A stretch of DNA of 49,969 nt, taken from the NCBI GenBank assembly GCA_902774925.1, contig CACYKE010000013.1, forward strand, positions 1-49,969, written 5' to 3'. Position numbers and translations under genes: made by a program. Shown piece by piece: positions 1 to 49,969 of the stretch. The first letter of the stretch is position 1; every line of letters starts with the position of its first letter. The stretch comes from an uncultured Prevotellaceae bacterium (lineage in GTDB: Bacteria > Bacteroidota > Bacteroidia > Bacteroidales > Bacteroidaceae). The notes below the pieces were generated by a model, which was not told the origin of the DNA, made no database searches, and saw only the letters and a list, made by a program, of their open reading frames with translations.

Positions 1-257
1 AGGGTATTTGTACATTGATTTTTCCTTTATGTTTGGCGATATAAAGTTACGAAAAATTTGTCAAATATCCTAATATTTTTGCAACGTATATTATTGATTA
101 TTAGTTAATTATATATAAACAGGGCCATTCGCAAATCTTGTTAAACTAGATAGAATAAATCGCGATTGATATAGCCGATAAACTATCGTTCTTTTCAACT
201 AAATTGCAGAAGAACCACCTATTTCAGTACAAGACACACTGCCACTGCTTTGTTCGA

Positions 258-323
258 CTAAACTGCCTACTTAGTTTGTCTAAACCGCCTGTTTAATTTC
301 TCTAAACGGCCCGTTCGCCTCTT
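258..323 (+). repeat. three tandem degenerate 22-bp repeats
   Basis: Units start at 258, 280 and 302, a period of exactly 22 bp. Each begins CTAAAC followed by TGCC, CGCC or GGCC, and then a T-rich half. The third unit is the most divergent in its second half. A looser copy, CTAAATTGC, starts at 199. The array ends about 70 bp upstream of the phoH -33 element. A period near two helical turns would suit same-face protein binding, but the function is unknown. Confidence 0.55.
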
Positions 324-391
324 GAAGACAGACTCCCATTTCAATCCGCATCAAGAAAAGCAAAATTAACAATAAAAACTTAGAAAAACCC

Positions 392-422
392 TTGCACGGG
401 TCGATTAAATTTTGTACCTTTG
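392..422 (+). promoter_or_regulatory. phoH operon promoter
   Basis: TTGC at 392-395 and TACCTTTG at 415-422 are separated by 19 bp. This matches the Bacteroidetes sigma-ABfr pattern of TTTG or TTG, about 19 bp, then TAnnTTTG. The start codon of phoH lies 16 bp downstream. Confidence 0.8.
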
Positions 423-438
423 CACCATATTATAATAT

Positions 439-1407
439 ATGATAGAGAAGCATATTGTATTAGAAGACATAGACCCCGTAGTGTTCTACGGCATTGGCAA
501 CCAGCACCTGCAGATGCTGCGAGCCCTGTACCCCAAGCTGCGCATTGTGGCGCGCGACAACGTCATCCGCATCCTCGGCGACGAGGAACAGATGGCCTCC
601 TTCGAGGAAGCGTCCGAGAAGTTGCGCCAGCACATTGTACGCTTCAACACCCTCCGCGAGGAGGACATCCTGGACATCGTCAAGGGACACCGCACGAAGG
701 ATGAAGTAGCGGACGGCGTAGTGGTCTATTCGATGTCAGGACGAGCCATCAAAGCCCGTTCAGAGAACCAGCAGAAGCTGATTGACGCTTATGCCGAGAA
801 TGACATGGTATTCGCCGTGGGCCCTGCAGGAACCGGCAAGACGTACCTGTCGATAGCCTTGGCCGTGAAGGCCCTGAAGGAAAAGACGGCAAAGAAAATA
901 ATCCTGTCGCGTCCAGCTGTAGAAGCCGGAGAGAAATTGGGGTTCCTGCCTGGCGACATGAAGGACAAGATAGACCCCTATCTGCAACCGCTGTACGACG
1001 CTCTGGAGGATATGTTGCCTCAGGTAAAGCTACAGGACATGATGGAGAAGCACGTCATCCAGATAGCCCCGCTGGCATTCATGCGCGGGCGCACGTTGAG
1101 CGATGCCGTGGTCATCCTGGACGAAGCCCAGAACACGACCCCACAGCAAATCCGGATGTTTCTGACGCGCATGGGATGGAACACGAAAATGATTATCACG
1201 GGTGACATGACGCAGATAGACCTGCCGAAGTCGCAGAAGAGCGGACTGGTGGAGGCACTGCACATCCTAAACGGCGTCGAGGGTATTGGTATTGTTGAAC
1301 TGAACCGCAAGGACATTGTTCGCCACAAGCTGGTAACCCGCATCGTCAACGCATACGAAAAATTCGATAAAGAACAACATAAAGATGAAAGCATTAACAA
1401 AGACTGA
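439..1407 (+). CDS. phoH: PhoH-family P-loop ATPase
   Basis: A 322-residue cytoplasmic PhoH/PhoL-type NTPase. These proteins are RNA-linked ATPases whose exact role is unclear. An N-terminal region of about 100 residues precedes the PhoH domain. The Walker A motif is GPAGTGKT at residues 128-135 and the Walker B motif is VVILDE at about 224-229, followed by AQNTT. Length is normal for the family. The start at 439 lies just downstream of a good promoter. Its 3' end overlaps purC by 23 nt, so it leads an operon with purC, menG and aroE. In many bacteria phoH sits with ybeY, which is not seen here. Confidence 0.93.
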
Positions 1408-2254
1408 TTTCCACTTTGAGGGACAGAAGAGCGTGTACCACGGAAAGGTACGCGATGTGTACAACATCAACGACGACCTGATGATTGCAGCGAAGTTCCT
1501 GGATGCCACTACCGACATCTGTCCGAACTGGAAACTGGCTACCCCCGACCCCATGGTCACCGTGGGTCTGAAGTGTGAGGGTTTCCGTGTGGAGATGATT
1601 ATCCGTTCCATCCTCACTGGCTCTGCATGGCGCGAGTACAAGAACGGCTGTCGTGAACTGTGTGGTGTGAAGTTGCCAGACGGCATGAAGGAGAACGAGC
1701 GTTTCCCTGAGCCCATCATCACTCCGACCACCAAGGCCGACGAGGGTCACGACATGAACATCTCGAAGGAAGAGATCATTGCCCAGGGCATCGTCTCTGC
1801 CGAGGACTACGCCATCATGGAGGACTATACCCGCAAGATTTTTGCCCGTGGTCAGATGATTGCCGAGAAGCGCGGACTCATCCTCGTCGACACCAAGTAC
1901 GAGTTTGGTAAGCGCGACGGCAAGGTGTACCTCATCGACGAGATTCACACCCCCGACTCCAGCCGTTACTTCTATGCCGACGGCTACGAGGAGAAGTTGG
2001 CCAAGGGCGAGCCCCAGCGCCAGCTGTCTAAGGAGTTCGTGCGCCAGTGGCTCATTGAGCACGACTTCATGAACGAGCCTGGACAGGTGATGCCTGAGAT
2101 TACCGACGAATATGCCGAGAGCGTCTCAGACCGTTACATCGAGCTCTACGAACACATCGTAGGCGAGAAGTTCGATAAGGCTACTGAGGAAGGCGATATT
2201 GCCCAGCGCATTGAGAAGAACGTCAGCGAATGGCTTACCAGCAGGAACAAATAA
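1385..2254 (+). CDS. purC: SAICAR synthase with internal in-frame deletion
   Basis: Phosphoribosylaminoimidazole-succinocarboxamide synthase joins aspartate to CAIR using ATP in purine synthesis. The N-terminus (MKALTKTDF, then [10 protein letters not shown] at about residues 19-28) and everything from [11 protein letters not shown] onward match the Bacteroidales enzyme closely as I remember it. At Met33-Ile34 the protein jumps directly from NINDDLM to IAAKFLD. From memory, homologues carry about 29 extra residues here, including the conserved ATDRISAFD motif near the nucleotide and substrate site. The length of 289 compares with about 314 expected. The reading frame is kept. The gene overlaps phoH by 23 nt and menG by 25 nt. 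Activity of this copy is doubtful. Either the genome has another PurC, or the gap is an assembly artefact. Confidence 0.88.
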
Positions 2255-2964
2255 ACCCATACACCTGCGGAGACAAAGCACAACAGGTGGAGGCGATGTT
2301 CGACAACATTGCCCCTACCTATGACACACTCAATCACCGACTTTCCTGGAACATCGACAAGGGGTGGCGACGCAAGGCCATCAAACAGTTAGAGCCCTTC
2401 GCCCCCAAGAAGCTCCTCGACGTGGCAACAGGCACTGGCGACTTTGCCATACAGGCCTGTCAGATGCTGGACGGTGTACACGTCACAGGCATCGACATCA
2501 GCGAAGGCATGATGGACGTCGGACGGAAGAAAGTCAACGAACTGGGGCTCACTGAACGCATCGCTTTCGAGCGCGAAGACTGTACCCGCCTCTCCTACCC
2601 TGACGCAACCTTTGACGCCGTAACAGCAGCCTTCGGCATCCGCAACTTTGCCGACCTCGACGCAGGACTGCGCGAGATGTGCCGCGTGCTACAGCCTGGT
2701 GGACACCTCAGCATCGTGGAACTGACCACTCCCGTCTCGTTCCCCATGCGACAGCTGTTCCACATCTACTCTCATACGGTGCTGCCCGTCTACGGACGAC
2801 TTATCTCCAAGGACACCAGCGCCTACTCTTATCTCACCAAGACCATCGAGGCGTTCCCGCAGGGCGAGCGTATGGTGGACATCTTGAAGAAGGCAGGCTT
2901 TGCCGAGGCATCGTTCCGACGACTGACCTTCGGCATCTGCACGATGTATTTCGCAAAAAAATAG
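2230..2964 (+). CDS. menG: demethylmenaquinone methyltransferase
   Basis: A 244-residue class I SAM methyltransferase of the UbiE/MenG family, which performs the last C-methylation in menaquinone synthesis. Bacteroidales use menaquinone, so MenG is the likely role. Motif I is [12 protein letters not shown] at residues 62-73, followed by GIDISEGMM at 87-95. The family hallmarks FDNIAPTYD (about 24-32) and AFGIRNF (after motif II) are present. The start at 2230 keeps the conserved segment before FDNIAPTYD and overlaps the 3' end of purC by 25 nt, which implies translational coupling. aroE follows after 24 nt. Confidence 0.93.
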
Positions 2965-2988
2965 TTTCAACCCAACACCCCAGCCACT

Positions 2989-3738
2989 ATGGACAAGTAC
3001 GGACTCATCGGTTATCCACTGGGACACTCGTTCTCCATCAGCTACTTCAACCAGAGGTTTCATGATGAAGACATAGACGCCGTCTATGAGAATTTCGAGA
3101 TTCCCACTATCGACATCCTGCCCGAGGTGCTCAGTCAGAACCCAGAACTGAAAGGCCTCAACGTTACCATACCCTACAAGGAGAAGGTGATACCGTTCCT
3201 CGACAGCATATCGCCAGAGGCACGGGCCATCGGAGCCGTCAACGTCATCCGAGTCATCCACGAGGGTAAGAACATCAAGCTGAAGGGCTACAACTCGGAT
3301 GTCATCGGATTCACACAGAGCATAGAACCCATGCTCGAAAAGAAATGGCACCAGAAGGCACTCATCCTGGGAACAGGAGGAGCCTCGAAAGCCATCGACT
3401 ACGGACTGCGCAACCTCGGACTCGAGACGGTTTTCGTCAGTCGCTACGAGCGTCCTGGAACCATCCAGTACGAACGTATCACGCCCGAAGTCGTGAAGGA
3501 GTATAACGTCATCGTCAACTGCACCCCGCTGGGTATGTATCCCAAGACGGAGGAGTGTCCACAGTTGCCTTACGAGGCTATGGACAGCCACACCATCCTC
3601 TACGACCTCATCTACAACCCAGACGAGACGCTGTTTATGCGCAAGGGTGCTGCACAAGGTGCACAAGTGAAGAACGGACTGGAAATGCTGCTCCTGCAGG
3701 CTTTTGCCTCGTGGGAGTTCTGGCACGAAAACAAATAG
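2989..3738 (+). CDS. aroE: shikimate dehydrogenase
   Basis: A 249-residue NADP-dependent shikimate dehydrogenase, reducing 3-dehydroshikimate in the aromatic amino-acid pathway. The substrate site shows GHSFS at residues 12-16, NVTIPYK at 58-64 with the catalytic Lys64, and Asp104 in YNSDVIGF. The NADP loop GTGGASKA is at 128-135. The length is that of the shorter Bacteroidetes type. It is in the phoH-purC-menG series, 24 nt after menG and 7 nt before the TPM-domain gene. Confidence 0.94.
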   Translation: MDKYGLIGYPLGHSFSISYFNQRFHDEDIDAVYENFEIPTIDILPEVLSQNPELKGLNVTIPYKEKVIPFLDSISPEARAIGAVNVIRVIHEGKNIKLKGYNSDVIGFTQSIEPMLEKKWHQKALILGTGGASKAIDYGLRNLGLETVFVSRYERPGTIQYERITPEVVKEYNVIVNCTPLGMYPKTEECPQLPYEAMDSHTILYDLIYNPDETLFMRKGAAQGAQVKNGLEMLLLQAFASWEFWHENK

Positions 3739-3745
3739 AATAACA

Positions 3746-4867
3746 ATGGCAGAATATATAGAGAAAATCGACGAGCTGACCCGTCAGTACAACGACGCCA
3801 TCAATGCGCTGGAAGATTCATATAACATGGAGTCCTCACAGGTTTCTGGTTTGCAGATTCTGACATCGTCAAAACTGAAGCACCAGTATTCCAAGAAATA
3901 CGAAGAGTTGGCGAAAGAATATCTTGGCAAGCGAAAAGAGATTTTCGAAGAATACAAGAAGAACAACCCAGAATGGACAAAGAACCGTAAGATATGGGGC
4001 TGGATGTTCATCATAGGCATTATCTGCACAATGGTATGCTGTAGCACTGCGATGCCATGGTCTGAGGAACCATCTTTTGCCGCAACCTCGCAGGCTGTCA
4101 GCAACAATCAGGAAGCTACGCTGTGGAATGCCGAGAATATTCCCATTCCCTACTTACAGGACTCAACGCAATATGTCTCTAATCCCGACTACGTGCTGAA
4201 ACAGGAAACTGTCGACAAGATGAATGTCACGCTGAAACGTCTGGACAACGAGCTGGGCGTGCAGTCGGTAGTCATCGTGGTAAACCATATCGAAAACGAC
4301 GACCCCTTCCGCTTTGCACAGGAGGTGGGTAACAAATATGGCGTAGGCTATGGCAACAAGGGACTCATGGTGGTCGTGGGCTACGAGGACCACAGCATCA
4401 ACATCTCGCCAGGACGTGCATTGGAGGCTGACCTGACGGATGCCGAATGCCATCGCCTGGAACAGGAATACGTCGTGCCTGCCATGCGCGCCGAAATGCC
4501 TGACAGTGCCATGTACTACCTGACGGAGGCCATCTATTCTACCTTGCAGAAGAAAGAACTGCCACAGATGTCGAATCTGTTGGGCGACAGTGGTGATGAT
4601 GGTCTGGGAACCATCGGAATTGCCACGCTGGCTATCATTGCCTGGTGCGTGTTCTTCCTGCGCAAAAACCGTGAATACCACTGGCTTGGCATGGCTGGTG
4701 CTGCATCGCTGCTTGCCAACCCGTTCTACGAGGCATCACACAGTAGTGGTGGCGGAGGCGGCTTCGGAGGCTTCAGCGGTGGCGGAGGTGGCTTCAGTGG
4801 AGGTGGCGGAGGCGGCCATTTCGGAGGAGGTTCCTTCGGCGGTGGTGGCGCAACGTCACGTTGGTAA
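3746..4867 (+). CDS. TPM-domain membrane protein with Gly-rich tail
   Basis: A 373-residue protein of the TPM (YgcG/Psb32) class. Residues 1-80 are charged and helical. A membrane segment lies at about 84-104, the TPM domain at about 142-268 (with VVIVVN, GNKGLMVVVGY and SPGRALEADL), a second hydrophobic segment at about 287-305, and a tail from 333 that is almost all Gly with Phe and Ser, ending ATSRW. An in-frame ATG lies upstream at 3704 inside aroE. I chose 3746 because it follows the aroE stop directly and opens the helical region. lemA is 35 nt downstream, and TPM and LemA genes are often neighbours. The molecular role is unknown; a membrane or envelope assembly function is likely. Confidence 0.85.
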   Translation: MAEYIEKIDELTRQYNDAINALEDSYNMESSQVSGLQILTSSKLKHQYSKKYEELAKEYLGKRKEIFEEYKKNNPEWTKNRKIWGWMFIIGIICTMVCCSTAMPWSEEPSFAATSQAVSNNQEATLWNAENIPIPYLQDSTQYVSNPDYVLKQETVDKMNVTLKRLDNELGVQSVVIVVNHIENDDPFRFAQEVGNKYGVGYGNKGLMVVVGYEDHSINISPGRALEADLTDAECHRLEQEYVVPAMRAEMPDSAMYYLTEAIYSTLQKKELPQMSNLLGDSGDDGLGTIGIATLAIIAWCVFFLRKNREYHWLGMAGAASLLANPFYEASHSSGGGGGFGGFSGGGGGFSGGGGGGHFGGGSFGGGGATSRW

Positions 4868-4902
4868 ATACGATTATATTAACTTTTTAAAAATAATGCA
4901 TT

Positions 4903-5490
4903 ATGAAATTAAGTAAATCAACTATCGGAATCATCGCAGCTGTTGTCGTTGTCGTCATGTGGGCTGCAAGTGCTTACAACTCAATGGTCGGAGAGCAGGA
5001 GAAAGCCACTACTGCCTTCGCTAACGTACAGTCGGCTTATCAGCGTCGCGCTGACCTCATTCCTAACCTCGTAGAGGTCGTCAAAGGCTATGCTTCACAC
5101 GAGAAAGAAACCTTCGAGGCTGTCGTCAATGCCCGTGCAAAGGCTACTCAGATGACCATCGACCCCTCAAACATGACTCCTGAGAAGATGAAGGAATTCC
5201 AGCAGGCTCAGGGCGAGCTGGGTTCTGCACTGGGTCGTCTGCTTGCCGTACAGGAGAACTATCCTGAACTGAAGGCCAACGAGAACTTCCGCGACCTGCA
5301 GGTACAGTTGGAAGGCACCGAGAACCGCATCAACGAGGCTCGCAACACGTTTAACGGTGTCGTACAGAACTACAATACCTATATCCGCAAGTTCCCCAAG
5401 AACATCATCGCTGGTATCTTCGGCTTCAACACCATGGACAAGTTCCAGGCCGATGCTGACGCTCAGAATGCTCCAAAAGTAAAATTCTAA
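4903..5490 (+). CDS. lemA: LemA family protein
   Basis: A 195-residue LemA-type protein. It has one N-terminal membrane segment at residues 7-25 followed by a helical domain with the family signatures ATTAFANVQSAYQRRADLIPNL and later NEARNTFNGVVQNYNTYIRKFP. The C-terminal part includes IFGF. Family members are inner-membrane proteins with the helical domain outside. Function is poorly understood. It follows a TPM-domain gene, as in many bacteria, and purM begins 1 nt after its stop. Confidence 0.92.
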   Translation: MKLSKSTIGIIAAVVVVVMWAASAYNSMVGEQEKATTAFANVQSAYQRRADLIPNLVEVVKGYASHEKETFEAVVNARAKATQMTIDPSNMTPEKMKEFQQAQGELGSALGRLLAVQENYPELKANENFRDLQVQLEGTENRINEARNTFNGVVQNYNTYIRKFPKNIIAGIFGFNTMDKFQADADAQNAPKVKF

Positions 5491-5491
5491 T

Positions 5492-6685
5492 ATGAACAAC
5501 CGTTATATGCAGCGTGGCGTCTCTGCCGCTAAGGAGGACGTCCATGCTGCTATCAAAAACATCGACAAGGGTATCTTCCCGCAGGCCTTCTGCAAGATTA
5601 TCCCTGACATACTCGGAGGCGACCCTGAGTATTGTAACATCATGCATGCTGATGGCGCTGGCACAAAATCGTCGCTGGCCTACATGTATTGGAAGGAGAC
5701 AGGCGACCTCAGCGTATGGAAAGGCATTGCTCAGGATGCTATCGTCATGAATACCGATGACCTGCTCTGCGTGGGTGCTGTAGATAACATCCTCGTTTCG
5801 TCCACCATCGGTCGCAACAAGATGCTCGTTCCTGGCGAGGTCATCTCTGCCATCATCAATGGTACCGACGAACTGCTGGCAGAGCTCCGCGAGATGGGTA
5901 TCGGCATCTGGCCCACAGGTGGTGAGACAGCTGACGTGGGCGACCTCGTTCGTACTATCATTGTCGACTCTACCGTCACCTGCCGCATGCGCCGTGCTGA
6001 CGTTATCGACAACGCCAACATCCGTCCGGGCGACGTTATCGTTGGTCTCAGTTCTACAGGACAGGCCACCTACGAAAAGCGTTACAACGGTGGTATGGGC
6101 TCCAACGGTCTGACCTCCGCCCGTCACGATGTCTTCGCCAAATACTTGGCCGAGAAATATCCTGAGAGCTTCGACCACGCCGTGCCCGACGACCTCGTCT
6201 ATAGCGGCAAGTATAAACTGACGGATGCTGTCCCGTATGTTGCGACTGAGTCGCAACCAACAACACTCCCCAACATGGGCCAGCTCGTGCTCTCTCCCAC
6301 CCGCACCTATGCGCCCGTTATCAAGCGCCTGCTCGACGAGCTGCGCCCTGAGATTCATGGTATGGTGCATTGCACAGGAGGCGCCCAGACCAAGGTGCTC
6401 CACTTCGTCAACGACAACTGCCGCGTCGTCAAGGACAACATGTTCCCTGTACCCCCGTTGTTCCGTGCCATTCACGATTGTTCTGGCACCGACTGGAAGG
6501 AAATGTACCAGGTGTTCAACATGGGCCACCGCATGGAGATTTACGTCCGTCCCGAGGTGGCAGATCAGGTCATTGTCCTCTCTCGTTCGTTCAACATCGA
6601 CGCACAGGTCGTAGGCCACATCGAGGAAGGCAAGAAGAGCCTCACCATCAAGAGCGAATACGGAACTTTTGAATATGGAGAATAA
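5492..6685 (+). CDS. purM: AIR synthase (PurM family)
   Basis: A 397-residue PurM-like enzyme: phosphoribosylformylglycinamidine cyclo-ligase, which closes the imidazole ring of AIR with ATP. It is longer than the E. coli enzyme (about 345) and belongs to the divergent Bacteroidetes form. Visible family features are HADGAGTKSSLA at about residues 52-63, NTDDLLCVGA at about 87-96, PTGGETADVGD at about 145, and GTGxG-like Gly-rich turns. It begins 1 nt after lemA and overlaps prfA by 11 nt. The run purM-prfA-pyrF looks like a conserved order. Together with purC it is the second purine gene in the window. Confidence 0.85.
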   Translation: MNNRYMQRGVSAAKEDVHAAIKNIDKGIFPQAFCKIIPDILGGDPEYCNIMHADGAGTKSSLAYMYWKETGDLSVWKGIAQDAIVMNTDDLLCVGAVDNILVSSTIGRNKMLVPGEVISAIINGTDELLAELREMGIGIWPTGGETADVGDLVRTIIVDSTVTCRMRRADVIDNANIRPGDVIVGLSSTGQATYEKRYNGGMGSNGLTSARHDVFAKYLAEKYPESFDHAVPDDLVYSGKYKLTDAVPYVATESQPTTLPNMGQLVLSPTRTYAPVIKRLLDELRPEIHGMVHCTGGAQTKVLHFVNDNCRVVKDNMFPVPPLFRAIHDCSGTDWKEMYQVFNMGHRMEIYVRPEVADQVIVLSRSFNIDAQVVGHIEEGKKSLTIKSEYGTFEYGE

Positions 6686-7784
6686 CAGTATACTACAAAA
6701 ATTAGACGGTCTGGAGGCTCGCTTTGAGGAGGTGTCGACACTGATTACCGACCCTGACGTGATAGCCGACCAGAACCGTTTCGTGAAACTGACAAAAGAG
6801 TACAAGGACTTGGGCGACATCATGGACGCCCGTAAGCGCTACATCGCCTGTTTGAACAGTATCAAAGAGGCGAAGGACATCCTGGCCAACGAGAGTGACC
6901 CAGAGATGAAGGAGATGGCCCGTGAAGAGCTGTCGGAGAACGAAGCGCTACAACCAAAGTTAGAGGAGGAAATCAAGATAGCCCTCATTCCCAAAGACCC
7001 AGAGGATGCAAAGAACGTGCAGATGGAGATTCGTGCCGGAACAGGCGGCGACGAAGCTGCCCTGTTTGCTGGTGATCTCTTTAAGATGTACAAGAGCTTC
7101 TGCGATTCGAAGGGTTGGCAGTTGTCTATCACCAGCGTCTCGGAGGGTGCTGTAGGTGGTTTCAAAGAGATTGACTTTGCCGTCAGTGGTGCTGACGTCT
7201 ATGGTACGCTGAAGTATGAATCGGGGGTGCACCGTGTACAACGTGTGCCTGCCACAGAGACTCAGGGCCGTATGCATACCTCGGCCGCAACCGTTGCCGT
7301 ACTGCCTGAGGCTGATAAGTTCGAGGTGCACGTGAACGAGGGAGAAATCAAGTGGGACACCTTCCGTTCGAGCGGTGCCGGTGGTCAGAACGTGAACAAG
7401 GTGGAATCGGGCGTTCGTCTGCGCTATATGTGGAAGAACCCCAATACAGGCGAGACGGAGGAAATCCTGATTGAATGTACTGAGACACGCGACCAACCTA
7501 AGAATAAGGAACGCGCACTCTCGCGCCTGTATACTTTTATATATGATAAGGAACATCAGAAGTATATGGACGACATCGCTTCACGACGCAAGAGCCTTGT
7601 GTCAACGGGCGACCGTTCGGCCAAGATTCGCACCTATAACTTCCCACAGGGACGCGTCACCGACCACCGCATCGGCTATACAACTCACGACCTGCAGGGA
7701 TTCCTGGCTGGCGATATCCAACCGATGATTGATGCCCTGACAGTCGCAGAGAACGCAGAACGCATGAAAGAAACAGAACTATGA
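6675..7784 (+). CDS. prfA: peptide chain release factor 1
   Basis: A 369-residue class I release factor that reads UAA and UAG on the ribosome. The anticodon-like PAT motif is at residues 192-194 ([10 protein letters not shown]), which distinguishes RF1 from RF2 (SPF). The GGQ motif, whose Gln is methylated and which triggers peptide release, is at 236-238 in [19 protein letters not shown] at 6669 is also in frame. I prefer ATG 6675, which fits family length. The start overlaps purM by 11 nt, and the end shares ATGA with pyrF. Confidence 0.95.
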
Positions 7785-8635
7785 ACAGACAAGAATTAAT
7801 ACAGCAGATTAAGGAGAAGCAGAGTTTTCTCTGTGTAGGTCTTGACACCGATATCAATAAGATACCTCAGTGTATCATTGACGAGGCAAAGGAAAAGGAT
7901 GGCGACGATTATATCTTCCGCGCCATCTGCGAGTTTAACGCCTTGATCATTGATGCCACAGCACCTTATTGCGTGGCCTACAAGCCCAACCTCGCTTTCT
8001 ACGAGGCTTACGGAGTGGATGGCATTCTGGCTTTCGAGGCTACCATCGACTATCTGAAAGAGGAGTATCCCAACCACTTCATCATTGCCGACGCCAAACG
8101 CGGTGATATCGGCAACACATCGAAGATGTATGCCAAGACGTTCTTCGAGGAGTATGACGTGGATGCCCTGACGGTAGCTCCTTATATGGGCGAAGACAGC
8201 GTCACACCATTCCTGGGCTATGACGACAAGTGGGTCATCCTGTTGGCGCTGACCTCGAATAAGGGCTCACACGACTTCCAGTTGACGGAGGATGCACATG
8301 GCGAACGCCTTTTTGAGAAAGTGCTGAAGAAAAGTCAGGAATGGGGCAACGACGAGAACATGATGTACGTCGTTGGTGCCACACAAGGCCAGATGTTTGA
8401 AGACATCCGCAAGGTAGCCCCCAAGCACTTCCTGCTGGTTCCTGGTGTTGGTGCACAAGGTGGAAGTCTCGAAGAGGTATGCAAATATGGCATGATACCT
8501 GATGAGATCGGGCTATTAGTGAATTCCTCGCGTGGAATTATCTATGCTTCTCAGAATGAGGACTTTGCCGAGGTAGCAGGACAGAAAGCGAAGGAGTTGC
8601 AAGAGCAAATGGCGAAAATAATTTGCAATTCGTAG
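7781..8635 (+). CDS. pyrF: orotidine 5'-phosphate decarboxylase
   Basis: A 284-residue OMP decarboxylase of the longer type-2 class, making UMP in pyrimidine synthesis. The catalytic signature [10 protein letters not shown] is at residues 104-113. The N-terminus FLCVGLDTD and the phosphate-binding end [17 protein letters not shown] are typical. It overlaps prfA by 4 nt (ATGA). It is the last gene of the transcription unit, since hairpins and a new promoter follow. Confidence 0.95.
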
Positions 8636-8652
8636 TTCATAATTATTTAGTA

Positions 8653-8673
8653 CCTTTTCGCTTCGCGAGAAGG
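8653..8673. other. short hairpin after pyrF
   Basis: CCTTTTCGC at 8653-8661 pairs with GCGAGAAGG at 8665-8673 across a 3-nt loop, with one G-T wobble pair. No T-run follows, so on its own it is a weak terminator. It may act as an mRNA 3'-end stem for the pyrF transcript. Confidence 0.4.
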
Positions 8674-8683
8674 CACTTTCGTT

Positions 8684-8714
8684 CGGAAAAATCCAAATTT
8701 TATTTGGTTTTTCG
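8684..8714 (+). terminator. AT-rich hairpin between pyrF and pheS
   Basis: CCAAAT at 8693-8698 pairs with ATTTGG at 8702-8707. With one bulged base, the flanking AAAAA (8687-8691) pairs with TTTTT (8708-8712), and outer C/G bases extend the stem. The T-run lies in the 3' arm, as in intrinsic terminators. It overlaps the -33 element of the pheS promoter, so termination and initiation signals share bases. Confidence 0.5.
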
Positions 8715-8734
8715 CTCACTTATTCGTACCTTTG
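8703..8734 (+). promoter_or_regulatory. pheS promoter
   Basis: TTTG at 8703-8706, a 20-bp spacer, then TACCTTTG at 8727-8734. The start codon is 30 bp further on. The upstream element lies inside the right arm of the preceding hairpin. Confidence 0.8.
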
Positions 8735-8764
8735 CACTCAAAATAGAATTCTATATATAGAAAC

Positions 8765-9823
8765 ATGATACTTGATAAGATTGACCAACTTCTGAAAGAA
8801 GTACAAACATTAAACGCGCAGAATGCTGAGGAAGTAGAACAGCTGCGCTTAAAATACCTGAGTAAGAAAGGCGAGATTACGCTCTTGATGAACGATTTCC
8901 GCGAAGTACCTGCTGACCAGAAAAAAGAGGTCGGCATGAAGATCAACGAGCTGAAGACGCTGGCCACGGAGCGCATCAACCAGTTGCGCGAAAATTGTGC
9001 CACTCAGGAAGGCGACAACGAAGGCATCGACCTGACACGTACGCCCTACCCCATTGGACTGGGTACACGTCATCCGCTGACCATCGTGACCAACGAGATT
9101 ATCGACATCTTCTCGCGAATGGGATTTGTCCTTGCAGACGGCCCTGAGGTGGAGGACGATTTGCATGTATTCACAAAGATGAACTTTGCCGCCGACCATC
9201 CGGCTCGCGACATGCAGGACACCTTCTTTGTCAGCCAGCATCCTAACGATGTCACCAAGAACATCCTGTTGCGCTCACATACATCAAGCGTACAGGCTCG
9301 TGTGATGGAGAATATGCACACGGAAGACGGCAAACTGACAGCACCTATCCGCGTCATCTGCCCAGGCCGTGTATATCGTAATGAGGCCATCACAGCCCGT
9401 GCACACTGTTTCTTCCATCAGGTGGAAGGACTGTATATCGACAAAAATGTTTCGTTCACCGACCTGAAGCAGGTGCTGCTGTCATTCGCTCGCGAGATGT
9501 TCGGACCTGACACACAGATTCGCCTGCGTCCTTCGTATTTCCCGTTCACGGAGCCCAGTGCTGAGATGGATATTTCATGCTTCATCTGTGGTGGCGAAGG
9601 TTGCGGATTCTGCAAGCACACAGGTTGGGTTGAGATTCTCGGATGTGGTATGGTTGATCCCAACGTGCTCGAGCAGTGTGGCATCGACTCCAAAGAGTAC
9701 AGCGGCTATGCTTTCGGCATGGGTGTTGAACGTATCACAAACTTGAAATATCGCGTCTCTGACCTCCGTATGTTCTCTGAAAACGACGTACGTTTTCTGA
9801 AGGAATTCGAATCAGCAAACTAA
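8765..9823 (+). CDS. pheS: phenylalanine-tRNA ligase alpha subunit
   Basis: A 352-residue class II aminoacyl-tRNA synthetase alpha chain, which charges tRNA-Phe together with PheT; no pheT is in the window. An N-terminal coiled-coil arm (about 1-80) is followed by the class II core with HPLTIVTNEIIDIF, the motif 2 region ICPGRVYRNEAITARAHCFFHQVEG and the motif 3 region YSGYAFGMGVERI near the C-terminus. Length is normal. A cysteine-rich stretch CFICGGEGCGFCKHTG sits before the last motif; similar inserts exist in some PheS. It starts a new unit with the ThiE-like gene, prs and the TlpA-like gene. Confidence 0.95.
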   Translation: MILDKIDQLLKEVQTLNAQNAEEVEQLRLKYLSKKGEITLLMNDFREVPADQKKEVGMKINELKTLATERINQLRENCATQEGDNEGIDLTRTPYPIGLGTRHPLTIVTNEIIDIFSRMGFVLADGPEVEDDLHVFTKMNFAADHPARDMQDTFFVSQHPNDVTKNILLRSHTSSVQARVMENMHTEDGKLTAPIRVICPGRVYRNEAITARAHCFFHQVEGLYIDKNVSFTDLKQVLLSFAREMFGPDTQIRLRPSYFPFTEPSAEMDISCFICGGEGCGFCKHTGWVEILGCGMVDPNVLEQCGIDSKEYSGYAFGMGVERITNLKYRVSDLRMFSENDVRFLKEFESAN

Positions 9824-9830
9824 ACAGGGC

Positions 9831-10439
9831 ATGAAACTCGTTCTCATGACACAACCCACGTTCTTCGTGGAGGAAGATAAAATCCTGACGTCACTCTTCG
9901 AGGAGGGACTCGACAACCTGCATCTTTATAAGCCAGGGTCCGAGCCCATCTATTCTGAACGACTGCTGACATTGCTGCCGGACGATTACTACAAGAAGAT
10001 TACCGTTCATGACAATTTCTACCTCAAGGAAGAATACAAGTTGCGTGGTATCCATATTGACGACGAGACCACTCCTGCACCAAAAGGCTATCGCGGAAAC
10101 ATCAGTCGTACATGTACGCATCTGGACCAATTGAAAACGGCCAAGAAGAATGCTGATTATGTGCTGCTGAAATACATCTTTGACAGTCAGACGGAACCAG
10201 ACCAGAAGGCGTCATTCACTGCCGAGGAACTGAAAGAGGCATCACGCCGTGGACTTATCGACCGCCACGTCTATGCGCTAGGAGGCATGAATCTCGACAC
10301 TATCAAGATGGCCAAGGACTTAGGCTTCGGAGGTATCGTCATCAGTGGCGACCTCTGGAATCGTTTCAACATCCAGCAGGAACTGGACTATCAGGCATTG
10401 ATTGATCATTTTGCAAAACTACGTAAAGCTATAGGATAA
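9831..10439 (+). CDS. divergent thiamine-phosphate-synthase-like barrel protein
   Basis: A 202-residue protein resembling the TMP synthase/TenI fold in length and layout: LHLYKPG near residue 32, LRGIHIDDE near 72, ISRTCTH near 92, DYVLLKYIF near 109, and ALGGMNLDTIKMAKDLGFGGIVISG near the C-terminus. The usual pyrophosphate and substrate motif (HLGQxD) is replaced by HIDDE, so true ThiE activity is uncertain. It lies 7 nt after pheS and 3 nt before prs, and no other thiamine gene is next to it. I take it as a Bacteroidetes paralogue of unknown reaction. Confidence 0.6.
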   Translation: MKLVLMTQPTFFVEEDKILTSLFEEGLDNLHLYKPGSEPIYSERLLTLLPDDYYKKITVHDNFYLKEEYKLRGIHIDDETTPAPKGYRGNISRTCTHLDQLKTAKKNADYVLLKYIFDSQTEPDQKASFTAEELKEASRRGLIDRHVYALGGMNLDTIKMAKDLGFGGIVISGDLWNRFNIQQELDYQALIDHFAKLRKAIG

Positions 10440-10442
10440 GCT

Positions 10443-11378
10443 ATGAACAATAAAAACTACATGGTATTTTCAGGTACGGCAACAAAGTACCTCGCGGAGA
10501 AAATCTGCCAAAGCCTGGGTTGTCCGTTAGGTGAACTTCTTATCACCAAGTTCTCCGACGGCGAGTTTGCTGTTTCATATGAGGAAAGCATCCGTGGACG
10601 CGACATCTTCCTCGTACAGAGCACGTTCCCAAACTCTGACAATCTGATGGAGTTGCTCTTGATGATTGATGCCGCTAAGCGTGCATCTGCCCGTACCATC
10701 AATGCTGTCATCCCCTACTTCGGATGGGCGCGTCAGGACAGAAAGGACAAGCCACGTGTCAGCATAGGCGCAAAATTGGTGGCTGACCTGCTGAGTGCCG
10801 CTGGTGTCAATCGCGTGATTACGATGGACCTCCATGCAGACCAGATTCAGGGTTTTTTCGATGTTCCTGTTGACCATCTCTATGCGTCGAACGTTATCCT
10901 TCCCTATCTGCAGAGTCTGAAACTTGAGGATATGGTGATTGCCTCGCCTGACGTAGGTGGTTCCAAGCGTGCTAATACCTATGCCAAGTATCTGGGCTGT
11001 CCGCTGGTACTGTGTAATAAGACCCGTGCCCGTGCCAATGTCGTAGCCTCGATGCAGATTATCGGTGACGTGGAAGGTAAGAATGTGGTGATTATTGACG
11101 ATATGGTGGATACTGCAGGTACCATTACCAAAGCTGCAGATATCATGAAGGAAGCTGGTGCCAAGACTGTTCGCGCTTGTGCCTCACATTGTGTGATGAG
11201 TGGTCCTGCCAGCGAACGCGTTCAGAATTCCGCTCTCGAGGAAATCGTGTTCACTGATTCTATTCCCTACTCTCAGCGTTGCGCAAAAGTGAAACAGCTG
11301 AGTGTAGCCGACCTATTTGCAGAAACAATCCGTAGAGTCATCAACAATGAAAGCATCTCTAGCCAGTATATTATTTAG
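10443..11378 (+). CDS. prs: ribose-phosphate pyrophosphokinase
   Basis: A 311-residue class I PRPP synthetase, making PRPP from ribose 5-phosphate and ATP for nucleotide, His and Trp synthesis. Seen are the ATP-loop stretch RQDRKDKPRVSIGAKLVADLL, the DLHADQIQGFFDVPVDHLYA segment and the PRPP-binding loop VVIIDDMVDTAGT at about residues 214-227. Length is normal. It follows the ThiE-like gene by 3 nt, and its last 32 nt overlap the start of the TlpA-like gene. Confidence 0.95.
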   Translation: MNNKNYMVFSGTATKYLAEKICQSLGCPLGELLITKFSDGEFAVSYEESIRGRDIFLVQSTFPNSDNLMELLLMIDAAKRASARTINAVIPYFGWARQDRKDKPRVSIGAKLVADLLSAAGVNRVITMDLHADQIQGFFDVPVDHLYASNVILPYLQSLKLEDMVIASPDVGGSKRANTYAKYLGCPLVLCNKTRARANVVASMQIIGDVEGKNVVIIDDMVDTAGTITKAADIMKEAGAKTVRACASHCVMSGPASERVQNSALEEIVFTDSIPYSQRCAKVKQLSVADLFAETIRRVINNESISSQYII

Positions 11379-12450
11379 TGTTGCCCTGCTGACATCCTGT
11401 CAGTCAAACAGTTACAAGATTAGCGGTTCGGTTAGCTCTTCTGAAGGGCTGGCTGACGGTGACACGCTTTTTGTCACCAAGGACCTGCAGACAGGTATTC
11501 CTAGCGATACGCTCATCATTCAGGACGGCAAATTCAAACTGAGCGGTGAGACGGATTCCACAGCATTGTGCATGATATATAGTGCCAAACGCAATGAAAT
11601 CAATGCGGCATTCTTTATGGAGCCTGGCACCATTGACATACAGTTGACAGACCAACCTGGCGCTTCGCGTGTGGGAGGAACAACCTGCAATAAGCAATGG
11701 CAGACACTGAACGACAGTGTGATGTCCATCGGTAAGGAAATCAATCGTATTGCAGAACATATCTATGGCAACAACCTTTCGCAGGAAGAGCAGCAGAAAG
11801 GTATGGAGCAGATTGACAAACTGAACAAGCGGTTTGCAGAACTGGTGGTTAAAACTGCAGAGAAGAATATCGACAACGAGTTTGGATACTTCCTGCTGAC
11901 GTACTATCCTGAGGAACTCATTGACAACAATACTCGTGCAAAACTGATTAAGGATTTGCCTGCAGAGATGCGCCAGCGAACAGCTATCAAGCAGTTGGAA
12001 CAGACCATTAATGCTGCAGCAAAGACTGCTGAGGGTGCCACCATCAAAGACTTCACGCAGAAAGCTCCAGACGAAACGGAAATCAGTCTGATGGATGAAG
12101 TCAAGAAACACAAAGTCACCGTCATCGACTTCTGGGCCTCATGGTGTGGGCCATGCCGTCAGGAAATGCCATTCATGATGCAGATGTACGACAAACTCCA
12201 GTCGAAAGGACTCGGCATCATTGGTATATCGCTCGACAACGACAAGGATGCATGGGTAAAAGGCACGGAGGCACTGGGATTCACATGGCCTCAGATGAGC
12301 GACCTGAAGGGTTGGGATAATGAAATCGCCCAGCATTTCCAGGTGACAAGTATCCCCCACACTATCGTCGTCGACCAAAAGGGTACTATCCTGCGTCGTG
12401 GACTTCGCGGTGAGGAACTGGAGGCTTTCGTCGCTGAACAACTGAAATAG
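11347..12450 (+). CDS. TlpA-like thiol-disulfide lipoprotein
   Basis: A 367-residue lipoprotein with lipobox LLTS-Cys18, so it is anchored to a membrane in the envelope. A DUF4369-type N-terminal beta domain (about 22-130) and a helical middle precede an AhpC/TlpA thioredoxin domain from about residue 245, with the redox motif WCGPC at about 266-270 in DFWASWCGPCRQEMPF. Such proteins reduce or shuffle disulfides in the periplasm. The start at 11347 gives the signal peptide; an upstream in-frame ATG at 11317 lies inside prs and would spoil it. The 32-nt overlap with prs suggests coupling. A two-way terminator follows. Confidence 0.88.
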   Translation: MKASLASILFSVALLTSCQSNSYKISGSVSSSEGLADGDTLFVTKDLQTGIPSDTLIIQDGKFKLSGETDSTALCMIYSAKRNEINAAFFMEPGTIDIQLTDQPGASRVGGTTCNKQWQTLNDSVMSIGKEINRIAEHIYGNNLSQEEQQKGMEQIDKLNKRFAELVVKTAEKNIDNEFGYFLLTYYPEELIDNNTRAKLIKDLPAEMRQRTAIKQLEQTINAAAKTAEGATIKDFTQKAPDETEISLMDEVKKHKVTVIDFWASWCGPCRQEMPFMMQMYDKLQSKGLGIIGISLDNDKDAWVKGTEALGFTWPQMSDLKGWDNEIAQHFQVTSIPHTIVVDQKGTILRRGLRGEELEAFVAEQLK

Positions 12451-12490
12451 TCAATATCGTCTGTTCGCTTTATCAAAGCAAAACAAAATA

Positions 12491-12528
12491 AAGCCCAAGA
12501 CTTGAGCATCAACTCTTGCCTTGGGCTT
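12491..12528. terminator. bidirectional terminator hairpin
   Basis: AAGCCCAAG at 12491-12499 is perfectly inverted at 12520-12528 (CTTGGGCTT), with a 20-nt loop that can pair partly (GAG with CTC). On the plus strand it is followed by ATTCTTTG; read from the minus strand it is followed by TTATTTTGTTTTG. It sits between two convergent genes and can serve both. Confidence 0.8.
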
Positions 12529-12550
12529 ATTCTTTGTGTAACCGATTTCC

Positions 12551-12967
12551 TTAGAAGGGCAGATCGTCAGCCGAACCTTCACCAGCGGGTTCCTGGGCAG
12601 GAGGGAATGGTGAAGTACTGTCGTTAGGAGCTGCTGCCTGCTGGGGAGGGAACGGAGTTGCGCCAGCAACAGGAGCGGCACCAGCAACGGGAGCCACACC
12701 ACGAGTCACATTATAAGCACGAATATCGTTATACCAACGTCCATTGAATTCACGAGCATCAATGTCAAACGATACGGTTACATCTTCACCCATCTGAATA
12801 TTGAATTGCTTGATGCGGTCCTCTCCAAAAATATTAAATACCATATGACGAGGATACTGACCGGGTATTTCCATTACATACTCCTGAGTCATCCATGTGT
12901 TCCCAGTGCGAGCAGATACACCGCTTCTGGGTTGCAATACTGCAATAATTCTACCTGTTAAATCCAT
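12551..12967 (-). CDS. DUF3127 OB-fold-like protein
   Basis: A 138-residue protein of the Bacteroidetes DUF3127 family. The N-terminal 80 residues (MDLTGRIIAVL, then TWMTQEYVMEIPGQYPRHM and VSFDIDAREFNGRWYNDIRAY) resemble a short SSB-like OB fold. The tail from about residue 88 is Ala/Pro-rich and ends SADDLPF, an acidic-hydrophobic tip like that of SSB proteins (DDxxPF). I infer nucleic-acid binding and a protein-docking tip. I chose the start at 12967 because the frame's upstream extension to 13042 covers the promoter region. It lies alone, divergent from dnaN. Confidence 0.82.
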   Translation of the reverse strand: MDLTGRIIAVLQPRSGVSARTGNTWMTQEYVMEIPGQYPRHMVFNIFGEDRIKQFNIQMGEDVTVSFDIDAREFNGRWYNDIRAYNVTRGVAPVAGAAPVAGATPFPPQQAAAPNDSTSPFPPAQEPAGEGSADDLPF

Positions 12968-13057
12968 AATAAATATTACTTTTTTCTTGTTATTACGTGT
13001 TTCAGATTGCGAAATTACATAAAAAAATTCGAATTTGTGCATTTTTTACGAAATATT

Positions 13058-13089
13058 TTTGCAATTGAGCCAGACTTTTTGTATTTTTG
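13058..13089 (+). promoter_or_regulatory. dnaN promoter
   Basis: TTTG at 13058-13061, a 20-bp spacer, then TATTTTTG at 13082-13089. dnaN starts 42 bp downstream. The region between the DUF3127 gene and dnaN is very AT-rich. Confidence 0.7.
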
Positions 13090-13131
13090 TACTCAATTTG
13101 AATAGAAAAGAAACTAAAAACAGATATACAT

Positions 13132-14256
13132 ATGAGATTTACCGTATCAAGTACTGCACTTAGCAGCAAGCTCAATGCTCTTTCGAGAGTTATCAACAGT
13201 AAGAATTCTCTGCCCATTTTGGCAGACTTTGTTTTCGACATTCAGGACAATGTGCTCCACCTGACAGCCTCGGACAGCGAGAATGTCATGAAGACACAGG
13301 TTGAACTGATTGAAAGCGACGGCAACGGTCGTTTTGCAGTAGGCAACCACGACCTGCTGGAGGCCGTTAAGGGTTTCTCCGAGCAACCTATCACTTTCGA
13401 TGTAGACCAGCAGGCCAACATCGCAAAGATCAGTTATCAGAATGGTATGTTCTCACTGCCTGTCGAGAGTGCCGATGAATATCCTGTCACCCAGACTGTC
13501 AGCGACAGTGCAACGGAGATTGTCATTGAAAGTGCCGTGCTGGCCGAGAACATCAACCGTTCGCTCTTCGCCACAGCGCAAGACGAATTGCGCCCCGTCA
13601 TGAATGGTATCTATTTCGACCTCACTCCAGAATGCCTGTCTATCGTGGCTTCTGACGGTCATAAGTTGGTTCGCAACAAGATTCTGAACATTCATAGCGA
13701 TCAGCCCGCATCGTTCATCCTGCCCAAGAAGCCAGCTTCTCTGCTGAAGACGCTGCTGAGCAAGGACGGTGAGGATGTCATCATCCGCTTTGACGAGCGC
13801 AACGCACTTATCGACTATGCCGATGGTGAAATCACCTGTCGACTCATCGAGGGCCGCTATCCCAACTACAACTCTGTCATTCCGCAGAGCAACCCCAATC
13901 AACTCACCGTCGATCGTCAGGGTTTGTTGGCAGCATTGCGTCGTGTTCAGCCCTTCTCCAGCGACTCCAGCAACCTCATCCGTTTCCACGTTGAGGGTGG
14001 TACGCTGCAGCTCGATGCTGAGGACTACGACTTCTCGAAGACAGCTACCGAGCGCATGTCGTGCCAATATGAAGGCCAGCCCATGAGCATCGGTTTCAAG
14101 GGTTCTTCATTCATTGAGATACTTGGCAACTTCGATTGCTCTGAGGTACTCATCCAGTTGGCAGATCCCAGCCGTGCAGGTTTGGTTCTTCCTACAGAAC
14201 AGCCTGAGAATCAAGATGTTCTGATGTTGATGATGCCCATGTTGATTAATGATTAA
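13132..14256 (+). CDS. dnaN: DNA polymerase III beta sliding clamp
   Basis: A 374-residue beta clamp, the ring that tethers polymerase III to DNA. It shows the three-domain pattern and typical segments: MRFTVSSTALSSKLNALSRVINSKNSLPIL at the N-terminus (shortened here: TALSSKL then KNSLPIL), DELRPVMNGIYFDL at the start of domain 2, SDGHKLVR, and a C-terminus ending LMMPMLIND like the MPMR tail of other clamps. Length is normal. It has its own promoter and is not next to dnaA in this window. A DnaQ-type exonuclease follows after 8 nt, then coaBC. Confidence 0.96.
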   Translation: MRFTVSSTALSSKLNALSRVINSKNSLPILADFVFDIQDNVLHLTASDSENVMKTQVELIESDGNGRFAVGNHDLLEAVKGFSEQPITFDVDQQANIAKISYQNGMFSLPVESADEYPVTQTVSDSATEIVIESAVLAENINRSLFATAQDELRPVMNGIYFDLTPECLSIVASDGHKLVRNKILNIHSDQPASFILPKKPASLLKTLLSKDGEDVIIRFDERNALIDYADGEITCRLIEGRYPNYNSVIPQSNPNQLTVDRQGLLAALRRVQPFSSDSSNLIRFHVEGGTLQLDAEDYDFSKTATERMSCQYEGQPMSIGFKGSSFIEILGNFDCSEVLIQLADPSRAGLVLPTEQPENQDVLMLMMPMLIND

Positions 14257-14264
14257 AAGCTAGT

Positions 14265-15077
14265 ATGAAACTGAACTTAACAAAACCACTTGTTATATTC
14301 GACTTGGAGACTACGGGACTTGACATGGTCAAGGACCGTGTCATCCAGTTGTCATATATTAAGGTTTACCCTGACGGACGCGAGGAAAGAGGTAACGAAC
14401 TTATTAACCCTGAGAAACATATCGACGATATCATCACCCAACTGACTGGTATCACCAACGAGGACGTAAAGGACAAACCAACCTTCAAGCAGATTGCGAA
14501 GAAAATGGAGGATGTTTTCTCAGGTTCTGACATTGCAGGATTCAATTCCAATTTCTTCGATGTTCCCCTGCTCGCTGAGGAATTCCTGCGTGCTGGCATC
14601 GACTTTGATTTCTCTAAGTGTCGTCTTATTGACGCTTGCACCATCTTCAAAAAGATGGAACGTCGTAACCTGGCATCGGCCTATAGGTTCTACTGCGGAC
14701 GTAAAATGGAGGAAGACTTCGAGGCGCACCGTGCCGATCAGGATACCGAAGCAACTTATCGCGTACTGATGGGTGAATTGGACAAATATGCCCCTGGTGT
14801 CAACGAAGATCCTGAGAAAGTGCTTGAGAACGATATGCAGGCTTTGGCTGATTTCTCAAAACAGAACGATAACGTCGACTTTGCTGGACGCATCGTCTGG
14901 GCTGACGTCAACGGCAAGCGCACGGAGGTTTTCAACTTTGGCAAACACAAAGGCCTGCCAGTGGCTGACGTTCTCCGCATGGATCCTGGATACTATAGCT
15001 GGATATTGGCTGGCGACTTCACGTATAACACGAAACAGGTGCTCACACGCATCCGTCTGCGCGAAGCAACAAAGTAA
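14265..15077 (+). CDS. DnaQ/ExoX-type 3'-5' exonuclease
   Basis: A 270-residue DEDDh exonuclease. Asp13 and Glu15 are in FDLETTGLD, and the HxAxxD motif gives His155 and Asp160 in AHRADQDTEAT. The C-terminal 60 residues (FNFGKHKGLPVADVL then DPGYYSWIL) are the ExoX-like C-terminal domain. It may be the polymerase III proofreading subunit or a repair exonuclease. The position 8 nt after dnaN favours a replication role, and the ExoX tail favours repair. coaBC follows 8 nt downstream. Confidence 0.88.
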   Translation: MKLNLTKPLVIFDLETTGLDMVKDRVIQLSYIKVYPDGREERGNELINPEKHIDDIITQLTGITNEDVKDKPTFKQIAKKMEDVFSGSDIAGFNSNFFDVPLLAEEFLRAGIDFDFSKCRLIDACTIFKKMERRNLASAYRFYCGRKMEEDFEAHRADQDTEATYRVLMGELDKYAPGVNEDPEKVLENDMQALADFSKQNDNVDFAGRIVWADVNGKRTEVFNFGKHKGLPVADVLRMDPGYYSWILAGDFTYNTKQVLTRIRLREATK

Positions 15078-15085
15078 GTAGCAAG

Positions 15086-16285
15086 ATGTTGAAAGGCAAG
15101 AAAATCGTATTAGGCATTACGGGTTCCATAGCGGCCTACAAGGCCTGCATGATTATCCGTGGACTTGTCAAGGCTGGTGCCGAAGTGCAGGTTGTCATTA
15201 CCCCTGCTGGTAAGGAATTCATCACCCCTATCACACTTTCCGCACTGACACAGGAACCCGTCATCAGCGATTTCTTCTCCCAACGTGACGGCACGTGGCA
15301 TTCCCATGTGGCATTAGGTCTTTGGGCTGATGCCATGCTCGTAGCTCCCTGCACAGCTTCAACACTGGGAAAGATGGCAAACGGTATTGCCGACAACATG
15401 TTGATTACGACCTACCTATCCATGAAGGCTCCTGTATTCATTGCCCCTGCGATGGATCTTGACATGTACCAACATCCGACTACCCAACAGAACATGGAAC
15501 GCCTGCGTTCATTCGGCAACCACATCATAGAACCTCAAAGTGGATTCCTGGCTTCAGGATTGGAAGGCAAGGGACGCATGGAGGAACCAGAACGCATAGT
15601 CGAAGCGCTGGACTACTTCTTCGAAACGAAGGATTTGGCAGGCAAGCACATCATGATTACGGCTGGTCCTACTCATGAGAAGATTGACCCCGTCCGCTTC
15701 ATTGGCAATTACTCCAGTGGTAAAATGGGATTCGCCCTTGCTGAGGAATGTGTACGACGTGGTGCTGATGTAACGCTGATTTGCGGACCCGTTTCTACAC
15801 AATTGTCACCGATGGCTGCGCAACTTATCAAGCGCATCAACGTGGAGAGTTGTCAGGAGATGTTCGACGCCGCTACCACTGCATTCCCCCATTGCAATGC
15901 AGCTATCCTTTGTGCTGCTGTGGCCGACTTCCGTCCTGACCATCAGGCAGACCAGAAAATCAAGCGCGAAGGCGACGACCTGCAACTCCGTTTGCTACCC
16001 AATCCCGATATCGCTGCAGAACTGGGACGCATGAAGCAATCAGGACAACGCCTTGTCGGTTTTGCCCTCGAAACCAACGACGAACAGGCCAACGCCCAAA
16101 AGAAACTACAGAAGAAGAACCTCGACTTCATCGTGCTGAACTCACTCCGCAATGAAGGGACGTGTTTCCAGTCGGACGAAAACCAAATCAGCATCATCAA
16201 CGCTGACGGACAGCGCGACTACGAACGCAAGTCCAAGAGCGCCGTTGCCAAAGATATTATTGACCAGTTGGCAATGCTGCTGTAG
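15086..16285 (+). CDS. coaBC: bifunctional CoaBC (4'-phosphopantetheine synthesis)
   Basis: A 399-residue fusion of phosphopantothenoylcysteine decarboxylase and phosphopantothenate-cysteine ligase, two steps of coenzyme A synthesis. The CoaC flavoprotein half (1-185) begins KIVLGITGSIAAYKAC and has the active-site region HSHVALGLWADAMLVAP. The PxMN-like motif reads APAMDLDMY, with Asp where Asn is usual. The CoaB half starts at about residue 190 with ITAGPTHEKIDPVRFIGNYS and SSGKMGFALAEE. Length is normal. It is in the dnaN unit. Confidence 0.94.
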   Translation: MLKGKKIVLGITGSIAAYKACMIIRGLVKAGAEVQVVITPAGKEFITPITLSALTQEPVISDFFSQRDGTWHSHVALGLWADAMLVAPCTASTLGKMANGIADNMLITTYLSMKAPVFIAPAMDLDMYQHPTTQQNMERLRSFGNHIIEPQSGFLASGLEGKGRMEEPERIVEALDYFFETKDLAGKHIMITAGPTHEKIDPVRFIGNYSSGKMGFALAEECVRRGADVTLICGPVSTQLSPMAAQLIKRINVESCQEMFDAATTAFPHCNAAILCAAVADFRPDHQADQKIKREGDDLQLRLLPNPDIAAELGRMKQSGQRLVGFALETNDEQANAQKKLQKKNLDFIVLNSLRNEGTCFQSDENQISIINADGQRDYERKSKSAVAKDIIDQLAMLL

Positions 16286-16302
16286 CATAAAAGCACATTT
16301 AC

Positions 16303-17130
16303 ATGATAGAAATCACTACGCTCGACGACCCTCGCGTAAGTCCATATAGCAGGCTTACGGAAGGACAGTTGCGTATGGCACTGGAACCAGAAAAGGGATT
16401 GTTCATTTGCGAAAGTCCGAAAGTTATCCGTGTAGCATTGGATGCTGGTTGGGAACCCGTGTCGCTATTGTGTGAACGAAAGCACATCGAGGGTGACGCC
16501 AAGGACATCGTCGACCGTATCGCCTCGCGCGTACCTATTTATACTGGTAGTCGTGAACTGCTTGCACAGCTCACAGGCTACACCTTGACACGCGGTGTGT
16601 TATGTGCCATGAGACGTAGAAAATCTCCAACACTGGATGAATTGCTGCACGATGCTAAACGTGTGGTAATCATCGACGCCGTGACGGACACAACAAACAT
16701 CGGAGCCATCTTTCGTTCAGCAGCAGCACTGGGCATCGACGCCGTCCTACTGACTCGCGACACCTGCGACCCACTGAATCGCCGTGCCGTACGTGTGTCC
16801 ATGGGTAGCGTGTTCCTCGTGCCATGGACGTGGCTCGACGGGCCAATTACAGCGACACTTCACAACTACGGATTCCGCACGGCAGCAATGGCATTGACGG
16901 ATAAGAGCATCGCGCTGGATGACACACGGCTGAAGGCTGAACAACGCCTGGCGCTAATCATGGGGACAGAAGGTGACGGACTGCCACAACAAGTTATCGA
17001 CGAGGCAGACTATACAGTGCGAATACCGATGGCACATGGCGTTGATTCACTGAACGTTGCCGCAGCTGCTGCAGTAGCGTTCTGGGAGTTGAGGTGTGTT
17101 GCTATGCATAGCAACAAACACAACGATTAA
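16303..17130 (+). CDS. TrmH-family RNA 2'-O-methyltransferase
   Basis: A 275-residue SpoU/TrmH-type SPOUT methyltransferase acting on rRNA or tRNA. The three motifs are NIGAIFRSAAALGIDAVLL (motif 1), IMGTEGDGLP (motif 2) and IPMAHGVDSLNVAAAAAVAFWE (motif 3, shortened here to its core IPM then SLNVAAAAAV). An N-terminal substrate-binding region precedes the SPOUT fold. The target nucleotide cannot be told from sequence. Its stop codon overlaps that of nspC on the other strand (17127-17130), so the two genes converge with no spacer. Confidence 0.9.
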   Translation: MIEITTLDDPRVSPYSRLTEGQLRMALEPEKGLFICESPKVIRVALDAGWEPVSLLCERKHIEGDAKDIVDRIASRVPIYTGSRELLAQLTGYTLTRGVLCAMRRRKSPTLDELLHDAKRVVIIDAVTDTTNIGAIFRSAAALGIDAVLLTRDTCDPLNRRAVRVSMGSVFLVPWTWLDGPITATLHNYGFRTAAMALTDKSIALDDTRLKAEQRLALIMGTEGDGLPQQVIDEADYTVRIPMAHGVDSLNVAAAAAVAFWELRCVAMHSNKHND

Positions 17131-18272
17131 TCCATGCGGTCTCGATAGTCCTCGTAAGTGAATCGACGCAGAAGTTCCAATGTGCCGTTCTCATGAAGCA
17201 TGCAAATGGACGGATGAGTAATGCCGTTAAATGTATTGGTTTTCACGGTGGTATAGTGAATCATATCCTCAAACACTATCTGCTCACCAACTTGCAATTC
17301 GTGGTCGAATTGCCAAAGGCCCATGAAATCACCAGACAGACAACTGTTGCCACCAAGGCGATAAACGAAATCTGAGGACTGAAGGTTTGCTGGCAATCCA
17401 CCCGTTTCCGACGGTTCAATATGCTCGGCGCCACGGACATCCGGATAATACGGCATTTCCAGACAATCAGGCATGTGGCACGTAAAACTGACATCAAGGA
17501 TAGCGGTACGGATGCCTTTGTTTTCGACAACGTCAACAACAGAGGAAACTAACGGTCCCGTCTGCCAGGCAAAGGCACTACCAGGTTCGAAGATGACTTT
17601 CAAATGTGGCCAGCGTTCATGGAATTCCTGCATCATACTGACAAGCAGTTCTATGTCATAATCCTTGCGCGTAACCAGATGTCCGCCACCGAAATTAATC
17701 CATTCCAACTGTGGAAACCACCGAGAAAACTTTTCTTCTATATGCTGGAGCGTACGCTGGAACACGTCTGACCCACTCTCGCAGTGGCAATGACAATGAA
17801 AACCTCGGATATCACTAGGCAACGTCTCGGGCAGTTTATCCGCCGTAACACCAAAGCGCGTACCTGGTGCACATGGATTATATAGTAGCGTGCCGACCTC
17901 TGAATATTCAGGATTAACCCGGATGCCGATTGAACATGTCGCAGCACACTCATGAAAGCGCTCGTACTGCGAGAGCGAATTGAATGTCAGATGACTGCTG
18001 CAACGGATAATGTCGTCCATCTCGTCTTCCTTGTAAGCTGGCGAAAATGTATGGGCTTTCGCACCGAACTCCTCCAATGCCAGACGGGCTTCGGACAATG
18101 AACTTGCCGTTGTAGCGCTGATATATTCGCGGAAAATGGGGAATGTTTTCCACAATGCAAAAGCCTTGAAGGCAAGTATCCATTCTGAGTCTGTGCGACG
18201 GGCAACATCGCGAATGAGTGCGAGGTTGCGACGAAGGAGTGACTCCTCTATCATATAATATGGTGTCTGCAT
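17127..18272 (-). CDS. nspC: carboxynorspermidine decarboxylase
   Basis: A 381-residue PLP enzyme of the fold III decarboxylase family that makes norspermidine or spermidine from the carboxylated precursor. This is the alternative polyamine route used in Bacteroidales and vibrios. Lys36 in ILAFKAFALWK is the likely PLP lysine. HCHCESGSDVFQRTL near residue 160 is the family signature, and the C-terminal DDF/Cys substrate region is present. Its partner, carboxynorspermidine dehydrogenase, is not in the window. It is the last gene of the minus block, 11 nt after maf. Confidence 0.92.
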   Translation of the reverse strand: MQTPYYMIEESLLRRNLALIRDVARRTDSEWILAFKAFALWKTFPIFREYISATTASSLSEARLALEEFGAKAHTFSPAYKEDEMDDIIRCSSHLTFNSLSQYERFHECAATCSIGIRVNPEYSEVGTLLYNPCAPGTRFGVTADKLPETLPSDIRGFHCHCHCESGSDVFQRTLQHIEEKFSRWFPQLEWINFGGGHLVTRKDYDIELLVSMMQEFHERWPHLKVIFEPGSAFAWQTGPLVSSVVDVVENKGIRTAILDVSFTCHMPDCLEMPYYPDVRGAEHIEPSETGGLPANLQSSDFVYRLGGNSCLSGDFMGLWQFDHELQVGEQIVFEDMIHYTTVKTNTFNGITHPSICMLHENGTLELLRRFTYEDYRDRMD

Positions 18273-18283
18273 GTCAAATGGCT

Positions 18284-18856
18284 TTAAAAAGTTCTAAGTG
18301 CTTCGTAGATACGCTGCACTGGCAGGCCCATGACATTGAAATAGCTGCCGTTCAGGGCCGTGACACCAATGTAGCCAATCCATTCCTGAATGCCGTAAGC
18401 ACCAGCCTTGTCAAAAGGGCGGTAATGGCTAACGTAGTAGTCTATCTCGCTGTCCGTGAGCGACTTAAATGTTACGTCGGTGGTAACAGAGAAACTTGTC
18501 TGACGATCCGTCGTAGTCAGCGTGACACCAGTGATGACCTGATGTGTTTGTCCAATCAATTCGCGCAGCATATTGTGAGCCTCAGCGGCATCTTTGGGCT
18601 TGCCCATCACATGAGTGCCCAATACTACAATAGTGTCTGCAGTAATGATTAACTCGTCCGGAGCCATCGTCTGACGATAGGCTGCAGCTTTCTTCTGGGA
18701 AATATACTGTGCAATGTCACGCGTGGGCAAATCGTCGGGATAACTCTCGTCGATGCCATCGATGACGCGTACATCGAACTCAACATCCAAACCTGCCAAC
18801 AACTCCTTGCGACGCGGCGAATTGCTGGCAAGTATAATATGATAATCTTTTGCTAC
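18284..18856 (-). CDS. maf: Maf-type nucleotide pyrophosphatase
   Basis: A 190-residue Maf/YhdE-like house-cleaning pyrophosphatase that hydrolyses non-canonical or modified NTPs, typically dTTP/UTP analogues. The signature [13 protein letters not shown] is at residues 9-21, followed by DESYP. A later segment has [10 protein letters not shown] with the catalytic acidic residue and [13 protein letters not shown] chose 18856, where its ATG overlaps the kdsC stop (ATGGTAG), over an in-frame ATG at 18886. It sits between kdsC and nspC. Confidence 0.92.
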
Positions 18857-19371
18857 CATCCGAATGCCTTTTCGTCGTACAACCACTTGTGCTGAGCCTT
18901 CAATACTTGCTCTATCACATCACGTCCACAACCATAACCACCGCAGTAGTCGCTGACATAGATACTGGCAGCCTTGACTTCAGTACAAGCATCCTTGGGA
19001 CACACTGGGCAACCGACACGACGCATGATTTCGAGATCAGGAATATCGTCACCCATATACATCACCTCTTCGTCCTCATAGCCGTATTTAGCCACATACT
19101 CCTCATAGGTCTGAATTTTTACGGCTGCACCCAGATAGACGTCGTCGACACCTAGGCCGTGATAACGCAACGCAACGGATGTAATGCGGCAACCAGTGAT
19201 GATAGCAATGCGCAAGCCCATTTTCTGTGCTAGCTGAATGGCATAACCATCTTTGATATTCACCGTACGGCAAGGAACACCATCGGTTCCAAGGGGAATC
19301 GTTTCACAGGACAGCACCCCGTCAATATCAAAAACGATGGTGCGAATCTTTGTCAAGTCGTAATTAATCAT
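18853..19371 (-). CDS. kdsC: KDO 8-phosphate phosphatase
   Basis: A 172-residue HAD phosphatase of the KdsC/YrbI class, releasing phosphate from KDO 8-phosphate in lipopolysaccharide core synthesis. The nucleophile motif is VFDIDGVLS with Asp15 and Asp17. Motif III/IV is [15 protein letters not shown]. The short, cap-less length is typical of tetrameric KdsC. It overlaps the DUF2520 gene by 4 nt upstream and maf by 4 nt downstream. Confidence 0.92.
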
Positions 19372-20111
19372 TTATTCGTAGACTTTTCGTAAATACTATT
19401 TGTAAGCAGGTCGTAGACATTTTGCATCTTGGGATTGTCGTCTAACAAGTGATGCTGACCGATGATGACGTTATTGTCGTGGCGCACAGCAGGACCAGTC
19501 TGCGCGTCAACAGGGGACATAGTGTGCAACTTACGCACGGTCTGATCAATCAGTGGCAGCATCACATCGAAAGGAATGCCGATACGGCCTAGTACATCGG
19601 CAGATAGTGCCATGCAATGGTTGGCAAAATTACAGGCGAATACTGCTGCCAAATGCAGATACCTGCGGTCATCCGTCGACAGATGATAAACGTGGGAACT
19701 GAGTGTGCGCGCTAATTCGTTCAGCACGTCGAGCGTCTCTGCAGAGTCTGCCTCGAGGAATATGGGAATGTCAGTAAAGGGCACTATCGTCTCCTTTGAG
19801 AACGTCTGCATAGGATAAAATACACCATAGCGACGGCAGTAGTCTGAAAGCGCCGACATCGGCATCGATCCTGCCGTATGCAGAAACAATTGGTCTTCCC
19901 TACCCTTCGTTGCGCGGACAATAACGTCCTCCAGAACGTCGTCCTTGACAGCGATGATGAACGCGTCAGCAGTTTGCGGCAGTGGGGATTCCCCACCACA
20001 ATCAGTGGTCACAGCTCTGCCACGGACAACTGTCACGTCGTGACCTGCATCACGCAATGCCTGTGCGAGGTTCGTACCCAGACGACCAGTGCCAATTACA
20101 ACAATGTTCAT
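19368..20111 (-). CDS. Rossmann/DUF2520 putative dehydrogenase
   Basis: A 247-residue protein with an N-terminal NAD(P) Rossmann fold ([15 protein letters not shown] at residues 5-19) and a C-terminal helical DUF2520 domain with FACNFANH near the centre. The fold resembles 6-phosphogluconate, pyrroline-carboxylate and F420-dependent reductases. The substrate is not known. It overlaps kdsC by 4 nt and follows the nitroreductase by 1 nt, so it is co-transcribed with envelope and nucleotide-maintenance genes. Confidence 0.85.
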
Positions 20112-20112
20112 C

Positions 20113-20637
20113 TCAATACTTGTCGACGTGTACTTTTTCCCACTTCAGCTTGTCTTCGTTCTGGGGTTTGCGCTCGTCTGCTTTGCGACCAAGAGCAAGA
20201 ACACAGAGGCATGACAGGTTCTCAGGAATGCCAAGAATGCCCTGAATCACCATATCCGCCGTAGTGCCGTCCGACAGTCCGCGACCACGCATCTGCACCC
20301 AGCACGAACCAATACCCAACTCCTCTGCCTGATACTGCATGGTGATGGCAGCAATCGAACCATCCTCCACCCAGCAATCATTCTGCATGGGGTCACCAAG
20401 TACGACAATAGCCATAGCAGCATCCTTGATGAACGCACCGCCCAGATCTTTCGCGTCAGACAATTTCTCAAGGTCCGCCTTGTTGTCGACCACTACAAAC
20501 TGCCACGCGCGCTGGCCCTTCGATGTCGGTGACATCAGTCCTGCACGTAATATCATCTTCACATCCTCGCCATCAATTTCCTCGGCCGTAAACTTACGGT
20601 GCGAGCGGCGTTGCTGAACTAAATCCTTGAAATCCAT
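20113..20637 (-). CDS. nitroreductase-family FMN protein
   Basis: A 174-residue nitroreductase-like flavoprotein. The FMN-binding start QQRRSHRKF is at about residues 8-16, and PTSKGQRAWQFVVV at about 37-50 and LGIGSCWVQMRG near residue 120 are typical. Members reduce nitro compounds, quinones or enones with NAD(P)H. The length is at the short end of the family. It lies 25 nt after the SpoIIE-phosphatase gene. Confidence 0.88.
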   Translation of the reverse strand: MDFKDLVQQRRSHRKFTAEEIDGEDVKMILRAGLMSPTSKGQRAWQFVVVDNKADLEKLSDAKDLGGAFIKDAAMAIVVLGDPMQNDCWVEDGSIAAITMQYQAEELGIGSCWVQMRGRGLSDGTTADMVIQGILGIPENLSCLCVLALGRKADERKPQNEDKLKWEKVHVDKY

Positions 20638-20662
20638 AAACGTAAATTATATTTATATATCA

Positions 20663-22585
20663 TCAACTGATGCGCAGACACATCATCGTCAAATCGTCGT
20701 TTGGATCGGCACCATCGCGATGTTTCTCCACTTCGACTGCCAGCGTTTCAATAACTTGTCGTGCCGAGTCGAAATGCGTATTGCGCAGAATGTCAAGCAA
20801 CCGTTCATCACCAAACTGTTCGTGTTCGCGGTTCTCAGCCTCGTTCAAGCCATCGGTATAAATAAACAGTGCTCGTCCCTTGATGCTCTCAATCTCCTCG
20901 CCTTCAAACTCCAATCCTGGCAATACACCAATGGGGAAGTTCGGTTTCATCTCTAGGAAATCTCCATGATGCTCACCACCACCAATGACAGGCGGATTGT
21001 GACCGGCATTACCGAAAGAGAGATGTCCTGAAGTGAGGTCGACCATGCCAACGAACAGCGTAACAAACATGTTCGTAGGATTCTCGTCACCAGACAGCGC
21101 ATCATTCATGTGCGTACAAATATCGGAGGGTGATAACTGCTGATTGGCTAGTGTTCGGAACAGTCGCGTGACCTGAGCCATAAACAACGACGCGGGAACG
21201 CCCTTACCACTCACGTCACCAAGGCAGAAATACAGGTTATCATCCTTCAATAAGTAGCCGTACAAATCGCCACCGACTTCCTTCGCTGGTGTCATCGAGG
21301 CATACATGTCCAGACCCTCACGATCAGGGAATACATTGGGCAACATCGACATCTGGATGCTGTTGGCTACGTTCAGCTCGCTCTCAATAGATGCCTTCTG
21401 GGCGGTAGTATCCTTCAGTTCTTCGATGTAACGAACCAATGACTGCTGCATATTACCGAACGACTGGCTCAACTGGCCGATTTCATCGGTACGTTCGAAG
21501 TTAGGCAATTGTGTATCGAACTGTCCAGAAGCTATCGTCTCAGCCTCGCGGGCCAAACGACGCAGCGGACTGAGCTCTCGGGTAATAATACGAATGAAGA
21601 AATACAGCATCAACAACAATCCGACGCATACAATGGCCATGACTGTTCGTCTCAGACGGTCGAAGCCACCAAAGATATCGCTTTCCGGACATACAATAGC
21701 CATCGAACAGCCCGTCTTGCCCAATGGTTTATAGAACACATAGCAATGCTCACCGTTGATGTGCATTTCACGCACGCCTTCTTCGCCACGCTGCATGGCA
21801 TGGCCCAAAGAAACCATCGCCGTGTCAGGATTTTCTAAAGTTTGCGTAAAGATGGTCTGACGCGTAATTTTCGTCGAGTCGGGATGCACGAAATAAGTAC
21901 CACCGCGACCAATCATAATGCTATAGGAATTAGGATATGGCTTCACGGCAGAAATGGTCTGCGAGAGCCAGTTCAGTGACAAGCTGGTATTAATGACTCC
22001 TATGAAACTACCATCGCTTGCTTTGATGGCCTGACAGTAGGAGGTAACCATCTCACTGGTATTGGTAGGGGCGTCGTAGTCCATGTAGGGCTCTGTCCAA
22101 CACGCATGACCAAGCAATGTGGGCATGAGATACCAATCAGCGAAAAAGTACTGGTAATTCTCGCTACCGCCCTGAATGGTGCGAATAGAGTCGCCATTAT
22201 GCCTGGAATAGGCAGAAAAATACAAACCCTTATCTTTGAAATAGTAAGGCTCGAAGGCTATCGAACAGTTATAGAAATCGGGATTGTTCAGCAACATTCC
22301 GCGGCTATAGACAAACATTGAGTCAGCCTTATCGGGATGTCGCTGCACGAGCCAGTCTGTCATGCCAGTGGCTACTTCGACACGGTTCAGAATACCTTCA
22401 ACGCGCAACGATGTCTTATCCAATATCTGCGTAGCACGGCTGATAGCCTCCTGACGCACGGCCTCACGTGACTGGTAGAACAAAAATCCAAGGGCGGCGA
22501 TGAAAATGACAGCGGCAAACATGACGACCCACAGACTGACACGAACTGACAGCTTCCGGTGGATATATGAGAATATCTTATCCAT
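20663..22585 (-). CDS. Cache-HAMP-SpoIIE PP2C-type phosphatase
   Basis: A 640-residue membrane signalling phosphatase. TM1 at about 16-37, a periplasmic Cache-type sensor at about 40-305, TM2 at about 309-331, HAMP at about 332-384 (ending near RTDEIGQLSQSF), a short helix, and a SpoIIE/RsbU PP2C domain from about 415. Metal-site motifs are EVGGDLYGYLL (first Asp kept, second usual Asp replaced by Gly), GDVSGKGVPASLFMA, FGNAGHNPP, YTDGLNEA and NDDLTMM. Such proteins usually dephosphorylate an STAS-type anti-anti-sigma factor; none is in the window. It starts 3 nt after a periplasmic binding-protein gene. Confidence 0.92.
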   Translation of the reverse strand: MDKIFSYIHRKLSVRVSLWVVMFAAVIFIAALGFLFYQSREAVRQEAISRATQILDKTSLRVEGILNRVEVATGMTDWLVQRHPDKADSMFVYSRGMLLNNPDFYNCSIAFEPYYFKDKGLYFSAYSRHNGDSIRTIQGGSENYQYFFADWYLMPTLLGHACWTEPYMDYDAPTNTSEMVTSYCQAIKASDGSFIGVINTSLSLNWLSQTISAVKPYPNSYSIMIGRGGTYFVHPDSTKITRQTIFTQTLENPDTAMVSLGHAMQRGEEGVREMHINGEHCYVFYKPLGKTGCSMAIVCPESDIFGGFDRLRRTVMAIVCVGLLLMLYFFIRIITRELSPLRRLAREAETIASGQFDTQLPNFERTDEIGQLSQSFGNMQQSLVRYIEELKDTTAQKASIESELNVANSIQMSMLPNVFPDREGLDMYASMTPAKEVGGDLYGYLLKDDNLYFCLGDVSGKGVPASLFMAQVTRLFRTLANQQLSPSDICTHMNDALSGDENPTNMFVTLFVGMVDLTSGHLSFGNAGHNPPVIGGGEHHGDFLEMKPNFPIGVLPGLEFEGEEIESIKGRALFIYTDGLNEAENREHEQFGDERLLDILRNTHFDSARQVIETLAVEVEKHRDGADPNDDLTMMCLRIS

Positions 22586-22588
22586 AGT

Positions 22589-23530
22589 CTATCGTTTGTC
22601 CATTAGTTCTTCGTACGTCACATTACGGCTCAGCATCTGGTTTTCCACCATCAGCTGGCTGGCCTGTTTCACCATATCCGGGCGAAGGCGGAACTCGCGT
22701 TTCTTCGACTCACGATCCACCTGAAGACGCAACACCTCTTTCAACATCAGCCGTTGCATCACGCGGTTCGTGGCAATGTGCTCGCGGTCCACATACTTCA
22801 TCACTATGTCCAGCGCCTCATCAGGATGAGCAGCAGCCCACTCCCACCCGCGTCTGCTGGCGGCAGCGAACTTCTGCGCCTGATCCTTATGTTTCTCGTA
22901 GTAGTCGCACGTCATATACACACCGTCTTCCTGCACATTATACCCGTGGTCACAAAAGCGGTAAACGTTCTTGTCCGACAGTTCCATGCCGGCCTGCACC
23001 AACTGGTAATACTCGTTGTAACTCATGGCCAACGTGGCGTCCAACGCTCCAGTCACAAACAGGTTGACATTCTGTGCGAAACGCACCCACTCGTAGTCCA
23101 GATGATCCTTGATGCTCATACAGATAGCCAACTGACCGAAACCGACACTCCAAATGCCAACCTTCGCACCTTTCTGCGTCAGCGGATCCTTACCACGCGC
23201 CGAAACGATGACCATTGCGTTGTTCATCGAGGTCTGAAGGATGTTTACCAAAGGGATGCCGTCGTCCACGATTTCCATGGCCTGACACAACTGCAGCGTC
23301 GTAGCCTGACACTGGTTCTTACGCAGACGGCTCATAGCGGGCTGCGTAGCGGAAGGATGCTCTATCCGGACATTCACTCCAACTTCGCGATAAAAGCCCT
23401 TCGCCTCAGCAACATAATAGCCAGCAAACTGCGCCTGCGCAGTCCATTGAGGCGTGAACACGAAAGTCTGTGCCTTCGCGCATAATATGTTGAATAGCAA
23501 AAAAGCAAAAAACAGAAACGCTTTCTTCAT
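22589..23530 (-). CDS. NMT1/THI5-type periplasmic binding protein
   Basis: A 313-residue solute-binding protein of the NMT1/SsuA-like class. The signal peptide (MKKAFLFFAFLLFNILCAKAQ cleaved near residue 20) leads to FTPQWTAQAQFAGYYVAEAKGFY, typical of thiamine-precursor and alkylsulfonate binders. I chose the start at 23530 because the longer in-frame start at 23575 would bury the signal. No permease or ATPase gene is adjacent. Instead the gene lies 3 nt before a Cache-HAMP phosphatase and 41 nt after pfkA, so a sensory rather than transport role is plausible. Confidence 0.85.
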   Translation of the reverse strand: MKKAFLFFAFLLFNILCAKAQTFVFTPQWTAQAQFAGYYVAEAKGFYREVGVNVRIEHPSATQPAMSRLRKNQCQATTLQLCQAMEIVDDGIPLVNILQTSMNNAMVIVSARGKDPLTQKGAKVGIWSVGFGQLAICMSIKDHLDYEWVRFAQNVNLFVTGALDATLAMSYNEYYQLVQAGMELSDKNVYRFCDHGYNVQEDGVYMTCDYYEKHKDQAQKFAAASRRGWEWAAAHPDEALDIVMKYVDREHIATNRVMQRLMLKEVLRLQVDRESKKREFRLRPDMVKQASQLMVENQMLSRNVTYEELMDKR

Positions 23531-23571
23531 CTGACATCCGTTTAATCCGGGAACTCCGTATCTGGAAAATA

Positions 23572-24549
23572 TCAAATGCTCAATTCGTCCAGCACATTGA
23601 TGAGTCGTTTGTCGAAACGCTTATCGGTACGGATGCACTCCGAGAAGGGCACATACACCACATCGTTGTTGCGCACACCAACCATGACGTTTCTCTGCCC
23701 CTGCAAAATGGCCTGGATAGCACCAACACCCGTACAACTGGCCAGAATGCGGTCGCGGGCCGACGGCGTGCCGCCACGCTGCAGATGGCCGAGAATCGAC
23801 ACGCGCACATCGAACTCCGGGAACTCCTTCTTTACGCGCTCGGCATAAAACATGGCACCACACTTCGGGCTCTCCGAAACGATAACGATACACGACTTCT
23901 TCGACTTACGGATACCGCGGCCCATGAATGCTGCGAGCTGGTCGACATCCGTTGTTTCCTCGGGCACGATAGCTGCCTCGGCACCGCAGGCAATAGCACA
24001 ATTCTGTGCAAGAAATCCAGCGTCACGTCCCATCACCTCGACAAAGAAGATGCGCTCGTGCGAGTTCGCCGTATCACGAATGCGGTCCACACACTCCATA
24101 ATGGTGTTCATCGTCGTGTCGTAGCCGATGGTAGCATCGGTACCATATAAGTCATTATCAATGGTTCCTGGAAGACCGATACAAGTGAAGTCGTGTTCCA
24201 AGGCGAAATCGCGCGCACCAGTCAGCGAACCGTTACCACCAATCACCACCAGTGCGTCTATCTCTTCCTTCAGGCACGTCTCGTAGGCCTTCTGACGACC
24301 TTCCACCGTCATAAAATCCTTCGAACGGGCACTCTTCAGAATCGTTCCACCGCGGGTAATAATACCGCTGACGTCCTCCGTCGTGAAGGTCTTCACCTCA
24401 CCGTTCATCAGTCCTTCGTAACCACGATAGATACCTTTGATGTTAAAACCATTATAAATACCAGAACGCGTCACGGCACGAATAGCTGCATTCATACCAG
24501 GCGAGTCGCCGCCAGACGTCAAAATGCCGATAGTCTTAATCTTACCCAT
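23572..24549 (-). CDS. pfkA: 6-phosphofructokinase
   Basis: A 325-residue bacterial-type PFK for the committed step of glycolysis. The ATP-loop start GGDSPGMN is at residues 13-20 and the catalytic GTIDNDL at about 128-134 (Asp131), followed by [14 protein letters not shown] and [11 protein letters not shown]. The loop that reads GGDGS in E. coli PfkA reads GGNGS at 104-108 here, so Asn106 replaces the Mg-ATP aspartate. It is the first gene of the minus block and has its own promoter. Confidence 0.95.
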
Positions 24550-24581
24550 AGTCTTATAGAATTAAATGATTATTTTATTTG

Positions 24582-24611
24582 CAAAGGTACAAAAAAATAC
24601 CCGTTCCGCAA
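24582..24611 (-). promoter_or_regulatory. pfkA block promoter
   Basis: On the minus strand, TTG (complement of 24609-24611), a 19-bp spacer and TACCTTTG (complement of 24582-24589). pfkA starts 32 bp downstream. The preceding lolA-like gene ends 38 bp upstream of the promoter. Confidence 0.78.
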
Positions 24612-24649
24612 TATTTTTTTTCTTTATTTTTTTATGTCTCTCAGCAGAC

Positions 24650-25138
24650 TTACTTAAAGGTGTATTCTGTGTAGCTCTCACTACGTCCATTCATCCGCAA
24701 TCGTTTCATTGTAGACGACTTGCTGTCAACAACGAGGACGAAGGAGGTAAACATCTGACGCTTTTTACCAGAAGGAGTAATGGTGATGGTTTGCTCATTA
24801 CCCTTAGTGGTCACCTTGACATTGTCACTGGCAGGAATCGGCTGGTGATTGATGACGGCTTTCAATACAGCATGAAAGTCGGAAGAAAGCGGATTCTTGC
24901 GACTGTCTGTAACATGTTTCTTACCTTTCTGAGTCATGGTAAACTGCGTACCGTCCATCAGCAGCTGGTCTTTGCCTCCATCCGTAGAAATGCAGATGTA
25001 GTCAGGTTTGCGGATAGTCACGTCACCTGTGGTTACAACATCGGTCTTGACGGCCTTCGAATGGCTCACTTTAGTCACGGTCTGTGCTTGCGCGCAAAGT
25101 GCGAACAGGCAGCATAACAATAATAGTAAATGTTTCAT
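24650..25138 (-). CDS. LolA-like periplasmic carrier protein
   Basis: A 162-residue secreted protein with signal peptide (MKHLLLLLCCLFALCAQAQ, cleavage about residue 19) and a small beta-rich domain. It looks like the LolA-like proteins that accompany MMPL exporters in aryl-polyene and flexirubin clusters, where they are thought to carry the lipid product through the periplasm. The match is by context and length more than by motif. It is the last gene of the fatty-acid cassette, 14 nt after the FAD oxidoreductase gene. Confidence 0.7.
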   Translation of the reverse strand: MKHLLLLLCCLFALCAQAQTVTKVSHSKAVKTDVVTTGDVTIRKPDYICISTDGGKDQLLMDGTQFTMTQKGKKHVTDSRKNPLSSDFHAVLKAVINHQPIPASDNVKVTTKGNEQTITITPSGKKRQMFTSFVLVVDSKSSTMKRLRMNGRSESYTEYTFK

Positions 25139-25152
25139 ATGCGCATTCTTGA

Positions 25153-26595
25153 TTATAATTTTTCGTTTTTAATAGTTTCCAATGTCTTGAATGCCGTCAT
25201 CGTCACGCCCTCCAGTCCGTGTAAGACCAGACTCTGTCCCGTTAAGAACAGATTGGGAATAGGCGTCTTAGGCGACAGCATGGTTATCAGTGACTGGCGA
25301 CAGTCCTTCCTGATGCCAAAGGCCGAGCCACAAGGCGACAAAATATAGTCGCGCCAGGTCAGCGGGGTACTGGTGTAGCATTTCTCTGACCCATGGTCAG
25401 AGTGTGGCGTTGCATTCTCCACCATATCTCGCAAACCGGGTATCACCCTTTCTGCCAAACGAATGCACTCATCGGTCATCCGCTGTTTTTGTTGTTCATA
25501 ATTATCGCCACGCCGTCCAACATGGGTGTCCTCCCAGTCTTTGCAAAGCGTCCACGGCATAGGAGTCAGCAGGTCTATCTGTCGCGTATAGTCTCCATTC
25601 TCTGGCACCCGGCAACTCACCATCACACCCCCCACGCCGTCCATATCCTCATGGAATGACCACACATTAGCCTTCTTGTAGACGTATTTGTTGTGGTTGA
25701 AATAAGGCAGCACATCCGGTTTCAGTACCAACGAGGCCGTAAACATGCCGAAGGTATTTTCCAACGCATTGATTCGGCGACGGAAGATGCCTTTCATTAT
25801 ACGCGAGTCCTTCAACCAGCCAAACGTCAGTTGCGGGTGTACATCGCTAATGAACGCTTTGGCTTCATAGGTTTGGCCTTTTGAACATTTTGCCGCCACA
25901 ATCCTGCCGTCCTGCTCCACGAGTTCCTCCACCTCAGCACGGCAGACAACCTCTCCACCAAAGGACTTGATGTCGTTTACCAGTGAATCGATGATCATGT
26001 TGCCACCGCCCTTAAGCCGCCAACTGCTCTGGATATAACTGCTCATCGAATGGGCAAAGTTAAACAACGGCAGCGACTCCCGCCTCAGTTCCATTTTCAT
26101 GGCTGCGGCAGACAGCACGTTAATAAGCAGCGGGTCATGAAACAGCGATGACAGCCAGTCGTAGGCGTTCACCTCGACAGTATCCTCCATTGGTGGCAGG
26201 TGGCGAAGCGTGTCGACATACTGCCTCAAGGCAGTCTTCTCCTGAGGGAAATATTCCCCCAGCACACTGGCAAAGTGGTCAAAACCCTCAGCCAAAGGGA
26301 ATGTCTGGTTTCCGATGGTCACTTGGTCGAAACCATCAGCATCCAACCGCACCCAAGGTAGTCGCATCAGTCCCAGCTGCTCAAAAGCCTCATGCAATGG
26401 TTGGCCCTCCGCCAGTCCGCCGACATAATGCAAACCCGTGTCGAATTCGAAGTTCCCACGGCGATAGCTCTGCAGACAACCACCCGGCTGTGCCTGGCGT
26501 TCGAGCACGAGCACGCTCCTACCCTCCTTCGCCAATTGTCTGGCGCACACCAGTCCACCCAATCCGCTACCTATGACAACGACATCATACATCAT
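25153..26595 (-). CDS. FAD-dependent phytoene-desaturase-like oxidoreductase
   Basis: A 480-residue flavoprotein related to phytoene desaturases and all-trans-retinol 13,14-reductases. The N-terminal dinucleotide fold is VVVIGSGLGGLVCARQL, followed by VLERQAQPGGCLQSY and FDTGLHYVGG. A C-terminal FAD motif lies near the end in NLFLTGQSLVLHGLEGVTMTA. In this setting it may saturate or isomerise double bonds of a polyene-type acyl chain (inference). The start at 26595 overlaps the MMPL stop as ATGA; a second ATG follows immediately. Confidence 0.85.
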   Translation of the reverse strand: MMYDVVVIGSGLGGLVCARQLAKEGRSVLVLERQAQPGGCLQSYRRGNFEFDTGLHYVGGLAEGQPLHEAFEQLGLMRLPWVRLDADGFDQVTIGNQTFPLAEGFDHFASVLGEYFPQEKTALRQYVDTLRHLPPMEDTVEVNAYDWLSSLFHDPLLINVLSAAAMKMELRRESLPLFNFAHSMSSYIQSSWRLKGGGNMIIDSLVNDIKSFGGEVVCRAEVEELVEQDGRIVAAKCSKGQTYEAKAFISDVHPQLTFGWLKDSRIMKGIFRRRINALENTFGMFTASLVLKPDVLPYFNHNKYVYKKANVWSFHEDMDGVGGVMVSCRVPENGDYTRQIDLLTPMPWTLCKDWEDTHVGRRGDNYEQQKQRMTDECIRLAERVIPGLRDMVENATPHSDHGSEKCYTSTPLTWRDYILSPCGSAFGIRKDCRQSLITMLSPKTPIPNLFLTGQSLVLHGLEGVTMTAFKTLETIKNEKL

Positions 26596-29072
26596 TTCTT
26601 CTGTCGGTTAAGCCATCGATAGACAGCGGGCTGTAACACATAAGCTAAAACAACTGCCGAGAGCAAACCTACAAGCGTTGAGAATCCGACACTACGAATA
26701 GCAGGATGATTTGCGAGAAGCATGCTGCTGACGGTCGTTATCAGGGTGACGGCACTGAGGAGAATGGCTGTCTTATGATAGTGTAGTTTGTTGTCGTTGT
26801 CAGACGTAAGCCCATTCATGACGAAGATGCTGTAGTCCACTCCGATACCGAAAATAAAAGTCGAGATGATGATGCTGATAAGATTGAAGCGCACGTCGAA
26901 CAATACCATTGCTCCAAGCACGATGAGCCAACTGAATAAAATCGGCATGAAGCCCAGCAAGGTGTGCTTGACATTAAAATGGAAACTCAGCAGCAACACG
27001 ACAAAGACGAAAAGCATGGAAATCCACTGCAGCACGTTGAAGTCATCATTCATCTGGAGCAGCGTGTCGGTAGTATAGTAATAAGTATCGAGCACCAGCA
27101 GATTGGGGTCGCTGGCAATGGCATCACAGATACGGATATAGTCGCTCTCGCTGCTGCGCACGGAGTCGTTGGCACAGCGTACAGAGGTAAAGCAAAGATA
27201 ATCGTCGCCATACGAATGTTCCATCAGCGTCGACTGATAACCTGCGGGAATCAGCCCTGCGGCATAGAGCGAGTCTGGCTCGTAGTCGCTGGCAGCCGCT
27301 TCGAAGAAAATATCGAAGGCCTCGGGAGTAAGGTCGGCCTGTGGTGCCGTCTGCGCTATCAGCATGCGCACCTTGCCGAGCCTATCCGGTGTCCAGTAAT
27401 TCTTCCATGCATCGATGCGCTCCTGCTGAACATGCATGGGAACGAAAACCTGATTGGTATGAGTATAGTCCTTGACAAGACCGAGTTGCTGCAGCGAATC
27501 GAGCTTACGGTCAAGGATGGCGAAATGGCTGATGGCCTCCTCCATCGTTTGGCCTTTACTGGCAAAGTATTTCGTCTTGTCGCCGGTATAGGTCTTGCTA
27601 CGAAGCAAATTTTCCGAGTGTTCAGTCATCGGGTCCTCATAGCCCAGATTATGCATGTCGGCATCGAAACGAATGCCGCCCACAAGGTAGGCACCGATAC
27701 CAACGACTATCACCAGACAAACAATGGCCAACAAGGGCTTGTTGCGGTCAAAGGGATAGCTGTTGATAGCCTCGATAAAGGCAGGGAAACCTTTTCCCTC
27801 TGACCTTTGACCTTTGACCTCCAACAACTGCGGTATATAAACCAATGAGAACAGCGTCGTGCCGAGGATGGCAAAAGCGGCAAACAAACCAAAGTCCTGC
27901 AATAGGGCGGTATTGATGAAGATAAGTCCTGCAAACGAACCGATGGTGGTGACACAGCCCAGCAAGACGGGCTTTACCTGGTCGCGCAGCAATTGCTCTC
28001 CATCAGCCACATATTGGTGATGAGTCAGAATATGGAGTACATAACTCAGGGCAACACCCAGCACCACACCGCCTATACCTAAAGCCAGCAACGAGAATTC
28101 CCCTTTCAGCCAATACATGATCGACAGGCCGAAGAGGGTGCCGAAGACAACTGGCAACAACAGCAGGGGAATGGTATCCCAACGACGAATTGCGTGCCAC
28201 ACTCCGCCCTTTAGGTCGGAGAAACAGACAAATAGGAATACCAAGACCAAAACGAGTGCCCCGGCAATGGTAGTCGTCAGGTCGCGTTTGATGGTCGTGG
28301 AATTGTAATAACCACTTGCAGGCGTGCCGTGATAACTGATACGTACATCGGGATTGGTCGTGGCAAACTGCGCGATGAGTGTGTTCAACCGCTCAAAGAG
28401 TGCAGAACCTTGTCCTGTATTGGTCGAAGAGAAACGGGGTGTCAGGAAGGCGATGCACACCGTGGAATCGGGCACGAAGAAGTGGTTGTCTATCGTCTTA
28501 TAGCTGCCGGCACTCAGCAATGGTGCCATCTGCTCAGCCAACACATTGCGCATGCCCAGCGGGTCCATCTCTATCAGTTCCGGAAACATCTCTCCCACTT
28601 CGCTCAACAGGTCGTCGTGGTTTTCTTGCATCTGTTGGGCGAAGTGTTCACGTGTCAATAGTGAGTCGAAATGTGTGTAGGCCGTAGTGTCGATATAGGC
28701 TGGCAAATGCTCTGACAGATAGTCAATGCCGCTGGGTAGCAGGTCTTCATCCAAACGATAGAACAAGTCTTCTACCAGCATCGAATCTTGTCTGACGGAG
28801 TCAGCAAATGCATCGCAGACTTGCGTCAGTTTCCCGACGTCACTCCCCTCAAATAGCACGAATGTCTTGTCCTTGATTTTCAGGTCGGCAAAGGCGAGCT
28901 TAGTCGTGCCGTCCTCATTCTTTGACGACGGCATCAGCTTGTTGATATCCTCCTCCAGATGTAGCTGTGCGGCAAAATAGCCAAAGAAAGCGAACAAAGC
29001 TATCATCGACAGCCAGCAAATCAGTCGATGGTTGCGAAAATAACGATATATGTGAATGAAGAAACTTGTCAT
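26592..29072 (-). CDS. MMPL/RND-type lipid exporter
   Basis: An 826-residue inner-membrane RND-superfamily protein of the MMPL class. TM1 is at about 13-32, followed by a large periplasmic domain, a first bundle of membrane segments from about 260 to 420, a second periplasmic domain and a second bundle near the C-terminus with FGIGVDYSIFVMNGLT. The typical GxxxD motif of MMPL (GIGVDYS) is present. In this operon it probably exports the acyl product. It shares ATGA overlaps with its neighbours on both sides (29069-29072 and 26592-26595). Confidence 0.88.
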   Translation of the reverse strand: MTSFFIHIYRYFRNHRLICWLSMIALFAFFGYFAAQLHLEEDINKLMPSSKNEDGTTKLAFADLKIKDKTFVLFEGSDVGKLTQVCDAFADSVRQDSMLVEDLFYRLDEDLLPSGIDYLSEHLPAYIDTTAYTHFDSLLTREHFAQQMQENHDDLLSEVGEMFPELIEMDPLGMRNVLAEQMAPLLSAGSYKTIDNHFFVPDSTVCIAFLTPRFSSTNTGQGSALFERLNTLIAQFATTNPDVRISYHGTPASGYYNSTTIKRDLTTTIAGALVLVLVFLFVCFSDLKGGVWHAIRRWDTIPLLLLPVVFGTLFGLSIMYWLKGEFSLLALGIGGVVLGVALSYVLHILTHHQYVADGEQLLRDQVKPVLLGCVTTIGSFAGLIFINTALLQDFGLFAAFAILGTTLFSLVYIPQLLEVKGQRSEGKGFPAFIEAINSYPFDRNKPLLAIVCLVIVVGIGAYLVGGIRFDADMHNLGYEDPMTEHSENLLRSKTYTGDKTKYFASKGQTMEEAISHFAILDRKLDSLQQLGLVKDYTHTNQVFVPMHVQQERIDAWKNYWTPDRLGKVRMLIAQTAPQADLTPEAFDIFFEAAASDYEPDSLYAAGLIPAGYQSTLMEHSYGDDYLCFTSVRCANDSVRSSESDYIRICDAIASDPNLLVLDTYYYTTDTLLQMNDDFNVLQWISMLFVFVVLLLSFHFNVKHTLLGFMPILFSWLIVLGAMVLFDVRFNLISIIISTFIFGIGVDYSIFVMNGLTSDNDNKLHYHKTAILLSAVTLITTVSSMLLANHPAIRSVGFSTLVGLLSAVVLAYVLQPAVYRWLNRQKK

Positions 29073-29494
29073 TGCTGCACAAATATCTTAAGTTGCGCCT
29101 TGGCTATCATTTCCTTGCCAATACGACTCTCACCGTTAGCAATAGTCACATTGCCGAACGTAAAGCCGAATTCGATGGACGTATCTATCCTCTCGTCCAG
29201 GCGAGGGCGACGCTGACATTCGAAGCGTTTCACCTCACCGATAAGACCCACGGGGGGATTGTCAAAATGCTGATTCAGTATCTGACAGCCCATCATTGCC
29301 GAGCACGACTGGGCGATATGCTCTATCAGACATGTCTCGGAGATGGTGCCGTCGGGCAGCATGAAATAATTGTCAGCGCGGACGGTGAGAGCGGTGACGG
29401 CATGGGTGTCGTCACACGTCTCAATCTCGTCCAGCATGATGAATGGTTCACGCTGCGGAATCACCTGTTTGATGTCTTCGTCTTTCAGCTTCAT
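29069..29494 (-). CDS. FabZ-like hotdog protein with Gln for catalytic His
   Basis: A 141-residue hotdog-fold protein of the 3-hydroxyacyl-ACP dehydratase type. The segment that reads PHRxPF in FabZ reads PQREPF here, so Gln14 stands at the catalytic His position. The partner acidic residue is kept as Glu58 in CLIEHIAQSC. I recall the same PQREPF in other Bacteroidetes members of this subfamily, so it may be a subfamily trait with altered or lost catalysis. It overlaps acpP-like and MMPL genes by 4 nt each. Confidence 0.82.
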   Translation of the reverse strand: MKLKDEDIKQVIPQREPFIMLDEIETCDDTHAVTALTVRADNYFMLPDGTISETCLIEHIAQSCSAMMGCQILNQHFDNPPVGLIGEVKRFECQRRPRLDERIDTSIEFGFTFGNVTIANGESRIGKEMIAKAQLKIFVQQ

Positions 29495-29736
29495 GCAGGA
29501 ATATTCTGTTCGATGTAGTCGTATAAGTCGTTGAACGTCTGGATTTTGTGCAATTCCGATACAGGAATGGTTACCTTATAATTCACCTGCAGCAGGGCCA
29601 CCATATCCACCAGACTCAGACTGTCAAGACTCAAAGTTTCCTTGATGTTTGCATCCGGAGTGATGTCACTTACCTCTACTTCAAACTCACCTGCGAGCAG
29701 CTCATTAACCTGCTCAATAATTTCATTTCTTGTCAT
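29491..29736 (-). CDS. acyl carrier protein
   Basis: An 81-residue ACP with the phosphopantetheine serine Ser39 in LDSLSLVD. It is acidic and four-helical in pattern. It is a dedicated carrier for the pathway encoded around it, distinct from the general fatty-acid ACP, which is not in the window. The start codon follows an A-rich spacer of 40 nt after the ketosynthase, and its end overlaps the dehydratase start by 4 nt. Confidence 0.92.
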   Translation of the reverse strand: MTRNEIIEQVNELLAGEFEVEVSDITPDANIKETLSLDSLSLVDMVALLQVNYKVTIPVSELHKIQTFNDLYDYIEQNIPA

Positions 29737-29750
29737 AATTAATTTTTTAC

Positions 29751-29779
29751 TGTTTTAATTTTATAATGTTTTAATTTTA
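29751..29779. repeat. 13-bp direct repeat in KS-ACP spacer
   Basis: TGTTTTAATTTTA occurs at 29751-29763 and again at 29767-29779, a 16-bp period. The second copy contains the ketosynthase stop codon. On the coding strand it makes an A-rich leader for the ACP start, of the kind that replaces Shine-Dalgarno pairing in Bacteroidetes. Confidence 0.6.
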
Positions 29780-30997
29780 CATGTTCTTCACTATCAGCGT
29801 CGAATTGGTTCCTCCGAAACCAAACGAGTTGCTCAGGAACTGGTCGAAGGCAATCTCCTTGGTCTCACCCAGCACATTGATGCAGGCCGTCTCTTCGTCG
29901 GGATTCTCGAAATTCACGTTGCCGGCAATGAAGCCGTTCTTCATCATCAGCATCGAATAGATAATCTCCGAAGCACCAGCCATCCACATCTCGTGACCCG
30001 TCTGACTCTTCGTCGAAGTCACGGGCACATTACATTCGCCAAAGAACTGGGCGATGGCCTGAGCCTCACGGGCATCACCAATCTTCGTCGAGGTGGCATG
30101 GGCGTTCACATAGCCAATCTCCTTCGGACTGACACCGGCGTCCTTCAGACAAAGCTCCAGCGAACGGGCAGGACCAGCCACATTAGGCGTCGAGATATGG
30201 TCACCATTGCCCGAGAATCCCCAGCCTACAATTTCTGCCAGGATAGGAGCACCACGGCGCACGGCACTCTCGTAACTCTCCAGTATCACCGTTGCAGCAC
30301 CACCGCCAGGCACCAGTCCGTTGCGGTCGCGGTCGAAGGGACGGCTGGCCTTAGTGGCATCATCGTCGTCACGCAAGGCAAACGACTGGATGCCGTCGAA
30401 CGATGCCACGCCATACATGTTGGCCTCCTGAGCACCGCCACAGACCACACATTCTTGCAGGCCGTTGCGGATGAGCAATGCACCCAGTCCGATTGACTGT
30501 GAACCGCTGGCACAAGCCGCAGAGGCTGTCAGATTGATACCCTTCAGATGAAACAGGCATGCCAGGTTCATCGTCACCGTCGAGTTCATCGACTGGAAGA
30601 TGGCACCACTGCCACAGGCGGCCGTCGAACCGCAATTGCGGAACTTATCGAGGGCAAGCATCGTGGCCTCGGCTACGGAGTCGTTACCATAAATGATACC
30701 CACCTCATGCTGGTCGATATAGTCCTGATCCATGCGGGCAGCCTCCAAGGCGTCCTTCGTGGCCATATAGGCATACTGTGCCTCCTCGGGCATAAACTGC
30801 CGCTGGTTGCGACCGATAAACGGTTTCAGGTCAGGTCGCGGCACGTTGGCTGTAAACGGCGAGCGGAAGCCCGCATCGACACGTTCCTGACTCTTGATGA
30901 TTCCACTCTTTCCTTCATACAGGGACTGGCGCACCTCGTCGAGCGTTACGCCCAGACACGACCAGATTCCCATTCCTGTAATTACTACGCGATTCAT
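29777..30997 (-). CDS. beta-ketoacyl-ACP synthase
   Basis: A 406-residue type II ketosynthase of the FabF/KAS II class. The catalytic triad is complete: Cys162 in SAACASGSQS, His300 in VNAHATST and His335 in KSQTGHEM. It is therefore a condensing enzyme, not a chain-length factor. It is the only ketosynthase in this operon. Its product would be elongated on the adjacent ACP. The GNAT gene ends 37 nt upstream and the ACP gene starts 40 nt downstream. Confidence 0.92.
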   Translation of the reverse strand: MNRVVITGMGIWSCLGVTLDEVRQSLYEGKSGIIKSQERVDAGFRSPFTANVPRPDLKPFIGRNQRQFMPEEAQYAYMATKDALEAARMDQDYIDQHEVGIIYGNDSVAEATMLALDKFRNCGSTAACGSGAIFQSMNSTVTMNLACLFHLKGINLTASAACASGSQSIGLGALLIRNGLQECVVCGGAQEANMYGVASFDGIQSFALRDDDDATKASRPFDRDRNGLVPGGGAATVILESYESAVRRGAPILAEIVGWGFSGNGDHISTPNVAGPARSLELCLKDAGVSPKEIGYVNAHATSTKIGDAREAQAIAQFFGECNVPVTSTKSQTGHEMWMAGASEIIYSMLMMKNGFIAGNVNFENPDEETACINVLGETKEIAFDQFLSNSFGFGGTNSTLIVKNM

Positions 30998-31011
30998 AAT
31001 ATCTATTATTA

Positions 31012-31053
31012 AACTTCTTAACTCCTTAACTTCTCTAACTTCTTAACTCCTTA
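31012..31053. repeat. 17-bp direct repeat at GNAT-KS junction
   Basis: AACTTCTTAACTCCTTA occurs at 31012-31028 and 31037-31053. The right copy encodes the last residues of the GNAT protein (KELRS region) and its stop follows. On the coding strand the tract is a chain of AAGTTAAGGAGTTAAG-like units, which suggests slippage or duplication of the 3' end of the gene. Confidence 0.7.
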
Positions 31054-32174
31054 CAATAGCACCTGCGGCGCTTGACCATCTCCGGGTGCAGCGGCTTCCA
31101 CTGCGACAGTTCACGAACGTTGTCCTCCAACTGCGGGCCCGTCTCAGCCCAGCGGAATCCATATTTATTATAAATAGGAATGAGGTCTTCGAAGAACAAC
31201 GCGTTCACGCCATAGCCCTGCAAGTCGGGACGCACGGCAATCAACAGCATCTCGGCATTGTCCTCACACTTCCACTTCAGCGCCTTCAACAGATGATACC
31301 ACCCAAACGGCCACAGGCTGCCATCCGCCTTGCGCATGGCCTGCGAAAGAGCGCCCATCGTAACGGCAACGCCTACGACGTTGTCCTTCTCATCCACGAC
31401 GACAGGCATTAGGTGCAAGTCAACAACGGGCAGGTATTTGTGTACGAACTCGTCCACCTGCTCGTCCGAGAATCTGGTAAATCCGAACAACGGCGCGTAG
31501 GCCTCGTTCAACAAGTCGAAGACCTTCTTGCCATAGTCCTCGCGAACCATTCGGCTAGTGACCTTGATGACCCTCAGCCCCATCTGTTCCCTGCAATACT
31601 GGGCTACGCGCTGGTATCTGGCGGGAACCTCCTCAGGCACATTGATGCGAATCTGCACCCAGTCTACCTCCTTCTCCAGCCCTAAAGCCTCCATGTGGCG
31701 GGGATAGTAGTTATGGTTATAGATGGTGTTGGGCGAACCCATCATGTCGAAATCTTCAACCAGCATACCTTCCTTGTCGAAGTCGGTAATGCCCAGCGGC
31801 CCCTGTATGCGCGTCATGCCATACGACCGTCCCCACTCGGAAACAGCATCTATCAAGGCTCGCGACACGTCCTGGTCGTCAATGAATTCTATCATCGAGA
31901 ATCGCACGCATTTCGTCTGCCACTTCTCATTGGCACGCTGGTTGATGATGCCCACGATGCGACCTACAGGCTTTCCGTCCTGATAGGCCACGAAGGGCTG
32001 GAGACGCAATGCGCCCTGCTCGGCCTTTATCTTTTCCGGGTCAATCTGCGCACGGACCTCGCTCCGCATGTCAGGCACATATTGCGGACAATCGCGATAG
32101 ATGCGGTCGGTCAGATGAACGAAATCATTCACCTCCTTCCGGCACGTCACTTTTGTCACCTCTATCTTATTCAT
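31035..32174 (-). CDS. GNAT-like acyltransferase-fold protein
   Basis: A 379-residue protein with GNAT-like features, conserved in Bacteroidetes as I recall it. An N-terminal part has QPFVAYQDGKPVGRIVGIIN (acetyl-CoA-fold beta strands) and GITDFDKEGMLVEDFD. A C-terminal part has LLIAVRPDLQGYGVNALFFEDLIPIY, which fits the GNAT CoA loop Q/RxxGxG/A. Two GNAT-like halves are possible. It is the first gene behind the promoter at 32202-32231, and I infer N- or O-acylation in the lipid pathway, or only shared transcription. It has no membrane segment. Confidence 0.72.
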   Translation of the reverse strand: MNKIEVTKVTCRKEVNDFVHLTDRIYRDCPQYVPDMRSEVRAQIDPEKIKAEQGALRLQPFVAYQDGKPVGRIVGIINQRANEKWQTKCVRFSMIEFIDDQDVSRALIDAVSEWGRSYGMTRIQGPLGITDFDKEGMLVEDFDMMGSPNTIYNHNYYPRHMEALGLEKEVDWVQIRINVPEEVPARYQRVAQYCREQMGLRVIKVTSRMVREDYGKKVFDLLNEAYAPLFGFTRFSDEQVDEFVHKYLPVVDLHLMPVVVDEKDNVVGVAVTMGALSQAMRKADGSLWPFGWYHLLKALKWKCEDNAEMLLIAVRPDLQGYGVNALFFEDLIPIYNKYGFRWAETGPQLEDNVRELSQWKPLHPEMVKRRRCYCKELRS

Positions 32175-32201
32175 CCGTTGTTCTTTTTATTTAATTGCGC
32201 G

Positions 32202-32231
32202 CAAAGGTACGAATTTTTCCCCATTTAACAA
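32202..32231 (-). promoter_or_regulatory. promoter of the ketosynthase operon
   Basis: On the minus strand, TTG (complement of 32229-32231), a 19-bp spacer and TACCTTTG (complement of 32202-32209). The first start codon is 27 bp downstream. The rest of the 143-bp gap up to 32317 is T/C-rich and holds no gene. Confidence 0.78.
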
Positions 32232-32317
32232 CGTTTTTTCCCTTCTTTTTTCCTTCGCAACCCAATTCTTACCCATTATTAGGTACATTTCGGACATTCG
32301 CACCCTGCAAACATCCA

Positions 32318-32953
32318 TCAATATCCAAGACTCTCACCTACCAGCACGACGGCATGGCGGCCTCGCGGTGAGTTCCTGAGGAAGTGGACGTAGTTGCAGA
32401 TGGATTCGGGCGAGTTGCAGTTATGACACACGCCGTCCGTCTGGCAAGGAGTCTTGATGTCGAAGCGTGCTGCGTTGATAGGCGATGCCGTGCTGCGGGC
32501 CCTGGCAAGAGCAGCCTCCACGTTCTGCGCCACCTTGTTCAGGCCGATGATGAAAATCACCTTCTTAGGTCCCCACGTGATGGCAGCCACGCGATTGCCG
32601 TTGCCGTCGATGTTCACGATGACACCGTCCTCAGAGATGGCGTTGGCACTGGACAGATAGACATCTGCCGAGAACGCCCTGAGATACATCGCCTGCTTCT
32701 CCTCCGGCGTTTCTACGAGGTCGCGGTCGAGCACCTCCAGCGTGCCGCGACCCTTGAGATACTGCGGAATCCCCATATCGCGGACAGTCATCGTGCCGCC
32801 CCATGTCACACTACTTCCGTCCTCAATGAGTTCGGAAACTTTCTTCACAGCCTCTTCAGCCGTCGCACAATAGAATCCCTCTATGTGGCGACGCTTCAGG
32901 TTCTTGATAATCGTCTGAGCCAAACGCTCATTTCTTTGTTCTTGTGGTGTCAT
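32318..32953 (-). CDS. LUD-domain protein
   Basis: A 211-residue protein of the LUD (lactate-utilisation, LutC/YkgG-like) family. Segments VTWGGTMTVRDMG and VLDRDLVETPEEK are typical, and a cysteine cluster lies near the C-terminus (CQTDGVCHNCNSPESICN), possibly for metal or Fe-S binding. Stand-alone members of this short type are common in anaerobes and their role is unclear. The frame stays open upstream to 33448, but that part is out-of-frame sequence of the next gene, rich in Ser/Thr/Pro. I use the start at 32953. Confidence 0.85.
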   Translation of the reverse strand: MTPQEQRNERLAQTIIKNLKRRHIEGFYCATAEEAVKKVSELIEDGSSVTWGGTMTVRDMGIPQYLKGRGTLEVLDRDLVETPEEKQAMYLRAFSADVYLSSANAISEDGVIVNIDGNGNRVAAITWGPKKVIFIIGLNKVAQNVEAALARARSTASPINAARFDIKTPCQTDGVCHNCNSPESICNYVHFLRNSPRGRHAVVLVGESLGY

Positions 32954-32999
32954 AACGTAAATATATTTTATTAATATGCGAGATATATTCTTTTGTGGG

Positions 33000-33797
33000 T
33001 CAGACGCGGAAGCGGATATAGGCGCGGTCGTCGAAGGAGTTGTTGCCAGGGAGGAAGGCTTTAGTGGCCTTGAAAGTCCCGATGTTGAGCGGGTCGTCGC
33101 GGCGCTGCTGCTCGAGGCGTTGCTCGGAGTCGGCGAGTGTCGGCAGTAGAAAGGGATAGCCGTCGGAGGCGAGGACGATTTCCCAGGGTTGGAAGTCGAG
33201 TGTGATGACGCGCACGTATTTTTGTGGTATGGGGAATCCGTCGATGACAGCATAGGTTTTGTTTTGCTGTTGCATGGTTTCGAGCATGTGTGGAATGATG
33301 GCGTCACGTGCGGTGTCGTGATGGAGGAAATGTTCGGCGGGGAGATTGCTTCGCTTGATGATGTCGGCACGCTGCTCGGCAAGTTCCTGTTCGCAGGGCT
33401 TGGGATTGTCGTAGTATTGTCCGCCAACGAGACAGTGGCAGTCGCCAATCATCCATATCTCGCGGTTGAGACGGCTATAGACGACGGCGGATGCGGTGAG
33501 GCGCTCCTCTGGATGGAGGGCGAGTCGCTGGATGTCGCTACGGCTGTAGTGACGTGCGACGGCCGTGGTGACGCCATTGCAGAACTGGCGACAGGTGAGG
33601 GTGCCCTTGGCATGACATATGTAGCGGCTGACAAGTTGCATGCAGTAGCGTCCGTTGGAGCGGAAGAAGCTAAAGCGGCGGTCGGTCTTTGACGTGGAGC
33701 CGTCGATGACGGCAATATAGTCACGTGTGATGACAATGCCGTCCTCGCATTTCTTTATAGGACTCTTGGGGATAATGCTTTGTTCGATGATTTCCAT
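33000..33797 (-). CDS. divergent PP2C-like protein
   Basis: A 265-residue cytoplasmic protein that I think has a divergent PPM/PP2C fold. Evidence is the order of acid-rich motifs: AVIDGSTSK (about 29-37), IWMIGDCHCLVGG (about 120), VLASDGYPFLLP (about 220) and FDDRAYIRF at the end, in the places of DG, GD, SDG and DD in PP2C. I cannot prove catalysis. The start at 33797 puts the ATG about 5 bp from the -7 element, so the transcript is likely leaderless. The LUD gene follows 46 nt later. Confidence 0.6.
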   Translation of the reverse strand: MEIIEQSIIPKSPIKKCEDGIVITRDYIAVIDGSTSKTDRRFSFFRSNGRYCMQLVSRYICHAKGTLTCRQFCNGVTTAVARHYSRSDIQRLALHPEERLTASAVVYSRLNREIWMIGDCHCLVGGQYYDNPKPCEQELAEQRADIIKRSNLPAEHFLHHDTARDAIIPHMLETMQQQNKTYAVIDGFPIPQKYVRVITLDFQPWEIVLASDGYPFLLPTLADSEQRLEQQRRDDPLNIGTFKATKAFLPGNNSFDDRAYIRFRV

Positions 33798-33801
33798 GCG
33801 G

Positions 33802-33832
33802 CAAAGGTACAAATAAGCGAGCAAAATGCAAA
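33802..33832 (-). promoter_or_regulatory. promoter of PP2C-like gene, near-leaderless
   Basis: On the minus strand, TTTG (complement of 33829-33832), a 19-bp spacer and TACCTTTG (complement of 33802-33809). Only 4 bp separate the -7 box from the ATG at 33797, so transcription probably starts at or beside the start codon. Confidence 0.78.
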
Positions 33833-33849
33833 ATTAATCACAGATTTTC

Positions 33850-33880
33850 TTTGTTCTTTGCGCATTTATTTGTAGTTTTG
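33850..33880 (+). promoter_or_regulatory. promoter of NhaC-type antiporter gene
   Basis: TTTG at 33850-33853, a 19-bp spacer, then TAGTTTTG at 33873-33880. The chosen ATG is at 33890, so the leader would be only a few bases. It is back to back with the PP2C-like promoter. Confidence 0.75.
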
Positions 33881-33889
33881 CAGTCGAAT

Positions 33890-35164
33890 ATGAAGAAAGG
33901 ACTGTTGGCACTGTCGCCCCTTGGGGTATTTGTGGTGATGTATCTGGTGACGAGCATCGTGGCAGGGGACTTCTATAAGGTTCCCATCACGGTTGCATTC
34001 ATGGCGGCTTCGATGTATGCCGTCATGGTGTGTGGCGGCATTCCGTTGCGCAAACGCATCGACATCTACAGCCGCGGCGCCGGTACAGGGCAGATGATGC
34101 TGATGATCTGGATCTTCATCCTTGCAGGAGCCTTCGCCCACTCAGCGAAAGTGATGGGGTCAATAGACGCGACGGTGAATCTGGCACTGGCCGTGCTGCC
34201 GTCACAGATGTTATTGGCAGGATTGTTTCTAGCCGCCTGTTTCATATCGCTGAGCATCGGCACGAGCGTAGGCACCATCGTAGCATTGACACCTATCGCG
34301 GCAGGCGTGGCGACACAGACGGACACATCGGTGGCACTGATGACGGCAGTGGTCGTCGGTGGCTCGTTCTTCGGCGACAACCTCTCGTTTATCAGCGATA
34401 CCACCATCGTAGCCACCCAGACGCAGGGCTGTAAGCTCTCCGACAAGTTCCGTGTCAACTCGTTCATCGTCATTCCCGCGGCAGTAATCATACTGGTGGT
34501 TTACGTCTTCATGGGACAAGGTATGGCGTCGTCCGCCAACGTGCACGACATCGAACTGCTGAAAGTACTTCCCTACCTCATTGTTCTGATAACGGCCATT
34601 TTCGGTATGAATGTGATGGCGGTGCTGGCGCTGGGCATTCTGCTGACGGGTGCCATCGGTATGGTGCAAGGGGCGTACGACGTGTTCGGATGGATGCAGG
34701 CCATGGGTCAGGGCATTATCGACATGGGGGAACTCATCATCATCACCATGATGGCCGGCGGACTGCTGGAAATCATCCGTCACAACGGCGGCATAGACTA
34801 CTTGATAGAACGGTTGACGCGACACATCAGCACGAAACGCGGTGCGGAGCTGTCGATAGCGGCACTGGTGTCGCTGGTGGACCTGTGTACGGCGAACAAC
34901 ACGGTGGCCATCATCACCGTCGGCGGCATAGCCAAGCACATTGGCGACCGCTATGGCGTGGACAACCGCAAGGCGGCTTCGATACTCGACACGTTCTCGT
35001 GTATGATGCAGGGCGTGATACCCTACGGCGCGCAGTTGCTGATGGCTGCCGGACTGGCAGGACTGAACCCTGTGGCCATTATACCTTATTTATATTATCC
35101 GCTGGCCATCGGCATGGCGGCATTGTTCTCGATACTTTTCAGATACCCTAAACGATACTCATAA
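33890..35164 (+). CDS. NhaC-family Na+/H+ antiporter
   Basis: A 424-residue integral membrane protein of the NhaC/Na+-H+ antiporter group with about 10-12 hydrophobic segments. Features are GTSVGTIVALTPIA (about 124), SFFGDNLSFISDTTIVATQTQG (about 162-183, a family signature) and LVDLCTANNTVAIITVGGIAK (about 325). Related proteins also exchange malate/lactate or Na+/H+. I chose 33890, after the promoter. A start at 33851 would lie inside the promoter. A small unknown gene overlaps its end by one base. Confidence 0.88.
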   Translation: MKKGLLALSPLGVFVVMYLVTSIVAGDFYKVPITVAFMAASMYAVMVCGGIPLRKRIDIYSRGAGTGQMMLMIWIFILAGAFAHSAKVMGSIDATVNLALAVLPSQMLLAGLFLAACFISLSIGTSVGTIVALTPIAAGVATQTDTSVALMTAVVVGGSFFGDNLSFISDTTIVATQTQGCKLSDKFRVNSFIVIPAAVIILVVYVFMGQGMASSANVHDIELLKVLPYLIVLITAIFGMNVMAVLALGILLTGAIGMVQGAYDVFGWMQAMGQGIIDMGELIIITMMAGGLLEIIRHNGGIDYLIERLTRHISTKRGAELSIAALVSLVDLCTANNTVAIITVGGIAKHIGDRYGVDNRKAASILDTFSCMMQGVIPYGAQLLMAAGLAGLNPVAIIPYLYYPLAIGMAALFSILFRYPKRYS

Positions 35165-35526
35165 TGGACATTATTCAACGAAACATAGAACGGCTCATCT
35201 ACTTGGACGACCCCGCCGACCGCGAGGCCATAGAGCCCATGAGCGAGTGGAAATGGCAACAGCTGTATAAGACGGTGGAGGCATACGGACTGGGGCCGTG
35301 GATAGTTGCCGGCATGCTGGCATATGCCGACGACTTCATGTTGCAGCCCTCCCCTGCCCTGCGCGACAAACTGTTGGCACTGGGCGGTGAGAAGAATCCC
35401 GAACGGCTGGAACGCTACGAGCTGGCAATGGAACGCGCGAAAGGCACACTGCATAAACTGAAACCGCAGTCGGTAAAGGCCTATGCCAGCGACTTGCTGC
35501 ATACCATCAGGAACATCGAGGAATAA
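35164..35526 (+). CDS. small helical protein of unknown function
   Basis: A 120-residue soluble, mostly helical protein with no motif I recognise. It is rich in Trp/Tyr near residues 27-45 (EWKWQQLYKTVEAYGLGPWIV) and in Lys/Arg/Glu further on. Its ATG shares a base with the antiporter stop (TAATG), so the two are translationally coupled. It may be an accessory or regulator of the antiporter, but this rests on position only. Confidence 0.75.
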   Translation: MDIIQRNIERLIYLDDPADREAIEPMSEWKWQQLYKTVEAYGLGPWIVAGMLAYADDFMLQPSPALRDKLLALGGEKNPERLERYELAMERAKGTLHKLKPQSVKAYASDLLHTIRNIEE

Positions 35527-35559
35527 TCCCCCTACTCCATCCTATGACACCTACGCGGC

Positions 35560-36300
35560 CTAGTGATGTTTGAACCGGATTTCGCGTAGGTTATGACGGC
35601 CCATGAAACGGCTCTTATCGACGAAACCGTTGATGCCCACGATGCGACCCTTGGCGGTGTATTGCCACATGGTGAAGTCGCGGTTGTCGGCTAACACGGG
35701 CGGTTCGTCGGTGTACATGGCGACCATCAGTGGATAGTCGTCAATTTTGCCTTGCAGATGGCGGTTGTAGAAATTGCGGAAGGTATAGAGCAAGGGTTTC
35801 TGGTGGTAAACCTCTTCTACGAGATCGAGGAAGTAGAACAGCGAGTCGCAGAAGACGTCGGTGGACAGTCCGCCCGTCGACTCGATATCAATCATCGGGA
35901 TGAGGTCCTGTTCGCCCGGCAGGCACTGTGACATGAAGTTGAGCAATTGTCGGCGTTGGTCGGTGAGCGGACGGTAGAAATGGTACGAGCCGACCTTCAA
36001 TCCATGACGGTGAGCCATTTGGATGTTTCGCTCGAAGGTGGCATCAATGCGGTCGCCACCCTCGGTAGCCTTCAGATAGACGTACGACATATTGGTGCGC
36101 TCGCCCACGGTTTCCCAAAACACGTTGCCCTGATAGTGGCTGATGTCGATGCCGTGAATATGGTTGCACGTATCCTCACACTGGAGGTAGGGGTTGCGTT
36201 CCTCTACCGTCACGGTGTCCTCAGACACGATGTCTTGCGCTGAGATGTGTGTTGCAAATAGCAATAATAATGTACTAAAAATAATCTGTATCTTGTTCAT
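35560..36300 (-). CDS. secreted GH25 muramidase
   Basis: A 246-residue glycoside hydrolase family 25 (Chalaropsis-type lysozyme) with signal peptide (MNKIQIIFSTLLLLFATHISA, cleavage about residue 21). Family motifs are GIDISHYQGNVFW (about 50-62, Asp52), VYLKATEGGD (about 74-83), SYHFYRP (105-111), and the catalytic DIE at 138-140 in LIPMIDIESTGG. It should cut peptidoglycan between MurNAc and GlcNAc. Its start overlaps the ATP-grasp-like gene by 4 nt, so the pair is one unit. Confidence 0.93.
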   Translation of the reverse strand: MNKIQIIFSTLLLLFATHISAQDIVSEDTVTVEERNPYLQCEDTCNHIHGIDISHYQGNVFWETVGERTNMSYVYLKATEGGDRIDATFERNIQMAHRHGLKVGSYHFYRPLTDQRRQLLNFMSQCLPGEQDLIPMIDIESTGGLSTDVFCDSLFYFLDLVEEVYHQKPLLYTFRNFYNRHLQGKIDDYPLMVAMYTDEPPVLADNRDFTMWQYTAKGRIVGINGFVDKSRFMGRHNLREIRFKHH

Positions 36301-37391
36301 TTGAGTCGTTGTATTTTAAGTTGGTAATTGGTGCCGTTATACGCAATGCGCATCACCCTGAGGATGTCGTCGTCGGTGGGAGAAATCGCCAATGCCACAT
36401 GACCCATCGTGCGACGGAGATTGATTTCGACGCAGGGATGGAGGAGGCATCTTCCCTTTTCCGTTTTTTCCATACTGTCTTCCCTCACTATCATCATGTC
36501 AACTCCGAAGGGTCCACGGTAATCGCCAAGGTCAAGAGACGTGGTTATCTTTTGCTCAATGGAACCGAGCAAACACACTGGTATATAACGACTTATAATT
36601 TCTCGTTTAGCAGACTCTGTTGCCAGGATATTTCCCTCGTAGGCACCATTGACAGTATGGAATAACGAGAGTCCAAGGTAGTGGATGCCACTGTCGTCGA
36701 CGCAGAATTCCATACCGAAATCGCGCACCTTATTATATAGTGGCTCGACCATCACCGAACCCTGTTGTACAACCACATTACGAAACCATCCAGCCTGCAT
36801 CTGGAAGGGTGTGCGCTCAGTGCTGAGGAAACGAAGTCCTCGTCCACTCGACGACCAGGGAGCCTTCATGACCACCTGACCATAACGCGCCAAAAGCGTC
36901 TCGACCTCATCGGCCGTCGTACACTCGAAGCTCTCGCCCACCGTGCCGTCCATCTGTAACAGCGGCAAGAGTTGGGAGGCCGTGCGACGGTGCGACAACT
37001 GTCGGATATGGGCAATCTGTTCCTCCGAAGGCATCAGCGCAGGGGCGATGCCGGCACGCTTTAACGAGGCACGTAAGGCGAGGTTCCAACCCCAGGGAAG
37101 CACGTCGGTCATCTGGTCGGAGTAAACAGACAGTTTAGCGGAAGTAAACCGCTCGTTTACTACCGGTAGATCTCGACACCCTAGGAGGCGCAGTCGGTGA
37201 GCCACCCGTCGGAAGGCTTTTTCGGCACTTTCGACGTGGTCCACCAGCACTTTGTCACCTTCCTCGGCCCACAACGCCGGCAGGAAACCAAGGTCGGCCC
37301 TGAGCTGTCGTCCAGCATGGGGTGCAGTGAAGTTTGCCAGATTGCTGGCCAATGCTATGTCGTGTTCCGGATTGAATACAAGCAGTTTCAT
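36297..37391 (-). CDS. ATP-grasp-like protein of unknown function
   Basis: A 364-residue cytoplasmic protein. KAPWSSSGRGLRFLS (about 175) looks like the ATP-grasp lysine and Gly-rich loop, and CVEINLRRTMGHVALAI (about 323) looks like the Mg-binding ExN. N-terminal MKLLVFNPEHDIALASN is a distinctive conserved start. I recall related hypothetical proteins in Bacteroidales but no assigned function. It is the first gene of a pair with the GH25 muramidase, which hints at cell-wall or peptide ligation, on context only. I chose 37391; the frame extends to 37460 across the promoter. Confidence 0.65.
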   Translation of the reverse strand: MKLLVFNPEHDIALASNLANFTAPHAGRQLRADLGFLPALWAEEGDKVLVDHVESAEKAFRRVAHRLRLLGCRDLPVVNERFTSAKLSVYSDQMTDVLPWGWNLALRASLKRAGIAPALMPSEEQIAHIRQLSHRRTASQLLPLLQMDGTVGESFECTTADEVETLLARYGQVVMKAPWSSSGRGLRFLSTERTPFQMQAGWFRNVVVQQGSVMVEPLYNKVRDFGMEFCVDDSGIHYLGLSLFHTVNGAYEGNILATESAKREIISRYIPVCLLGSIEQKITTSLDLGDYRGPFGVDMMIVREDSMEKTEKGRCLLHPCVEINLRRTMGHVALAISPTDDDILRVMRIAYNGTNYQLKIQRLK

Positions 37392-37399
37392 TTCGGCCG

Positions 37400-37430
37400 C
37401 GAAGGTACAAAGATTTGAGTGAAATACAAA
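37400..37430 (-). promoter_or_regulatory. promoter of ATP-grasp/GH25 pair
   Basis: On the minus strand, TTTG (complement of 37427-37430), a 19-bp spacer and TACCTTCG (complement of 37400-37407), with one mismatch to TAnnTTTG. The ATG is 8 bp further on, so a leader of a few bases at most is expected. Confidence 0.65.
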
Positions 37431-37467
37431 GGAAATCACGTTTTTTCTTTTATTTCCCACCGGTTTT

Positions 37468-37499
37468 CTTGGTTATGTCAATTCTTTTATGTAATTTTA
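37468..37499 (+). promoter_or_regulatory. possible promoter of the signalling operon
   Basis: CTTG at 37468-37471, a 20-bp spacer, then TAATTTTA at 37492-37499, each one base off consensus. The response-regulator ATG is 29 bp downstream. A weak match is compatible with regulated expression. Confidence 0.4.
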
Positions 37500-37528
37500 C
37501 CGCCCAAAAGCTAATAAATATTGAAAAT

Positions 37529-38698
37529 ATGAAACCAGTAAAGATATTAAGCGTCGACGACGAGCAGGACCTTGAGTTGCTGCTGACACAATATTTCCGT
37601 CGCGAAATACGTAAGGGAGAATACCAGTTTTTCTTTGCCCACAACGGTCTGGAGGCCCTCACCCTTTTGTTGCGTGAGAAGGATATCGACATCATTCTGA
37701 GTGATATCAACATGCCGGAAATGGACGGTCTGACACTGCTCACAAAGGTAAACGAACTGCAGAACCCCGCCCTGAAGTGCATCATGGTATCGGCTTATGG
37801 CGACATGAACAACATCCGTTCGGCCATGAATAACGGAGCCTTCGACTTTGCAACAAAGCCCATCGACCTCGACGACCTCAGTTTGACCATCAAGAAGGCC
37901 ATCGAGCAGATAGAGTATATCAAACAGTCGCAGGAGGAACACACGCAATTGGAGTCGCTGAAGACCGACCTCGCAGTAGCAGGAGAAATCCAGCAGGCCA
38001 TCCTGCCACGTATCTTCCCGCCATTCCCCGAGAACGAGCACGAGCTCGACCTGGCGGCTATGATGACCCCGGCAAAGGATGTCGGAGGCGACTTCTACGA
38101 CTTCTTCCGCATTGACGACGACCATATTGGACTGGTGATGGCCGACGTATCGGGAAAAGGTATTCCCGCCGCCATCTTCATGGCCGTCAGCCGTACGCTC
38201 ATCCGCACCATTGCCCTGCAGGGTTACGATCCCGGCGTGTGTCTGACGAAGTCGAACGACCTGCTGTGTAAAGAGAGCGTTGAATCGATGTTCGTCACCG
38301 TGTTCTACGCCATCTACAACATTCGCACCGGTGAGATAGACTATTGCAATGGCGGTCACAACGCGCCTTACATCCTCAAAGCCAACGGACAGGTGGAGAT
38401 GATGCCCATGAGCCAGAACTGTCTGGTAGGAACCGTCGACGGTTGGCAATATACCAGCGCCAAGACCCAGTTGGGCGTTGGCGATACGTTGCTGATGTAC
38501 ACCGACGGCGTCAATGAAGCCTTCAACAGCGACTTCCAAGAGTATGGCGAAGACCGTATGGAGCAACTGTTGCAAAAACACAACGGCGACGACTGCCGCA
38601 CCCTCATCGAAGCACAAATGAGCGACGTCAAGGCCTATGCCGGCGACGCTCCGCAAAGTGACGACATCACCATCATGGCCCTGAAGCGAAAAGCATGA
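37529..38698 (+). CDS. response regulator fused to SpoIIE-type phosphatase
   Basis: A 389-residue cytoplasmic protein. Residues 1-125 are a receiver domain (VDDEQD at 9-14, phospho-acceptor Asp59 in DIILSDINMPEMDG, switch region VSAYGD, ATKPID). A short helix follows, then a PP2C domain from about 150 with DVGGDFYDF, MADVSGKGIPAAIFMA, YCNGGHNAPY, YTDGVNEA and SDDITIM, all metal-site motifs intact. Phosphorylation should switch the phosphatase, as in RsbU/RssB-like systems. I chose 37529 because earlier in-frame ATGs add sequence unlike a receiver domain. It leads the operon and overlaps the next gene by 4 nt. Confidence 0.93.
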   Translation: MKPVKILSVDDEQDLELLLTQYFRREIRKGEYQFFFAHNGLEALTLLLREKDIDIILSDINMPEMDGLTLLTKVNELQNPALKCIMVSAYGDMNNIRSAMNNGAFDFATKPIDLDDLSLTIKKAIEQIEYIKQSQEEHTQLESLKTDLAVAGEIQQAILPRIFPPFPENEHELDLAAMMTPAKDVGGDFYDFFRIDDDHIGLVMADVSGKGIPAAIFMAVSRTLIRTIALQGYDPGVCLTKSNDLLCKESVESMFVTVFYAIYNIRTGEIDYCNGGHNAPYILKANGQVEMMPMSQNCLVGTVDGWQYTSAKTQLGVGDTLLMYTDGVNEAFNSDFQEYGEDRMEQLLQKHNGDDCRTLIEAQMSDVKAYAGDAPQSDDITIMALKRKA

Positions 38699-40263
38699 AC
38701 AAAACCGGCAAAATCATCTCCGCAATAGCCATTATAGCCGTCATCCTGCTAGGACACCACGTCTACTTGGTTAGTTCCACTCGCGATGAACTCGTCGAGA
38801 AGAATCAGGAACTGCAGGAAAAGCTTGACAAACTCACCAAGGAGGAGAAACGTTCGGTGGTGATGCAGAGCGTCAATGCCCAGATGGAGGAGATTGCCAA
38901 CGAGGAACGCCGCATCAGTGACGAACAGCGCGAGGAGGCCATCGCACAGACGAAAGTTGCCGAAGAGATGCGCCGTAAGGCCGAGATAGAGCGCCAGAAT
39001 GCCCTCGTCGCAGAGCAACGCGCCGTGGAAGCCTCCGAAGTAGCCCGAAGTCAGCAGAAGATTGCCGAAGAACAGCGCAGTCAGGCCGAACAGTCAAAGC
39101 GTATTGCCGACACCCTGACGTACATCAGTCTCGCCCGAACTCTCGGACAGACGGCTATCACACAGTATAAAGCCGATCACCACGACATTGCTGACTTGTT
39201 GGCATATACCGCCTGCCTTTTTACCGACCGCTATCGGGGCGACATCTATGCACCAACCGTCTATCAGGCGCTGGCAATGACCAGTCAGAGCAAGACTGTC
39301 TGGCATAAACATAAAGGCATCATTACCGATGTTGCCTTTTCCGACGAGAAATCGGGCTATATGCTCACCTGCAGTACTTACGGCGAGCTCATGAAGCACA
39401 CCAACTTCGAGAGCGGAAAACTGAATAGCGAAATGCTTGTAAGCAATCCCCGCTACGATTTCCGTGACCTCTTCATCGACCGGCCCAGCAACACCACCTA
39501 CGCCCTGAGCCGTTCAGGTCATCTGGTCATTGTTGATAAAAACAAGAAGGTTCAGGCAATCGAGATTAACATACCGAAGCCCAAGGACTTAGATGTCAGC
39601 GGCGACCAGTTTATCATCTTCTGCGAATCAGGTATGGCGCTGTTCGATACCCAAAGCCGTACTATTGTTCAGGAAAAGAAGCTACCCTTCCAGATAGAAT
39701 ACATGACCCGCTACCAGAACTACCCCGTGGCTTTCGACCGTCAGGGTAACATGCACTTGATAAAAGGCTTTAACAACATCGAGACCAGCCGCGTTCCGGT
39801 GAAGGGTCAGGTGACGGCCTTCGCAGAGTCGAAGAACCAGCATCTCATAGCTTACGGCATGCGTGATGGCACCATCTACCTCTTCAATGCCAAAGGACAA
39901 CAGACCCGTCTTGTCGGGCATCAGTCGCGCATCTCAAAGCTGAAGGTCGATGGCATTCGTCTCTACTCGTCAAGTTTCGACGGCACAATGAATCTCTGGC
40001 TCACCAACGCTGCCAAGATTGAACCGATGACGCTCTTCACCACCCGTGGCTGGATCATCAATTTCACCTTCGACCTGAAGAAGACCCACGTATGGTCAGG
40101 CGATCAGAACGGCAATCTGACACAGGCCCTCATCTCCGTTTCACAGATGCAAAAGCGTCTGCAGGCAAAACTGAAGCGTAACCTGACGCGCGAAGAATGG
40201 AACTACTACGTAGGCCGTAACGTGCCTTACGAGGAAGTCAAAGGAAAGGAGGCCAGCCGATGA
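38695..40263 (+). CDS. membrane-anchored coiled-coil/WD40-like protein
   Basis: A 522-residue protein with one N-terminal membrane segment (about 7-26), a long heptad-rich coiled coil (about 30-140, full of Glu, Gln, Arg and Ala), a helical stretch, and WD40-like propeller repeats from about 200 to 490 (for example HKGIITDVAFSD, HQSRISKLKVDG and SFDGTMNLWLT). The end KRNLTREEWNYYVGRNVPYEE matches the short motif that ends many WD40 proteins of nSTAND type. No enzyme domain is seen. It overlaps the phosphatase and sensor genes by 4 nt each, so I infer a scaffold within the signalling complex, with the propeller side unresolved. Confidence 0.8.
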   Translation: MNKTGKIISAIAIIAVILLGHHVYLVSSTRDELVEKNQELQEKLDKLTKEEKRSVVMQSVNAQMEEIANEERRISDEQREEAIAQTKVAEEMRRKAEIERQNALVAEQRAVEASEVARSQQKIAEEQRSQAEQSKRIADTLTYISLARTLGQTAITQYKADHHDIADLLAYTACLFTDRYRGDIYAPTVYQALAMTSQSKTVWHKHKGIITDVAFSDEKSGYMLTCSTYGELMKHTNFESGKLNSEMLVSNPRYDFRDLFIDRPSNTTYALSRSGHLVIVDKNKKVQAIEINIPKPKDLDVSGDQFIIFCESGMALFDTQSRTIVQEKKLPFQIEYMTRYQNYPVAFDRQGNMHLIKGFNNIETSRVPVKGQVTAFAESKNQHLIAYGMRDGTIYLFNAKGQQTRLVGHQSRISKLKVDGIRLYSSSFDGTMNLWLTNAAKIEPMTLFTTRGWIINFTFDLKKTHVWSGDQNGNLTQALISVSQMQKRLQAKLKRNLTREEWNYYVGRNVPYEEVKGKEASR

Positions 40264-43040
40264 AACGCCTGTCCCTCATCATCCTTTTCCTTGGGTCAAT
40301 TCTCAATTCGTTACACGCCCAGGGCATCCCCTACCTGCGTAACTATCCTGCCACCGAATACATGGCTCACAACCAGAACTTCGACGTCATTGCCGCTGAC
40401 GACGGCACGGTCTATGTCGCCAATTTCGAAGGACTGCTCTACTACGACAATGCCGACTGGCGTATCATCCACTCGCCGGGCATAAGCCGTATCACCGCCG
40501 TTTTCCAGGACCCCAACGGCGTGCTCTGGACCGGTGGATACAACTATTTCGGCTATCTCAAGATCGATCAGCGCGGCAACCTCCATATGCATCCCTGTAA
40601 CGCCACTACACCCTTCCACGGCGAGGTACAGTGGATATGGCAGGAGAACGGCAACATTTTTTTCCTTGCCAGCAATAAGGAGATTTATGCTGTCCACAAC
40701 GACACCTACCAATTGGCGCCAGGCAAGTCCTGTCCCACTTCCAATCGCAAGAACTATGCCATCGACGCTAACATTGAGATTACTCAGGTGGAAGACCTCG
40801 AGGACGGTCTGCAGGCACTGTCCACCAACGGCGACGGCGTCATCTTCGTCGACCCCGATGGCCGTGAACTGTTCCGTATCACCGAACAAAACGGTCTCTG
40901 CTCCAACAATGTCAGCCACATGGACTACAACCGCCACGGGCTGCTCTGGGGTGCTACCGACAACGGTATCTTCTGCATTGCATTCCCCTCCATCTACATG
41001 CATTTCACCTCCTACGAGGGACTGCGCGGCGAGGTACTGTCCCTTAAACAGCTGAACGGTCATCTCTATGCCGGAACGCTCAGCGGACTCTACCGTCTCG
41101 AAAAAAAGAAATTCCTACCCGTTGCCAACATCACCCATGCCTGCTGGCAACTCGCCAATCAAGGCAATACTTTGTTGGCGGCAACGGCAAACGGCGTCTA
41201 TCGCGTTACGCCCGACAACCAAGCCGCCCGACTCACGTCCAACAACACCATGTCGTTGCTTGTCGAACAGGACGGCAGCTTCTATGGTGGCGGCATCGAA
41301 GGCGTCTACCACTATAATAACGGACAAAGCAAGCCACTGAACGATATCGTGAAAGTCGTGAAGATCGTGCGCGACCCGTCGGGCAGCATCTGGTTGCAGA
41401 ACCTCTACGGCAAACTGTGGCGCGACAAGGGTTCGGGCGTCTTCGAACCATTCACCCAAGACGGCAAAGACGAAATATCGACACTCGTCGACTTCGGCGA
41501 CAAACTCATGTCCATCAGCATCAATACCACAACCCCCATCGGCTATCCCGCGTTCTCCTATCATGACACGCAGGACGTCACGTGGCTCACCGACAACAAG
41601 GGCAAAAGCCTCTACGCCTATAAGAACGGGACACGTAATGCAGAGCAGTCTGCATTCGTCTATCCGCTCATGGACTACTCCGTCCGCGCCATGCTCACCG
41701 ACGGCAATCTCCTGTGGATAGGCGGCGACAAGGGCGTCAACATCGTCAACCGCAATTTCAAGGAAACATCCAAGAGCGCAAAGCCCCGACTGCTGCTTCG
41801 CTCCATCCTGCTGCGCGGCGACAGCGTCATCTGGGGTGGCTACGGCCCACAGCCACACAAACTCGACGAACTGCCGAGCATCGAACACCACATCGTCTTC
41901 AACTACTCCATCGACTTCCCGTGCCTGCTGCTCCCGACGCAGTACCGCACCCGCATTAACGGCGGCCACTGGTCGCCATGGGAATTCTACACCCGCGAAG
42001 AGTTCAGCAACCTCACCTACGGCAAATACATCTTCGAGGTACAGGCCCGCGATGCCTTCGGACAGGTGTCCGACATCGTCAGCATCAACTTCAGCATCGC
42101 AGCACCACTCTACCTCCGATGGTACATGATACTCCTCTACCTGCTCCTGGCGGCCATCGTCGTCTACGCACTCCTCCAGCTCCGTCTGCGCCGTCTCGAG
42201 AAGGATAAGCAACGCTTGGAGAACCTCGTGCAGGAACGCACCACCGAAGTTGTCCGTCTGGAGAAGATGGCCACGGTGGGTAAGCTCACTCAGGGACTCA
42301 TCGACCGCATCCTCAATCCCCTCAACTACATCAACAACTTCTCGAAGCTCTCGCAGGGACTGGTTGGCGACGTAAAGGCCAACGTCGAGGACGAAAAGGA
42401 ACACATGGATCCCGACAACTACGACGATACCATCGAAGTGCTCGACATGCTCAAGGGCAACCTCGAGAAAGTCAGCGAGCACGGTGCCAATACCACGCGC
42501 ACGCTGAAGGCCATGGAGGAAATGCTCAAGGACCGTTCCGGCGGCATCATTCCCATGCTGCTCAATCCCATCCTCCAGCAGGACGAGCAGATGGTCAACA
42601 CCTATTTCGAGAAGGAGATTGCCCAGGATGCCATCCGCGTCGTTTTCGACATCCCCAAAGAGGATATCCACATCAATGGCAATGCCGAACAGCTCAGCAA
42701 GACCTTCATGAACATTCTCGGCAACGCCGTGTATGCCGTCGTGAAACAGCGCAAGCGCCACCCCGACACGCCCTACCAGCCCGAAGTATCGCTGCGTGTC
42801 ACCCTCGAAGCCCAGCAGGTGCGCCTCGTATTCCGCGACAACGGCATCGGCATCGAGCAGACCATTATCGACAAGATTTTCGACCCCTTCTTCACGACGA
42901 AGACCACCAGCGAGGCCGCCGGTGTCGGACTCTACCTCTGCCACGAAATCGTACAGAACCACGGCGGCACCATCAGCGTCCAGTCCGTGAAACACGAATA
43001 TACGGAATTTACGATTAACCTTCCGCGAACTAAGAATTGA
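40260..43040 (+). CDS. Reg_prop sensor pseudo-histidine kinase
   Basis: A 926-residue membrane sensor. Signal peptide (1-20), Reg_prop propeller (about 25-520, e.g. ITAVFQDPNGVLWTGG and NNVSHMDYNRHGLLWGATDNGI), a Y_Y_Y domain (about 540-615), TM (about 621-643), a linker, then a kinase-like region. The H-box reads LTQGLIDRILNPLNYI: Asp682-Arg683 stand where His-Glu is expected (compare AHEIQNPLN in the next gene). The ATPase domain is intact, with NILGNAVYAV (N-box), DNGIGIE (G1), FDPFFTTK (F-box) and AAGVGLYLC (G2). It lacks the DNA-binding and receiver domains of hybrid Bacteroides regulators. It therefore probably cannot autophosphorylate on histidine. Confidence 0.9.
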   Translation: MKRLSLIILFLGSILNSLHAQGIPYLRNYPATEYMAHNQNFDVIAADDGTVYVANFEGLLYYDNADWRIIHSPGISRITAVFQDPNGVLWTGGYNYFGYLKIDQRGNLHMHPCNATTPFHGEVQWIWQENGNIFFLASNKEIYAVHNDTYQLAPGKSCPTSNRKNYAIDANIEITQVEDLEDGLQALSTNGDGVIFVDPDGRELFRITEQNGLCSNNVSHMDYNRHGLLWGATDNGIFCIAFPSIYMHFTSYEGLRGEVLSLKQLNGHLYAGTLSGLYRLEKKKFLPVANITHACWQLANQGNTLLAATANGVYRVTPDNQAARLTSNNTMSLLVEQDGSFYGGGIEGVYHYNNGQSKPLNDIVKVVKIVRDPSGSIWLQNLYGKLWRDKGSGVFEPFTQDGKDEISTLVDFGDKLMSISINTTTPIGYPAFSYHDTQDVTWLTDNKGKSLYAYKNGTRNAEQSAFVYPLMDYSVRAMLTDGNLLWIGGDKGVNIVNRNFKETSKSAKPRLLLRSILLRGDSVIWGGYGPQPHKLDELPSIEHHIVFNYSIDFPCLLLPTQYRTRINGGHWSPWEFYTREEFSNLTYGKYIFEVQARDAFGQVSDIVSINFSIAAPLYLRWYMILLYLLLAAIVVYALLQLRLRRLEKDKQRLENLVQERTTEVVRLEKMATVGKLTQGLIDRILNPLNYINNFSKLSQGLVGDVKANVEDEKEHMDPDNYDDTIEVLDMLKGNLEKVSEHGANTTRTLKAMEEMLKDRSGGIIPMLLNPILQQDEQMVNTYFEKEIAQDAIRVVFDIPKEDIHINGNAEQLSKTFMNILGNAVYAVVKQRKRHPDTPYQPEVSLRVTLEAQQVRLVFRDNGIGIEQTIIDKIFDPFFTTKTTSEAAGVGLYLCHEIVQNHGGTISVQSVKHEYTEFTINLPRTKN

Positions 43041-43045
43041 GAGTT

Positions 43046-43867
43046 ATGACTGATATTGAACAATTAAAACAGCAGTTGCAGCAACAAGAGAAGCTGGCCT
43101 CGCTGGGCATGCTCAGCGCCGGCATTGCACACGAGATACAGAACCCACTGAATTTCGTCATCAATTTCAGCAAGATGTCCAACAAGCTGTTGCGCGACCT
43201 GACGGAAATCATCGACGACAATGCCGACAAGCTGTCAGACAACGACCGTGAGGACGTGGCCGACATCATGAACGGCCTGCACGACAACATGGCGAAGATC
43301 GTCGAACACGGCGAACGAGCCATCAGCATCATCCAGGGCATCCTCCTCGTCTCGCGCGGCAAGGAGGACGAGTTCCTGCCCTCCGACGTCAACCGCATCG
43401 TCCACGAGTACGTCTGGCTCTCCTATCACGCCATGCGCGCCAAGGACAAGACGTTCAACATCACCATCCACGAAAACCTTCAGGACGGCCTGCCACTGAT
43501 GATGGTCATACCGCAGGACCTCAGCCGCGCAGTGCTCAACCTCATGAACAATGCCTGCTATGCCGTCCACCAGCGCACGCTCAGCGAAGGCGACGACTAT
43601 CATCCCGCCATCGACGTCACCACGGCCATGGACGGCGACCAGCTCACCATCACCATCGCCGACAATGGCGAAGGCATGAGCGACGACGTCAAGGCCCGCC
43701 TCTTCGAGAACTTCTTCACCACCAAGCCCATCGGCAAGGGTACCGGCCTCGGCATGAGCATTACCCGCGACATCATCGAACAGAAACATCACGGCCGTCT
43801 CACCTTCGAGTCCACGCTCAATCAAGGCACCACATTCACCATCACCATTCCCGTCAGGAAATCATGA
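43046..43867 (+). CDS. soluble histidine kinase with intact H-box
   Basis: A 273-residue cytoplasmic kinase with no sensor or membrane part. A short coiled coil (about 4-20) leads into LASLGMLSAGIAHEIQNPLNF with His29. The ATPase part has LNLMNNACYAV (N-box), ADNGEGM (G1), FENFFTTKPIGKGTGLGMSI (F- and G2-boxes). ATG 43046 is preferred over an in-frame TTG at 43037 that would overlap the previous stop by 4 nt. It lies between the pseudokinase and the TonB receptor. I infer that it heterodimerises with the pseudokinase and phosphorylates the operon's response regulator. Confidence 0.92.
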   Translation: MTDIEQLKQQLQQQEKLASLGMLSAGIAHEIQNPLNFVINFSKMSNKLLRDLTEIIDDNADKLSDNDREDVADIMNGLHDNMAKIVEHGERAISIIQGILLVSRGKEDEFLPSDVNRIVHEYVWLSYHAMRAKDKTFNITIHENLQDGLPLMMVIPQDLSRAVLNLMNNACYAVHQRTLSEGDDYHPAIDVTTAMDGDQLTITIADNGEGMSDDVKARLFENFFTTKPIGKGTGLGMSITRDIIEQKHHGRLTFESTLNQGTTFTITIPVRKS

Positions 43868-46386
43868 ACAAACGACTATACCTTATTTTATTGTTCTTCG
43901 CCATCACCATGACGTCGGTGGCACAGACGGAAGACGAACGCTATCGCGCCATCTACGACCAGGCCGAACAGGACTACAGCATCGGCAGAATTGACGATGC
44001 ACGCCGGACGCTCACCGCCAACATGAACAATTTCCCCCTCAGTCTCCGACTCAGTGCCTACCGTCTGCTGTCGCTCTGCGAACTGACCCTCGACAACACC
44101 GATGCCGCCGAGCGCTGCGTACAGCTCATGCTCGACATCAATCCCTACTACAGCACCACACTCTCCGACCCACAGCGCTTCATCGATATGGTCGAGAGCC
44201 TCAAGGCCGGTCGCACGGCCACCATCACCACGGCATCCAGTCAGGCAGAGTCGCTCAACGAGGTGCCTGTGCCCACTACCCTCATTACGCGTGAGATGAT
44301 TCAGGACTGCGGCGCCCGCAACCTGCAGGAGGTGCTGGTCACCTACGTCCCTGGCATGAATATCGTCGACGGCAACGACGACATCAACATCGCCATGCGT
44401 GGCATCTACAGCAACGGACAGGAGAAAATCCTCATCATGCTCAACGGCCACCGGCTCAACAGCTTTGCCACCAACATCGCCGCACCCGACTTCAGCATGT
44501 CGCTCGACAAGGTGCGCCAGATTGAGGTGCTGCGCGGTCCCGCATCGTCACTCTATGGCGGCGTATCACTCACCGCCGTCGTCAACGTCATCACCCTTCC
44601 CGGTGCCGAAGTCGACGGTGTCGAAGCCCGTGTCGGAGCAGGCAACTACGGACAGATCATGGGCAACGTCATGTTCGGCAAACGCTACTTCGACCTCGAC
44701 CTGCTCATCTGGGGCAACATCTACAAAGCCAGTGGCGAAAGCGTCTATATTCCAAAGGAAGAAACCGGTATGCAGATGATGGGCGGCGACGTCACCATCG
44801 GCGGCATCGGTCCCAAGCCCAGCTACGACGTCGGCATACAGATGAAGTACAAGAACCTGCAGTTCTTCTTCAACTCGGCTTTCTCGCAGGTCACCTCCCC
44901 CTTCACCATGAGCTACACCTTCTCGCCGTACACTTTCGACAAATATCGTACCTTTAACGGCCTCCATCCCGGATTCACTACCCTCTCCCACCATGCCAAT
45001 CTCAGCTACGGACAACAGGTCGGCAACGTCTATCTTCGCGGGACCGTCACCTACGACAACAGCGACCTTACCCACTATCAGGTCATCAGCGAACCCGAAG
45101 TCACCGCTTTGGCCGCAGTGCTCCCCGTCCCCCAATCCGTCCAGCAACAGCTGAGCGGCACCCAAGGCATCTCGCGCTACATCAACGGACAGGAACACAC
45201 CCTCGGCGGAAAGCTGCAGGGCGACTGGAACTACATCGACAACGGTACCCACCGCGGTCTGCTCACCTTCGGTGCCGAATACAGCTACTTCCAGCTCGAC
45301 GACGTCCGCTACACCTTCGGTTACAACTTCACCAAGCTCACCACCGAAAACGACACCATCCCCATGCTCGGCAAAGGCCACGAGAGCAACCTCAACGGCT
45401 TCATCCAGCTCAAGCACCACTGGCGGTCGTTCATCCTCAATGCCGGTCTGCGCTTCGACTACAAAAACCGCTACGACGGCTCCAAAATCCGCGAGTTCTC
45501 ACCACGTCTCGCACTCATCTATCTCCAGCCCAAGTGGAACGTCAAGCTCTCCTATTCCAAGGCCTTCATCGACGCACCATACTTCTATCGCAAAATCAAC
45601 CTCTTCCTCGCATCCATGTTGGGCTATACGCAGTATGCCACCGAACTCGCCCCTGAGACACTCAATTCCTGGCAGCTCACCTTCGGTGCCACACAGTGGA
45701 TTCCCGGACTCGACCTTGAGGTCAACGCATTCTACAACTACGCCAAGGACCTCATCATCCCGCAGCTCATCGAACATACCAACACTGGTTTCATCGATAC
45801 CTACGGACTCGAATTCTCCGCTAAATACCAGCGTAGGCGCTGGTCGGCAAACCTCAACGCCACCATTCAGGACGTCAGTCAAAACAAACAAGCATACACC
45901 TCCTACGACTACGCGCTCAACATCCCCGTCGTCACCGCCAACGGCGTCGTAGCCTGGCAGGCCTCGCGCGACCTCCGTCTCCATGCCCATATCGGTTTCG
46001 AGGGACGCCAGCACTACTCCTATCTCAACATCCTCCCGTATGGTGTCTATACCAGCACTATCAACATGTGGGCCGACTATATGATGAGGCTTACCGAATA
46101 TGAGCAGACCCCCAACCCCGACCCCGCCGTCATCGCAAAATATGAGGAGCAGATTGACTACTTCGTGACGTATGCCAATGAGATTAAGCCCACGCTGTAT
46201 TCCGAGGACACCCTCCCTGCCCGCGTCCTCTTCGACGTCGGCGCCAGCTATCATCTCGGCAATGTCACCTTCACCCTCGACGTCAAGAACCTCCTCAACC
46301 ACTCCTACCGCCAGAGCGGCATGTCCACATGCCTCGTCCCACAGCGCGGCCGTTGGTTCATGGGCACTGTCGCCTACAAGTTCTGA
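43864..46386 (+). CDS. TonB-dependent receptor with TPR-like N-terminal extension
   Basis: An 840-residue outer-membrane receptor. Signal peptide (about 1-20), then an N-terminal domain of paired helices (about 22-110, DYSIGRIDDARRTL and NTDAAERCVQLMLDINPYY, resembling tetratricopeptide repeats) in the place of the usual carboxypeptidase-D-like domain. The plug follows (about 128-245: PVPTTLITREMIQDCGARNLQEVL, MRGIYSNGQEKILIMLNG, VRQIEVLRGPASSLYG), then the barrel, ending with aromatic Phe (VAYKF). The substrate is not known. The gene overlaps the kinase by 4 nt, which makes it the last gene of the signalling operon. Its 3' end overlaps the SDR gene on the other strand by 13 bp. Confidence 0.9.
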   Translation: MNKRLYLILLFFAITMTSVAQTEDERYRAIYDQAEQDYSIGRIDDARRTLTANMNNFPLSLRLSAYRLLSLCELTLDNTDAAERCVQLMLDINPYYSTTLSDPQRFIDMVESLKAGRTATITTASSQAESLNEVPVPTTLITREMIQDCGARNLQEVLVTYVPGMNIVDGNDDINIAMRGIYSNGQEKILIMLNGHRLNSFATNIAAPDFSMSLDKVRQIEVLRGPASSLYGGVSLTAVVNVITLPGAEVDGVEARVGAGNYGQIMGNVMFGKRYFDLDLLIWGNIYKASGESVYIPKEETGMQMMGGDVTIGGIGPKPSYDVGIQMKYKNLQFFFNSAFSQVTSPFTMSYTFSPYTFDKYRTFNGLHPGFTTLSHHANLSYGQQVGNVYLRGTVTYDNSDLTHYQVISEPEVTALAAVLPVPQSVQQQLSGTQGISRYINGQEHTLGGKLQGDWNYIDNGTHRGLLTFGAEYSYFQLDDVRYTFGYNFTKLTTENDTIPMLGKGHESNLNGFIQLKHHWRSFILNAGLRFDYKNRYDGSKIREFSPRLALIYLQPKWNVKLSYSKAFIDAPYFYRKINLFLASMLGYTQYATELAPETLNSWQLTFGATQWIPGLDLEVNAFYNYAKDLIIPQLIEHTNTGFIDTYGLEFSAKYQRRRWSANLNATIQDVSQNKQAYTSYDYALNIPVVTANGVVAWQASRDLRLHAHIGFEGRQHYSYLNILPYGVYTSTINMWADYMMRLTEYEQTPNPDPAVIAKYEEQIDYFVTYANEIKPTLYSEDTLPARVLFDVGASYHLGNVTFTLDVKNLLNHSYRQSGMSTCLVPQRGRWFMGTVAYKF

Positions 46387-47135
46387 CGCACGATGACGCT
46401 GCCGCTGGCCTGATGCGTTGCCAGTATCAGCACCTCGGCAATCTGTACGTGCTCAGGAGCATTGGCGGCATATACGGCAACGTCGGCTATGTCGTCACCC
46501 GTCAGGGGTTTGATGCCTTTATATACCGTGGCGGCCCGGTCGTTATCACCGTGGAATCGGACATTGCTGAAGTTCGTCTCCACCAGTCCGGGCTTCAGGT
46601 TCGTCACGCGGATGGCGGTATTGGCCACGTCGATGCGCAATCCGTCGGAGAGCGCTTTCACGGCAGCCTTCGTGGCACAATAGACGTTACCGCCGGCATA
46701 GGCTGCATCGCCTGCCACGGAACCGACATTGATGATGTGTCCGCGATTGCGCGCCACCATCCCCGGCACTACGAGGCGTGTCATCGTCAGCAGCCCCTTG
46801 ATGTTCGTGTCGATCATCGTTTCCCAGTCGTCATAACTGCCCTCATACTCCGGTTCCAGCCCCAGCGCCAGTCCGGCGTTGTTCACCAGCACGTCTATCT
46901 CCTGCCATTCTGCCGGCAATTCATGGATGTACTTCGTCGCCTTCTCGCGGTCTCTCACGTCGAACGCCAGCGTCAGCACCTTTGCGCCCTTCGCCTCCAG
47001 TGCCTTACGAATCTCCGACAGTCGCTGTTCGTTTCTGCCAGTCAATATCACCTTGTCGCCATTCTCGGCAAACTTCTTTGCACAAGCAAGTCCTATCCCG
47101 CTTGTTGCTCCAGTAATCAATACAGTCTTGTTCAT
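46374..47135 (-). CDS. short-chain dehydrogenase/reductase
   Basis: A 253-residue classical SDR. Cofactor motif TGATSGIG at residues 8-15, NNAG near 87, catalytic Ser/Tyr/Lys in NVGSVAGDAAYAGGNVYCATK (Tyr and Lys at about 151 and 155). It resembles YdfG-type serine/3-hydroxy acid dehydrogenases, which act on L-allo-threonine and malonic semialdehyde, but the substrate cannot be fixed. I chose 47135; the frame extends upstream into the DUF418 gene. It converges with the TonB receptor and overlaps its end by 13 bp. Confidence 0.9.
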   Translation of the reverse strand: MNKTVLITGATSGIGLACAKKFAENGDKVILTGRNEQRLSEIRKALEAKGAKVLTLAFDVRDREKATKYIHELPAEWQEIDVLVNNAGLALGLEPEYEGSYDDWETMIDTNIKGLLTMTRLVVPGMVARNRGHIINVGSVAGDAAYAGGNVYCATKAAVKALSDGLRIDVANTAIRVTNLKPGLVETNFSNVRFHGDNDRAATVYKGIKPLTGDDIADVAVYAANAPEHVQIAEVLILATHQASGSVIVRQNL

Positions 47136-47152
47136 AATTTTTATGTTAGTAA

Positions 47153-48268
47153 TTAAATCCATGTTAGTTTTCTCCACACTCCCTCCAGCGGTCCGCGAGG
47201 ATGGCTGCTAAACCAATAGCGCGCGAAGAGATACTGGCAGACGACCATTCCGCATCCCACCATCACGGCGTAGGTGACGCCTAAGAGGCGGTAGTACGCC
47301 AGACCGTAGCCACAGAAGATAAAGCAGCCGACGATGGACTGCAATAGATAGTTCGTCAGACTCATCCTTCCGAAGATGCACAGGTGACGGAGCACCCGGC
47401 GCACACCCTCGAAAGCATACCAGGCTGAAACAACGGCCGAGACAATCATCAGCAGGATGATGAGGTTGTAAATCGGCTTGAGCCACGATTCTAAAGCGCC
47501 GAAATCCACAAAACTCAGCGCGATGACGATAATGGCAGAGCAAATCAGGATGTTATGCCATATCTTCAGATTTCGACCCTCGTTATAAAACAGTCGCTGG
47601 CGTCCTAACTGCATGCCGAGGATAAACAGGCAGAGCAGCTGCGTCAGTCGGCCGCTGAAGACGTTGAAGCGGAAGTTCACCTCAAATCCGTACCGCAGGT
47701 TGATGAGGGCATTTTCCCAGAACGTCCCATGCGCATGCGTGTTGCAGATCTTGTCGTACAGTTCCCACATGGTGCTGTGGTCGACGGTGGTGCCCGTCAG
47801 CAGACAGAACAGCTCTACAGGCTGGATGGCCAGCAGGATGATGATGGTCCACACCCATTTCGACGGCAGATAGCTGATGGGGATCAGCAGCAGGCCGTAG
47901 CTCGCATAGAGCATCAGGATGTCGCCATCGTAGAAGGCTACATTGACGACGCCAAACATAAACAGCAGGCACATGCGCCAGGCAAAGCGCCCCGAGAAGC
48001 ATTTGCCTTTCTGTTGCTGGTTGTCGTTCATGATGAAGAAACTCAGTCCGAAGAGCATGGCGAAGATGCCGTACATCTTGCCTGATAGCAGCCATGCCAG
48101 CACGTCGGCCACCGTTTGGTCACTCGCCAGCGTATGCACTATCGGCTCATCGACGAAGATGTTGAAGTGCTCTACGGAGTGATACAGGATGATGCCGGCC
48201 ACTGCGATACCTCTCAGGGCATCGGCCACATCGATTCGGGTATTGGGGAGATTGCGGGTTTTATACAT
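47153..48268 (-). CDS. DUF418 membrane protein
   Basis: A 371-residue membrane protein with about nine or ten hydrophobic segments. The start IDVADALRGIAVAGIILYH is the usual opening of DUF418 and related acyltransferase-like proteins, and FGRMSLTNYLLQS near the end is the DUF418 signature. Function is unknown; a membrane acyltransferase role is possible. It lies 8 nt after the CAT-like gene and 17 nt before the SDR gene, so all three should be co-transcribed. Confidence 0.88.
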   Translation of the reverse strand: MYKTRNLPNTRIDVADALRGIAVAGIILYHSVEHFNIFVDEPIVHTLASDQTVADVLAWLLSGKMYGIFAMLFGLSFFIMNDNQQQKGKCFSGRFAWRMCLLFMFGVVNVAFYDGDILMLYASYGLLLIPISYLPSKWVWTIIILLAIQPVELFCLLTGTTVDHSTMWELYDKICNTHAHGTFWENALINLRYGFEVNFRFNVFSGRLTQLLCLFILGMQLGRQRLFYNEGRNLKIWHNILICSAIIVIALSFVDFGALESWLKPIYNLIILLMIVSAVVSAWYAFEGVRRVLRHLCIFGRMSLTNYLLQSIVGCFIFCGYGLAYYRLLGVTYAVMVGCGMVVCQYLFARYWFSSHPRGPLEGVWRKLTWI

Positions 48269-48276
48269 ATCCTTAT

Positions 48277-48894
48277 TTATATCGTATTAATTGTTTTCTG
48301 CAATTCTTCCAGGAATCTGGTGGCGTGCTTACCGTCCATCTGGGCGTGATGGAACTGGAAGGAGATGGGGAGCGTCGTCTTCAGCCAGCCTTTGCGGTAG
48401 CGGCCCCAAGCGAGGAAGGGATTGGTGAAGATGCCGCTGTACTGGTTGACGATGCAGTCGAGTTCCGTGCCAGTCACTGCCGATGTGCCGACGATGACGG
48501 CTTCATCGTCGAGGATGTCCTGACAAGTCTGGCTGATGGTCTCTGTCAGATGCAGGTAATTGGCATTAAACCGCTCCAGGTCGTCGCTGACGGCAACGTC
48601 GCAGAAACTGAGTCCGCCCTTTACGTTGTCCGCTATCACATTAATGGCCATGCGGTCGTATTTGTACAGCTTCCCGTCCTTGGGCAACATGTAAAACTCC
48701 TCTATCCCTGAGGCAGCCTTGCCGATGCACCAGCACAGCAACATATTGAATTTTAACCCACGACTACGACTCACCTTACAGAGTCGCGTTACGTCGAAGG
48801 TCTTGGTAAGCGTCACCATCGGCATAGGCGACTTCGTCCACAACTCGAAGGCGATGGCTCTATTGGTGTCCTTGGGATTAATTTCCTGTTTCAT
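48277..48894 (-). CDS. chloramphenicol-acetyltransferase-like protein
   Basis: A 205-residue trimeric-CAT-fold acyltransferase. The catalytic motif HHxxxDG is HHAQMDG at residues 182-188, in FQFHHAQMDGKHATRF. The N-terminal half FELWTKSPMPMVTLTKTFDV is typical of the divergent CatA-like group. Such proteins are often chromosomal in Bacteroidetes and need not act on chloramphenicol, and I do not claim resistance. I chose 48894 because the longer frame to 49023 runs across the promoter. It is the first gene of the unit with DUF418 and SDR. Confidence 0.86.
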   Translation of the reverse strand: MKQEINPKDTNRAIAFELWTKSPMPMVTLTKTFDVTRLCKVSRSRGLKFNMLLCWCIGKAASGIEEFYMLPKDGKLYKYDRMAINVIADNVKGGLSFCDVAVSDDLERFNANYLHLTETISQTCQDILDDEAVIVGTSAVTGTELDCIVNQYSGIFTNPFLAWGRYRKGWLKTTLPISFQFHHAQMDGKHATRFLEELQKTINTI

Positions 48895-48978
48895 CGTTTT
48901 ATTGGTTTTCGACTGCAAGGACGGTGCAAGCCGAGTGCAATAGAGCTCGCTCTTATTGCCGAGGCGCCGCCCGTTCTC

Positions 48979-49024
48979 GCGGTTTTCAACCGCAAAGTTA
49001 CACATAATTTCCGAGACTGCCAAA
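48979..49024 (-). promoter_or_regulatory. CAT operon promoter with leader hairpin
   Basis: On the minus strand, TTTG (complement of 49021-49024), a 20-bp spacer and TAACTTTG (complement of 48993-49000). Immediately downstream the leader begins with a stem GCGGTT/AACCGC and a 3-nt loop (48979-48993). The leader to the ATG is about 90 nt, long by the standard of this window, so the stem may affect mRNA stability or translation. Confidence 0.72.
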
Positions 49025-49062
49025 CATTTGGGATATTCTGCATAAAAATGTGATAAACTGCA

Positions 49063-49969
49063 TCAGTTGCTGTTGCTCATTCGCTGCTGCTCGGCTTTAC
49101 CTGCACCTGTTCCTTTATACTTGCTCTTCTGGGCATTGAAGGTATAGCGGATAGAGATGTCCAGACGGTGACTACGGCTTCGTGTTTTCTGCACAGTGTA
49201 GAAGAAACCACAATCGTGAGCCATATCCTGTACGCTACGCTGGAACACATCGCTGATGCTGGCACGCAGGCACAGGGCATCATTCTTCAACCAGCACTTC
49301 TGTACCACAAAACCGATGTTGTATGAGGGTGAGAGTATACGGAAGTTCAGTACATCGCCCTTGGTCTGGATGTTGGCATTGGCCTCCAACTGCCAGCTGT
49401 GCTTAAAGCGGAAGGTGTTGTTCAGGTCGAAGAAGAAGATGGGCTTGGTGAAGACCACATCCGTCTTACCTGTGGCACTACGAGGATCGTCGAACGTCAT
49501 CGTGTTCCAGAACTTCTGTCCGCCAATGGTCCAGCTGGGGCTATATACACCCCATGTGGGGTTGGCCGAAAGGAAGATGGCCAAATTACGGACGGGGTCG
49601 GACAAGTTAGCCTGCTTCATCAGCATGACACCCTCGTTGTTATAGACCATAGGCACCTGTGTGATGGTGTTGTCACGACGTTCGTAGGCTGCAAACAGGT
49701 TAATCCACTTCCAACGGGCATTGATGCTCACCTCCTGCATGATAGCATTCTTAAGTTTCGAGTCGCCCTGATTCAGGGTATATGAGTTCAGATAGTAAAT
49801 ACGGTCGTTCAGTGAGCTGTACCTCGGACGTACGGTTTTCATGGTGTAGCTCAGCGAGGTCTGGATAGGGCCAAACTGCTTTGACCATGTGACACTGGGG
49901 AAGAACTCGTCCTGATAGCGCGTCATATTGTTCTCGGCATCCAGGTTGTCGATGTAGTCGAAACCTACA
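49063..49969 (-). CDS. outer-membrane beta-barrel protein, 5' partial
   Basis: The 3' 302 codons of a large gene that continues off the right edge. The frame stays open to 49969, ahead of Met at 49926. Strands alternate with aromatic residues typical of barrels: FGPIQTSLSYTMKTVRPRYSS, SINARWKWINLFAAYERRDNT, FRFKHSWQLEANANIQTKGD and RLDISIRYTFN. The pattern is that of the OMP_b-brl_3 family of TonB-receptor-like proteins. It ends in a polar tail (SKYKGTGAGKAEQQRMSNSN) rather than a terminal Phe. It is a separate unit from the CAT operon. Confidence 0.85.
   Translation of the reverse strand, partial: VGFDYIDNLDAENNMTRYQDEFFPSVTWSKQFGPIQTSLSYTMKTVRPRYSSLNDRIYYLNSYTLNQGDSKLKNAIMQEVSINARWKWINLFAAYERRDNTITQVPMVYNNEGVMLMKQANLSDPVRNLAIFLSANPTWGVYSPSWTIGGQKFWNTMTFDDPRSATGKTDVVFTKPIFFFDLNNTFRFKHSWQLEANANIQTKGDVLNFRILSPSYNIGFVVQKCWLKNDALCLRASISDVFQRSVQDMAHDCGFFYTVQKTRSRSHRLDISIRYTFNAQKSKYKGTGAGKAEQQRMSNSN

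Follow-up and report, generated by a model that had tools for sequence, protein, structure and literature searches.

The window analysed here is a stretch of 49,969 nucleotides from an uncultured Prevotellaceae bacterium (contig CACYKE010000013.1, positions 1 to 49,969). Between positions 37529 and 46386 its + strand carries five tightly packed genes, neighbours being separated by 5-base gaps or overlapping by 4 bases, in the order receiver-PP2C phosphatase, coiled-coil/WD40 protein, propeller sensor, small kinase and TonB-dependent receptor. The first gene (37529..38698; its open reading frame is listed from 37415, with the likely ATG at 37529) encodes a 389-aa response regulator with a PP2C (SpoIIE-type) phosphatase output (Response_reg and SpoIIE in Pfam), in which the receiver motifs VDDE, SDINMPE, VSAY and TKP and the PP2C motifs DVSGKG, YTDGV and SDDIT are all present. 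The second (38695..40263), which shares 4 bases with the phosphatase gene, encodes a 522-aa protein with a WD40-like part (WD40 in Pfam), a coiled coil recognized by eye and a single N-terminal hydrophobic segment. The third (40260..43040) encodes the 926-aa sensor, made of a signal peptide (by eye), a two-component propeller (Reg_prop in Pfam), a Y_Y_Y-like domain whose match scores below the Pfam cut-off, one hydrophobic segment spanning roughly residues 623-641, helices resembling a DHp domain and an ATPase domain (HATPase_c). The fourth (43046..43867, from the likely ATG at 43046) encodes a 273-aa kinase (HisKA and HATPase_c in Pfam) with His29-Glu30; it has no hydrophobic segment, and no sensor or input domain was found in it with Pfam.

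The fifth gene (43864..46386), which overlaps the small kinase gene by 4 bases, encodes an 840-aa TonB-dependent receptor whose plug (TonB plug in Pfam) is preceded by an N-terminal extension; about 110 pre-plug residues look TPR-like by eye and give no Pfam score. A similar gene was present in 11 of the 12 other loci fetched from the family. That this gene directly follows the small kinase and recurs in this way is a hint that transport at the outer membrane is what the sensor reads. In NCBIfam no row reached the cut-off for any of the five genes (for three of them, among the best 25 of 71, 76 and 88 rows).

In the usual description, a histidine kinase is a homodimer, and a sensor and an active site are present in both of its chains. 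The first-pass annotation had proposed that the large sensor has Asp682-Arg683 in place of the His-Glu pair of the H-box, and that the next gene encodes a kinase devoid of sensor with His29 in HEIQNPLNF. Both readings were correct: the codons GAC CGC occupy positions 42303..42308 (+ strand), in GLIDRILNPLNYINNFS, and the sensor consequently lacks the His followed by Glu or Asp that marks a HisKA-type acceptor. The kinase cores of the two proteins are 25% identical (E 3e-33). Asp-Arg was found in all 32 full cores of such sensors (hereafter DR sensors), window included, and His-Glu (HE) in all 27 small kinases; every other locus read in the order, class and phylum scans had HE. The replacement is thus not a matter of chance. 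The 68 canonical comparison rows were picked by a pattern containing HE, and their His-Glu pair is therefore a product of selection. Within the box, D, R, N, P, N and Y were present in 32/32 DR sensors, and H, E and F in 27/27 small kinases. The flanking residues, said to be kept, are so only in part: the canonical A678, A681 and F690 are Q, I and Y in the window sensor. Having lost the acceptor His, the DR sensor should not itself make phospho-histidine. DR sensors combine a kinase fold with loss of the acceptor throughout their clade, as pseudo-histidine kinases do, and are DivL-like in kind, not in descent. As judged by sequence only, sensing and H-box chemistry are borne by two different kinase-like proteins, as in a split kinase.

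The design had been predicted to be conserved in related proteins, and this prediction was borne out by 33 DR sensors in 28 genomes, which represent 12 family codes and two named MAGs (the named and scanned genome collections may overlap); 32 of the 33, window included, have a full kinase core. In the family scan, a sensor was detected in 13 of 201 genomes (window included, E <= 1e-30), always of the DR type. In the order scan, 33 of 393 genomes matched at E <= 1e-40, and the 29 loci read comprised 11 DR and 18 HE sensors. The class scan gave matches in 45 of 395 genomes at E <= 1e-60; 30 loci were read, of which 25 were HE and five DR (window, G304, G403, G486 and G822, the last being a new genome). 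In the phylum scan, 77 of 395 genomes matched, and the 22 new loci read contained 21 HE sensors and one DR sensor, in the new genome G1064. These counts concern the loci read, as matches for which no locus was fetched are mostly unread (e.g. G495 and several lower matches of G822). Five candidates (G254, G299, G544, G370 and G212) were discarded, their H-box reading HE. A scan of named genomes returned at least 80 loci, with two close ones among the matches listed, L080 (RUG11071) and L081 (red deer MAG); the other 78 listed are distant kinases with unread H-boxes, 23 of which served as alignment rows for modelling.

In quick trees built with 34 canonical rows, the 32 DR sensors formed one clade even when the H-box columns were removed (SH-aLRT 100); the small kinases split into two groups in a quick tree. 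The input part of the sensors varies. A propeller was recognized by Pfam in the window and G344 sensors, and by similarity to the corresponding part of the window sensor in many others; a TPR part was found in DR sensors of G822 (contig C1), G235 (contig C147) and G216, and the input of the f105 sensor is limited to about 110 residues, by eye a membrane anchor and a coiled coil. At L161:8125-10401, tandem DR pseudokinases, apparently with a membrane anchor only, are followed by one small kinase and a phosphatase gene. Within the genus of the window genome the system was present in none of the 12 other genomes listed in the family scan, a patchy distribution suggesting transfer or repeated loss.

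The ATPase domain of the sensor had been described as wholly kept. This holds for the nucleotide-binding motifs: HATPase_c was detected with E 5.2e-21; N822, D860-G862-G864 and G888-G890, which make up the N, G1 and G2 boxes, were present in 32/32 DR sensors; and, counted as N822, DxGxG, TTK and GxG, the motifs were retained in 31 to 32 of the 32. It does not hold for their surroundings, which are eroded. DR sensors no longer have R744, the HSR that closes the second DHp helix or the EY..YH..R segment, and three further residues are kept in a minority of them: R814 (3/32), N818 (Asn in 8/32, window sensor included, and Ser in 15/32) and G886 (Gly in 11/32, Ala in 21/32). Because the ATP motifs are kept and conserved positions around them are changed, the domain is nucleotide-binding in appearance and probably not fully competent.

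The loss of several conserved residues is what would be expected if the sensor were a degenerating duplicate without a role. This is contradicted by the conservation of residues across the DR clade: D-R, NP, N and Y are invariant over the 12 family codes, the ATP motifs are kept and the sensors form a single clade. We consider decay extremely improbable.

The retained ATP motifs could serve another purpose, namely to phosphorylate the partner in trans on His29. The kinase family of FasB and FasC of group A Streptococcus presumably differs from that of the two proteins studied here. In the excerpts available of the FasBCA study (PMC12675982), FasB and FasC form a heterodimer and no homodimers by two-hybrid assay, FasC can do without its own ATPase domain, and its H246 is the proposed target of FasB. 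The likeness lies in two kinase-like proteins that divide the work between them and share one response regulator; according to the same excerpts, FasC, which bears the His, is regarded as the sensor, and FasB and FasC are membrane proteins alike (PMC12675982), whereas here the His is borne by a soluble kinase without a sensor and a PP2C phosphatase is the proposed output. Phosphorylation in trans by the DR sensor is made less attractive by the changes at R814, N818 (Ser in nearly half of the sensors) and EY..YH..R, and by the fact that the small kinase retains its own ATP site and so does not need a donor ATPase domain. We therefore regard it as an unlikely, yet serious, possibility. Of the two modes of action originally put forward, control or trans-phosphorylation, the second is possible and weakened by the losses around the ATP site of the sensor; the combination of kept motifs and eroded surroundings makes us lean towards allosteric control.

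A hidden phospho-acceptor elsewhere in the sensor would have changed this picture. Among the alignment columns with at least 10 His, no sensor-specific conserved histidine was found in the 32 DR sensors. H741 is present in 32/32 of them, but also in 68/68 canonical rows and 17/27 small kinases, and thus belongs to the EHG/HHG motif that DHp helix 2 ordinarily has; it may take a direct part in the chemistry. H901 is equally ordinary (24/32 DR sensors, 26/27 small kinases, 68/68 canonical rows), and the His at column 696 is found in only 12/32 DR sensors.

The proposed design would have been undermined if DR sensors occurred mostly alone. They do not: a small HE kinase was found in 27 of the 27 assessable genomes, the 28th, L081, being left out because its contig breaks off within the sensor. 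The small kinase was encoded by the next gene in 23 genomes; with one further genome, 24 have it within the sensor locus, and the other three have it on a different contig. The suggestion that the two genes might always be neighbours thus fails in four cases: in G073 the small kinase belongs to the same locus but is situated beyond the phosphatase gene and oriented divergently to the sensor, and in G216, G547 and G236 one small kinase was found elsewhere in each draft. In the family scan, sensor and small kinase were present in the same 13 of 201 genomes. In the order scan, restricted to 374 genomes and E <= 1e-80, frames shorter than 400 aa were found in 12/12 DR genomes versus 3/362 others (Fisher p 3.5e-20, the genomes being related). 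In both scans the small-kinase query came from DR genomes, and scoring was limited to some of the candidates in each genome (six in the order scan). Finally, the distances among sensors and among small kinases are correlated (r = 0.914 for 27 pairs, a value reached in 0 of 5000 permutations). Co-occurrence in an operon is expected from co-inheritance too, and shared history or joint transfer would also produce the correlation of distances.

The spacing between the H-box and the HG motif was 57 in 28/32 DR sensors, 23/27 small kinases and 28/68 canonical rows (two small kinases and eight canonical rows gave no match to the search pattern). AlphaFold models of the cores of the two window proteins were fairly confident (pLDDT 86.5 for the sensor and 84.3 for the small kinase, pTM 0.68 and 0.66), and in these predictions D682 and H29 both lie in a long first helix, 29 residues before its end. 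Co-occurrence, adjacency, the matched length of the DHp helices and the mirrored distances together make a DHp heterodimer of sensor and small kinase the most likely arrangement; the absence of a sensor in the small kinase, the matched DHp spacing and the correlated distances are all compatible with co-inheritance.

The sensor core model resembles the structures of LvrB, ZraS, HK853 and DivL (4q20), with TM of about 0.5-0.6. The match to DivL raises the question of whether the DR sensor could act instead as a docking platform, which would bind the (phosphorylated) receiver-PP2C protein and report its state, with no DHp-DHp pairing with the small kinase. Two residues gained in DHp helix 2 could make a new docking face: R747, in 32/32 DR sensors (Arg in 11/68 canonical rows), and E753, in 29/32 (Leu in all small kinases and canonical rows). 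To our knowledge, DivL has no dedicated small kinase in its operon. In the portions available of PMC4211667, DivL of Caulobacter is a pseudo-histidine kinase that has Tyr at the His site, keeps its DHp and ATP domains, binds DivK~P and controls CckA, hence acting on the pathway of another kinase. It differs from the DR sensors by Tyr versus Asp-Arg, by its PAS sensors and by its reading of a phosphorylated regulator (PMC4211667, same portions). The docking hypothesis leaves open what the input of the small kinase is, and a sensorless partner of equal DHp length suggests that the sensor supplies it; we find docking rather improbable.

We consider it fairly probable that the two proteins of the operon together make up a split histidine kinase: the DR sensor would govern the small kinase and, through it, steer a receiver-PP2C partner switch. 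The propeller protein would be the membrane sensor, having lost for good the acceptor His and the next Glu in favour of Asp-Arg. The soluble 273-aa kinase, with complete active-site motifs and apparently no input of its own, would pair with it via DHp helices of matching length, and the sensor would set its on or off state. The nucleotide site of the sensor would either gate the pair or phosphorylate His29 in trans. Phosphate would pass from His29 to the receiver-PP2C protein of the same operon, and the PP2C domain would act on a STAS protein held by an RsbW-like anti-sigma factor/kinase, in the manner of a partner switch. The changes in sequence, their conservation, the co-occurrence of the two genes, the order of the genes, the unequal copy numbers and the existence of STAS and RsbW-like genes are observations; the heterodimer, the direction of control, the phosphotransfer, the phosphatase target and the sharing of one small kinase by several sensors are inferred from them.

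Control could also be negative, which is a sub-case of the split kinase: the sensor would hold the small kinase in dead heterodimers and release it upon a signal. The loss of both H-box residues fits such a role, and RetS-GacS is a known inhibitory pair (as cited in the accessible part of PMC12675982). No feature found here sets the sign of control, and we hold the inhibitory version to be a lesser, doubtful possibility.

Under the split-kinase reading, the output would be the phosphatase. In 26 of 28 genomes a receiver-PP2C gene was found together with the sensor or with the small kinase, and in two of these, G216 and G547, with the small kinase only. The exceptions are G289, where none was seen and the contig ends, and G236, which gave a weak match only. 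STAS and RsbW-like genes were found within about 10 kb in 11/28 genomes, the RsbW rescan having covered the nine positive loci and eight new ones: they lie in the locus itself in nine genomes (L045, L047, L050, L160, L162, L167, L168, L170 and L247) and about 10 kb away in G344 and G822. The G304 genes follow one another as STAS, RsbW-like, DR sensor, small kinase and receiver-PP2C; in G486 the STAS/RsbW-like genes are 45 kb away. In the window genome, STAS/RsbW genes are on contigs C2, C4, C5 and C14, apart from the operon, which counts against the proposed pathway. One RsbW-like domain of this genome is part of an open frame of 804 aa that lies close to a STAS gene (L280:9766-12177), and other partner switches therefore probably exist in it.

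A precedent for the output is RsfS-RsfR of Mycobacterium smegmatis, in which, according to the available part of PMC10950880, a histidine kinase targets a receiver-PP2C phosphatase, the substrate of which is an anti-sigma antagonist, and phosphorylation lowers the phosphatase activity. The kinase described there is one ordinary protein and not a split pair (PMC10950880). From what is accessible of these sources, the closest precedents are thus FasBC for the working system, DivL for the pseudokinase and RsfSR for the output, these being likenesses by kind with a fold match for DivL alone. Among the matches listed in the open-licence full-text literature, no description was found of a Bacteroidota pseudokinase of the DR type that is paired with a small HE kinase. 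Elsewhere in the phylum, receiver-PP2C genes also lie beside canonical HE sensors consisting of one protein (e.g. L202, L203, L207, L208, L210 and L213), and the split pair may for this reason have replaced one ordinary kinase.

In three genomes more DR sensors than small kinases were found: two to one in G486, where the second sensor is adjacent; three to one in G235, where the second sensor is about 8 kb from the small kinase and the third (C147) on another contig; and at least three to one in G822, where two extra sensors (C1 and C9) are on other contigs, C9 beside full HE sensor kinases. The copies at a distance from the small kinase in G235 and G822 speak against the split-kinase reading; alternatively, several DR sensors may feed one small kinase, which would be a hub. 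In the RetS-GacS system of Pseudomonas, one kinase controls another via a heterodimer, and a single hub kinase collects the input of several sensors; unlike the small kinase described here, GacS carries a sensor of its own. More tentatively, and somewhat short of what we would call probable, these would be obligate split histidine kinases throughout the phylum, with interchangeable DR sensors (propeller, TPR or plain membrane-anchored) docking on one sensorless hub kinase to form a PP2C partner switch with many inputs and one output. Throughout one clade the sensor has permanently given up its active-site pair, which sits on a separate small protein, and the number of sensors per kinase is free to grow. 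If the proposal is true, this would be a natural, broadly conserved system with input, catalysis and output on three proteins, suited to the study of how a DHp partner devoid of His sets kinase activity, and the number of sensor kinases counted in a genome of this kind would be a wrong measure of its real pathways.

In two genomes, G299 (L320, L317) and G544 (L321, L318), a small HE kinase adjoins a receiver-PP2C gene and the large sensor keeps HE. In G299 the HE sensor, WD40-like and TonB-receptor genes are on the contig of the small kinase; in G544 the HE sensor is on a different contig. As these small kinases do not group with the partners of DR sensors in the tree, the two genomes may stem from an independent event or preserve an older stage of the split. 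In three distant families, a 970-1040-aa protein, MFS-like with HEAT repeats, adjoins the DR sensor (L164:12763-15873, L242:13618-16533 and L166:6698-9637), and a frame of like size lies beside the G299 sensor.
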